From the NCBI GenBank assembly GCA_963855995.1, contig OY979717.1, positions 15,091,460 to 15,155,459 of the forward strand: a stretch of 64,000 bases of DNA, in the 5' to 3' direction. This document shows positions 1 through 64,000 of this stretch, piece after piece. Each line of letters begins with the position of its first letter. Within the stretch, counting starts at the first letter, position 1. Under the pieces are notes generated by a model. It had not been told where the DNA came from. It saw only the letters and a list, made by a program, of their open reading frames with translations, and did no database searches. The translations under genes were made by a program, and so were the position numbers. The DNA comes from Muricea muricata. Lineage: Eukaryota; Cnidaria; Anthozoa; Malacalcyonacea; Plexauridae.

Positions 1-1002
1 AGGAACCCCCTGCGTGACGTACGCGAGTTTGCGCCCATACACTATCGTGGCTCCCTCGAAATCTTCCGTTTAACAATTATACTGCATTTAACCTACAGAC
101 CACAGTAAAGCAAAATACTGCTAGCAAATAGAGATTTCTAAATTAGTGTCGTCGTCCATTGTTGGTGATTACAGGCCCTCTGCCAACTAGAACTATGTCT
201 ATGCTTTGTTTTCAGCTATATACATAAAATTTAATTGTTTTTATAGAAGATTTTTTTACACACCTGATTTAATGTGTTTTTTATTAATAAAACATGGTAA
301 AACTAACAAATACCGTATGTTTTGATCTTTAGCGTAAAGTTGTCGATTATATTTTGTTGTCGAGAGCGTGAAGAAGCACCAATCCTTTTATCACACACTC
401 GACATCAACAAACCTGAGTACAATTCGCAGAATAAATACCAAAGCCCAACATAGTGGTTTCAGTAGAGCAATAAGCAAAGCAGTTTCAAAAAGTATATAC
501 TTTTATTGGAAGTGACGTTTCATCATAACACAAGACATTTTCAGAGAAAATAAATACAAGATACATTAGCATGCACTTGTCTTATATATTCATATATAAG
601 TTCTTAGTGGGCTTTGATATTTATTCTGCGAATTCGATTTCCGGCAGGCACATCTATATCACCACAGATCACCACAGTATTGACTTCAAAATCCCGAAAA
701 AATCACTAACCATGAAAAAAAATTTGAAAATCACAAAACCAACATAAAACATTGTTTTTCTTATCTTTTGAGAAGCTGTTTGATCCAAGGTTTTAGTCAT
801 AGTTAAAAATATTTGTTGAACAAAAATAACTGATAGACTAAATGGTTGACATAATGAGTAAATTACAAAATGCTATACTCGTCCCGCTGGGTTTGTCTTT
901 GACGAAAATGCACAAAATTATAGGATTCTTCAATATCTAGACTATACAGGTATATACAGTTTACCAAACTAGTTTGCACTAATCTATACAAATATCTATA
1001 CA
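1..1002. other. No gene recognised
   Basis: AT-rich sequence with no open frame or splice-flanked exon that I recognise on either strand. No clear repeat structure was seen. Confidence 0.4.
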
Positions 1003-1040
1003 ACTTCGACGTTTCGAGAAGGCTCTTCGTCTGAGGTAAC
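1003..1040 (-). ncRNA. Hammerhead-ribozyme-like core (degenerate)
   Basis: Read on the minus strand there is CAGACGA, a short stem GAG/CTC, then GAAAC followed at once by GTC. This is the order of a hammerhead core (CUGANGA, stem II, GAAAC, GUC cleavage triplet) with U4 changed to A. The very short helix III made of the self-complementary ACGT is known from Penelope-like elements, whose hammerheads are thought to act as dimers. Helix I is not convincing next to the core, so activity is doubtful. No Penelope coding sequence is seen nearby. Confidence 0.35.
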
Positions 1041-4767
<3,727 letters not shown>

Positions 4768-4846
4768 CGATTGAGTTAACAAGCGAGAAGAGATAGACAA
4801 CGAGGATCCCCAGTATTAATAAATGAAGTTGGTTGAATATCATCAT
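4768..4846 (-). CDS. Possible first exon encoding a signal peptide
   Basis: On the minus strand two ATG codons open a 26-codon frame (MMIFNQLHLLILGILVVYLF then SLVNSI) that looks like a secretory signal peptide. It has a short polar start, a long Leu/Ile/Val core, and a small residue near a plausible cleavage site. The frame stops being protein-like exactly at a strong splice donor (G, then GTGAGTATG at 4767 downwards), in phase 1. That pairing of a hydrophobic leader and a consensus donor is what a first exon of a secreted or membrane protein looks like. No downstream exon is recognised between 1 and 4767, so the product is unknown. It could also be chance, since one hydrophobic frame in AT-rich DNA is not rare. 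Confidence 0.35.
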
Positions 4847-5395
4847 CTTGGTTGGACGTCTATTATAGTTTGTAGAAGCAGAACAGCCAGACTCAGCTAG
4901 AGAAGTCCACAAAGTATAAATAAGCCATTATCAAACCTCTAATATCCGTAATTATTTCAACACTGAATGCTAGAATGATACACCACAATGTATATTAAAA
5001 CAATGCTATAATATGTACATTGTGATTTCCTTTCATTTATCACAAAATATCACAACAACACGCAGCTTCTATATGCTAGGCCTGGATACATTACTTGCCA
5101 ATATAAATACATAGAAAAGTTTCGGCACGTGATGAATGCGCTAGCATGCTATTGGCTGAGAGTTTTTTTGGCACCACATGCAAAAATTGATTTAACAGAA
5201 GCCCAGCAGAACCGCTCTAAATACCGGATTTATCAAATATCCTAAAGAAATACAGATATTAAAACACTCAGAAGATTAACTCTACATCGGAACTTCAATC
5301 GGAAAAATTAAATAATGCCTGCAGGGCATTTAAATGGCTGGAATGCTTTTAGACGTACTATGCAAATAAATATGAATTTTAATTGATCACAATTT
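4847..5395. other. No gene recognised
   Basis: AT-rich sequence without a recognisable gene or repeat. Confidence 0.4.
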
Positions 5396-5478
5396 ATCTG
5401 GCGTTTCATGTATCAATGAACATGTATGCTGTATCCATTATACAGCATACATGTTCATTGATACATGAAACGCCAGAT
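5396..5478. repeat. Perfect 39-bp-arm palindrome
   Basis: Two 39-bp arms, exact reverse complements of each other, surround the 5-bp loop CCATT (39+5+39). The arms begin ATCTGGCG and end CGCCAGAT. No transposon-like flanking duplication is seen, and sequence identity stops sharply at both ends. Confidence 0.9.
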
Positions 5479-6765
5479 ACAGCACCTACAGCACAAATTT
5501 GTGCCTACAGCACAAATTTAAAGAGGGTGGTAAGGTGGGGGGGGGGGGGGGGGAGTCACGTTTCACAGTGGGGGAAAAAGCAGTTTCGCAATTCACGTGT
5601 CTTAAAAAAGCAGCTTGTTTCATCTACATAACAGCTTGTTTACAGATCTATACCACGTTCCTTTAGTTAGGGTATTTCTATTCAATATGTAGCCGAAGAT
5701 AATAATAATAATGATAATAACAACAGTTCTTAGTACGCATTTTGCAATGCCTCAATGCGTTTACAAGTTATATCAAATTAAAAAACTCTATATTACACTA
5801 TACAATACAAATTAAAATTAAAAAATTAAAATTAAAAGTAAGCATCCTGGAAGAGGTATGTCTAATGAGTCTATGTCTTTCAAGGTCACTGGAAGACTGT
5901 TCCATAATTTTGGTGCTGCTATGGAAAATGTCCTGTCCCCATATGTAGTTGTAGATAATACTAAGATATTTTAGTCTATAGTCTATTTTAGACAATATAC
6001 TGAGTCACAGTTCACGAACCTGAAATTTATTATTTTCATTTCACTGATCATTTCGTTGAGAGTCAGACCTCACGGGCGTAGAACAAATGAAATTTCATGG
6101 CACCAAATGAAAATTAAGTATTTCACAATTCACACGAACAGATAATAGCTAATTACGCCTCACGAAAATACTGTTTACCATCCTCGAGCTCCTCATGAAC
6201 TATGATAATCTTGATATTTCAGTTAACAAAATTACTGAACTAGCAATATTTTTCAATTATTAGAATTTTCCCGCGACAGTCCAAAAGTTGTAAAAAAATA
6301 GAAATATATTTTTTCTCGCATTATGTTTTGGGGTATGCATCATGACGTTTGTTTAGACCAAACAAGGTCCCGTACACAAGATGTACACAGTAAAAGATCA
6401 AAATTAGCTAGCGCCATAGAGGCTATCCTGGTACCGATGGTCAATCAAATAACACATATACTTGTACTGTGCTGATTTCGCTGATTGTCGAACGCTAGTA
6501 ACAGAAAGTTTGTAGCTATTAAATAAATAGAAAACGAATACTTAGTTTTGCATGAAGTCTTGCGCGTGTAATTTTTAAAGGCCTCAAATTATATCCCTCA
6601 AAAAATGCCTTGAAAATATGGGGTGCCATTTGTTCATTAATTATTTTAAAAATATCGCTTTGTTTTTTTTCCACTATTTACAAATAATCCAAATTATTTC
6701 CATAAAATCATATCGAAATTGATTATTTAAATAAATAAACAGAAATTGTAGAAGTGTTTATTTGT
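5479..6765. other. Gene-free stretch with a G17 tract
   Basis: No gene recognised. It holds a run of 17 G at 5537-5553 and an ATAATAATGATAATAA-type simple tract near 5699. Confidence 0.4.
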
Positions 6766-7271
6766 TAAAGTGCCTATGAAACGAAATTTTCTCCGACAAT
6801 TTTCTTATTGCATTGGAAAGATCAGTTAAAATCACTGTATAACTTCTTTGATAGATTTTTTGCAACTGCCCTACTTTTCGAGATATTCAATTTTATTTGA
6901 TTTGAAAATGACACAACCAGTGACGTCATACTGCATAATGAGCGACTGTTAGATTGCTTATTTTGTAGCATGTAATAGTGGAAAATAACTAAAACTACAC
7001 TTGCATGTGTGTAGCCTATGTTTGACATCCAGACCTGGGTATTTACGTGTTATATCTTGAGTACTTTTTAAATTAATTTAGCTTTTTTGAAAAGTGATTA
7101 TGCAGTATGATGTCACTGGTTAGGTCATTTTCAAATCAAATAAAATTGAATATCTCGAAAAGTAAGGCAGTTACAAAAATTCTATCGAAGAAGTTATACA
7201 GTGATTTTAACTGATCTTTCCAATGCAATGAGAAAGTTGTCGGAGAAAATTTCGTTTCATAGGCACTTTAA
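6766..7271. repeat. Inverted-repeat element, arms about 180 bp
   Basis: The left arm (about 6766-6945) starts TTAAAGTGCCTATGAAACG and the right arm (about 7093-7271) ends in its reverse complement, CATAGGCACTTTAA. The arms agree closely along their length, and a unique core of about 150 bp lies between them. TTAA/TA at both ends may be the target site. No transposase is present. It is a miniature inverted-repeat transposable element (MITE)-like, non-autonomous element. Confidence 0.8.
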
Positions 7272-7916
7272 ATTAGCAAAAACAAAAAATTAATAATTTT
7301 ACAACCTGCCGAAAGTATAACTTCGAAATGCGGTTGCTTAATTAGACCCCACTCAATGTTGACCTTGTGTCACTGTGTTTAATTATATATGGTGAATTGT
7401 AACAACCGGTTATTTCGGTGTTACCTCGGCTTCATCTGCAATACCTGGGAATGAAAAAACAAATAACTTCGGGCATAGTAGTAGATTGCCTGACTGACCA
7501 ATATGGTGGCTGTAAGTTTAATGCAGTGATAAATTGAAATAAATTTTACATTTTTTTCAAGGTTAAGGTTTTGCTATACTTATAGGTGAGGTGACAAATG
7601 GTTCATGTCGCTCGTCGATGCTGTAATTTGATTAAAAACGGCTCTACTCGCCATCTTTCGCGAGTGCGAGTGGCAAAACAATAATTCACATAATTAATTC
7701 CTACACGGGCTAATAATCATTAACCGATCGCGATTCAACCGCTTTTCTGTTTTTAACCAAATTTTGCTAAAATCAAACTACAAGTGTAGTCGTTGTACTT
7801 TTTATTTACAGAGCACTTGTTACCTGTTCCATATTCGGCATAAAATGACTCAAACACCACAAGGATTTCCGGATTTACCAACGGATGTTAAATACTACAG
7901 GTATAGCAAGGTGACG
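7272..7916. other. No gene recognised
   Basis: AT-rich sequence with no identifiable exon or repeat. Confidence 0.35.
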
Positions 7917-8142
7917 ATATTGGTAATAATTCCATGTTCCCAGTAAGGCGAATATAAATCTTAATCCAAGCCCTAAGTAGGGGTCGTAACTATTCTATGC
8001 CCTAACCCTAATCTCAACCCTAACCCTAACCAGCGTTTTATTTGTCTATTTGATGGATTGATGATTTGAAGGTTTGGTTAGATTCTGGGCTTGGATAATG
8101 AATTAATTTCGCGTACTGAGAACATGGGATTATCACCACAAT
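7917..8142. repeat. MITE-like element carrying telomere-like repeats (copy 1)
   Basis: The ends are inverted: ATTGGTAATAATTCC at the left and GGGATTATCACCACAAT at the right. Inside, at 8001-8032, is a CCCTAACCCTAA-type block, the animal telomere motif in C-rich orientation, together with CCAAGCCCTAA variants. A second copy of the whole element lies in opposite orientation at 34829-34978 with the same order of blocks. The telomere-like block therefore travels with the element and does not mark a chromosome end. Confidence 0.7.
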
Positions 8143-11100
8143 TTCCCGTGGTCAACAGATATTACCGATAACTGATTGACCTTTCGTTTCTATATCATAT
8201 CTATTGATCTACGTATACCTAGCGCCAAAAAAACACTTGCGGCAAAAACTAGTAGCAGAATTTGCCTGGATTAGCTGTATGTGATCGTGCTTGATTTTGT
8301 AGCTAGTTTGGAAGATAACTATGCATGAGTGGGCATGACTGTAAGTATATTAAGTATATATTGCATATCATGCAAATCGGTAGCCCATGGCAGCACCGGG
8401 ACTCGAGATGCTCGAGAGCGTCGCCATCATCGCCTGAGTTTATCGTCGGAATTTGCGACGAATGAGATCATGGCCGGGCCGGGCCGGCCAAACCACACCA
8501 GCAAGAGAGTTGATGAGATTTGTGTGTCACGCGATCTTCTAGGTCAGGCGCAGCCACATACTTTTCCAACACAATGACGTATTTTGTTGACACCTCTCAC
8601 CTCGTTTCATCCTCGTTTGAGGTTTGAGTTGTCACTTGTCAGTATTCCAAAATAATTAAATAAATAAGCCAAACTAAACTTAATTAATGCTTCGCGCGTG
8701 CTTAATTACTGCAACACTTCATGTAATGTATATATCGGGGACGCCGGGTACGAGGCAGATTAATGCCATAAAGAAAACAAAGGGCTACTACTTGATGCAA
8801 AGAAAAAGAGCATTGTTAAAAAGTTGCTCATTTATTCGCGTAATCTACCAACCATGCTGAACAGTGTCCAATCTGTTTAAAGAAGGGGGGGGGGGGGGGG
8901 CTTTTTAGACTTTTCGATTTGCCAACCATATTTATTCTAATGTTCATTTTACCCAAGAATTCCAGCCAAATCATCGACAAGTCTCTTTTTTCCGGCATAA
9001 GCTTTATTTTACTAACATGGTTTGGGAAACTGGAAGGAATCACCGCCTCTGGTATGTCCATGCCATTTAGGCTCCCACCATCTTCCATCTGAGAAATGGA
9101 TAACGGAGATTTGACTTCGCGTGTGAGTAATTACTAAGTGTGTTACTGGCTAAAGCAGATTTAATTATTGTACAAAATTACACGCGCACGCATGGGATGC
9201 GAACATCATTTTTAAAGAAAATAAGCAAAAAATAGGGTTTTTCATTATACACCACGAGTTGGAAATTTGTCTTCCGGGATTAGTACGCATTGCGTTGAAG
9301 CCTGTACTTCTCTCATTCCACAAACGCTAAGAGAAACTGTGCAAGTTACGGTGAATTTTAATTTAAATTAAAATTTGGTGGAAACACCACGTAAATTTAT
9401 CATCGCAAAGCATCAGTTCGATCCGCAAGGACATTCATCATCAGTGCTCATAATAACGCTAATGCATAGTAATAACAAAAAATTAAATAATAAGAGTTTC
9501 GCTTATGAGGCGAGTTTTCTGTAAATCTGACAATCGCGTTAGCCTTAAAGACGAGTTGCTTAATCCTTCCAGTGAGAATAACCTTTGAAGAACAAGGAAA
9601 TTTGATTCCGCACCTACTCTGTCTCTCAGCCTGGTTTGCCCAATACGATCTTCCTATACGATCAACCTGGTTTGCCCTATACGATCTTTTACTAACCAGC
9701 AATAATTTAATATACCCTATCCATGCTTCCTTGTACTAATATCTCAAGACATCTATCCAAACCATTAATTTTATACACGCTACATATCCAAAACAATTAA
9801 TTTTATATAAGCTACTTAAAAAACTTTCTATCAGTATATAAGAGTTATGTTGTACACTTACATTGTCTTCTATTGCGTAATTTGGCAGTACCGAGAGATT
9901 GCTAAACAAAAACGTGGTTATGGTGTGATCTGGTGAAGAATTAGATGTAGTATATATGGTGAATTTGTCATTGAATATAATGAAAAATAGAGGACACGTC
10001 ATTTTGTAAAAAATTCTTCATAGCTGTACTAATTGGTTTCAAAGGGCGACATTTGCATTATTTAGAACACTCATGACACTCACGCATACCCTTGCACGAA
10101 ATTATTGCAGGCGAATTTTCACAATTCCAGGACGACAAAACTAATAAAAAAGGGGTTCTTTATATCGCCCACTTATAGTGTAGCATGCATCACTCAAATT
10201 ATACTATATTAATTATTAAGGTTTAAGTATTTTGCGATCTCTTTCTTAGTACGGCGTCAATATCAGATAATCTCTTGGACGCTTTCTGCATGCATGTATT
10301 ATTTACCAACAGGGACATGCTAGATGACTATTTACTATATATAGACACTAACGTTGTGTGAGCCGGGCTGGTGGCACATGCGGTCACATATTAGGCGCCG
10401 GAAACACTAGACTACGAGACTGGTCTTTCTGTGTATAGTGTGTAAGCACCAAATAACATTGTGCTTTCTATGACGAATTGTGAATAATAGCTTAATCAAG
10501 AGAGCATGAACCCACATGCAGTTTGGGTGCAAAGCTGCCTCTTCAGTCTAGGTCATAAATTGCATATCTCGATTGTACTTGTATACGCGTTTCTTTTCAA
10601 GTTAATTTAATCAAAACAAAGCACATGCAAACATAGTTAAAACATAAGAAGCAACCAATTTATATTTTTGCTAGATATTAGACATTCACTTATAACCTAT
10701 TAACCTAGTATATATTTTGATTTATACCCAGTGGCATAGACAGCAGACGATAATTTAGTCCCGCCACACAAACTTCAAATTATTATCATTACTGACGAGC
10801 TCACTGTTACTGACCATTACTGGAATTATTTCTATAGAAATTGATAATAACATACAATCATAGATAATAATCACGAAAATATTTGCATAGGGCATGACTA
10901 AATCGTTAACGGTTAATTATAATTGAGGATTCAGTCCATGAGTTCGCGTGCTCAATCAAGTTATTGAGCCGTTTGAGTGCTCTCGGCTCTCCCATCTTCC
11001 CAAGTGCTCATTAACTCGATTGAGTACGTCAACTCATAAGAAAATGCTTTTACGCAAAAATAACGGGGGGGGGGGGGATATTTTATTTAAAAAAATATTC

Positions 11101-11856
11101 CCGCGCTTTTTGAGCACGAGTTTTCACCAATGAAAAAGCCTCTTTTCACATGTATATTATAAAATGAAATTTACCATTTAAAAATTCATTACGCCAAACG
11201 TGCACACTGATGGCACAAAATGCTCAGACAATTGATTGACATATCCCCACTGTCACAAAGAAAGCGTTCATCGCAATACTTTTTTTTTCTGAATGATGCT
11301 GTACTCCTTCAAGGATAGCGGCTTTTTAATAGTATTTTTGCTCTGGGCAGATACACACAAAACATCATCACAATTCAAGATGGCGTCATTATTGATAAAT
11401 AGGTCAATTATAAATCTTGGATATTGAGCAAGGGATTATGGGTACTTGCTTGATCACATATATAGAGACGTTGTTAACCTACAAAACAAATTTTCGTACT
11501 TTTCTTGAAAAGCGTTAATTGTATGTCATATATAGTATTGTAACAACTCAATTTTTTCTCGTTTAAGGCTGAAAATAAGAGTTTACCCATTACTACTCGC
11601 GTGCTCAATACTTAAGATTTATAATTTTTGGGAAATAACTTTTTTCTAATATAGTTGATATTTAATTATTATTATAATTTTCCAGAAAAGTTATTTTCCA
11701 AAAATTATAAATCTTAAATACATACGTATTCTGACATATATTCTAAAGCTGAAATTAAAGACTAAAAGACAGCAAACTGTACCACAGAAATTAAAGCCAG
11801 AAAATAATGGGTTCCTGTGGGACATTTTGCCAATAGATTATAAATGTTACAAATTT
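8143..11856. other. Long gene-free stretch
   Basis: No gene recognised. It holds G16 at 8885-8900 and G13 at 11065-11077. Near 11608-11722 two arms of about 35 bp, containing TTTATAATTTTTGG and its complement, form a hairpin. The rest is AT-rich DNA without visible coding potential. Confidence 0.4.
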
Positions 11857-14696
11857 TCACTCTCTGTATAAACATCTCGAAATGATTTCCTCTGGAGATA
11901 TGGTGCCCTGTTTTACACGATCGTGTACAGTCTTGTCACTTTTGACGAAAAAAACAATGGAACGAACACTTCGCTTGTATTTGTTGGCCATTTTCCCCTG
12001 ACATTCCTGGAATAACTTCCATTCGAGGGATTCTGTCCAAGGATGAGGCATCTACAGCAAAAATTAACGAGTTAAATTAACAAGACGAAAATGTAACTAG
12101 TTAGGATTTTTCACTACCAGAATGGATATAAACATAATTCGACGTTTCAAGTGAATTAGGCCCTTTGTTGCTTGGGTTTAGAAATATTTTAATTTCTGAG
12201 AATATGCAAATCACATACTGCTGTACAGAATTCTATAATCAATGCCAAAGTTTATTAAATAATTATATATAATACCGGTAAGTTAAATGATGTGAATTAA
12301 TCGCTGAATATATGGCAACCTTGAGTCTATGTGTAGGCCAATCGCAACGGTAAATGTCTGAATGAACTGTACGAATTGTTGATCACATTCTGTCCAGTAA
12401 ATATACCTCAGCTTTAATTTTAAAAAACCGGGACCTTAGAACATTTGTTACGTATACTATTGCATGTATCTGTCCAAAATTTTTAAATCTAAAAAAAGTG
12501 TAAGTCCTTTAAAAACATTCAGCGAACTTCTATTTTTCTAACTAAGAATCATTTTTCTCAAGAAAGTTTTAATTGTAATCAGATATCTCGAGCTGTATGC
12601 AAATTAGGTAATGACTGGCATATGGTAATCAACCTTCAGAGAAATTTGCAACATTTAATAGCAATATCTACACACTAAACATTCAAATTTGCATGCCTGG
12701 TATGTTCAAATGAAAAATAAATCTCTAATGTCTGTGTCTATACAATGAATAGCAAACCTACATTGACGTTTAGCCCATCACAAATCAGTTTCTTTGCTTT
12801 ACACCTCAACATTTCTGTCTTAGCATCACATCGCACATCAATACTTTCTTTCGGAGTATTTTCATCTATTACTAACTCTTTCCATTTTTTTATAATGAGC
12901 CTTGATAATTGGCTTACAGAAGGATGTTCAGATTTTCTAAATTTATTAACAGTTCGACCTATTTGTGTGTCTTTTAAAACTTTTGTTGATGGCTTCATAG
13001 TCTTTAATTTCTCTAAAATCTCTAACAGGTTATTTTCATCAGTGTCATTCTTATGTGCCTCCAATGATGACTTCAAATGTAATATGTCTTCTATAACAAC
13101 CACTCTCTAAAATAACAAGTTAAAGTCTGAATAACATTCTGCTGAAAGCAGGGGCATAGCAAGAGTACTTCAGCTATGGGGGGGGGGGGGAGGTACAGGG
13201 TAAGATTTGACTGACAAATAGTTGTAGCTATTGAAATTCCACCTAGGCACAACGATGACTGGAGTGAAGTTTAAATGTCTTTAAACTTTATAGTGACTGA
13301 GTGATGATTGACTTGTAATTGACATCAGGCTGATTTTTGGCTTACTGACATTGAGACATATACACTATTAGACATAATATATACTTGGACAACCTATATT
13401 GGTAGCATGAATTCCCGGATTGATTAGAGATTTCTAGAAAATGAGTAGTACATAATCAACAATCTCTGATTCTCATTAGCACAGATTTTCCTAGGAGGTG
13501 GGTGTGCATGATTAGTGTGCTCATAGAGATTATACAAGAATACATCTCGGAACAGGTAGCATCTCCGAACAACAACAGTGGGGGGATTAAGTCCTGAATG
13601 AAAACATATCGTTCTTGTCAATTTTTGCTTGTTTTTATGACCATGATGTAGCTTTGTAGGTGCAGAAAGCCAGATTTGTGTGTAAATATAACCAGACCTA
13701 CTCTCCAACCAGATTATCCTGGATACAAATTGAAGTATTTTGCCTCAAAAACAGTTGTCAAAATTGTTTTTTAAGGTGCAGGGCAATCCCACACTAATTT
13801 TTAACAGCTTTGCCTTTGCTTTTACATGAAAAAGCTTCAAGAGCAAAAAAATCAGAACGTTTTTTTTAGCTTTCTTGATCTCATGTTGTGAACAGTTGAT
13901 CACTAGCCAATATATAGATGCCAACCATACATCCAGGCCCCCATCACAGCAGTAAGCATCAATCTGTACCTCATGTTTAAGTGAATTTATTGGTTTTCCT
14001 ACAATTTTCACTCTATTCTTTTATAATCTTGTTGCGTGTACTACCATGAAGAGTCTAACTGGACGTTGTTCATATTTTGCCACCATCCTCAGTTATGGTT
14101 TTGTCAGTTCACACACCAACTTATAACTTAAAGAATCATCAATAATAAAAATGTACAGTGCCCATCCTGTTTTTAAATTGTCTCAGCAGTAGGGGGGGGG
14201 AGCAAATGTTAGGGGCTGCACTATTGCAGAAAATTTGACCCTGATATTATTCAGCTTGCCCTTGTGTGTATATAGATTCAGAGTAAACACCACAACATAA
14301 ATCTTCACCTGATTGCTACTCACACCAATACTGATCACTTGTAAAAATCATGACTACTGACCGCTGTTCTTTCAGTTTTAATATGCTGATCATACTGCTG
14401 GTAAAATTGTGACATTTTGTTCTGTTTTGACAACTTGAATGTGGCAGAGCATAATGCGACCCTCACCCTTGGAATGTAAGTCCAATTAATTGGAGTAATT
14501 TCCAGTTCCCACCATGACTGGGTGTTTCTTAGATTGCAAATATAGACTCTCACCAACACAAAAACAAGATTATCTCCTGAATTTTCAAACTTACAGGAAG
14601 TGATTCGATGGTCATTTGCTTTAGTCGTGATGGTTTAGATTTTGTTGGTCTTCTCTCTTGAGGTTGTCGACATCTACGTACGACAAATTTATCCAT
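11857..14696 (-). CDS. TCEANC2: TFIIS N-terminal and central domain-containing protein 2
   Basis: Three exons on the minus strand: 14696-14595 (34 codons, MDKFVVRRCR...), 13106-12762 (115 codons) and 12051-11857 (64 codons plus stop), giving about 213 aa, close to the roughly 208 aa of vertebrate TCEANC2. Donors are GTAAGT and GTAGGT, acceptors TTTTAG and CTGTAG, and all junctions are phase 0. Exon 1 carries the family start MDKFV and TIESL. Exon 2 carries the TFIIS N-terminal (LW) helical bundle with KDTQIGRTVNKFRK and IKKWKELV. Exon 3 carries a TFIIS-M-like helix set (KRSVRSIVFFVKSDK). The C-terminal zinc ribbon of TFIIS is absent, as is usual in this family. The likely role is nuclear and transcription-related by homology; the exact function is little known. 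The second intron has no clear gene content; the first (13107-14594) holds G13 at 13178-13190 and G9 at 14192-14200. Confidence 0.92.
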
Positions 14697-15575
14697 ACTC
14701 TGGTAAATTTCTTCGGGTAAAAATGTAAAATCTATTTTGCAGTAATTACAGTAAAACCATGGTAAAACTATTTGTCTAAAATACCAGCTGTTGCATACTT
14801 GAGGTTTAGTCAAAATTACTTGAAGTAACGAAGGCTAATTCAGTTGCGCTAGCCATTAAATCGAGGGCGCATTAAGGTTCATATAGATATAGCTTTTATG
14901 TTGTGGAGGGAGGCAAGAGGAGGGAGACAAGAGGAGGGAGACACGGCGGCGGGAACCCAGAGAATAAGGGCGAGGGATGGGCGGGAAGCGGAAAGAGACG
15001 TAGCAAGATGTGAGAGTCGTGCGATGGAGGGAGGCGGAAAGTGACGTTAAGTTTTTTAGTGACAGCTTTTAATCCCCTCTCAAGCAAACTATCACTAAAA
15101 AATCAGAACCAAAGAATATTGACTATTTACCATTTTAACTAGAATTAAGGGGATTGGGGGACAATCCCCCCCCCCCACCAGTTAATTTAATAATCGTAAA
15201 AGTCTGAAATAAAAAGTGTAGGGGTATGAGTATTGTTTAAATTTCTAACGGGCACAAAAATCACCGATGTGTGGCTTTTAAATTATCAATAAACCTGCCT
15301 GAAAATGCTAAAAATAGGGATATAAAGACCCTAGAGATAAAAAATTTCTTGGGGTAGCATGCCCCCAAGATATCTCGCGCCTTCGGCGCTCGTTCTGCCC
15401 ATCCCCCAGTTTCATCGCTCTGGTGACGCCACTGTATCCGCCATGAGCATAAGAAGACGGATTAATACAGCATGTCAGCAACATAGCCAAGTTAATAGAA
15501 AAAAGTGGGAGGCAGGATGCGGGAGGCACAAGCGGTCCCCTCTCCATCTTCCATATATCTAACATCTCGACCAAA
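14697..15575. other. Upstream region of TCEANC2; purine-rich block
   Basis: The TCEANC2 promoter should lie just above 14697 on the minus strand, but no TATA or other element stands out. A GGGAGG/GGAGACAAGAGG-type purine-rich block occupies about 14904-15000, and a C11 run lies at 15166-15176. No gene recognised. Confidence 0.35.
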
Positions 15576-16385
15576 CCAAAATCAAACAAGTATTAAAAAG
15601 TCGAGTCCTTGGTGTCGATATTGATAATAAACTCAAATGGACTAACCGCATTGATACCGTTGCTAAAAGGGTTTCCTCGGGAATTGGAGCCATAAGAAGA
15701 ATTCGAGACTTTGTTGACAGAGACACTTTAATTTCTGTCTACAATGCTTTAATACGTCCTCATTTTGATTATTGCAGTGAGGTATGGGACACTCTAGGAA
15801 ACGGCCTCTCTAACAGACTGCAAAAACTCCAGAATAGGGCTGCAAGAGTAGTATTGGGTATGAGTAATGATATCCCTGGATCTGAAGCACTAGATATGCT
15901 AGGTTGGGAACCGCTTGAGACTCGACGAGCCAAGACAAAAGCACTGCATATGTACAAAGTTTTAAATGGCTTGGCTCCGAGCTCACTTGCCGATCTTTTT
16001 GTGCCCAAAAGTGATATTAGAGAATATGACCTTAGGGGTTCTCATGCCTCATTGCAACTGCCTCATCCTAAAACTGAAAAACTCAAGAAAAGTTTTTCTT
16101 ATTCCGGAGCCAAGCTTTGGAATTCTCTGCCAACATATTTGAGTAATTCCGACACGCTTACGGACTTTAGAAATGGAATACGAGCTCTCAAATTCTGATT
16201 TGGTATCTTATATTATGTTATGATTGCGAATGTGTAAATGTATTTTGCTTCATAATTGTTGTAATTTATTGTATAAGTGTTTGTATACGCATATTTTTTA
16301 TGAGCGATGTCAACACGCCCCTCGTGGAAATCAGCTAATGTTGACGAGGCTAGCGTGTTATTTTGAATAAAGTTCTACCTACTTT
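15576..16385 (+). mobile_element. 5'-truncated LINE (CR1/Jockey-like), 3' end of reverse transcriptase
   Basis: One reading frame (open to the stop at 16198) encodes the C-terminal part of a non-LTR reverse transcriptase ORF: LGVDIDNKLKWTNRID, then IRPHFDYCSEVWD, LQNRAARVVLG, ETRRAKTKALHMYKVLNGL and SYSGAKLWNSLP. The catalytic YADD region is missing, so the copy is truncated at its 5' end, as is usual for LINEs. After the stop come a short GC-rich hairpin (near 16310-16350), AATAAA at about 16363 and a short ACCTACTTTACCTA tail. It is a dead copy. The family (CR1/Rex/L2 type) is judged from these motifs only. Confidence 0.85.
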
Positions 16386-19300
16386 ACCTATCTGGCATAC
16401 CAGGATGAACACAGTAACACACAACGTTGGGATAGGATAGAGTGGGGTTCACGATTTAAAAATCCCTTAGACAGGAAATTGTAAAAAGAAATTGTGGAAG
16501 TTAATTTAAGCCGAGAAAAAAATTCGTGTAGAGCATGCTGTTCATGAGACTTGACCCTTCAGACTCACTGCAGGCATCACGGCACAGGTTTAATTTCAAG
16601 TAGCGAACATTTGCTGAACGTAAAAACTATGACATTCAGGTAAGAAAAACTGATGCTTCTATAAATGCCTTTGCACAATCTAACCATCTAATATACAATC
16701 ATGATTACGCATGTAGCTATATTATGATAGCCAAGAAGAAAAGAACAACACCTCTGCATAGGGAGATCGGTCGACACAATGCCAATGTGTATAAAGTATG
16801 AACCTTAGGCAAACAACAGTGATTGCGGAGCGCGTAAGTTGAAGCATAAGCATCAGTGGAAAGCACAATCGGCCACATCGAAGCCGGGTAAACCAACTTA
16901 ATTGGGGATTCCAGAAAATGCCTAAACCGTGGTTAATGCTAAAACCAGCTTTGAACAACTCCAAATTTATCAATTTTCAAATTTACAGAAGATATTGTTA
17001 ACGGCGTTCTCTGAACATTTCCAGAATTTGAAACACAAAAAATATTTATAAACGAAGAAAATGAGCAAATGTATACCTTGTTGGGGAAAAACCACGATTT
17101 TACTCCGAACAGGAGAGCCTTTCATTGGCTTTGTTGGCCTTATTGTTTGTTGCTTTCTTTAGTTTAATTTATTAATATACGCAAAAGAAACATTATAACA
17201 ATAGAGTTGACGTTTGCGGGCAAAATATGTTTTTGGCCCGACTCAGAATCATTTTAGCCCGAGCGCAGCGAGGGTTAAAATGAGCTCTGAGGAGGGCCAA
17301 TAACATATTCATGCCCAAGAACATCAACTCTATTACTATTATAATAACTTTGAAGGCCTTTTAAAGTTTAACGTTTAACTTTGTTTTTTCAAAAAAACAA
17401 CTACACTTAAATGGCTTCCGACTATTTATACATTGGCTATTACGTCAGCGGGCTAAAATGTATTTTAGCCCGCTGATTTGCTTATTTTAGCCCGCAAAAT
17501 ACGTCACAATGCTCGCTAAAGTTATTATAATAAGCCATTAATCCTATTATTTCTCAGCCTGTTTTCCACACTTCAAAAACAATAACTCGGCTGATACTCA
17601 TTATTTAAATTCAATGTGAGACTTTCTGATCATGTGGTAACATCCCTTCGCTAGGAGGTAAAGAAAAAATGAGCAAACTTTTCTATAATTTAGCAAAGAT
17701 ATTGCAATATTGAATACACAGTTTTAACATTCAAAAATATAATTGTCGATTTCGGAGGTGCATTTTGCATTGTTATGAAATAATTTAGGTTCATTTTCTA
17801 GACATTGTCTTTGGTGATAAACAAAAAGTTGTTTCAAGCTTCTATCTTTTATAGTTCTTTGGAAATCCTGCATACAAAGTTGCTTAAATTTAAGCAGAGA
17901 AGACATTCTATTTCCGTAACCATAGCAAAAACAACACCTAGCAACGTACATATTTATCAAGTCAGGGAAGCGAACGAAACAACATAGTTAAGCTATAGTA
18001 TGATAGCATTAGAAACGAAAAAAAAATATTCTCTTAATACGTGGCGGAAAGTAGGGAGAGAGGTATGGATATTCATTTGCATTCAAGCTGTAAGTTTGTT
18101 AACCTCATTTATAAGATAACATGTATAGTAGGAGTTACTATCGCAAGGAAAGTGCTGCCTTTTTGCCACATTTTTCATTACTGATCTCATGCAACAGTAA
18201 GCATGTGCAGAAATTGAACACACAATTAAGCACAAAGATGAAGCGAAAATCGATTACGCATTTTTAAACGGAACTTTTGTACTTAGTACGGAACTTTTGT
18301 ACTTAGTTCATATGATTTTTTTAAATAACATTCCATATTTGCTGACAGTGCAAAAAATTCATTTTAACCTTAAATCTTTTTTGCACAAGCCTCTTGAAAA
18401 TTACTCCCCCCCCCCCCCTTGCTTACAAAATGGAACATGTGAAAACAAAATTGACTGATATGCACTCCTGAAGTCCCATATTAGCTGTTTATAGCAGTTG
18501 CCATCTGTCATTTTGCAGAATATCCAACTTGGAAGCGATTTTCAATTTAGGGCATTTTTTATACACCCTGTAGTTATACCCATACAGAGCCACACTGTAC
18601 GTATCGATTTATTTTGTAGTCAAAATTGAGATTACAACACTTGGTTTGAAAAGTTCTTCCAGTTCACAAACCAACACATTGGAGTGGATTTTTGTGAACA
18701 CTGAATTTTTGGTACCAACCTTGAAGATCTAATTAATAATAGTTTGGAATTCAGAATAATACACGTCTCTAAATCATTGTCGTGTCAATTGTTGACTATT
18801 CTTGTTAGATGTACTTTTGACGCTGCATCTGGAATTTTTACTCTATGGTAAACAAATGTTTTCTAACTGTCTTTTCTTTGTCCCATCACTACAGGCCCAT
18901 ATACTGTATGTAGATGTTTCACAAATCATACCTATCCAGTGATAATACAGCAAATCCATAATATGTACAGCAAATTTTCCAATCCAAAACAACTCTGAAG
19001 CACATTACACAGCATTCCTCATGACAAATAATGAAATATATCATTCGTATATAAAAGATTTCATTCCATTATAGATAATGAAGTATATCCATATAATATT
19101 ATTTAAAATTTGGGGAAAAAACGTTTTGTTGAAGTAAAAATCAATTTCAGTGTAATCCAGCTGTTGAGGTGGCAGTAGTAGTGTAAATGATTAACATACT
19201 AAACATAGTTTCAGTCACAGTTCCAAAACCAAATAAAAAAACAACAAATAGAAGTATATATATATAAGAAATATCATTTAAAAGAAAAACATACCATTTT

Positions 19301-19429
19301 ATCTTGCCAATAATCATATTTTCATATATACAGATAATAAAGGCTTAAGACTTTATTTAGATACCACAGTACAGTAACAGTAAATATATATAACTTAATG
19401 TAACACAACTAGGATTTGTAAATCCCATC
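16386..19429. other. Gene-free stretch with a hairpin element and C13 tract
   Basis: Apart from the hairpin element at 17192-17345, a perfect 12-bp-arm hairpin at 17448-17475 (AGCGGGCTAAAA and its complement) and C13 at 18406-18418, no feature was recognised. A minus-strand frame at 17724-17960 is open but resembles nothing I know. Confidence 0.4.
17192..17345. repeat. Hairpin element with GC-rich tip
   Basis: Arms of about 65-70 bp (ATTATAACAATAGAGTTGA at the left, complementary TCAACTCTATTACTATTATAAT at the right in outline) fold to a stem with a few mismatches. The tip is CCCGAGCGCAGCGAGGG at 17258-17274. No coding sequence. It is a MITE-like palindrome. Confidence 0.75.
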
Positions 19430-19690
19430 TCTTATTCACACTCAATAGTTTGTTTGTTGTCTGTGCTAACTCATCTAGCCTGTTTTCTTCCTCAAGCCTA
19501 TATTGTAGATTAGCTAGCTTATGGTTCCAAGCTTGTTAATCGTTCATGAGTCATTGGTTCAATGACACAAGATGCAAGTGATTTCACGCTGTTAATGGCA
19601 ACGTAAGAAACTCCAGCAGTTCTTTCAGATTTGCCAATATCAATCCATGCTTTTGGAAGTGTTAGTCCTTGGCTCTTGTGACATGAATGG
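19430..19690 (-). pseudogene. Helitron/Pif1-type helicase C-terminal fragment
   Basis: The minus strand encodes CHKSQGLTLPKAWIDIGK followed by AGVSYVAINSVKSL. This is the HKSQG...SYVA.SR.KSL signature of the last helicase motifs in Pif1-like helicases, including those of Helitrons. The frame then shifts near 19525, and the adjacent frame continues with LANLQYRLEEENRLDELA, typical of the very C-terminus. No N-terminal helicase motifs, Rep domain or Helitron ends were found. It is a broken fragment, more likely transposon-derived than the cellular PIF1 gene, because the cellular gene would show further exons. Confidence 0.7.
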
Positions 19691-20152
19691 TATTGCCATA
19701 CACACAAATTAAATTGCAATACGCAGTATAAAGTACAATATATTATAATATATTTACATACTGGCTTGTGAATTTCAATAATGAGCTTCAATACGAATTT
19801 ACAAACTTCTGAACAAAGTTAAAACTTCCACAAGCAAGCAAAAATATGATGCACTGTTCTTAAACATCCACAAGCAACCCAAAAAATGATTTATGGTTCT
19901 CAAACTTCGGTGAATAGCAAACAAACTATATCAACTTTCGTCGAGAATCGAGTATAAATGACGATTGCTTGGTATTGACATTGCGCAACAATTCGAACAA
20001 AATATTGCGCAACACTGCGAACAAACATCCAAAAATTTTCAAGTATCGAGATCTCGTCGCACATACATAACTCGGGCGAAGGACTGGGCACGAGTAAACA
20101 CGGATGTCGAGAATAGTGTGCAGCAAAAACACGTGCTCTGATTGGCCGAAAA

Positions 20153-20182
20153 CCGTGTTTGGATCAGGTCATCCAAACACGG
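20153..20182. repeat. Short palindrome, related to the arms of the next element
   Basis: Perfect 12-bp arms CCGTGTTTGGAT / ATCCAAACACGG with a 6-bp loop CAGGTC. The same sequence motif forms the arms of the element at 20251-20434, so the two are related. Confidence 0.75.
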
Positions 20183-20250
20183 AAATATATCAAAACTGCT
20201 TTCGCGGGAATTTTTTAAAAACATGGCCGAATATTGTTATTTTATAAAAC

Positions 20251-20434
20251 AATTACTATATGGTTTCCGTGTTTGGATGGCCTGATCCAAACACTTAGGA
20301 AATTTGCTCGAGTTAAGAAAAGCGCGAAAAATCACTCGCCTTCGGCTCGTGTTTCGCGCGCTTCTTAACTCCTGCATGCAACTTTCCCGCGTGTTTGGAT
20401 CAGGCCATCCAAACACGGAAACCATAAAGTAATT
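20251..20434. repeat. Hairpin MITE with GC-rich tip
   Basis: The inverted ends AATTACTATATGG and CCATAAAGTAATT enclose arms that include GTGTTTGGATGGCCTGATCC. An inner stem GTTAAGAA(A)AGCGCG/CGCGCTTCTTAAC is capped by CACTCGCCTTCGGCTCGTG at 20333-20351. No coding sequence. Confidence 0.8.
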
Positions 20435-20907
20435 ATAATTAAATATTAAGAGGAGATTTTTTTCTAGGTCGCGTAATACGCGCTCAAAACCCATGACGTC
20501 GTTATCAATGAATTTTTCTAACATGGCAGCTGTCAAAGAGCGGTGTTCGTTTTGGGAAATTTTACATTTTACCGTACCCTAGTAATTACAAAGTACATGC
20601 GCCATCAAAACTTATTATAAAACAACGAGAAATAATCACGCCATCGCCTACTGACGTTATTCGGGTACGGTAAAGTGTAAAGTACCCTCGTTTTGTTCTA
20701 CTATGAATGTTTAAAAATAAAGACGTATATGCTAATTTATATGGAAAAAAATTGAATTAATTAATAAATGTGTTATATTAGGATACTGATTTATTATCGA
20801 CAGAGAAAGGGAAATAAAAAATTGCGTGAAATTGGCTCGATATTCGACGACGCGATTTAAGTTCAGTCATTCAGTTCACAACACGCGCGAAGATTTTAAT
20901 ACCTACA
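20435..20907. other. No gene recognised
   Basis: Mixed sequence. A short block (about 20440-20500) resembles 30630-30680 (TTTGAGCG...ACGCGAC...AAATCTCCTCTTA), a small dispersed repeat. Nothing else recognised. Confidence 0.3.
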
Positions 20908-20941
20908 ATGGACGTACCTCGGGGCCTTGGAGATGATCGAG
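20908..20941 (+). CDS. Possible short first coding exon
   Basis: ATG GAC GTA CCT CGG GGC CTT GGA GAT GAT CGA G is followed by GTAAGATATAC, a good splice donor. A locally GC-richer stretch around the ATG looks like a first exon. If real, the BEL/Pao element at 21168 lies in the first intron of the gene. No second exon was found up to 64000, so this is weak. Confidence 0.22.
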
Positions 20942-21167
20942 GTAAGATATACTGTTAATTTTTACTTGTATTTTGTTCTTTAATTTAAAATTTTATTTCT
21001 ACCGCTCTGTCAACTACTGACAATCTATACATTGAGAGCCAGGGGCAAGCTATTGTTTTATCTTATTGCCCTACTACACTAGTTTTTTCAACAATCATCT
21101 AAGCTTATATTTGTAATATTATGAGGAAAAAGTCCTATTATGCAAATGTATATTGGAAGTAAATATC

Positions 21168-21534
21168 TGTTACTTTCGGGTAACATAAAATCAGGTCTCG
21201 AATGCGCCTTTAATAATAATTGTCCCTTATACACACATGCAGTATCTTTTAATGCGATTCAACTAAACATTGTTTATGTTACAAATACAATGCATAAGAA
21301 CCACAGATAAAAAACCCACGTAGTTACAACTATAAGACGTTACAAACGAATAATCTGTACTTACGAAATCTGTATGCTATCTACCCGCGATACACTGAAA
21401 CCCTAACATGAAATATATGATATAAAATGTCAATCTCGTTGTCCACAACGTTTAAGAACGTTCACAATACGTTTTGTCTCGCCGACGACCTGGGTACTAA
21501 ACTAGCGACCACTGACCGGTGTTTGTTCTCAACA
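21168..21534 (-). repeat. 3' LTR of the BEL/Pao element
   Basis: Partner of the 5' LTR with the same 367-bp sequence as far as I can see. It is flanked on its outer side by the target duplication ATATC. Confidence 0.95.
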
Positions 21535-21547
21535 TACTCCCCCCAGT
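21535..21547 (-). promoter_or_regulatory. Polypurine tract
   Basis: On the minus strand ACTGGGGGGAGTA lies immediately before the 3' LTR, the place and composition expected of the primer for second-strand DNA synthesis. Confidence 0.8.
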
Positions 21548-21651
21548 GAACGTACCTTATAATGTTCACTCTTATACATAAGCATACTTGCGACAATCTG
21601 TTACTGTTAATGTTAATTATTTCAAGTTAACAATCAGTCTTGAGTTCAACA

Positions 21652-23460
21652 TCAAATTGTGCTTTCGAGGTAACACAGCTTGGTAATCGGTCTCACCAAC
21701 GTGGTTGATCTTGTTCTAATCTTTACAGATCTAACGTGGCCATCTTTCCCAGCATATACTTCTGTTACTCTACCCAAGGGCCACTGTCCGCGATGAGTAT
21801 TCTCTTCAGCAACCAACACTAAATCACCTGGCAACAAATTACGTTGAACCTTGTTCCATTTTTCTCTCTGTTGTAGGGTAGGTAAATATTGTCTTAACCA
21901 CCTCTTCCAGAAGAGGTTCGCCAGATACTGGACCTGTCTCCAACGACGTTTACAATAATTGTCGGTCTTGCAAAACACTCCAGGCGGAATATTTGGGTTA
22001 GGTCGGAGTAGCAGCAAATCATTCGGGGTGAGTGGTGTTAAATCACTTGGATGATCGCTGTTCGGCGTGAGAGGTCTGCTGTTAAGGATTCCTTCAACTT
22101 CGGTTGTCAATGTACTTAGAGTCTCGTCCGTGAGCACTTGCTCCTTAGCCAATGCCTTCAAAATCGTCTTCGTTGATTGGACCATGCGCTCCCATACTCC
22201 CCCCATATGAGGAGCGGCTGGCGGATTGAAGATCCATCTCACGTTCTTCTGTTGCAAGTAGTTTCCGATCTTGATTTGGTTCCAGCCATCGACGGCCTCG
22301 CGAAGCTCTCGCTCTCCAGCACAAAAGTTCGTACCATTATCGCTGCGAATAACCTTCGGATACCCTCGGCGGCTGATAAAGCGACGCAACGCGTTAAGAA
22401 AGGAATCTGTGTCGAGGGACTCGGCGATCTCGACGTGCACCGCTCGTACCGTTAAGCATGTGAACAAACACCCGTATCGCTTCACTTGGCTTCGTCTCTG
22501 GCGCACATTAATCGGTCCGAAGAAGTCGACACCGACGTAGGTGAAGGGAGGATCGTCTGGAGAGATCCGGTCTTGTGGTAAATTAGCCATCACTTGATCC
22601 ATACACCGAGCACTTCGACGCTTACATACAAAACAGTCGCCAATCACTCTCTTGATAGCTGCTCGCCCTTTTACGATCCAGTACGACCTTCTAAGCCTGG
22701 ATAGAATGTGTTCCTTACCGACATGTCCACTCAACTCGTGTTCTTCTCGCACGATCAGCTCAATCAGTTTGTGACGGTTTGGGAGTATCAGCTGATGTTT
22801 TTGGTCATATCCGATTGGTGCGTTCTGGAGTCTTCCGCCTACCCTTAACAATCCGTTCTCATCTATCCACGGGCTGAGTTTATAAATTAAACCAAACGAT
22901 CCTGACTTACGCAACGCGCGCTTCGCTCCTCGTACTTCAAAACTATCAGATCTTTGCGCCGACAAGGTAGACATAACTTCACCAAAGGTGCGTTGTTGTA
23001 CGTAATTGATCAATTTTCTTTCAGCTATTTGTATTTCTTCTAAGGTGAGTTTACTGTTTGAGCTCAGGTCGCGACCCGTTGTAGTCGGTGTTTGCCGCTT
23101 GATTAAATACTTTTTGAATCTCAGCAGCCACGCGATCGCCTTCTTTAGACGGAACCACGAAGAGTACCGGTTGATCATAACATCCAATGGCTCTAGTTTC
23201 TCATGATTGCCAATGATATGATGTGCCTGAAATTCTCTCTTCAGCTCTGGGTCATCCACCGTCACATCGGATGAGCTGCTCGGCGGCTCTGTCGGCCAGG
23301 AGTCTTCTTCGTGCCAAAGAAACTGCGGTCCCTTCAACCATCGCACGTTGTCCACCATCCTCCGTGCTGACAATCCTCTACTTGCGTCGTCTGCCGGGTT
23401 AAGATGTGTGTTCACATACCTCCACTGCGAGGGTACTGAACCATCGTGAATGATAGCCAA
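21652..23460 (-). CDS. BEL/Pao integrase
   Basis: 602 codons in the same frame as the reverse transcriptase part, beyond the TAA. The end of RNase H comes first (WRYVNTHLNPADDASRG). The zinc-binding HHCC domain follows (HELSGH at about 241-246, CFVCKRR at about 276-282), then the DDE core with Asp in GVDFFGP (about 312), Asp in RSDNGTNF (about 374) and Glu in MGGVWERM (about 424). The C-terminal DUF5641-like domain (GDLVLVAEENTHRGQWPLGR) ends about 110 bp before the polypurine tract. The integrase inserts the cDNA copy into the genome. The domain itself is unbroken. Confidence 0.93.
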   Translation of the reverse strand: MAIIHDGSVPSQWRYVNTHLNPADDASRGLSARRMVDNVRWLKGPQFLWHEEDSWPTEPPSSSSDVTVDDPELKREFQAHHIIGNHEKLEPLDVMINRYSSWFRLKKAIAWLLRFKKYLIKRQTPTTTGRDLSSNSKLTLEEIQIAERKLINYVQQRTFGEVMSTLSAQRSDSFEVRGAKRALRKSGSFGLIYKLSPWIDENGLLRVGGRLQNAPIGYDQKHQLILPNRHKLIELIVREEHELSGHVGKEHILSRLRRSYWIVKGRAAIKRVIGDCFVCKRRSARCMDQVMANLPQDRISPDDPPFTYVGVDFFGPINVRQRRSQVKRYGCLFTCLTVRAVHVEIAESLDTDSFLNALRRFISRRGYPKVIRSDNGTNFCAGERELREAVDGWNQIKIGNYLQQKNVRWIFNPPAAPHMGGVWERMVQSTKTILKALAKEQVLTDETLSTLTTEVEGILNSRPLTPNSDHPSDLTPLTPNDLLLLRPNPNIPPGVFCKTDNYCKRRWRQVQYLANLFWKRWLRQYLPTLQQREKWNKVQRNLLPGDLVLVAEENTHRGQWPLGRVTEVYAGKDGHVRSVKIRTRSTTLVRPITKLCYLESTI

Positions 23461-23505
23461 ACGATTTGCTACGAAGGTGTGGAATCTCGTTGATTCGTTT
23501 CGAAT

Positions 23506-24840
23506 TTACTGTAGAACAGACATTGAATCTGTCCAAAATACAGATTCTTCGAGGCTAAGTTCTAGCTCCTTTCGCAACATTTGATCAACCTGCACTGCTA
23601 CCACGGCAGCACAGAGCTCTAATCTGGGTATTGTCATGGGTTTAACATGTGCCAAGCGCGACTTCCCAAAAAGAAAGGCACAGTGAACTTTGCCTTCGTA
23701 GTTGGTCAACCTGATGTAGCTCACCGTCCCATAAGCGATGCGTGAGGCGTCGGCGAAGTGATGAAGTTGAGCACTTTTAACGCGTCCGAAGTCGGCGGGT
23801 TTAATGCATCGTTTTAGAGTTATTTCTGAAAGTTTGGGTAGGTCAGACAGCCAATTTTCCCACCTCTTTTGCTCATCTTCGCCGATTTCATCATCCCAAC
23901 CGATATTTCGTTTACACAGGTCTTGTAACAATTTCTTTGCAGGTAGTATTGCAGGCGCAACCATTCCAAGCGGGTCATAGACGGAGCTTGTCGTCGATAG
24001 TATTCCTCGTCGTGTAAGCGGTTTATCTTTGGAAACGGTCTTAACCTTGAACGTATCTGTCTTCACATGCCACTCAACTCCTAGCGTTCGTTCTGCTGGC
24101 AGTTCGTCCCTGTCCAGATCCAGGTCAACTACGGAGGCTGCCCGTTCACTCTCTGGGATGCTTTCGATGACCTCTCTTTTATTGCTCATCCATTTAGTTA
24201 AGTGGAAACCTCCTTTAGCCAGGAGTTTGCTCAAATCACCAGCTAGCTTTACGGCTTCGTTGACTGTGGTTGTAGATTTTAAACAGTCATCTACGTAAAA
24301 ATTACGTTTCACTGTTTTGACTACTTCTTTGTCAAAGCTGTCCTTGTGGTCATCGGCGGTCTTCCTAAGGCAGAAATTTGCGCAGCTCGGTGAGGACGTG
24401 CTGCCAAATAGGTGGACTTGCATTCTATAATCGATTGGTTCCTTCTTTAAGTCATCGTCCGGCCACCAAAGGAATCTCAAGGCATCGTGGTCTTCCGGCT
24501 TGGCGCGAACCTGGTTAAACATACCCTCAATGTCCGAGACTAAGGCGACTGGTTCTTCACGAAATCTGGTAAGTACGCCAACTAAGCTGTTAGTCAAGTC
24601 CGGGCCAGATAAAAGCTGATCATTTAGTGACGTTCCTTGGAACTTGGCCGTACAGTCGAACACCACACGCACCTTCCCAGGCTTGTAAGGGTGAAATACA
24701 GGGTGATGAGGCAAGTAAGAAATTATATCGTCGCTTTCTTCTTGCGGGACTCTCGCTGCATACCCTTTCTCTATGTATTCATGAATTGAGGTCTTGTATT
24801 TCTCAAATAATTCCTGATCTTTCTGGAGTCTTCGTTTCAA
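23506..24840 (-). CDS. BEL/Pao reverse transcriptase and RNase H
   Basis: 444 codons, again part of the polyprotein with no authentic start. Reverse transcriptase motifs are [11 protein letters not shown] (about 57-67), [13 protein letters not shown] with the first catalytic Asp at about 103, [13 protein letters not shown], and the catalytic YVDD at about 182-185. RNase H follows, with HHFADAS (Asp about 364), IPRLEL (Glu about 408) and WTDS (Asp about 438). All key catalytic residues are present. The frame stops at TAA (about 23506-23508) inside RNase H; the sequence downstream in the same frame is the direct continuation, so this is a nonsense change. Confidence 0.92.
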
Positions 24841-24854
24841 ACAACTTAGCCTCC

Positions 24855-26270
24855 TCAGCGCGAGCGATCGATTGTTTGGAAGGGAGGGTTGTGTTTCCAG
24901 GGTAGCCCCACTTGGTAATGCCCATCCACTAGCTCCGCGGACGCTTCGAGAATTTGCAACGCTTTCTTATCCTGGACCGACATAGCAGTTTTATGATCAG
25001 AAATTGATCCCCCAAAATCGGTTTCCCAGAAGCACTTAACTTGTTGAAGTAACGCGTCGTCACCTGCGGGTGTATCTCCAACGCGAATAAAATTCACGTT
25101 GAAGTTATCTTCTTCATCTTCTACCGTCTGCGTTGGTCCCATCACGGCCCATCCCAAAGGCGATCTAACGGCATAAGGTTCCCTTCTTTTCCCACGTCTT
25201 TGTTCCAAGACCCAGAACGCTTCGGGCACATCGCTTCCAATAAGGACTCTTACTTCTTTATTTTCAATACTATGCAGTTCAACGTCACTCAGATGCGGCC
25301 ATTTCTCAAGATCTTCAGCGGTGGCAATGCTTCGCTGCGAAACATTCAATTGATTCACGGTCCATACCCTTTGTAGGTCCAATGTATCAGCTCCATCCAG
25401 TGCCTCTACCACCAGTTGAACTTCGAAACCCTTTCTACTACTGCCTTGTCTCTCTTGGGTGGTTAGCGAAAAGTTTCTTTCTACCCCATCTATTTCTAGC
25501 TCTCTCACCAATTCCTCGTCGCAGAGTGTCACATCCGAACCGCTGTCCAGGAACGCGTAGGTCTCAATAACTTTGTTCCCATCCTTCCCTTTCACCTTTA
25601 CAGGCACGACGCACAGACGCACGCCACCTCCTCTGTTAATTGAATTACAGTTCCCATCTTCGAGCTCTCTCTTTTCCGTCCTTTGACTTCCCCCATTCGT
25701 TTGTATTTGAGCATCATCTTTCGTTTTTTGGTTTGGGTTCTCTTGGTTAGACGGATGGAGTATAGTGTGATGTCTTCTGTTGCAACCACTGATTTCGCAC
25801 GCCTTTCCCTTCATGCAGCCCTTCGCCATGTGACCTACCGTCAGGCAATTGTCGCAGAGCTTCGCTCGCCGCACAATCTTAATTTTCTCCACATAAGGCT
25901 GTTTCTGGAATTTTTCGCACTTGGTTAGTTGATGCTGCCTGTTACAGAATGAACATTGGCCCATTGCGAAGTCCTCTTTGGACATGGGAGAAGGATTATC
26001 GTCACCCTCGGGATTCCTGTCCCCATCTTCTTCCCCTTGAATATTGAAATTTGACTTGGGTCCTTGTTTTTGCTGAGGCCCTTTATTTTTGCTCCTCTCA
26101 TCTCGGAGAATTCCAGCGAAGACGGGATTGTTAGCAGTCTTGGCTCTTGTCATCACGAACTTTGATATGTGATGCAACCGTGGTTTTTCCCCTGCTTCGA
26201 GTATAGCCTGTGCTTTATCTAACCATTTGACTCTTAGGTGATATGGTAATCTTTCTACGACTCTTCTCAA
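24855..26270 (-). CDS. BEL/Pao Gag zinc knuckles and aspartic protease
   Basis: 471 codons open from 26270 with no true ATG, so this is the continuation of the polyprotein and not a separate gene. Zinc-binding segments lie at about residues 106-118 ([13 protein letters not shown]), 139-152 ([14 protein letters not shown]) and 158-168. The retropepsin-like domain (DUF1758/A17 type) has its active site at LDSGSD, about 241-246. The protease should release the mature proteins from the polyprotein. The frame runs into TGA at 24855, and family sequence resumes in another frame a few codons earlier, at a run of C near 24890. Confidence 0.9.
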
Positions 26271-27655
26271 GTAGCAGCACTGTTTATTTCATCCAAGTAT
26301 CCGATTGCCTTTAGCGTATTTTCGCAATCTCTCAGTTGGTCTGCGAACGCCAATAGCTCTACCCCGTCTGTAGGCTTTATCGGGGCACCTTCAGTTACAC
26401 TTTTCACGAAGGAAGACGCTATCATGTACGGATGACCGAACCTCTCCTTCAGCAGTTGTCTTGCGGTTTTATAGCCAACTAACGGATCCATGGTGACGCA
26501 ACTCTTGATCACCCTTCTTGCTTCTCCTATGCAATATTGAACAAGGTAGGTTAGTTTTTCGTTTTCGTCCGATGCGTTTCGCTCAATGTTGTTTTCAAAT
26601 GATCTGATAAAACTCCAGTACTGAAGAGGATTTCCATCAAACTTCGACAACTCTGGTTTAGGCAAAACAAACCCTTGTCGGATGGTAGCTGCTAGGTTCT
26701 GTAAGTTGATTTTCTCATTCTTTGTTTCTAGTGGTGGCATTGGTCTGGCATGTTCAACTCCTTGGATTGGCAGTGTAGGTTTTTCTTCCGTCGTGAACAA
26801 GGCTGGTTGGCCTGTTAAATGCAATCTGTCAATATCATTGGTTAGACAAGGGTCCGCTTGCTTCTCCTGACTAGTTTCATCCTGGGGCATCGGTAACCAA
26901 CCTTGCACACGAGGGTTCAACTTAGTTATACCAGCTATAGATTTGTTTTCTTCATTCATTTCATTGCACTCCGTGACTTCTTCATAAATTCTGGCTTCCA
27001 GATCCGCCCGATCGATTTCGTTTTGCGCCTCTAGCATTTCCCGTTTCATCTTCATTTCTTCCTCTCTCACAACCAACTCTTGCTGTTGCTTTAACTGTTT
27101 CATCTTGAGTCGGGCTACGGCTTGCTTGGCCCTCACCCTTCTAATCTCAGAACTCGAAGCTGAACTCGCAGCAGAGCTCATATGCGATCCGCTGTTTCTT
27201 CTAGAACCAACTCTGCTTATTGAATCTTCTGGTCTTATTTCAAAGTCTTGCTGTTCCTTCCTATTTGAGTGTTCCTTCAACACTTGGTTTATCATAGTCT
27301 CTAGTTCAAACTTCCTTCGCAGCTGCTCATCATATGAACTCATGGCTTCAATTTGATCATCTGGTCTTGTCCCCAAACACTGAGAATATTCTAAATGGGC
27401 GCGTTGGTACCGTCTAAATGTAACTGATATTTTGTCTAAATACCCATTTAATTCTTCTTCGGCCACCAAATCCTCAGCTAATACTTGCTGAATATCTGCG
27501 TATAGCTTAGTTAATTGCCCAATATGTCCGGACTTTGAGTTTTTTAGCTTCTTGATTTTGTCCAACAAGATCTTTTCATCAAGTGTAGTGTTACAGTCCT
27601 CCTCAGTATCTACTATAGTAGGACCACCACGCATATCCGGATCTTGATCCTCCAT
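26267..27655 (-). CDS. BEL/Pao Gag N-terminal part
   Basis: 462 aa, starting MEDQDPDMRGG shortly after the 5' LTR. An N-terminal acidic and helical region and a Lys/Glu/Gln-rich coiled-coil-like stretch (about residues 150-225) precede the BEL/Pao Gag domain (DUF1759 type): FDGNPLQYWSFIRSFENNI at about 335-355 and AARQLLKERFG-like TARQLLKERFG further on. Gag forms the particle that packages the element's RNA in the cytoplasm. The frame ends with TGA at 26267, just where family members continue, and the continuation is found in the next frame from 26270. Confidence 0.9.
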   Translation of the reverse strand: MEDQDPDMRGGPTIVDTEEDCNTTLDEKILLDKIKKLKNSKSGHIGQLTKLYADIQQVLAEDLVAEEELNGYLDKISVTFRRYQRAHLEYSQCLGTRPDDQIEAMSSYDEQLRRKFELETMINQVLKEHSNRKEQQDFEIRPEDSISRVGSRRNSGSHMSSAASSASSSEIRRVRAKQAVARLKMKQLKQQQELVVREEEMKMKREMLEAQNEIDRADLEARIYEEVTECNEMNEENKSIAGITKLNPRVQGWLPMPQDETSQEKQADPCLTNDIDRLHLTGQPALFTTEEKPTLPIQGVEHARPMPPLETKNEKINLQNLAATIRQGFVLPKPELSKFDGNPLQYWSFIRSFENNIERNASDENEKLTYLVQYCIGEARRVIKSCVTMDPLVGYKTARQLLKERFGHPYMIASSFVKSVTEGAPIKPTDGVELLAFADQLRDCENTLKAIGYLDEINSAAT

Positions 27656-27735
27656 ACTCGTATTACATGAAGTACGAGTACGAAACAGTAATAAATTTTA
27701 TTCTTGCTGGTTTACAGTGAAGATTTCTTGAATAT

Positions 27736-28102
27736 TGTTACTTTCGGGTAACATAAAATCAGGTCTCGAATGCGCCTTTAATAATAATTGTCCCTTATAC
27801 ACACATGCAGTATCTTTTAATGCGATTCAACTAAACATTGTTTATGTTACAAATACAATGCATAAGAACCACAGATAAAAAACCCACGTAGTTACAACTA
27901 TAAGACGTTACAAACGAATAATCTGTACTTACGAAATCTGTATGCTATCTACCCGCGATACACTGAAACCCTAACATGAAATATATGATATAAAATGTCA
28001 ATCTCGTTGTCCACAACGTTTAAGAACGTTCACAATACGTTTTGTCTCGCCGACGACCTGGGTACTAAACTAGCGACCACTGACCGGTGTTTGTTCTCAA
28101 CA
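27736..28102 (-). repeat. 5' LTR of the BEL/Pao element
   Basis: 367 bp, starting TGTTGAGAAC and ending AAAGTAACA on the minus strand. No difference from the other LTR was seen by eye. It should contain promoter and polyadenylation signals, but no TATA box is obvious. A tRNA primer site with the usual TGG start is not evident right after it. Confidence 0.95.
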
Positions 28103-28159
28103 ATATCTATTGTCCTGCACACTTGGCAGTTGGTCCACTTGACACTTGTTAATTGAGAT

Positions 28160-29115
28160 TGAGGTATATGCCCTCAATCCTCATTATTCCCTTTTTTATG
28201 TGTTTGCTCTTATTTCTCAATCTTAAAATGTCTTTAAAAATTAAAATGACTTCACAAACTACATCCAGCTTAAATCTGAAGTCATTCGGAAGTGGACGCC
28301 GAAAAGAAAATTTACTTTGAATCCAAGCATTGTTCAACTCATAATATAATGCAATATTTGCAAATAACCTTCCATCATTTCAATTTTTGTGTGCCTGGAT
28401 GTCTTTCTCAGTCCTAAAATGCATTTCAAAATCAAAATGACTTTACAACTACATCCAATTCAAATTTGAAGTCATTCGGAAGTGGACGCCGAAAAGAAAA
28501 TTGACATTAAATGCAAGCCATGTTACTGTTATGATGTAATATTTGCAAATGACCTTCCTTTATGTCAATTTTTTTGTGCCTGGATGTCTTTCTCAATGCT
28601 AAAATTTCTTTCAAAATTAAAATGACCTTACAAACTACATCCAATTCAAATTTGAAGACATTTGGAAGTGGACGCCGAAAAGAAAATTGACGTTGAATGC
28701 AAGCCATGTTACTGTTATGATGCAATATTTGCAAATAACCTTCCATTATTTCAATTTTTTGTGCCTGGATGTCTTTCTCAATCCTAAAATGCATTTCAAA
28801 ATCAAAATGACTTTAAAAACCACTTCCAGTTCAAATTTGAGGTCATTTGGAAGTGCACGCCGAAAAGAAAATTGACATTGAATGCAAGCCATGTTACTGT
28901 TATGATGCAATATTTGCAAATAACCCTCCTTTATAAATTATCTATTTTTTGTGCCTGGATGTCTTTCTCAATGCTAAAATGCATTTTAAAATCAAAATGA
29001 CCTAACAAACTACATCCAATTCAAATTTGAAGTCATTCGGAAGTGACGCCAAAAAGAAAATTGACATTAAATGCAAGCCATGTTACTGTTATGATGTAAT
29101 ATTTACCATTTGTGT
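28160..29115. repeat. Tandem array, about 5 units of 185-190 bp
   Basis: A GACGCC-GAAAAGAAAA block recurs at about 28295, 28485, 28671, 28856 and 29045, giving spacings of 190, 186, 185 and 189 bp. Each unit also contains GTGCCTGGATGTCTTTCTCA and TGCAAGCCATGTTACTGT. The first unit is the most diverged and the last is cut short. The array starts about 50 bp outside the right LTR of the BEL element. Open frames inside it are by-products of the repeat. Confidence 0.9.
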
Positions 29116-31296
29116 TACATTGTATTCAATTTGTATTATTACTTTCACAGTGACATTTCACAAGTGCCATAAAGTCCAGCAGTCTTGGAAGAGAATTGGA
29201 ACTAAGCATGAACTAGAAAAGGTATTTTCAACTGAAACCATTATTCATTGATTAGGCCATTTTTTATGATTTTTAAAACCAACCAAATTATGTCTGAGTG
29301 CTACCATTAACAGGTACTGTCCACACCAACAATCATGACTCATGTTCCTTTCAAATTAATTTGGTCATTGTATTTTAAATGATAAAAACACATTTTAAAC
29401 ACACGAAAATAAACACATGGGTGGGTGGACCCTAATTATTGGGATTCTGCCCGGCCAGGCATAATTTAAATCATGCATATACAGTGTATCATAATAAATG
29501 TGCAAAAATATTAGAATTTCTAAGAAGATCTTTTCTTGCAGGCTATTAAAGAAAACAAAAAATGAAAGATGAAAATGAATATTTATTAAATCACAGATTA
29601 TTATTTATGCTACAATCTATTCTTGTGTGAATATAATGAAAATGTTTATAACTTTATACAGTAGACAGAATATTCCACAATGTGCAGGTTTTTGTCACCC
29701 AGCACTGACAGAATGAGGTTGATGTTTTCAGATACTGTAATCATATCTTCAAGATTGTAATAGTGTCACAGAGATCTATAAAAAAATACTTTCATGGTTA
29801 ACTAGTAGAGGAATTGATTTACTTCAGGTTACTGGGGGTCTGAGTTAATCCCCAGGCAATTATCAAAGAAAAAAATAAAATATTTGGCCCTTATGACCAT
29901 ATAGGCAATTTTGTTTTGATGTCAACATGCTTGGCTCCTTGAGCCTGTCTTGTGTCTTCACTAATAACGCATGCTGCCTCAGATGACTGCCAGGCCCTGC
30001 TTTATGACCAGTCCTGGTTCAGCAACCTTCCTACCAGATTGTTGCATGCATCCATGATACTGGTGTAATTCAACACTTTACAGTAAACATATGACTGAAA
30101 ATTTTATTTTCATTCCTAAAAAGGGCGTTTCAGATTATATAGCCTATGGCATGAAGTTGTATACTGAGTCTGAATGCCTGTAAAATCAGTAAATTGAAGT
30201 AAAGGGATTTAAAATTACAAATGCTCAAATTTTCCCTAAAAATGCAAAATCCTTTAACGTTTTCCATGTACTTATGTTATTAACGAGTTGTGAACAAGCT
30301 GATCATCACCCAGAGGACGAAAGCAGTGGCTTTCAATCAGTTTTATTATTAATTTAAAATAGCAGATAATTTTGCAGCTAAAATATGCTCACTCCTGAGT
30401 CAGATACGTGTGCATATTAACATAATAATAATTCAAATAACGTCCATTAAATACGATATTACACTTACCACGTTATCCTTCTTTATATTTAGCAATGTTT
30501 TGCCTCATGACATAATAAAAAATCCAGTAAAATTCTGTTTTTCTTCGCAAATATTTTTGGAAAACTTTCAAAACAGAAAATGGCGGCAGAACATTTTTTC
30601 GCGATTCGCGAAGGCTTGGTCGCTAAGTTTTGAGCGGTTTTCGCAAAAAATACGCGACTTTCTAAAAAATCTCCTCTTAAAAGTAATCTAAAAATGTATA
30701 ATACCCCATAACCCCATCAATCACTTGTCTATTTTTGGTATATTTGTTTATGTTTGAACTAAAGTACTTTATTTTACGAGACGAACGACTTTATTACAGC
30801 CAAAAAGAATTGTATGAACCTCTTCTTCGCAAAATTCAAATGGTCGAAACATGCTAAGAAATGCGTTTTCTTGGCAGTATCCATGTGGGCAATGCACCTA
30901 CATGTTTTCTACATAAACCAAAAACCAAGTGTTTTCCAATTGGGTGGCACGAAACGAAATAATACGGAGTTTCATATATATTACGGCTATATAATAAAGT
31001 ACAAGAACGAGTATACGACTGTGAGATTTTTACCACCGTCTCTTACATTTTCTTTAATGCGAGTTCATCTTCGCTTTGGATCATCTGCCGTTTTCAAGGC
31101 ACGTAAGCATATTGTGTAAAAAAGAATATTATCAAGTAAACTTGCAATAGCTGATTTTCATCGGCAGTGGTAATACTCTTTCTCATAACTGTAGTCAAAC
31201 GGCCTACGAAATCTCTCATGTTGTTAACTTGTTTAATATATAGATACTGCTAATCAATTGCCTTCTAGCTAGTCAATTGCCTTTCCAAAAACGTAA
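29116..31296. other. Gene-free stretch
   Basis: No gene recognised. A short plus-strand frame at about 30580 (ATGGCGGCAGAACATTT...) stops after 18 codons. The block at 30630-30680 resembles part of 20440-20500. Confidence 0.35.
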
Positions 31297-31467
31297 ACTG
31301 TAAACTATGAGCGCGCAAGGCATGATAAATGAATATTATTTACTTACGCCCTGATACTGAGAGATAAGTTTCATATGTACTCTCTATGCCGTTTCAAAGA
31401 AATAATTCCGAGTTTTGAGGCAAAAAAGCGATAACCCTTCATCCCTTGCGCGCTTGTAGTTTACAGT
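31297..31467. repeat. MITE-like element, 25-bp inverted ends
   Basis: ACTGTAAACTATGAGCGCGC at the left is matched by GCGCGCTTGTAGTTTACAGT at the right. The total is about 170 bp with no coding sequence, and a TA or longer target duplication is not clear. Confidence 0.75.
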
Positions 31468-31928
31468 ACATTTGTTCTCGTTTAAGACATTGCTATAAAA
31501 CAGTAAGAATTTACCATACAAATAATTTTCCATTAGAAAAATACGACCACTTTAATTTCGGATCGTTCTTCAAAAAATCCTAGAAACCCATCAATAATCA
31601 ATAATACTTATAAGTGAATTAAGTCTTCCTACGCAACAATACTAATTCATGTAAATTTAGTTGCCTGACCTAAAAGTAGCCGGTATTAGTTAACTTAATT
31701 ATGCAGTATATCCTACTTAAAGAAAGCTATATTCGGCATTTTGCATTTTTTGCTTTAATTGTCAATATATATGTCACTGTCCAAAACAATGTCATTGCTT
31801 ACAATCCCGCCCGGCCCCGCATTGTTTTTACTATGCGACTTATGGTAAAAGGCATCAATTAATTGCAGTGACATGTGCTACAATGATGCTTTCAACTTAA
31901 TTACCAGCAATTGGTTGGACTTTTATGA

Positions 31929-32852
31929 CTATGGCGATAAAATAGGCTCAGTATCTCCTGCCGTGTGCTTTCTAGCGTAACGTTCAGATGTTGTCGGTTC
32001 AATATTGTTCATCTCAACTTCACAATTTGGATTGCTTTGTAGCGCCACTAATGGCACTGGATCTCTATTATCTTGTACTGGGATGAAACCTCGAGTTACT
32101 GGTCCACAAATTTCCCTGTTTGAAAATACCACGGAAGTAGCATGGCGGGTTCGCCAGTACTTCCTGACATAGAACACAATAAACAGAGAAAGTAAAAATA
32201 TAACAATTAGGCCAATGATAACGTATGCCCCAGCATTTTTGCTGGATTTTTCAGCATTCAGATGCTCGCTGACGTTGGAAACACCACCGTACCAGAAAAG
32301 AGAAACGATTATGACACCGACTGAAAATATTGCCATAAGAAGTACATAACAAAAATGAATCTTATAGCAATCCATTTTAAAGCAAGGCCAATTAATAGTG
32401 CAACATGGGATCTGATTCGTTCCTTCACTACTCACAAATCTATGCGATCCCCGACGTTGAGCAATCTCATTGGAATCGTCGGCATTATTTAATCTCCCGG
32501 GACGATTGTCAGCTTGTCGATTTTGTTGCGAATGGGAGGTGCTGTCGGTAGACGATTTTCTGGTATCTCTACCATCTCTTTCGGTCTCATTCGTTGTTTC
32601 CACTCCCTCAAATTCTTTGACACGACGCACGAGATCACGTCTCTTTACGGCATTCAAAATATTTTTGAAGTACTCAAGTTTCTCTTCGCTAATTCGGTCT
32701 TCATGGCGCAGTTGCTTGAACAAATTATGTCCACTTTTTACGGCTTCCGGTTTTCGACTTTCCTCAATTCCACAGATATTAACAAGACTTTCTAAATCAT
32801 CTGGGTGTAAATCACGACTTATCTCGTGCAACATAACATTAAAACTATCCAT
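31929..32852 (-). CDS. Membrane-anchored death effector domain protein (copy A)
   Basis: Intact single-exon frame of 307 aa. Residues about 3-83 read as a death effector domain: helix-rich, ending with KRRDLVRRVKEFE that contains the RxDL motif (71-74) of DEDs. A polar Ser/Thr/Asn/Arg-rich linker (about 85-148) follows, then a cysteine patch (CC at 150-151, C157, C162, C168). Two hydrophobic helices (about 169-188 ending SLFWYGG, and 208-229) are separated by a 20-residue loop, and a tail of about 75 residues follows. With a short loop, both ends should face the cytosol. DEDs assemble with FADD, caspase-8 and FLIP-type proteins; a membrane-tethered adaptor or decoy role is inference. Same architecture as the copies at 55748 and 57926 but clearly diverged. 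No TATA box or intron seen. Confidence 0.85.
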   Translation of the reverse strand: MDSFNVMLHEISRDLHPDDLESLVNICGIEESRKPEAVKSGHNLFKQLRHEDRISEEKLEYFKNILNAVKRRDLVRRVKEFEGVETTNETERDGRDTRKSSTDSTSHSQQNRQADNRPGRLNNADDSNEIAQRRGSHRFVSSEGTNQIPCCTINWPCFKMDCYKIHFCYVLLMAIFSVGVIIVSLFWYGGVSNVSEHLNAEKSSKNAGAYVIIGLIVIFLLSLFIVFYVRKYWRTRHATSVVFSNREICGPVTRGFIPVQDNRDPVPLVALQSNPNCEVEMNNIEPTTSERYARKHTAGDTEPILSP

Positions 32853-33410
32853 AACAGTATGACGTTGTTACTTGCATGGATGTTAGCGACTGTATGCTTC
32901 TTCTTTAATTATAAACATTATACATACACAGAACACAACAAAGACAAAGGTATTTTCCCAGTTTAATTGCACCGCAGGTGCCCATAGAAATGTAAGGTGT
33001 GTTATTCAGAATGATTATACATCGGAATGTTTTAACCTTATCTGAACACCCACGTTTAATGTCCTTGCACTGTGAAGGGAAGTTGCGTTGAAAAAATAAG
33101 TATTTAATTCGCGGAATGACTATAATGCAACTGTAGAAAACTTCAGATATTGTACTCGCTTCCCAAATAGACAGAAGTGAAGTTTAGATTTTGAAGTCCA
33201 CTACCCATTACCGCTCAACCATCGGGGACGTAAAACGTGGAGAGAACTCGTATAGATCGTGATCTCGATAGTGTATCCTAGGAAACAGGAATTGAGGTAT
33301 TGTTACTGGTAACTACGATCCTCGCGAAAAGAGGTAACAATGTGAATATATATTTATAATACAAAATTATTTCAACAGACATTAAAAATGATGAAACTTT
33401 ATTAAAATCC

Positions 33411-33441
33411 AAACGTTTCGCCAGTTACGGCTTCTTCGGTG
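33411..33441 (-). ncRNA. Hammerhead-ribozyme-like core beside a Penelope fragment
   Basis: On the minus strand: CCGAAGA, stem II GCC-GTAACT-GGC, then GAAAC and GTT. This fits a hammerhead core with one change (U4 to C). It sits about 100 bp downstream of the Penelope-like endonuclease fragment (33545-33769, same strand), where Penelope-like elements carry such ribozymes. Probably a relic. Confidence 0.5.
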
Positions 33442-33544
33442 GAAAAGTCTAATATACATAAAAACTGTCTTCTCTTTATATGTACATACCATATCTAATT
33501 AAGATAACATAACTATATGCAGATATTTCTGTATTTCTAAGGCT

Positions 33545-33769
33545 TCAATGATTTTGCGTTCGCTGTCCTTTAATCCTTGATTCGACAGTTCGTCCAGTTT
33601 CTCCTATATACGTTATATTACAGTTTGAGTACATTATTTGATAAACTACATGTTTTGTTAAGCAGTAATTTGTCTTCAACGTCAGCTTACACGTTTCACA
33701 ATCATCTAGGCAATTAAGCTTTTCTCTTGAGTAGTCTAGGTCCTGTATAGGGTTTTGTATGCATTTCAT
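33545..33769 (-). pseudogene. Penelope-like element, GIY-YIG endonuclease fragment
   Basis: 74 codons with the arrangement CETCKLTLKTNYC...VVYQIMYSNCNITYIGETGRT. This is the Cys-rich linker and the GIY-YIG-type nuclease start (here YQI and YIG) that follow the reverse transcriptase in endonuclease-bearing Penelope-like elements. The second Cys-Cys position in YSNC is partly changed, and the frame ends soon after the YIG motif. No reverse transcriptase remains upstream. It is a 5'-truncated dead copy; the ribozyme-like core downstream fits the same element. Confidence 0.82.
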
Positions 33770-34079
33770 TTACCAGAGATAATCTCAACTGTTTTAGGGT
33801 AAAATGACCACGGCGATCAACATGTAATATGTGCCAAAACCCGAATCCGGGACGAAAGTCCTCAAAATGACCCCGCCCTGAAACGGCAGTGTCAACATAG
33901 TTCTAACTTCAGACCAAAGACGAATGCAAGCAACAGCCTTTCTCAAGTTCCTATAATCTCAAGCTCATATTTCCTAAAAATTATAACATGAAAAACCATG
34001 TTCAATTGAATTCAATTATTGCAGATTTCAAAAGGATTGACATTATCTTGATGATATACAAGGCATTGTATTTCACTAA

Positions 34080-34091
34080 CCCCCCCCCCCC
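34080..34091. repeat. C12 homopolymer
   Basis: A run of 12 C in AT-rich surroundings, one of at least seven G or C runs of 11 or more in the window. Confidence 0.9.
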
Positions 34092-34126
34092 GCAAAAACA
34101 CAATTTCAGCCATCTTGTTTGCTTTT

Positions 34127-34352
34127 TTATCGCCGAGTAGCAGGAGAATCATACAATTCTTGTACTTTTCCATAGTCACGGATCACTAAAGAACAATTCA
34201 GTCCAGTTTTGCCTTGTTCTGAGACTGTGCCGTTCACTTTATCTCCGATTTTGTATCCTCCACAATTAGCCAAAATTCCATTACGAAGTCTTGCCGCTTT
34301 TGTGTCCGATAAATGTGGTTCTTCGTCTTCATGTGTATTTATATTGTGTAAT
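34127..34352 (-). CDS. Unassigned exon-like frame, possible 3' exon
   Basis: From a possible acceptor (CTATTAG at about 34353) a 74-codon frame runs to TAA: LHNINTHEDEEPHLSDTKAA, then ARLRNGILANCGG, DKVNGTVSEQGKTGLNCSL and a charged end. Composition and a lack of repeats make it look like real protein, but I recognise no family and the polypyrimidine tract is poor. It could be a terminal exon, a retrogene scrap or chance. Confidence 0.25.
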
Positions 34353-34828
34353 CTAATAGCACTTTATACTATTGAATTTCTGGAAGTGATTTTCCTTTTT
34401 GTGACTTCGATCAAATTTCAGTATAACAATCCACCCACACAAAATCGAGAGTCAGACAGAGTTGAAAGTTCAAGCTTCAAAACAATTTGAAAGTCTCGCG
34501 CAATCGTCACGAAAATTCCTCGTAGGCGACCATACCCTATGACGTACAATACATAGAGATTATAAATAGCACTAGAGGGGACATCGAGGGTAAAATTTGG
34601 GTGCGCGGCGATTGGGGGCAAATTCAAGTCCCGGATATTCACTCATTCACGATGTCGCAGACAAAAAAAGTCATTTTAGACGAGTTTTTCTGCTTTTTGA
34701 AATGTTTTTCCCCATAAAAAGTATTGAAAATATCATTTCAGATTGTCTAAAATAATAAAAACAATTGAAAAAGTACTATTTTGCCCACAAAACCGGCAAA
34801 ACGACCTCAACAACGATGAGAAAAAAAA

Positions 34829-34978
34829 TTCGGTAATAATTCAGTACGCGAAATTAATCTTCAATCCATCAAAGTTAAAACATGACAAATAAAATGCTGG
34901 TTAGGATTAGGGTTTGGATAAGGGCTTGGATTAGGGCTTGGATTAAGATTTATATTAAAACACGGAATTATTACCAAA
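34829..34978. repeat. MITE-like element carrying telomere-like repeats (copy 2)
   Basis: Inverted ends TTCGGTAATAATTC / GGAATTATTACCAA. Inside are TTAGGATTAGGGTTTGG and GGATTAGGGCTTGGATTAG-type units. It is the opposite-orientation relative of 7917-8142, including the shared flanks CAGTACGCGAAATTAAT and CTTGGATTAAGATTTATATT. Confidence 0.7.
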
Positions 34979-35126
34979 AATTCATACAGATTTCTGCTGT
35001 TGCTAAGGTGATTGCTAAGGAAGCATTAGCTCAGCCAATAAGCGCCTGGCCCTGCATCTGGGACTTGAATTTTCCCCCAAAAAAACGCGTTCCCTTTTTT
35101 TTCAGTGAAAAAATTTTATAATTTCT

Positions 35127-36458
35127 ATGGTACAATATCCGCCAAAATTGTGTAGTAGATTTGTACAATTGTACTTCCAATATAGGTGCAAGTTTGCATT
35201 TCAACATTCAACATTCAATTCCTATTCATAATTGAACATTGTAAAGTTTACGATTCTTGGATTTGTTTTCATGTTTCCAGAATTGAACATTGTAGATCGC
35301 TCTATTCAACTTCCAACTTAATTTTCATCATTGAACATCGTAATTTACGATTTCCAACATCCAACCGCAATCCAATCTCGAACAGTCTGCGCGGGCTCAA
35401 CCATTCACCAATTTTCACTCAGTAGGATAGAGAGCGATTTTAAAGTTACACCCGTTATACCCCCAATAGCTGAACTTTTGCCCTAGAAACCGAGATTATG
35501 CAAATTATGATGCGGAAATTATACAAATTCATTATGATAAGGTTATACAAGATGGCGGCCGATAAAATAAGTGAAGTTCGTTCTTCATGGAAGCAACACA
35601 GTATCGAATCAGGTTATTTATTATAGGTATTGACCTTGTGTTTGGTAGAAAGTATATACAATTTGACTAAATTTGCTTGCTTCTACAAGGCTCAAAGCAA
35701 CAATATATGTAAAGTTGACCACCAAGCGTCCTATAAATAAGTATTGAGTAAAAATTGTAAAATATGCCAGAGAATGTATTTTAACCTTACTGTTTATAAA
35801 TTTAATGTCATCATGTGAACTGAACAAAGATTTTATTAAATGGAAAGCTCGAAATAATATTGTGACAGTAATTAGTATATGTACACGACATGTATTTCCT
35901 TTAATAACTAAAAAATGACATTAAACAAATACCTTGTGTGTTTGACGCATCTTGCAAAGACGAAAGACGTTCCACGGCCTTCGAAATAGAAGAACGAACT
36001 TCACTTATTTTATCGGCCGCCATCTTGTATAACCTTATCATAATTAATTTGTATAATTTCCGCATCATAACTTGCATAATCTCGGTTGCTAGAGCAAAAG
36101 TTCAGCTATTGGGGGTATAACGGGTGGAATTGATTTTAAAATCGCTCTCTACTCTACTGGGTGAAAATTGGTGAATGGTTGAGCCCGCGCAGACGGTTCG
36201 AGATTGGATTGCGGCTGGATGTTGGAAATCGTAAATTACCATGTTCAATGATGAAAAGTAGGAAGTTGAATAGAGCGGTCTACAATGTTCAATTCTGGAA
36301 AAATGAAAACAAATCCAAGAATCGTGAACTTTACAATGTTCAAGTATAAATAGGAATTGAATGTTGAATGTTGAAATGCAAACTTACACGTATATTGAAA
36401 GTACAATCGTACAAATCTACTACTATACAATTTTGGCGGATATTATACGTCGTACCAT
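35127..36458. mobile_element. Long-inverted-repeat element, arms about 450 bp
   Basis: The left arm (about 35127-35590) begins ATGGTACAATATCCGCC and the right arm (about 35985-36458) ends with its reverse complement, GGCGGATATTATACGTCGTACCAT, with small differences. The arms agree almost throughout. The core of about 400 bp has no transposase. It is a non-autonomous DNA element or foldback-type element. Confidence 0.85.
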
Positions 36459-37090
36459 ATCAGGGGAATGAATATTTTCACGAATACATTTGCTTGTTTC
36501 CACAGAACGTCAGAACCCAAGTAAACATTTCGTGTTATTCAATTTTCTTGTGTATTTGCGTATTGTTTTGTCTTGTAACCTTTAACTACAAGAAATCTGA
36601 CAGACTTATGCATTTCTCCCATTTTTATTTAAAGAGGAATTACAGTGCAGATACGTACGTTTCAATTTCGAAACCTTAGTGGCTTTTAGTGGCTTAGACG
36701 CTCAGTTATTTTATATTTTCGCATAATTTGTCGTGAATCCTAGCCTCCGCACTAGTGGCATTCAAGACAAATCCCTGTGCTTGAACTGCATTCACAAAAG
36801 TCGCTTTCGTTCAAATCACTTAGGATATTTTTACATTGAACCCAACACACTCCTCGTGCTCATCAGTCTCACGATCTCACCTCATCGGGCACTGTTCGGA
36901 ATCAATCGGAATAACAAATTCATAATAGATTAACCCAGTTCGACACACACTCTCTCATGTATGCTCGGAGAGTCGTACATGCAATTTAAAGAACTGGTGT
37001 AAATTGAACAATGTCATATTAAATTAGCACTATAAATGTAAATGTTCATGCCATCGACTACTTATCTCAGTCGATAGCTTTATAACAGTT
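36459..37090. other. 3' flank of the old BEL/Pao element
   Basis: No gene. The element's 3' LTR should begin just left of 37091, but no partner sequence was recognised on its other side, so the LTR is not defined. A segment of about 80 bp (36728-36807, TCGTGAATCCTAGCCTCC...) reappears at 51331-51410 with sharp edges. Confidence 0.4.
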
Positions 37091-37480
37091 CTATACAGTC
37101 TGTTCCTCAGCGATGTCCTTTATTCGCCACTGTGCTGCCACGGCAGCGTTTCTCGTCGGTCTGGGCGCAAACTCTTCCGCATTTGGATCTAAAGGTGTGG
37201 CTGGCTCTTTTTCGCATTCCAACTCCAACGAATGCAGGTGTTGTATAGCACGTTCCAGGTAGTTGTTCCCACCAGCCGTCTTTAGCTTAACTGCCCGTAT
37301 TACGCCGTCTCTGCCCTTAATGAGTTGTTTAACAACAGCGAGTTTCCACGTGTTCCTTCGCCTTTGTTCATCCTTCACGATCACGACTTCACCGACTTTG
37401 GAATGGTGCTTGGACTTTGGTCGAGTACTTCGATGTTGTTCTCTAAATCCACGCACGTATTCTCTGGTCCACTGATTCCA
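37091..37480 (-). pseudogene. Old BEL/Pao integrase C-terminal domain
   Basis: About 125 codons. EYVRGFREQH opens the DUF5641-type domain (KVGEVVIVKDEQRRRNTWKL, VIRAVKLKTAGG), and the ORF ends at TAG (37091). This is the part of the integrase lying beyond the LINE insertion; its first codons adjoin the target duplication at 37475-37480. Confidence 0.88.
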
Positions 37481-39245
37481 TTTCCTTTCATTTCATTTCA
37501 TTCTATTTTTATTAAAATACCATGGCGCCAAAAGGCGAATTGCGATATACTAAGATATAAGACTACAGTAGATAAACTATTATAAATTCAAGTTTGGCCT
37601 AGTCTATTATTACACATACTAGGGATAAAACTCCTTTTGAAACGCTCAGTGCTACATCTTGGCACCGTAAAAGTTTGATTGTTACGTAGTTCATAGTTAT
37701 GTACGTTTGCTCTGACTTTTGGAACTAGGTAATTCAAGCGTGACGTTGGTTGGCTGATCTTTTTAAAGGTCGTTCTGCATAAGGAAGAACGGCGTTCGCT
37801 CAATAACTGGAAACCAGATAATACCAGAGCTTCACTATAATGATTCTGTGAGTAGATAATTCGGAAAGCACGTTTCTGAACTTTTTCGTCCTCGTCTGAC
37901 AAGAAAGTAGGAATTAAGGTGTGCCAAACCAGAGCACAATACTCCAGTACTGAGCGCACAAGAGCCATATATACAGTTAAAAGCTGGGTAACATGTACGC
38001 CATTACGTAAGAACCCGCAAAATATGGAGTCGTTTAGAAGCTTTAGATGTAATATGCTCGATAAAAGTGTTCCATTTTAAGTTAGATTGGAGAGTACGAC
38101 CGAGAACCTTATGGCATTCAACACGATCCAGTGGTGTTCCGTCAATACGAAGAACTGGTGGAAGTTCATATGCATGGGAGAAGTTTATAATTAGTTCCTT
38201 GCGTTTGCTAGGTTTCAGTCGCATATCGTTGCTAGATGCCCAGGAATTTACTTTATCAAGTATTGATTGGCTTTCAGTACTGATGTTATCTTGAACCACT
38301 TCAGAAAACGTTAAATCATCTACGTACTTCCAGTCTGAGACTTTTGACGAAGAAACTCTAAGGTAATTCATCATTATTATAAAAAGAATTGGTCTAAGCT
38401 TGGTGCCCTGTGGAACACCAGCAGTAGTGGGGAGCCATTGTGAGACATGTACAGTTGACCCAATCTTCACAGCTTGTCGTCGACCTGTTAAAAAACTAGC
38501 GATCCAGATTATAATGGACCGTCTTACTTTCAAACTGATAAGCTTTTCAATTACGATATTGTGGTTGATTCTATCGAATGCTTTGCTAAAATCAAGAAAT
38601 CATGCTCTCAGATAGCATCCAGGATTTTCTAGATAGGTAAGCCAGTTATGAATCATGTCCAACAGGCAGTAAGTTGTTGAACTGCCTCTAAGGCTGCAAA
38701 ATTGTTGTGGGTCAATATCATTCCTGTCATCCTCAATCATCCAGCACACCACAAAGTCCTCGAGAATTTTAGATAGAATAGAGGTTAAAGAGATGTCTAA
38801 TGTCATTTTCGCTTTCGGGATTTGGAATCTTTTTAGCAGGTGTTATATACGAGTCTTTCCAAATTGCCGGGAAAACTCCTGTCGACAAGGACTTATTAAA
38901 TACACTGCGATCCACGATATTAGTTTTATAAGATATTTATGCCGTACGTATTCAAAATGAGCATTGCTATTCATTAAAACTTACGAACATCGAAACAAAG
39001 TTGTGAGAAGATCTTTACGATGTTGATATTTGATGTTGGTCACATGACTGAAAATATATGGCGCTGTTCCATATTTCAGGCGGACCACGCTATTAGTTTT
39101 GAAAATATGATAACACGATAAGACGTCGTTTTTAACTTAATTGCAAGTGGAAATGACATTCTTTAACGAAAAACAGCATAGGTAACAACAAGAGAATGTT
39201 TTGGTTAGAAAGTAAACGAACTTGGTGTCATGGTTGAAGGATTTT

Positions 39246-40762
39246 GATCCAAAAAAGTTGAGATCAAAAAAGGTTGAGTGATCCAAAAAATTTTCGCCCA
39301 ATTTCAGTTTTACCAGTGGTATCTAAAGTTTATGAGCGGTTAGTTCATAACCAACTTGCATCGTATTTTGATGAAAATAACCTGTTGTAGATTTCAGTCA
39401 GGTTTTCGAAAGAAACACTCAACAGAAACGGCGGTAACCTATTTTGCAGACCAAATTCTCATGGGTATGGATAAAGGGCTAGTGACGGGTGCCGTTTTTA
39501 TTGATCTAGCTAAGGCATTCGACACAATCGACCACGATGTCTTAATTCATAAGCTGAAACATTATGGCGTATCTGATGACAGTCTATTATGGTTTAAGGA
39601 TTATCTCTGTGCTAGGAAGCAGTTTGTAGCTATTGATTCGCATAGATCTGAAGAGTTGGATATTGCTTGTGGGGTACCGCAAGGGTCAATTCTTGGCCCG
39701 TTATTGTTTATCATTTACATCAATGATTTATCATCTTGTATGCGAAACTGCTCAGTCAGTATGTACGCAGATGATACAGCAATATACTTTGCGGCCTCGA
39801 CGGTTGACGTGGTGAATGAAAACATCAACGAAGATTTAAATTGCTTATCTGAGTGGTTGAAAGATAATAATTACCTGGTGCTGAATATCTCCAAAACCAA
39901 GTGTATTTTGTTCTGCTCACAGAGGCACGGTGAACGAAACAGAGCTCTTACCGTGAACTTTTTTGGGTCATGTATTGAAAGTGTTATCACTTTTAAGTAC
40001 TTAGGTGTAGTATTCGACAGTCATATGACGTGGAAAGATCAAGCGGATCATGTATACAAAAAGGTTGCAGTACGAGTTAATGTTTTACGGCGTATTGGAA
40101 CATTTCTAACGGAGAAAGCAGCATTACATGTTTACAACGGTATTATCCTGCCAGTGTTCGATTACTGTGACATTACCTGGAGTAGTCTTCTGAAACAAGA
40201 TGAGGATAGATTACAGCGATTGCAGCATCGTACCGCAAGAATTATAACATTGAGTGAAAGATCATCTGAGGCGATAGAAAAATTAAAATGGTCTTCATTG
40301 AACTGTAGACGCTCTTACCATAAAGCTATATTAGTTTATAAATGTCTACATTCTTTAGTCCCGAATTACTTTTCTAATTATTTTAAGAAATTTAGTAGTG
40401 TACATAGCTACAATACTAGACATAAAAATAGATTAATACTTCCCAAAGTTAAATATAATTTTGGAAAAAATACTTTTATCTTTAGTGGGGTGCAGGCTTA
40501 CAATATGCTCCCAGATTATGTGATGAATGTTGAGTCCATTCACACTTTCGCACGTCTTGTACGTACGAATTGTGTGAAATGAGCTATCTTATTGATGTGG
40601 AACTTAGAAGTGACGGAACTGATTGCGATAATATTTTGTACTAATATATTATATTTTTGTAATTTCTACATAGTATATATCTAGATACAGGGCCCCCATG
40701 GATACCAGCCTTCGTGCTGAAAGGGCCACCCTGTTTAAATAAAGTTTTTTCCATTCCATTCC
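39246..40762 (+). mobile_element. CR1/Jockey-like LINE (B), inserted in the left arm of the DNA element
   Basis: The plus-strand copy is flanked by ATTTT at 39241-39245 and 40763-40767. It starts inside the reverse transcriptase (ISVLPVVSKVYERLVHNQ) and ends with AATAAAG and CCATT repeats. The matching right arm of the host element shows the empty site GGATTTTTCAAAG, which proves the boundaries. Confidence 0.9.
39356..40582 (+). pseudogene. LINE B reverse transcriptase
   Basis: A 408-codon open frame. From about residue 12 it reads as reverse transcriptase: RFQSGFRKKHSTETAV, FIDLAKAFDTIDHDVL (first Asp), CGVPQGSILGPLLF and MYADDTAIYF (YADD active site), then the usual C-terminal FDYCDITWSSLL, LQHRTARII and FSGVQAYNMLP to a proper stop. 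The first residues are out of frame: true upstream sequence is in another frame from about 39295, so one shift lies near 39385. The endonuclease is missing through 5' truncation. The catalytic domain is otherwise undamaged, so the copy is fairly young. Confidence 0.92.
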
Positions 40763-43198
40763 ATTTTTCAAAGAATACGTGGAACGGCGAAAAAGAGGGA
40801 TTCTGGACTCCTGAAATGGATAAAAATGGGAGGTATTTGGCGTTTGAAGTAGAACTGCTCGTACATTATAATGATCAACGTTTTGAGAAAGTTTGCTTTG
40901 CCATATATCTTCAAAACTAGCAATGATGGATTCATGGCAATAATTCTAAAAGTAACTCCATTGGTGTCGTGGAATAAACGTTTGGAACTGGATTGAGGCA
41001 AAAAAATGCTTGAGAGCACAAAAAGTCGAGACAGACAAGACAGACAAGTCGAGATCAACATGATAATGCCCTAATGCTGGGAAAAGGAACTTCTGATGAA
41101 AGGTTTTAGGTACTTGCCAAAGAAGTAGTAGAACGATAATTTAGATCCGTATTATTAGCAACCAACATGTCTTCATATGTGCCTAAATGTGCAAAAGAGA
41201 CCTCTGATCCCTATTTCCGCTGTTACCAGCAGAACTCGTTTACTTTACCACTTTTTTGTTGACTCCTTAGCCTCGCCTGTCACATACCATCATTGAATAT
41301 CAATAATCTAACCCATGCATGCATTTTTCAAGCTTTATCATGCTGATTTCGTCTGCCCGTCAAAAAGACAAACTTCCGTTGTGCTCTCAAGCCTTTTTTT
41401 GCCTCAATCCAGTTCCAAACGTTTATTCCACGACACCAATGGAGTTACTTTTAGAATTATTACCAGGAGTCATTCATTGCTAGTTTTGAAGATATATGGC
41501 AAAGCAAACTTTCTCAAAATGTTGATAGACGTCGATCATGATAATTTACGAACAGTTCTCCTTCGAACGCCAAATACCTCCCATTTTTATCCATTTTAGA
41601 AGGCCAGAATCCCTCTTTTCCGCCGTTCCACGTATTCTTTGAAAAATCCTTCAACCATGACACCAAGTTTGTTTATTTTCTAACTAAAACATTCTCTTGT
41701 TGTTACCTATGCTGTTTTTGGTTAAAGAATGTCGTTTCCACTTCCAATTAAGTTAAAAACGACGTCTTATCCTGTTATCATATTTTCAAAACTAATAGCG
41801 TGGTCCGCCTGAAATATGAAACAGCGCCATATATTTTCAGTCATGTGACCAACATTAAATATCAACATCGAAAAGATCTTCCCACAACTTTGTTTTGATG
41901 TTCGTAAGTTTTAATGAATAGTAATGCCCATTTTGAACACGTACGGCATAAATATCTTATAAAACTAATATCGTGGGTCGCAGTGTATATCAGTAGAGGG
42001 TCAGCAAACTCGTACGCAAATTCCTTAACTATTCGAGCTGGGATATGATCAGGACCACTTAATTTATTATGATTTAGGTTCAATAGTTTTTTACAAACCT
42101 GATATGAGAAAATGGTAGGTGGATCATGGTGTGAATAGAGATATGAAGGAAGTGAGAAAGAGTTCAAGGTTGGAATATCGGCATTTACCGAGGTAAAAAT
42201 GTGTTTAGTGTTGAAACAATCTCACTATCAGATAGTACTTTTTCGTCTTGAGTCAGCTGGATGTCCGATGACTTTTTGCAACGTCCTGAAAGTTTGTTGA
42301 CGATGTCCCACCAACTTTTACAATCATTTTTTGATAGATTCCTGGTTTCGTCAGCGTAAAAGTTTTTCTTTCTTTTTCTGATCTCTGCCTTAACTTTATT
42401 TCTTATAGTCTTCCACAGCTGTGTATTGCCTGAAGAAAAGGCTTTTTGGCGCTTCTTTACCAGATCTTTGATGTATGGTGTTATCCACGGTTTATCAGTT
42501 TCATGAACTTTTATTTGTTTAAGAGGAAAGTACAAATCAATTGCGTTCAATACTTGCAATGTGAAATGTTCTGCCAAGGTGTCGGCGCTGAAATCAGGTT
42601 CAACGTTCGCGAACCAATCTTGCGAACTAGCCCAGCGACCAAAAGCATTGAGTGCTCCACGTGGATAACGTCATATAAGAATTTTATTATTTTTGTTTTT
42701 GCTCACTTTATTACTTCCAGTGCAGGCGGGGCGTGGTGACCACTTTACGAGATTATGGTCAGACGAGCCAAGGGTGGAAGGATTTCTGGATCGTGGTAAA
42801 ACTTATGGAAATCGGTTAAAATCAGATCTAGTATTGATCCATTCCTGGTGGGTTTGGACACGACTTGTTTAAGGTTATGTCTTGTGGTTAAAACTGATAT
42901 ATTTAATTTATTAAAGTCTCCCAAAACAAGTATGCCACGGTGAGAATATTTGTTCCAACTGGTGTCGATAGTGCATGATAGATACTCTTTAAGATCGCGC
43001 TGCTATTGCACGCCCCGATCCGGTGGGTTATAAACAACGCAGGCAGCAATACCAGATAGGGGCTTAGGAAGACAATTTGGCCTCAACCATATTCAAGTAC
43101 ACTCATATCGAGTATATTTGAGGTCACACAGACGTTTACTGTAGATAGTATTTGCAACGAATAAACAAACCAAAGTTTGCGAACATTACTGGGTTCCA

Positions 43199-44818
43199 TT
43201 ACCGAACATTCCACATGGCTTGTTTACATTTTGACAGATATTTAGCTCGCTTTCTTAGATATTTTTCGTCGATGTGGTGTTTCTGCAACTCGGGAAGTTT
43301 GGAGGGTTGGGTGTGGAGCATACTATTCGGTGTGAGCATTGGCATCTGCACATCGTCCTCTAAGTAACACAGTGGACGTCGTTCACGGCTCAATGAGCTA
43401 CATCTCAATGTCTAACACAGCTTCTTCGAGTTCGTACCACGTGAGAACACCATTTCCGATGGATTTATAGAACGAATTCTTGAATAACCCGATTAAACGT
43501 TCAAATTCCCACCATGGGGTGCGACTTAAATTGAAACGCCATTCGATCGACATGTTTGCCAATAGGCTATTAAGATTCTCGTCCTGTCTCACCAGAAGAA
43601 TCCACTTCGCAGCGGCTTTGAAGGTTTTCGCATTATCCGAGTAAGTTCATTTTGGTCTACCCCTTCTAGCGATGAATCTCTTTAAACTCATTATGAATTC
43701 TTTCGTATTAACGATCTTACGACGCCGAGATGTACGGCTCTTGCCAAACTGCAAGCATAAAGCAATAGATAAGCTTTAGCCTCTTTCTTTGTCTTGGTCC
43801 CGTATTTGATCGGTCCGGCGAAGTCCACCCCGATCGCCTCGAATGGTGTAGTGCCTTGCGTTCTCGTGGTCGGTAAGTTTCCAGGAGGCGGTGCTTGATA
43901 AGCTGTGGCTCGGAATCTTTTACATCCATGGCAATCCGATCTTATTTTCTTAACTAGGCTGAGGAGCCGTGGAACCCAGTAATGTTCGCGAACCTTGGCT
44001 ATGGTCATGGCGACTCCCCCGTGTAAGGTTGATAGATGTGCTTCACGAACTAAGCATGAGGTAAAAGGATGGAAATCTGGGAGATACACTGGGTATTCAC
44101 CGACGATTCTGCCTCTACACTCTAGGATTTCCATTCTATTCTCTTGCAGGTTTAAACGCTCTTCGTCGTCTTGGAATCGGACATCATCCTTCGCTGCCTT
44201 TTGGGCACGTCGTATCCACCATTCTCTTAGTTGTTGAACTGCACGGCTGTTAATGGGGCCGAATTTTCTTTCTCTAGTTTTACGCCTACAGTTCCTTATG
44301 AAGCAGTGTTCCCGATTACACAGAACTTTCGGTAAACTATACTTCTCAAGAAGTCCATCCAGCATGTCGTCAACAACCACTGCTGCTTTGAAAAATTCTT
44401 TAACCACTTTCGCTTCTGATTGACTGTCTGGCGTTGGTTCTAGGACGCGTTGAACTGGCCATTCGTTCGGGTTGCTTAACCATTTCGGACTCTTTTGCCA
44501 CAACCTTTTTGCGTTGACCTTTCCACCCCGACTCCCGATATCAGCGGGATTCTCCGATAACGGAACATGATGCCAAATGACGTCCCCATGCTGACGAATC
44601 TTTTCCACTCGGTTTGCAACGAATTGTCTGTAGTCTCCCTGTTCGTTTATCCAGTATAAAGCTACCGTTGAATCAAGCAAACAATGGACAGTTGCGTGAT
44701 GGTCAGTGAGCGCTTGTTGGACGTTAGTTGCTAGATTGACGGTCATGTGTCCCGACACGAGCTCTAGGCGTGGAATTGTTAAATTTTGTTTTGCAATTCG
44801 CGATTTTGAACAGATCAA
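43199..44818 (-). pseudogene. Old BEL/Pao RNase H and integrase, upper part
   Basis: The frame 44818-43691 covers RNase H ([35 protein letters not shown]), the HHCC domain ([19 protein letters not shown]) and the first integrase Asp ([11 protein letters not shown]). It continues in pieces at 43592-43398 (EWRFNLSRTPWW) and 43408-43199 (YLEDDVQMPMLTPNS). The frame is lost around the second Asp, near 43620-43690. It ends at the LINE insertion point. Confidence 0.85.
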
Positions 44819-45904
44819 TCCTTAGGTCACTCTGTGTCCTCCTGCTTAACTACTGCTTACACGACTGCGCACACACCGTTTGAACTCGCATTTCCGAATC
44901 CGTGCAGGGTCAGTTCTTGAATGGGTTGGTGGTATGGAGTCAAAGAACGGGGCATAGTATAGGTCTCGAGGCTCCCGTTCCAGTCCTTCCATTGCTTCTG
45001 TAGGGGCTCAGGTAAGCTGGTATCCCAGGAAGCTTTGCTGTCACCTGCTGAACGACAAATTAACTTTTCAATCAGGGTGGTGGGTGAAGCTAAACCAAGA
45101 GGATCGTAGACTCTCGCTAGTTTGGACAGTACGTTCCGTTTCGTTGCAGGTTCGGTATCTGGAGTAAGAGTGACGCTAATGGTGTCTTGTTCTCGGTCCC
45201 ATGGTACCCCTAAGAGTTTCCCATCGGACTGTCCGACTCCTCCTAACTGGGTTTTTGCGCAGGTTAATTCGTTTCCCTCTGTTCACGATTCTCTCTTTGG
45301 CTCTAGCTCGGGCGCATTTGAATGCCACTTATGGATTATGAAAGCTGCATCGTTAAAAATCTCGGCAACTTTCTCTTTGCGAGTCTGAGTTTCGTCGACT
45401 GTAGTCCCCCCCCGAAATAAATTCATCGACATACAGCCCTTCACGTAGCTGCTTAACTAACTTTGGATAGCGTTCTTCCATGCATTGAGGTAATGATTAA
45501 TAACTCCCCCGAGAAGGAATAGGGAACAAGTAAGTTCGAATAGGGCGGTAAAACGGTACACTTGTATACTATCCAATCCAGGTTCCTTCCAGAGGAATCG
45601 CAGTGAATCTCGATCTTCAGCCGTTATTCGTACTTGCAAGAAGGCCTTCTTTCTTGGTTAGCATTAAAGGTGCTGGTTCAATCACCCCCTCCTTCAGTTG
45701 TTCCTGTATGATGTCATTATATGCACAATACTGTCCGTTTCTCTCCAGCTTCCAGGTTCCCCTTCCATGGTAATCTGGTCTCATACCAGCCTGCCTGATC
45801 TCGACTGAGATGGTCTTCAAATTCATAATGCACAGTTTTTTGATCATTTTCATTTCTGTCCGCCAGTCCAAGTACATCCAATGCACATAACTGTTCGTAT
45901 TCAA
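44819..45904 (-). pseudogene. Old BEL/Pao reverse transcriptase, internally deleted
   Basis: Fragments in several frames: the start of the domain (45904-45617, ending LKEGVIEPAPLML), then, after a jump, VRITAEDRDSLRFLWKE and LGGVINHYLNAW (45639-45457). The part that should hold the first catalytic aspartate is missing, so an internal deletion has removed the active site. Further broken pieces run to 44819. Confidence 0.75.
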
Positions 45905-46460
45905 GGGTAGTAGACTGAGTAAGCAGGATGGGCCCTTCCCGTTCTTTCCCTGGAGACATCAGGGTCCAACCCAATAGGGTTTTCTCGGAAACTGGTTCTC
46001 CAGGCAGCCCTATCTTTTGGGCAGTGGTTGTTTTGATCTTGGAATAATCACTAGCCCCGAGCACCAAGTGAATGGGTATCTGCTTACGGGTGTCAGGATC
46101 TTCAAATTTAGCACCATGCAGATGCTTATATTTCTGTTGGAGATGGGTGTAGTTGGGGTTGCTGACCTTCATTAATTCTGGTTTGTCTACTTTAGATACT
46201 TCAAGTTCAAACTTCTTATCATGTGATTTCATGTTTGCTGAATAAATTGCTACTCGAGTGCTTGTGGAGCCTAACATAATTTCGATTCGTTTTGTTTTGA
46301 CTGCTTTAGGTTTTCTCTTCAGTGCATTTGTTAAACTGCTGGAAGCATATGAGCTACCAGCTCCTGTATCAAGCAATGCATGTGTTTTTATGCCATCTAC
46401 TTTGGCAAACAGAACAGGATAAACAACTTCATTATCCCCCGGTGTGGACTGTTGTGGCAT
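45717..46460 (-). pseudogene. Old BEL/Pao aspartic protease region
   Basis: 248 codons with the protease active site ALLDTGAGSSYAS, followed by the family segment IPIHLVLGASDY and TLLGWTLMSPG. It ends at a stop near the start of the reverse transcriptase. Confidence 0.85.
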
Positions 46461-46469
46461 TCTCAGTTT

Positions 46470-46934
46470 CTAAGTCGACTGCTTTGGGTGAATTGCAAAT
46501 TGAAGTATGGTGACGTTTATCACATAATCTACACTTTTGCATTCAGATGCTCTGTGAGTGGGCCCTGTACAGTTAAAGCAGAGTCGTTTTACAGCTAGAT
46601 ACTTCTTCCTGTCTTCAAATGTTAGAACAGTGTCACATTCAGCTGATCTATGATTTTCAGAACTACAATATACACACTTTCGATGACTTTTACTTATCTG
46701 AGATGATTTCTGCTGCGTCGAGAACTGATAGCCCGCTTGTTTTCTTTCAGGTTTCTTCTTCCCGTCATCAGGTTTCTGTGCATCAAATGGATTCCTTCGA
46801 GTCCATAGCTGCAGTGTTTCTGTCACCTGGATGTAGTTCCATTTATCCCACTCTGGGTCATTTCGCACCAAATCACCCCGTATATATGGAAGTTTGTCCA
46901 GTGTCATTGCAACTGTTCCATTGACAGCATCCAA
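46470..46934 (-). pseudogene. Old BEL/Pao zinc-knuckle region
   Basis: The frame encodes the C-terminal part of Gag with two CCHC-like knuckles, CVYCSSENHRSAEC and CFNCTGPTHRASEC. It shifts near 46500 before joining the protease frame. Confidence 0.85.
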
Positions 46935-46938
46935 TGTT

Positions 46939-47530
46939 TCAATGTCTCAAGTGACCGTACACAATATGATAGTTGCTCATAGAACTCACCAATTTTTTTG
47001 GATTTGAAGTTGGCATATGTGGAAGATCTAAAATCTCGTTGACGTATGTCTTTACAATTTCACTTTCCTTACCGAATCGCTCTTTGAGAATTGAAACTGC
47101 CCTGTTGTAACCTTCCACTGTGTAAGGTAGAGCTTCGATTGCACGCTTTGCCTTATCACATAATAGCTCTCTCAAGTATGTAAACTTTGTCACGGGTGGT
47201 ACACTCGACTTGTCAATTGTCTCCGAATACTGTCCCCAAAATCTCGGCCAATCTCCATATGATCCATCGAATGTTGTTATTGTCAATTTCGGAAGTTTCG
47301 CTTGCAGTTGCTTAACAGAAATTTCACTTGACGTCGCCGAAGATGACCCTGTTGGCTCTGATTCCAAGAGTTCAGCTTGTAGCTTTTAGCCTCGCGTAAA
47401 GTTCCATTTCAAAGTCCATCTTCTTCTGGTGATCGTTGTTTGCTCGTTTCTCTTGCGCGTCGTTTAACCACTGTTCGAGAAATTGACTTTCTCGTCGCCT
47501 TCGTTTATTTTTTCCTTGATGGCACTTTCT
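46939..47530 (-). pseudogene. Old BEL/Pao Gag
   Basis: The frame 47367-46939 contains PKLTITTFDGSYGDWPRFWG and SILKERFGKESEIVKTYVNE, the Gag domain of the family. The N-terminal helix (FLEQWLNDAQEKRANND) is readable in other frames up to about 47530. Frame breaks occur near 47365 and 46940. Confidence 0.8.
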
Positions 47531-47904
47531 TTTCCCGTTTTTAAAACCGTCTGCGTCTTGTTGTCAGCTCTTGCGAGTTGGACTAGTTACACGGGTCACG
47601 AAGTGAGCCGTGTAATAATTTCGGTCTCGTTATTTTTTCCCGTCTCCAGTCTCCTGTCTCCCGTTTCCAGTGTTTGTGACGCGTCGCGCAATATTGAATT
47701 AATAATTGGAGGTCTGAGATCGAGTGATGAGTAAATATAATATATTTAGTGTAAATATTGAATATTATACATAGCTAATATATACATAGTTTAATATTGC
47801 TTAGTTTAATAAATGTTGTGTGTAAATGAATATTGTGTGTAGGTAATAGTGTTAAAGGTTGTGTGAACGATATGGATGTCTTAAGATAATTTATTGCTTA
47901 CTAT

Positions 47905-48515
47905 CAATCTCGTAGCCAGAGCCCGCGATCCTCTGTGGAGGAATCGTGAGGCTCTGGGAAAATGCGTGTGAGAACAGGCCTTTGATTGGCTGCATGATAA
48001 TTAGTCTTACCCATTCCCCCTCAGTTCTCTCCTCATGAAAATTCGCGCGTAATTTTAATTACTCAAGAAGCAAAATGGCGGAAAAACAGAGCGAATTGAC
48101 ACCAAGGAAAAGCGTAAATCGTTACCACTAAACAATCTTTAATTTTCTATGGACAGCCACTGCCAACAATGCTTCGTATTGCTCTTCCTTTGGAACAATG
48201 TCATCATTCCCAAGAACGCGCAATCCATCATTTAAAGCGTCGTGAAATGCCTTCACTGAATCGCTCTCAATGTGATCTGACGTTTTAGTACCCGGGCAAG
48301 AGTTCTTAAAAAAACTAGGGTCGTAATTCTTTCCAGCGTCATCGTTTTCCACTCTTTGCACAGCCGCCATCTTTAACAGATAAATAGTGCGCGCTTACTT
48401 AGTGTACTGGATCCGATAGTAATGGAATGCAGTAAATTCCGTGCATTCTTTTGGGCTTTTTCCCAGAGCCTCACGATTCCTCCACAAAGGATCGCGGGCT
48501 CTGGCTACGAGATTG
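47905..48515. mobile_element. Mutator-like non-autonomous element with 9-bp duplication
   Basis: The inverted ends begin CAATCTCGTAGCCAGAGCCC; the arms are about 57 bp with one or two mismatches. The 9-bp direct repeat GCTTACTAT flanks the element at 47896-47904 and 48516-48524. A 9-bp duplication is the mark of Mutator-like elements. The 611-bp element has no transposase but carries a minus-strand frame (48370-48128). Confidence 0.88.
48128..48370 (-). CDS. Short frame inside the Mutator-like element, possible captured gene piece
   Basis: 80 codons, MAAVQRVENDDAGKNYDPSF onwards, charged and protein-like, with a stretch VPKEEQYEALLAVAVHRKLK. That end faintly recalls the region before the nucleotide-binding motif of RecQ-type helicases, but the frame stops right there, so this is a guess. 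Mutator-like elements are known to carry host gene fragments. Expression is unknown. Confidence 0.25.
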   Translation of the reverse strand: MAAVQRVENDDAGKNYDPSFFKNSCPGTKTSDHIESDSVKAFHDALNDGLRVLGNDDIVPKEEQYEALLAVAVHRKLKIV

Positions 48516-49012
48516 GCTTACTATTTGATATTAAGTAAATGAACGTTATCTCAGCTACCAAAAAAATATCTCTCGCATCTCACAGTGCCAAGGAAATCTG
48601 CATGAAACCGTTTGAAATGAAAAACTTTAGTGTGCAATATAATTTAACTTTGTTAATTGTAAAGAATATTGTTCTAATATTCAGAATCGTGATTGCATGC
48701 AGTCTCACGGCCATCGTTTGGTATATATTGCGTGGAAATGTGTGATATTATACATTAGTTTAATATCACAAAGTTTAATAAATGTTGCCTGTAAATGAGT
48801 AATTGTGTGCAGGTGATAACCTGTAAAAGATGTCTTAAGATAATATATTGCTCGTTATTTGATAAATATATCAATGTCTAAACCGTTGTTCGTTGTCTGT
48901 GCTTAAAATTTAATTGCAATTGACCAAAAATTTGAAATTTTAACCACGACAATGACTTCATTTTTTAAAATATGTAACCAACACGCAGGCTTTTTCAGCT
49001 GTTTTATATTTA

Positions 49013-49201
49013 AGAAATATAAAACATTTTCCGTGTTGATATACAGTTATATCAACACGAGTGGAAATTGGAAAAACGAGAAATTGTGTGGAAACACGAC
49101 GCCCGCAGGGCGGAGTGTTTTCACACAATTTCGAGTTTTTCCAATTTTCACGAGTGTTGATATAATTGTATATCAATACGGAAAAAATGTTTTATATTTC
49201 T
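49013..49201. repeat. Hairpin element, arms about 85 bp, GC-rich tip
   Basis: AGAAATATAAAACATTTTCC at the left pairs with the right end GGAAAAAATGTTTTATATTTCT. Further in, TTGATAT, GGAAATTGGAAAAA and TGTGTGGAAACAC also pair. The tip CACGACGCCCGCAGGGCGGAGTG is at 49095-49117. No coding sequence. Confidence 0.85.
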
Positions 49202-49378
49202 TTTATAATATAGCACGAAGAACTTTAACAGAAAAGTGGCGGGAAATTTTCCGTGTTGTTCAACACGGCTCTTAGCCAATCAGCGTTCAGAATTTACAAA
49301 TGCTATATTATAAATAGTTTTATTGAAGTTGTAAACGAACGCAATTCCGTTTGAATCTATAATTTGAGTTTGATTCTA

Positions 49379-50730
49379 ATTAGCCTTTCTCACGACCTGC
49401 GAACAGGTGCATGTCCGCCATGTTTGGGGTACCGAGTAGCGCGAAGAGCGAGATGGAAAACACGACAGAAGTTGTTTTTTAAAAGCAAACTACAATGTTG
49501 GAGTTGAAGCTTTAAATGGTTAAAAATAAGCAGGCAGTTTGATCTTTCGTTCGTAAGTAAGAAGTATAGTTACTTTCATCCTGGAGAAATTCTGGTGTCA
49601 AACTTGCAAAATATAAAGAGAAAAATGATTTTGAACGCGCGAGGAGCCAACTCAAGGTGAGAACATTTTTGTACTCAATTGCTGGGTTTTCAAATCCGAG
49701 CTATGTCAATTCTACTACACCTAAGGTCATATAATTTGGTACATGTTAGCATGGACCGTTTCTGCATCTGGATTCGGTAAAAACAAGACACTAGTACAAA
49801 AATTTAAAGGTTTTTTTTGTTGTTTTTAAAACATGATCGCGACACGGCCGTATTGACTCAACAAATTTCATGATGATTTGACTCTGGCTACAGTAAATAT
49901 TAGCTAAAACTTAACAAAAACAAAACTAAAATAGAAATAAACAAGGCTGCTGACTTTCCTTTGTTAAAATACTATAAATTACCTGCTTACTTAGTCATAA
50001 ATCTGCATTTTTGGGAGTAAGTGTACGAAATTTTAGACGTTCGAAAACGGGCTTTTGTAATAACGCCAACAATTATAATCTTTGCAGTAGGCGGTACATG
50101 TACTGCTTTTGAAAGTGCTCAAATTTGATGTACGTCCAGTAGCTCACATTTAAGAATTTATAGAAATTTTTATATAACCACTTACAACCTTTTTTGGTGT
50201 TTATTTTGCTTGGGTTCAGAAAATATTACTATACGAGGAACAAAACGTTGAATCGTCGAGTCAATATCGCGATCATGTTTTAAAAACAACAAAAAAACTT
50301 TTAAATTTTTGTACTAGTGTCTTGTTTTTACCGAATCCAGATGCAGAAACAGTCCATGATAACATGTACCAAATTATATGACCTTAGGTGTAGTAGAATT
50401 GACATAGCTCGGATTTGAAAACACAGCAATTGAGTACAAAAATGTTCTCACCTTGAGTTGGCTCCTCGCTCGTTCAAAATCATTTTTCTCTTTATATTTT
50501 GCAAGTTTGACACCAGAATTTCTCCAGGATGAAAGTAACTATACTTTTTACTTACGAACGAAAGATCAAACTGCCTGCTTATTTTTAACCATTTAAAACT
50601 TCAACACCAACATTGTAGTTTGCTTTTAAAAAACAACTTTTGTCGTGTTTTTCATCTCGCTCTTCGCGCTACTCGGTACCCCAAACATGGCGGACATGCA
50701 CCTGTTCGCAGGTCGTGAGAAAGGCTAATT
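49379..50730. mobile_element. Long-inverted-repeat element, arms about 470 bp
   Basis: The ends are ATTAGCCTTTCTCACGACC and its complement. The arms at about 49379-49850 and 50255-50730 are nearly identical. The core of about 400 bp has no transposase. The flanks TTGATTCTA and TTGATTTGA agree at 7 of 9 positions, which could be a worn 9-bp duplication. Confidence 0.88.
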
Positions 50731-51150
50731 TGATTTGACAATTTTACCTAATGTATGTAATACCATAGGTTGCCTGTTTTGTTTTTGTTTTTACCGGGTC
50801 GATTATAATTACTAACTATAATCGCCCGCCGTTCGGTTATTCATGGTCAAACATGGCAGTAATTAATTCCACACAACAACAAAACACTGCAGTTTTAACA
50901 ATTAGTAAAAACAAATGATGCGCTGGAAAACCCTGATCAATTATGCTATTACAAACTAATAGCATAGCTTGAGAGAGATTAGTCATTAAATGGCCCTTAC
51001 CGTCGGGAGGTTTGTAACTTCCTCAGGTTACGGGGCAATTTAATCACAATCTCCAAGCCATGCTATTACTTATAACTAGCCCACTTGCAGCAGAATTTTT
51101 TAGGCAACTGGTTCTTAAACGTGACCCGTGTTTACGCCAACAAGGCGTCT
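50731..51150. other. No gene recognised
   Basis: Short inverted blocks near 50960-51065 (AATTTGTAATAGCATAG-like and its complement) suggest another small MITE. No coding sequence. Confidence 0.3.
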
Positions 51151-51262
51151 TGTTTTGTTGCTAATTCCGTAGTGGATTCTGTATTGTTTTCATCCAGCAT
51201 ATTGTTTTGTTGCTAATTCTGTAGTGGATTCTGTATTGTTTTCATCCAGCATATTGTTTTGT
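51151..51262. repeat. Minisatellite, 52-bp unit, just over 2 copies
   Basis: TGTTTTGTTGCTAATTC..., with GTAGTGGATTCTGTATTG and CATCCAGCATAT, starts at 51151, 51203 and 51255 (partial). The units differ at one base. Confidence 0.9.
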
Positions 51263-51330
51263 CACTTGTGTATACTTAATCACTCTCCATAAAACGCGTT
51301 TAAAATATCCTGAGTTGGGGGTGCCAAGTA

Positions 51331-51410
51331 TCGTGAATCCTAGCCTCCACACTAGCGGTATTCAAGACAAATCACTATGTTTGAACTGCTTTCACAAAAG
51401 TTGCTTTTAT
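51331..51410. repeat. 80-bp segment shared with 36728-36807
   Basis: TCGTGAATCCTAGCCTCC...AAGACAAATC...TTCACAAAAG is found in both places with about 10 differences and abrupt ends. The next element begins about 8 bp downstream. It may be a scrap of an LTR or MITE whose full form is not in this window. Confidence 0.65.
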
Positions 51411-51832
51411 TAATAGAAAAATAATGAATGTTTATGAGTGCAATGGTAAGAATACTTTCATGAGGTGAAAGATTGATTATTCCATTCCACGAGGCGATAG
51501 CCGAGTTGAATGGAACAATCAATCTTTCACCGAATGAAAATATTCTTACTATTGCACGAATAAAGACATTCATTATTTGTTTTATATAATACCAGACTAT
51601 TTTTTTTCAAAGCCAATTTTTCGACATTTAAAATAACACGCATTTCAGCCGTATTTTAGAATTTGGATTACTTCGCATTCACCTCAAGACCGAAACCAGC
51701 CAAAAGTAAACTACGAAGACCGTACGAAGAGTTTTTTGACGGATGGGAACTGTGAGAGAGCAATGGAAAAAACTATTGCACTCCTAGGAATGGAGCGTTT
51801 TCCATTGCACTCTTGGAAAATGGAACTTTTTA

Positions 51833-51956
51833 TTTAATATCACGTGACCATAATCAACCAATTAAACGACCAGAATTTAGTGAGGTATTATATTTTATAC
51901 AATACCTCATTAAATTCTGGTCGTTTAATTGGTTGATTATGATCACGTGATATTTA
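51833..51956. repeat. Long near-perfect hairpin, 57-bp arms
   Basis: The arms contain TATCACGTGA, AATCAACCAATTAAACGACC and GAATTTAGTGAGGTATT with their complements, around a loop of about 10 bp. Three or so mismatches. It lies inside the larger element at 51418. Confidence 0.88.
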
Positions 51957-51959
51957 AGG

Positions 51960-52143
51960 GTTAGAGACTGTTAAGTTCGTGTTTTGTTTACAAATACACG
52001 CACGAGCTGAATGTACAATGAAAGAAAAATTTTGTATAAACGAGGCCGCCGAGGCCGAGTGCAGTATACAAAATTTTGAGTTCATTGTACTTTCAGCAAG
52101 TGCGTGTATTTGTAAACAAAACACAAACTTAACAGTCTCTAAC
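51960..52143. repeat. Hairpin MITE with GTTAGAGA ends (copy 1)
   Basis: The ends GTTAGAGAC / GTCTCTAAC are inverted, with arms of about 75 bp including GTGTTTTGTTTACAAATAC. The tip CGAGGCCGCCGAGGCCGAG is at 52041-52059. It is related to 53636-53801. Confidence 0.85.
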
Positions 52144-53217
52144 ACATTTAATATATAATCTGAGTTCACTGGTCGTGCTCGCAAGCAAAAGCCGTACGCT
52201 TTCGCTACCAAAACAAAATAAAACAAATCCGATTTTAAAAACATTATACGTGAAAAAAGTACAACAAATTTGAAGAATTGTAGCGAACAACCTTTACAAG
52301 CTGAATCAAGCAAATAAAAACAACGATACGTCAAAAAATAGCCTGTTAAATAAGCTTTCATGCGAGAGTTCACAGACGAAAAAATGAGAATAATCGGTGT
52401 TTACTAAGTTTAATTACCTCTGACGATAGAAATTCTCAAGACTGTTTTCTTTTTTGGTCTTTATAGTAGAATTCATGGATATTTTCATCAACTTGTTAGC
52501 CTTATCCACTTGTAAATACAGTTTTCTTGACGTTTTACTCCTGGCCATTTTCAATACTGCACACTTTTCGTGCATTATTGTGATAACGCACTCAAACGAC
52601 TCGTTGTTGCCAGGTAACCAAAACACACGTGATTGATTTTGACCAATCGCGTGCGCGAATTTTGAACAGTGAACGAAGATCATACATTAATAAATGATAA
52701 GTTCCATTTTCCAAGAGTAGTTAGTTTTTCGTAGTTTACTTTAGGCTGGTTTCGGTCTTGAGATGAATGCGAAATAATACAAATACTAAATACTCCTCAA
52801 ATGCGTGTTGTTTTAAATGTCGAATAAATTGGTTTTGAAAAACAATAGTCTGGTATTATATAAAGCAAATCATGAATGTTTTTATTCGTGCAATAGTAAG
52901 AATATTTTCATTCGGTGAACAATCAATCTTCACCTCGTGAAAATATTCTTACCATTGCACTCATAAACATTCATTATTTGTATAATGTACCATAACTTGT
53001 GACTCACTTAAATTTCACAAGCCTATCCAAAAATTTGCCAAAAAAGGAAAATGAATCGACTTTTAATTTAACAAGAATAAACGATAGTCTTACTTAGAAG
53101 TTGGAGCTCTTTAGCTTTTTTGTGAGACACCCTGTTTAAGGGAATTATTGACATCGGACTTGGATACAACGCTTATAGAACCCAATCTGGCCCGTGAATG
53201 CTAGGAAACAGCAATTT

Positions 53218-53466
53218 ACACATGTGTAGTGAGATTTTGAGGTGTGTAGTGAGATTTTGAATTCTGTAGTGATCATTTTGAAATGTGCAGTGAGAATTTT
53301 GATGTGTGTAGACTTGGAATATTTCGCGAGAAATTTTGAAATGTGTAGTGAGATTTTGAAATGTGTGGTGAGATTTTGAAATATATGGTGAGATTTTGAA
53401 ACGTGAAGTGAGATTTTGAAATGAGTAGTGAGAATTTTGAAATGAGCAGTGCGAATTTTGTAATGT
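53218..53466. repeat. Minisatellite, about 20-22-bp unit
   Basis: About ten variants of the motif GTGTAGTGAGATTTTGAAAT in a row. A long minus-strand frame (53173-53748) spans it only because the unit length often keeps the frame open. Confidence 0.9.
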
Positions 53467-53635
53467 AAAGCAATGGAATGAAAACGAAATTAACCATGAA
53501 GTAAGTCCTAAAAGTACGGAAAGACAAACGAAGCGGAGCATTGCAGTAGTTACAGGTAAATAAACTAAGCAAAGACGTAGCCGTACTGTATTTAAAATTA
53601 GCCCAAGCAGTGAACTCAGATCACATATTACAAGT

Positions 53636-53801
53636 GTTAGAGACCACTGAGCTCTATTTAATATATTAATAGAGCTCAGTGTTAGAGGCTCTAAAACTCG
53701 GCACCGGCGGCCTCGTGCAGCACAGAAAATTTTTCGTTCATTGTACATTCAGCTCGTGTGTTATAATATTTGTAAACAAAACAATCACAACGATCTCTAA
53801 C
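53636..53801. repeat. Hairpin MITE with GTTAGAGA ends (copy 2)
   Basis: Diverged relative of 51960-52143: the same ends (GTTAGAG / CTCTAAC), ATTTGTAAACAAAAC, and the tip CTCGGCACCGGCGGCCTCG at 53699-53716. A perfect inner hairpin CACTGAGCTCTATT / AATAGAGCTCAGTG lies at 53647-53683. Confidence 0.8.
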
Positions 53802-53845
53802 CCTTAATTATTTCCCATTATCAACGCAGCATTTGGTATAAATGT

Positions 53846-54189
53846 AGCCATAACTTTACTAAACAAAACAAATTTTAAAAAAATATTTAATGAATCTAAC
53901 GTTTCGTTGCTATACTTGCAACATCTTCAGAGCAATATATTACGATATGTACAAAAAACGATCTGACTATTCTCTCAAAAAAATTAGTGTTATTATTGTA
54001 AAATCTCTATGATTCGCTTATTTTAAATCTTTATCTGTTTTTTGTAACTTTAGAATATTTCGCTATGTATAAAGCTTTTGTACGTATTGTAATACTTTTA
54101 TTGCTCCGAAGATGTTGCGAGTATAACAACAAAACATTAGCTTCATTAAATGTTTTTTAAAAATTTGTTCTGCTTAGTTATGTTATGGC
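53846..54189. mobile_element. Inverted-repeat element with a hammerhead-like core in each arm
   Basis: The arms (about 53846-53955 and 54075-54189) start AGCCATAACTTTACTAAAC and end in the complement GTTATGGCT. Each holds a ribozyme-like core, the left on the minus strand and the right on the plus strand. No coding sequence between them. Confidence 0.7.
53898..53932 (-). ncRNA. Hammerhead-ribozyme-like core with full consensus
   Basis: Minus strand: CTGAAGA, stem II GTTGC / GCAAC (5 bp) with loop AAGTATA, then GAAAC and GTT. All core positions CUGANGA and GAAA are present. Helix III is only the ACGT palindrome, as in dimer-type hammerheads of Penelope-like elements. Helix I is weak (about 2-4 bp). 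The plus-strand partner at 54114-54140 is degraded (CCGAAGA, CAAAAC). Confidence 0.5.
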
Positions 54190-54257
54190 TCTATTTAAAG
54201 TAGACTTGGATCAAGTCCGTCTCTCTAAACTAACTGGAGTATCCATTGCTATTGGTA

Positions 54258-54537
54258 TAAGTGTATACAGCCAATTCAGTTAAGGTTGACATTGACAATA
54301 GTCAAATGTGCAATATGATCGATCGAGTGCCAAAAGAATGATGATTCTTTACATGCGAATGTAAAAGATGTCATTATATAGATACCACATTTATAATCCA
54401 GCAAGGCTGCTGATGTGTTAAGATCTTATTTAAAACTATATTATTATCATCATTTTTTTTATGCTCATGCACATTGGACATTTGCCATTTGACTATTGTT
54501 GATGTCAACCTTATTTGAATTAGCTGTATACATTAGT
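54258..54537. repeat. MITE-like element, about 65-bp inverted ends
   Basis: GTGTATACAGCCAATTCAG...AAGGTTGACATTGACAATAG at the left is matched inverted at 54473-54537 (CAATAGTCAAATGG read on the other strand). No coding sequence. Confidence 0.7.
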
Positions 54538-54559
54538 GTCTTAATTAAGCAGTTGAAAA

Positions 54560-54690
54560 TTAAATGTTGTCAGTTGTCAACTGTTACTAGAAACAAGCTA
54601 GTACAAATATTTACACACCTAGAGACCAGACACAGGAAGTCTTCGCTTAATTGACATCACGGGATAGTGTGTCTTCATCAGGTATGTTGT
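54560..54690 (-). pseudogene. 3'-end relic of a further DED gene copy
   Basis: CACAGGAAGTCT and CGGGATAG-GTCTTCA at about 54630-54680 match the 3' end and UTR of the gene at 55748-56596 (55697-55745). The sequence before it (AAACAAGC, ACAAATATTT) matches the 3' flank of the gene at 57926. The coding part is gone; an inverted-repeat element (54689-55609) begins where it should continue. Confidence 0.6.
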
Positions 54691-55609
54691 AAAACGCGGA
54701 ATGGACTATAAGCTGTAAAACGCGGACTCAAAATTTGTAATACAACTATTCATTTGATAATTGTTGCTTGAAATTCAGTAACAGACATGTTGTGGCGATG
54801 GCGATAAACAATATAAAGATATATATATAGCGCCATAAGAGTAAGTGCTGTATGGCCAAGCATAATAAGACTATCAAAATTAAACAATTCCCACCGCTTG
54901 ACGCAAGTGAAATGTAGTGAGTGCAAAAACGAGTTCATTTATTGATAACACTTCATAACAGATGTAAGCATGTGTTGTCGAATTTATGATGCAAAAAGAC
55001 AGATAATTATGAAAATCAAAAATGTTGTGTACGCACCTTGCAACTGACAGGGTAACTTTAGTTCACTTATTACACACTCGGTAAAATCACGCGAAACATA
55101 TCTGCGTTTTTGTTGTGCAAAGCACTTAAGGCCTACACACAGACCGGGCGCGATTTCCAAACGCGACGCGCTTTTTCAGTTTTAAAAAGCAAATAAAACC
55201 ATCAATGGAAATAAATTTTGCGAGATATGTGCACAAAAAAGCTTAGATTGCTCAAGTGTTTTCCAAGATTGGAGAAAAATATATTTAAAGGACGCTGAAA
55301 ATCGAATATTCGCGTCACTTTTTTAAATCGCGTCCGGTCTGTGTGGGCCTTAATTAACTTAATAACACAGCACTTTTCTCAAAATACATTTCCCGTCTAC
55401 GAACAGAGACGATTTGAGTATTTTCGGTTGTGTTCTGTTTTGTTTGTTTCAAAATAGCACTGAGTAAAAATAGTAGAAATATGATATAAAATGCAAATGA
55501 ACAATCTGTATGTAATAGATGTTTTACAAATTTTGAGTCCGCGTTTACAAGTCCAGTCCGCGTTAACAAATTTTAAGTCCATGTTTTACAAGTCCAGTCC
55601 GCGTTTTAC
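54689..55609. mobile_element. Inverted-repeat element with GTAAAACGCGG ends
   Basis: The left end GTAAAACGCGGAATGGACT and the right end AGTCCAGTCCGCGTTTTAC are inverted. Sub-terminal copies of the CCGCGTTTTAC and TTTGAGTCCGCG motifs lie inside both ends. The TTAA-flanked MITE (55130-55349) is nested within. No transposase. Confidence 0.75.
55130..55349. repeat. TTAA-flanked MITE
   Basis: The inverted ends GGCCTACACACAGACCGG and CCGGTCTGTGTGGGCC are flanked directly by TTAA on both sides (55126-55129, 55350-55353), as for piggyBac- or Kolobok-type insertions. Length 220 bp. Confidence 0.82.
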
Positions 55610-55747
55610 ATGTCTCTTGATCAGACTGATCAGATGTGACCAGACAAGCCTCCTAAGATTATGTAGAAGGTAAGTCTCGTTTATAATATTCCGATTCCAC
55701 AGGAAGTCTAAAATTAACTGAAATCGCGGGATAGAGCGTCTTCAATG

Positions 55748-56596
55748 TTAATTGGCGTCGTCAAAAGCGTCGTCAGTGTTAATATACAAATTAGCGGAGT
55801 CTAAATCTTCATCATGATCAACATGACGGCAAAATACAGCGTTGGGTATGCCTACGTTTCTAGCTTTAGATTTGCCAGCTCTTTTCGTATCTCTGCTTTT
55901 AGAGACGCTTTCTTCGCGAACTTCCTGTATTCCATTTTGATTCCCTGCTGATAGCGCATATTTTGATCGACGATTTCGACGTTTTTGTATATAACATATT
56001 GACAAAAGACATGCCAGAAATAATACAATAATCGCACATAATACATATGGACCAGATTTTCTTACATGCTCATCGGATTTAATGGCCGCACTGACTTTAG
56101 GTACATCAGCATACCAAAATAGAGTGCTGAATAGGAGACATGTTAGGAAGAATGCACTGGCCAAAACATACGACCAGTGGGGACAGCGACACTTACACTT
56201 ATAACACGATATCAGCATACACGGGCATTTGAGTGTACAACATGGACTCGTATTCACATCGGAACTGCGAGCATTAGGTGTGATACTCGAAGTCACTGAA
56301 ACAACACTAGTTAATGTAGAAGAAGCATCATCTTGCGTTCCGTTTTCAAACTTCTCAATTAGCCTGACCAAATCTCGTCGCTTCGGACTCAGGTTTCTCA
56401 GCAGGTCTTTCAGACTATCAAGTTTGTGTTCGTTGATACAATCTCTCTTCATGAGATTATCAAACAAACTTATTCCATCTTTCATTGTCGCTCGCTGACA
56501 TTCAGGAATATTACACATATGTACTAAACATCGAACTTCATGCTCGCTTAATTGAACACTGAGCCGGTTCAACAGTACCCGAAAATGATCCGTCAT
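55748..56596 (-). CDS. Membrane-anchored death effector domain protein (copy B)
   Basis: Intact single-exon frame of 282 aa starting MTDHFRVLLN. The DED spans about 1-84, ending PKRRDLVRLIEKFE with RxDL at 73-76. A Ser/Thr-rich linker (about 87-117) follows, then eight cysteines between 119 and 138 (CCTLKCPC...CYKCKCRC) directly before helix 1 (about 142-162, ending TLFWYADVPKVS) and helix 2 (about 183-203). The tail is basic, then acidic. Juxtamembrane cysteines could be acylated or bind metal; that is inference. It differs from copy C at about 11 of the first 86 residues, a recent duplicate about 2.2 kb away on the same strand. The start is fixed because no earlier in-frame ATG exists before the upstream sequence loses similarity. 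Confidence 0.87.
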   Translation of the reverse strand: MTDHFRVLLNRLSVQLSEHEVRCLVHMCNIPECQRATMKDGISLFDNLMKRDCINEHKLDSLKDLLRNLSPKRRDLVRLIEKFENGTQDDASSTLTSVVSVTSSITPNARSSDVNTSPCCTLKCPCMLISCYKCKCRCPHWSYVLASAFFLTCLLFSTLFWYADVPKVSAAIKSDEHVRKSGPYVLCAIIVLFLACLLSICYIQKRRNRRSKYALSAGNQNGIQEVREESVSKSRDTKRAGKSKARNVGIPNAVFCRHVDHDEDLDSANLYINTDDAFDDAN

Positions 56597-57925
56597 CGCT
56601 GTAGAGCTAGGATGAACTTCTGTGTACTTCTTACGGCTTCCAAATGATGTTCTTTGAGGAGTCGTACACGGGTATTTTGTTCGTAATACGTAATCAAATC
56701 ATTTCAGTTACGGAGTAATTAATAACATACAAGGAAGTTTCGTGTCTGTGATTGGCGATTCCGTGACCCTCGAACTTTTGTAGCTCGCACGACGGAGTCG
56801 GCTGCCTGGTTTAAAAATGGCTATTATATACAAAAACATAAAATAATATTTACAATAAAATTTTCGTAATAGGCCCGTGTATTAAATTGTTCTTAATTAC
56901 TTTCAAAATATAAACTTCGGGTGCTGACGCTGTATTGATTGTTTGTTTGCATGTGTGACTATGTCAATGTTTACATATGTCGATGGATGTTATTATATTT
57001 TGTGGTTGATATTTTATCTTTTCAATCTTAATTTTAGAAAAAAAAAACGTGCACTATCAAAAAGCTCATAAAAATTACATATAACAAATTTTAATGGCCA
57101 CCTTGATCTTTTCATTTCTTAGGCTAAGCGAGTTATGAACTTTTGAAATCATATTTTCCTGCTTATTGCATATGGCTTTATTTTTATGTTAAAACAAGCA
57201 TCTGCCACTTAAATTCTGGAAAAATCACGCCTCTGCACGCATGTCTTTGAACATGTAGAACATGAAATTACAAACACATCCTTTTTACTTTAAAACTCAA
57301 TCGCGTCGGCGTATGCTTATGACTCAATTTATGACGCTATTCATAAGATCGCTGATATCTCTGAAAATATTTACGCTATCGCAATAGGACAAACACCATT
57401 CGATTTCTAATGAATTTCTGTTTTAAATGTGCCTTGTTGTTTCCTATTCAATCTTATATATGTAACGTGCATAGAGAGCAAAAGACAAACTTTCGGAGAG
57501 GTCTCTCTTTATTTCTAACTTACTCACAACTGAATCGTATTTACAATTTGAACTATTTATATGGTAATATGTTTACACGTGAATCTTTTTAGGTATTTTA
57601 CAGGACCCAATGAAAGTATTGATACACTGGGAAAACTCATGCATGCGTGTTTTCCCAATGACTATGCTTCTATTTATACGGACTAAAAGTACATATGTTG
57701 TCAGATGTTAATTAGCTATTTTCCACTCTTGGTAAAATCCCGCGTTTCTAAACGCTTAGATCATACGCTTAGATCACGGCTCACGGGATATTGGATGTAT
57801 TAATAGTTTGTGCAATGAATTGTGAATATATGCAGACATTGAATGACTCACTAATATTGTTAAGTAGATAATTAAATGTTATTAATTCTGACTAAAAACA
57901 AGCCACCACAAATATTTTCATATCT
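56597..57925. other. Spacer between the tandem DED genes
   Basis: No gene recognised. It should contain the promoter of copy B (just above 56596) and the 3' UTR of copy C (just below 57926). An A9 run lies near 57041. Confidence 0.35.
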
Positions 57926-58792
57926 TTACACAGGAAGTCTAACATTAATTATTGAATTACTGGGTTTAGGGTCTTGATCAGTGTCAGTATCGCAATTACC
58001 GGCGTCTTCATCATGATCATATCGGGGAAATAAAGCGTTGGATATGCCTTTGTTTCTAGTTTTAGATTTGCCAACTCTTTTCGCATCTTTGCTTTTGGCG
58101 TCTCTTTCTTCCAAAACTTCCTGTGTTCCATTTTGATTTCTTGATGATAGTGCAATTTGGCTTGATCCAGGATTTTGACGTTTCTTTATATAATATATCA
58201 ACAACAGGCATGCCAGGAATAATACAATAATCGCACAAAGTATAAATGGACCAGATTTTCTCACATGCTCATCGGATGTAATGGCCGCGCTGACTTTAGG
58301 TACATCAGCATACCAAAATAGAGCGATGGATAGGAAGCATGTTAGGAAGAATGCACTAGCCAAAACATACGACCAGCGGGTTTTACAGCGACACTTATAA
58401 CATAATATCACCATACACGGGCATTTGAGTGTACAACATGGACTGGTATTCACATCGGTACTGCGAACAACAGGTGTGATACTCGAAGTCACTGAAACAA
58501 CACTAGTTAATGTAGAAGAAGCATCATCTTGCGTTCCGTTTTCAAACTTCTCAATCAGCCTGATCAAATCTCGTCGCTTCGGACTCAGGTTTTTCAGCAC
58601 GTTTTTCAGACTATCAAGTTTGTGTTCATTGATACAATCTCTCTTCATGAGATTGTCGAACAAACTTATTCCATCTTTTATTGTCGCTCGCTGAAATTCA
58701 GGAATATTACACATATGTACTAAACATCGAACTTCATGCTCGCTTAATTGAGCACTGATCCGGTTCAACAGTATACGAAAACGATCCGTCAT
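57926..58792 (-). CDS. Membrane-anchored death effector domain protein (copy C)
   Basis: Intact single-exon frame; an in-frame ATG seven codons earlier (58813) exists. I choose MTDRF at 58792 because it aligns with the start of copy B. About 288 aa from that start. DED about 1-84 with PKRRDLIRLIEKFE; Ser/Thr-rich linker; cysteine patch CCTLKCPCMVILCYKCRC; helix 1 ending ALFWYADVPKVS; helix 2 FILCAIIVLFLACLLLIYYI. The tail diverges from copy B after about residue 205 and has a different C-terminus through frame drift, so selection is probably weakest there. It lies about 630 bp from the last EXOSC3 exon, same strand. Confidence 0.87.
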   Translation of the reverse strand: MTDRFRILLNRISAQLSEHEVRCLVHMCNIPEFQRATIKDGISLFDNLMKRDCINEHKLDSLKNVLKNLSPKRRDLIRLIEKFENGTQDDASSTLTSVVSVTSSITPVVRSTDVNTSPCCTLKCPCMVILCYKCRCKTRWSYVLASAFFLTCFLSIALFWYADVPKVSAAITSDEHVRKSGPFILCAIIVLFLACLLLIYYIKKRQNPGSSQIALSSRNQNGTQEVLEERDAKSKDAKRVGKSKTRNKGISNALFPRYDHDEDAGNCDTDTDQDPKPSNSIINVRLPV

Positions 58793-59442
58793 AGCTGCAG
58801 AGGATTTAGTCAAACTTCGATTTATTTCTCAAATACGGCTTCTACCACATCCTAATTGATTTGATAAAATGTAATATGGGTAACCCCCATTTAACTTTAT
58901 TTTTATACAAACGACACAATCATTGATCACTGGTGCATAACTGGTAACTGAATTATTGAAACACCTACATATCAGCCCACTTAAATTCCTCAAAACAACA
59001 GACTAGACATCGTAGAACATCAAATTACAAATACAACATTTCCCTTTAAAAACCTGAGAAACAACACGTACTCACACAACATATATTTAAAAACCTGAGC
59101 ATACACTTCATTGCATGTCTATAAATCCTACCCGTTTAAAAACATATTTGCCAAAGCATCCCTCCTATAAAGATGATTGAAATTATAATATAAATTTAAT
59201 GCATGAAAAATCTTTGTTATGACAACCAGACATTATAAAACTTTCCAGAGAGATGAAAATCATGAAATATTACTGTCGATGTAAGCATATGTACTTTGTC
59301 TTGTTGTTACTCATATTCCCTCTAATATTTTACCGAGACCCAGAAATATTATATCCACGGGAATCTACCATAAATATGTGCACCCACTGGATATAACCGT
59401 CTTAAAATAAAGGATTTAAAATGATCGCCTAATAAAGCTGTT
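58793..59442. other. Spacer between EXOSC3 and DED copy C
   Basis: Holds the EXOSC3 3' UTR and the upstream region of copy C. No TATA box or other clear signal recognised. Confidence 0.35.
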
Positions 59443-60421
59443 TTAATCACGCGTTCCTTCAGCCAGTCTATGTACATTTTGCTTAATTTGTGACAATGTC
59501 ATATACTCAGAATGTTCAATTGCATTCACTATGAGAATTGTAGTATCAATTGAACAAGAGTTCACCCACGTCTTCCCGTTCATTCCTACCGTGGACTCGA
59601 AAGAAAACACTTTCCCAAGAACTTTAAGAACTGCGCTATCTGGATTAAGCAACCTAAACATTAAACAAAATAATACATAATAGTTTGACATATTTTGATT
59701 TCTTTTTAAAAAAAAAGAGATTTCAAACTTTATGTTTCATTTATAAACACGAATATTGAACCAAAACGGTGCACATATATTACAAATTAATGAATTTAAA
59801 TATTAAACAGCACACTGTTAGCCAAGAAATCTATGTGATGAAATTGAATGTCTTTCAACTTTTTATTTATCATCAAATTAAACTGCATATCTACAGATCA
59901 TGTGGTATACTATAATGTTGTGGTCATTTTAATTTTGATATATTGTCAAAATATATCGCGGACAATTCTTGAGACAATGTATGTGAACAATCTTATGCAA
60001 AACACACGAAGCATACGAGTCAATAACAAACTTTTGAACTTATAACAAAATTTTAAACCATTTATATTTTGTGAAAAACCACTCAGGCAATTTTTGGCCC
60101 GATTTCATGCACATGTTTAAGTACTTAAAAAGTCAATTACTGTGCAAGGAACAGCTAACGTATGATATAACACATGCTGTATATCAGCAACACATAAGTG
60201 CGACAGGACACTACAAACTACAGTGTTTTGACGGTTTACATATATATTTATATATACACGTTTATTCCTTACTTTCTAGTTAATCCCAGTGAATGCGTGA
60301 AAAGAAATCCGTCTTTCAAAGGACCCATGCCATTTGCTTTACCACTTGTGTCCGTACATACTAACTCCGCTTCCATATCTTTATTAGCAACAGACAAACG
60401 ACCATACACTAGATCTCCAAT
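59443..60421 (-). CDS. EXOSC3: Exosome complex component RRP40, last two exons
   Basis: Two exons: 60421-60273 (149 bp, [20 protein letters not shown], then [20 protein letters not shown]) and 59653-59443 ([42 protein letters not shown], stop). Acceptors ATTTTAG and GTTTAG, donor GTAAGG; the junction splits an AAG lysine codon. The first piece is the end of the S1 RNA-binding domain and the second is the KH domain with the family GMNG loop. RRP40 is a cap subunit of the RNA exosome that guides RNA into the complex in nucleus and cytoplasm. The upstream exons (N-terminal and S1 start) were not found between 60422 and 64000 and are probably beyond the window. Confidence 0.93.
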
Positions 60422-61423
60422 CTAAAATATAATCATATAAGGTGTACATTATCATGCATGTACACAATACACACACACACACTCACACAAAATACGCATA
60501 AATTAAAACAAGTGTGCTGCAGGCTTGTTACCCGGCAGTTATTAAGCCGGATATATCAGGATTCGTTCGCATCTCTTGCTCTTGCTTGATGGTAGCAAGT
60601 CAGCTGCAAATTGTCAACCGGGTTGATGCAAGTTGATTCGCAAGTCTTTTTACTCACAAGCTCGATTCACAAAACAAAAATGGTTTCAAAAACGTGCAGC
60701 AAGTCTGCAAATATCAAGTTGAAGCCAACAGGCTTGATGCAACTTTATGACAAACTTGCATCGAGGCGGTAAAAGTCTGTGGCGTTTGTGGCTGTGTGAC
60801 ACATCAGAGAAAATTTTGACATTAGTCGACTGTCAAAGAACGTTGGCAGTAAGTCAGTAACAGTTTAGTTTGATTGACTTTGGCAGAGCTATTAAAATGA
60901 TCAACAAATTAGGTTTCACTTTTTGATATCTTGCTTTGATTAATTCTTCACATATGTTGGAATATGCGAGATGACCGCCATCTTAGAGAATTGGACAAAT
61001 TCTAATTACACTCATTAGATGACATCACAAGTTTGGAAAGCTTTCAATGCTGGTAATAAAGTAAGTAATAATTAAAGCTTAGGCGAAATGGGAAATTTTA
61101 CACTTTTGCCATAACCGAGTAATCACTAATAGGCCGTAGGATAAGCGTCCAAAAGATGCTTAGAAAACGTATTCCGTTGCACCCCTCGTGGAACTACATA
61201 ATTTTCACACGAATGGATAGATAAAAACTCACTTTATTAGAATCCGCTGCTCACGAAGCGAAACAGGTGCGCAATTGGGAAAAAAATTCCCTCCAAAGTT
61301 TGTTAATTTCGCGCTTTGAAATATTCGAACCACCATTGTTTTGGTGACAAATACGCATGTGCACATCAGCCAAACTCCCACTGCGCGCGCGCACAAACGC
61401 ACACGAAGTGCGAATTGCGTTAT
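60422..61423. other. EXOSC3 intron sequence, no further exon recognised
   Basis: A short (AC)n tract lies at about 60465-60490. The rest has no recognisable exon. Confidence 0.35.
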
Positions 61424-61669
61424 GGTCATGGCTTTATAGGATACCCTAAAGGTCGAAATGTCGAGAGAGCACTGGGTTTCTCACTGACTGGGACTGTATC
61501 TACTTCACCAAATTTAGCTAAAGCGCGAGCCCGAAGGGCGAGTAATGATTGTCGCGCCACGCGCTCCCTCTTTAGCTAAATTTGGTGAAGTAGATACAGT
61601 CCCAATGAGTGAGAAACCCAGTGCTCTCTCGACATTTTGACCTTTAGGGTATCCTATAAAGCCATGACC
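61424..61669. mobile_element. Palindromic element with 10-bp target duplication
   Basis: Arms of about 105 bp beginning GGTCATGGCTTTATAGGATA pair almost perfectly. The tip GCGCGAGCCCGAAGGGCGAG at 61523-61542 is the top of the stem. The direct repeat ATTGCGTTAT flanks the element at 61414-61423 and 61670-61679. The duplication length suits a Mutator-like mechanism; no transposase. Confidence 0.88.
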
Positions 61670-61726
61670 ATTGCGTTATGCAAAATAAATCATGGCTGGA
61701 GATATTTATAATATTCGGATATCCTG

Positions 61727-63055
61727 ATGTTTTATGCATTTTGATGGCGTTACGGAGCAATTTTGCAAAGTTACACGCCAAAGACTTAAGAAATGTCTTG
61801 AGTGTAGGTCCAAATGGGCCAAACTCAATTGTCAACAAGCTGAAATAGCTAAAAATTTGTATGAGAACATCGATGACGGATCTGTCACTTCATGGAGAAG
61901 AATCCTGACAGCATTAATTTAGAATGGTACCATCATATGAAATGCTGGAAGACATTTTGTGATGAAGGGAAGATCTGCAGACAACAGGAAAAGGTGAAGG
62001 AACTAGCTCTTAAGGCCCAACTTCTACCGAAGTATTACCTGTGGAAGTAGAGCCACCCTGCCACAAAGAAACGCGAATGTGCTTCCAGAGATATGTATTA
62101 TTTGTGGGACGCTTCTTGGTTTTCATTAGACAAGGTAAGGGCACTTTGATAGGTATATATACAGTAATTCTAGCATTATATGGACATGTAGATAACATTG
62201 CTATGAATATCCAGCCTTGTTATTACTAGGTAATTTGTTTAATAACTTTGTTTTAACACCAGGAAACAAAGAAGAGAAGAAGAACACCACTCATGTTGGC
62301 AGAAACAATTGATGCTGGTCTTTTATGTACAGCTGCCGAGAGAAAGAATGATGAATGGATACTTTTGCAAATCCCGGGGAAAGACTGTTATTGCTACTGA
62401 ATTGCTACTGCAATTCAGTTTCAATGTACGAGAAGTCCTATGATGTTTTCTGTAAGGGAGTAATAGAGACGGAGGTCATTGGAGATAAGAAAATAATGTA
62501 CCTGAAAGACATACTGGAGAAATATGTTACCATTGCTAAAGTCATCGAGAATGTGGATGCATCTAAATGTAGAGCTTTTAAACTCAAGCAATGACTGATG
62601 AAAAGCTACCCCCAACTTGTATTTCGTGTCCCTAAAATGAGAAACGTTAGTGAGATTGTATATGTTGAAAATTTGGATTCTCCTGAATTGGTTGAGGAAC
62701 ATAATTATGTGAAATAAGTTTGAAAACAAAGATGAAGAAAACTGTACCATTGATGATTACAATCTGAATTCTGACACAGAGACTGAGAAAAATTCTGAAG
62801 TTAATGAGTTACAAATTCTATACAATGCTGCAATGATTCTTCGTGAAAAGGTCCAAGAAATACCAAAACTAAATCTTCCTTGGCCACCACTGGCATCTGA
62901 TTTGACAATGGATAATGTGCAAAAAGTAGTTCCATGTGAACTTTATAATATGTTGGCTTGGACTTGCGGATTCTCTTCAAAGCCAACTTTAAGCGAGTAT
63001 GTGCCAATCGAGGGAAAGAACAACACCAAACTAACATCAATTGAAATTTAAGATT
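61727..63055 (+). pseudogene. Decayed copy of a multicopy cysteine-rich ORF
   Basis: Read through shifts and stops on the plus strand: a Cys/Trp start (CLECRSKWAKLNCQQAEIAK, about 61795), a second part with MKCWKTFCDEGKICR (about 61945), a CxxC block near 62085, LDAGLLCTAAERKNDE-like sequence near 62310, then SYDVFCKGVIETEVIGDKK (62430) and ILREKVQEIPKLNLPWPP, LYNMLAWTCGFSS (62830-62990). This set resembles a protein type that I recall as repeated many times in cnidarian genomes, without a named function; I cannot confirm it here. At least five interruptions make it inactive. It lies in the presumed EXOSC3 intron, opposite strand. Confidence 0.55.
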
Positions 63056-63365
63056 GCTATCCATGGAACAGACTTGTGATAGATGGAACACACAACTTAA
63101 ATTGAGCCAAACATATCTTGCATATGTAGCTATTCAATTATACGTTAAAGATTCAGAGGTTTTTTAAAAAATATAACTTAAAGTCTGGGACAAACTGGGA
63201 AACATTGTTGTGCAAAAATGTTTGTTGTATTATTTATATTCATGTTCTGCATTATTAATTTCTTTTTAAATCTATTGTTAATTTGTTTTTACAGTTGGTT
63301 AACACGAATATATGAATATTAGCACACACCCCTGCCCCGATTATCGATCGTAAACCGCCCCTGCA

Positions 63366-63714
63366 CAGGGACGCCGGAAAGGGGGGCACAGGGGGGGGGG
63401 CTCGCCCCCCTTGCCCTTTCTGAAGGGGGGCAGGGGGGGGGGCAAAAGTGCCCTTTTATAAAGTATACTTTATAATTGTATATATGTGGACGGAACTGTA
63501 TCATCTGAGCATTGTAAACCATTTATTGTTCACTATTTGTAGCGAAATTGTTACTACTGCATATAGATTTTTGATTTAAGAATTTATAGGAATTTCTTGG
63601 TTTACTGATTTGCGGGTTTACGTCGACCACTTTATAAGTATAATTCATAAGACCAAAGTTGCCCTTGCTGTCTGCATTGCCCCCCATTATCCTACCTTCG
63701 TTCCGGCGTCCCTG
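63366..63714. repeat. hAT-like MITE with G-rich interior
   Basis: The ends CAGGGACGCCGGAA and TTCCGGCGTCCCTG are exact inverted repeats of the CAGGG type used by hAT elements. Flanking 8-mers CCCCTGCA / CTTTTGCA agree only partly. Inside are several runs of 6-10 G (63380-63440), able to form G-quadruplexes on the plus strand. Confidence 0.75.
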
Positions 63715-64000
63715 CTTTTGCATCAAATAATAGGAAATCCTTTTGTTTTCCGCGACAATGGTTTTTAAGTTAAGCTAAGGTTTTAGTATAAATAATATTT
63801 AATTTGTTCCTTAATCATGGGAATTGTATATATATTTATTATTTATAGTTGTATGTATATTTATTTATCATTCGTCCTGTTTGATACAGGATTACAGGTG
63901 GGTTTTTACCTCGCACAAATTTGTATTGAATTAGAATGTTAAAACCAATATTTCAATAAATCAATTGATATAATTTAGCTTACAAGCAAGCAAAATTTTT
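63715..64000. other. No gene recognised
   Basis: AT-rich sequence without recognisable features up to the end of the window. Confidence 0.35.

Follow-up and report, generated by a model that had tools for sequence, protein, structure and literature searches.

The window, by which we mean the whole 64,000-nucleotide stretch of Muricea muricata DNA analyzed here, contains three related genes (A, B, and C) whose predicted products combine an N-terminal death effector domain (DED) with a cysteine-bearing juxtamembrane stretch and two putative membrane helices (TM1 and TM2). A previous sequence-only reading had placed three intact ATG-to-stop frames at 31929-32852, 55748-56596, and 57926-58792. 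These are borne out, and they lie on the minus strand; read on the plus strand, the three intervals hold many stops. The features are as follows.

31929..32852, minus strand: gene A, diverged paralogue, 307 aa (frame including stop)
32607..32843, minus strand: gene A DED, residues 4-82 (PF01335 E 4.5e-16, 59.3 bits)
32352..32441, minus strand: gene A Cys-bearing juxtamembrane stretch, residues 138-167
32166..32351, minus strand: gene A TM1, loop, and TM2 (TM1 168-186, TM2 211-229; hydropathy)
55748..56596, minus strand: gene B, DED-linker-Cys-2TM protein, 282 aa (frame including stop)
56599..56600, minus strand: AG, possible 3' splice site predicted from sequence, 2 bases before the gene B ATG (CTCTACAG/cgATG)
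56342..56584, minus strand: gene B DED, residues 5-85 (PF01335 E 7.1e-14, 52.3 bits)
56174..56263, minus strand: gene B Cys-rich juxtamembrane stretch, residues 112-141
55988..56173, minus strand: gene B TM1, gap, and TM2 (TM1 142-160, LFWY 159-162, 24-aa gap, TM2 185-203; hydropathy)
57926..58792, minus strand: gene C, tandem paralogue of B, 288 aa (frame including stop)
58795..58796, minus strand: AG, possible 3' splice site predicted from sequence, 2 bases before the gene C ATG (CTCTGCAG/ctATG)
58538..58780, minus strand: gene C DED, residues 5-85 (PF01335 E 2.8e-13, 50.3 bits)
58373..58462, minus strand: gene C Cys-rich juxtamembrane stretch, residues 111-140
58187..58372, minus strand: gene C TM1, loop, and TM2 (TM1 141-159, TM2 184-202; hydropathy)

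Mobile elements occupy other parts of the window. A BEL/Pao LTR retrotransposon on the minus strand (21162-28102), flanked by 373-bp direct repeats that are 99.7% identical, is a recent insertion; it has a Pao peptidase match and weak reverse transcriptase and integrase matches, and a tandem array (28213-29104; period 185 bp, 4.8 copies) adjoins its end. A second, broken Pao-like element lies at 43691-47385; different frames there match Pao peptidase, integrase, and protease. The reverse transcriptase frame at 39344-40582 (RVT_1 E 1.1e-28) apparently belongs to a non-LTR element.

Searching the genome (453 Mb, 74 contigs) with the DED profile PF01335 gave 26 matches, 20 of them above the 35.9-bit cut-off; three are the window genes. 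Among 21 further loci with a DED frame, two hydrophobic segments were found in three (L017, L019, and L020), one segment in L025, and none in the remaining 17. This survey covered the DED-holding exon, such that a helix on another exon would escape it, and left out two PF01335 matches in short frames (C12:788324 and C12:795002). The three loci with two segments add the following members.

L017, contig C6: member D, same DED-Cys-2TM layout
L019/L020, contig C2, tandem pair about 2 Mb from the window: members E and F, same layout

All six members score above the PF01335 cut-off in the genome search. When full-length gene B was compared with the genome and all 11 candidates were scored, the seven matches at E 0.1, which give a lower bound, fell within these same six genes. 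This gives a family of at least six intact genes: A and D, plus the pairs B/C and E/F. Tree building joins E and F as strongly supported sisters, and A and D sit on long branches whose placement is unsure. The architecture and the family proposed from the window hold up across all six, each presenting in order a DED, a polar linker, a Cys-bearing stretch, helix 1, a loop, helix 2, a basic patch, and a variable tail. We rejected a viral origin: the family alignment shares a short pattern with 41 stretches in IMG/VR, and none of the 41 encodes a relative by tblastn.

The genome survey also yielded observations separate from the family. The DED frames at L009 (C16) and L014 (C9) have in common an unnamed conserved stretch of about 75 aa after the DED, recognized by eye around 'YVEVKSGGSY'. 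The mitochondrial contig (C74; 19,292 bp) encodes a 987-aa frame (L042:5636-8599) with MutS_V (E 2.7e-33), MutS_III (E 1.1e-14), and HNH domains, and ARAGORN finds a methionine tRNA only. Octocorals are marked by a mutS gene in the mitochondrial genome together with a lone tRNA, which refines the cnidarian origin of the sequence to octocoral. A second COX1-like stretch with one stop (C1:38414782-38416095, L040) lies on a contig of nuclear size and is probably a nuclear copy of mitochondrial DNA.

The N-terminal DED is well supported, with PF01335 matching all six. Lack of a six-helix death fold over residues 1-90 had been named beforehand as a result that would refute this assignment; the gene A model has six helices there, with block-mean pLDDT of 81-91 over residues 1-80 and 68 for residues 81-90. 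The FADD DED is both the nearest fold match and the best sequence match (E 6.2e-9) of the gene A domain. Each of A, B, and C has one DED stretch. The RxDL motif noted in the window genes is present in six of six members, and the acidic partner that completes the E/D-RxDL charge triad in four.

Outside the DED, Pfam offered little. Matches of A, B, and C to other families (DUF898, AgrB, ELO, TMEM154, Mucin, Bax1-I, DUF4131, MFS_1, and others; E 0.0048-0.89) were taken as hydrophobic or low-complexity chance because all fall below cut-offs and most differ between members. With the whole family compared at E 0.1, AgrB and Bax1-I each matched two members, and ten further families besides the DED matched one each. 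The bacterial death-like domain bDLD3 (E 0.023) is one of these ten.

Two hydrophobic segments are present in all six members. The loop between them, described initially as short, measures 24 aa in five members and 22 in D, taken as the gap between the best 19-residue hydrophobic windows, and is not very short. Similarly, the LFWY(A/G) pattern proposed for the end of helix 1 applies to the window genes as LFWY, becomes VFWF in two of the additional members and VFWY in the third, and is better written family-wide as [LV]FW[YF]. Structure models place helices in this region at low confidence: residues 164-189 and 205-243 in gene A (block-mean pLDDT 40-75 over residues 161-240), and helices in the gene B membrane part modeled alone (mean pLDDT 60.0). 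Net charge is +1 to +4 before helix 1, -1 to +1 in the loop, and +2 to +6 after helix 2, where all six members carry a basic stretch. Under the positive-inside rule, this stretch and the charge pattern favor cytosolic placement of both ends, which suggests a hairpin with cytosolic N and C termini.

The cysteine-rich patch stands when members are considered together. The last 30 residues ahead of helix 1 contain 20 Cys in A, B, D, and E together, a count reached in 0 of 10,000 shuffles. Taken singly over 45 residues, the count is reached by 6 of 5,000 shuffles for B and 12 for C; enrichment is weak in the other four, where 119 (A), 119 (D), 144 (E), and 179 (F) shuffles reach it. Pairwise comparison of the Cys-2TM part was also set against local shuffling, with 1,000 controls; 11 of the 15 pairs scored higher than every control, and in the other four few controls reached the score (A-F 1, C-F 3, B-E 5, C-E 5). 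Judged by these comparisons, homology in the family extends past the DED into the Cys-2TM part.

Substitution patterns suggest which parts are maintained. The pair B/C has dS 0.169, dN 0.137, and dN/dS 0.81 overall, divided into 0.50 for the DED, 0.98 for linker plus Cys (Cys alone 0.47), 0.35 for TM1-loop-TM2, and 1.51 for the tail. For E/F (dS 0.072, dN 0.041, dN/dS 0.57), the values are 0.35 for the DED, 0.58 for the linker, 0.20 for Cys, 0.79 for TM1-loop-TM2, and 0.79 for the tail. Few substitutions underlie these ratios (DED of B/C, 5 synonymous and 10 non-synonymous; DED of E/F, 3 and 4). Between subfamilies, the DED has dN of 0.53-0.69, with dS at least 1.37 or saturated. The DED thus appears to be what B/C and E/F both retain; the membrane part appears retained in B/C and not clearly so in E/F, and the B/C tail appears unconstrained. 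Constraint between the recent copies (B/C and E/F) is weak.

From these features, we propose, at a probability of roughly 0.5, that the double-pass proteins present a FADD-type DED to the cytosol from a membrane and dock other DED proteins, so that caspase-8-type signaling is concentrated or tied up there. The starting point is the DED itself, which the profile shows in six members and a model in one. The two hydrophobic helices, the 22-24 aa loop, and the basic stretch after helix 2 would form a hairpin with both ends cytosolic. Cysteines beside helix 1 on the cytosolic side could be S-palmitoylated and steer the protein to particular membrane patches. The DED, by its fold, would bind DED partners, and the variable C-terminal tail, which diverges fast in B/C, may provide regulation or specificity.

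Candidate partners for such docking are encoded in the same genome. The DED exon of a FADD-like gene lies on C10 (L011), upstream of a frame that matches the death domain (Death E 1.5e-16), and on C12 the DED exons of a caspase-8-like gene are followed by a caspase frame (C14 E 1.2e-32); in both, the joining of exons is predicted. As the sequence-only reading proposed, initiator caspases could be recruited or sequestered at an organelle. A caspase-8-like caspase frame (L016:341-1213, minus strand) reads QACRA at the active site, where the usual caspase motif is QACxG, possibly a true change of the motif.

At the position aligned with FADD F25, the six members have N, H, H, H, Y, and Y, so this hydrophobic contact is replaced in all of them and classical FADD-like assembly may not work. 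The weak constraint between recent copies and the low confidence of the membrane-part models also count against the proposal. FADD F25 was required for caspase-8 activation in a lysate assay in which F25R and F25Y failed, and D74 of RxDL was needed in lysate and not for TNF-driven death in cells (PMC11074299). A review assigns FADD self-association to a patch of F25, L28, and K33 and questions the role of RxDL (PMC4558505). Because F25 is replaced and the literature raises doubt about RxDL, we rate docking of DED partners by the family at about one half. Drosophila STING offers a precedent for FADD brought to an oligomeric membrane protein through a different contact (PMC13144350). The outcome may be activation or restraint, and the sequences accommodate both.

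Restraint alone would make the proteins membrane-bound DED decoys that sequester FADD or caspase-8 and, like FLIP or BAR, hold back death signaling for want of the activating contact. Replacement of F25 in six of six members fits this explanation, as do the single DED and a frame that has neither caspase nor death domain. However, the faces compared were F25, E19, and RxDL, and the caspase-8 surfaces of this lineage may have changed together with them; we consider a pure decoy role somewhat unlikely. A non-apoptotic membrane scaffold, in which the DED binds kinases or trafficking proteins in the manner of PEA-15 and has no part in caspase control, is rather doubtful, as the FADD DED is the nearer in sequence at that same E 6.2e-9.

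The genes had been read as single-exon, and the coding frames indeed contain no intron. The AG 2 bases before the ATG of B and of C leaves room for an intron in the 5' UTR or for an upstream exon that has escaped notice. These splice-site-like positions would also suit frames that belong to larger receptor or adaptor genes, the rest of whose exons went unrecognized, an explanation that we consider quite improbable: each of the six frames opens with an ATG placed identically ahead of the DED and closes with a stop of its own, in tails that differ in length, and the window contains no further match to A, B, or C except a chance-level stretch (E 0.89), in a comparison blind to unrelated exons.

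The boundaries of the B/C duplication bear on a further explanation. DNA likeness between 55773-56606 and 57978-58802 (87.6% over 840 nt) starts abruptly 10 bases before the ATG and stops near the coding end, with pieces of 46 and 23 nt outside, whereas E/F likeness extends over more than 2 kb including flanks. The B/C pattern may reflect an mRNA-derived copy (retrocopy), replacement of flanks by mobile elements, or conversion limited to the coding part. That the genes are young, partly decaying duplicates or retrocopies without function would fit these boundaries, the several retroelements in the window, and the B/C tail ratio, but is very unlikely given that six frames stay open across long divergence and the subfamilies keep their layout.

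Returning to membrane-held DEDs that dock partners, the proposed proteins resemble several known systems in part. FADD shares a single N-terminal DED from residue 1, an MDxF-like start, and RxDL; it ends in a death domain and lacks membrane helices, whereas the death domain profile (PF00531) matched none of the six members at E 0.1. Caspase-8/10 and FLIP differ in their tandem DEDs and (pseudo)caspase domain, and the caspase profile (PF00656) also matched 0 of 6 at E 0.1. BAR (BFAR) is likewise membrane-associated, with a DED-like part and a tie to apoptosis control, but carries RING and SAM domains, neither of which is among the 12 Pfam families matched by the six members. BAP31 also crosses the membrane several times and has a link to caspase-8, but it carries its variant DED (vDED) after the TM helices, and this domain forms a coiled coil instead of a six-helix bundle. 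MAVS, which works as a membrane platform, shares the sequence of death-fold domain, linker, and membrane anchor, and differs in having a CARD rather than a DED and a single C-terminal tail anchor.

The initial view of described DED proteins as soluble, apart mainly from BAR, was too strong. PMC8195603 describes about 50 membrane DED proteins in the oyster Crassostrea virginica, with an extracellular N-terminal Cys-rich part, one TM helix, and an intracellular DED fused to TRADD-N, as well as cnidarian DED-TRADD-N proteins. The oyster and octocoral families share a membrane-linked DED, a Cys-rich part, expansion in one lineage, and a variable C terminus (PMC8195603). In the octocoral family, by contrast, the DED is N-terminal and the cysteines lie between it and the first of two TM helices. 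TRADD-N is not among the 12 Pfam families matched by the six members, though the diverged TRADD-N clades of PMC8195603 may escape Pfam. Anthozoan NLRs with three to five N-terminal TM helices, reported in PMC5094078, are another anthozoan innovation that puts a normally cytosolic immune protein on a membrane, and differ in their NACHT-LRR composition and layout. The portion of an Acropora survey considered here (PMC4715348) includes a caspase-8 carrying two DEDs, cites FADD as its binding partner, and mentions no DED-2TM protein. In the open-access literature, represented mostly by excerpts, we found neither the DED-Cys-2TM layout nor close homologues with a named function, and description elsewhere is possible. 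The layout of N-terminal DED, Cys, and two TM helices appears to be new, membrane-linked DED proteins were already known, and the function is an informed guess.

As a long shot, we speculate that the family could form an octocoral membrane platform for caspase-8-type signaling, a counterpart of MAVS in which the DED sits on a palmitoylated double-pass anchor and the paralogues answer to different triggers according to their rapidly changing tails. DED proteins organize caspase-8 assemblies, and the site of assembly helps to choose among death, inflammation, and survival. A membrane-fixed DED would show an early-branching animal coupling the caspase-8 pathway to an organelle or the cell surface. 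Six located genes and their candidate partners in one genome provide a testable set for cnidarian work.
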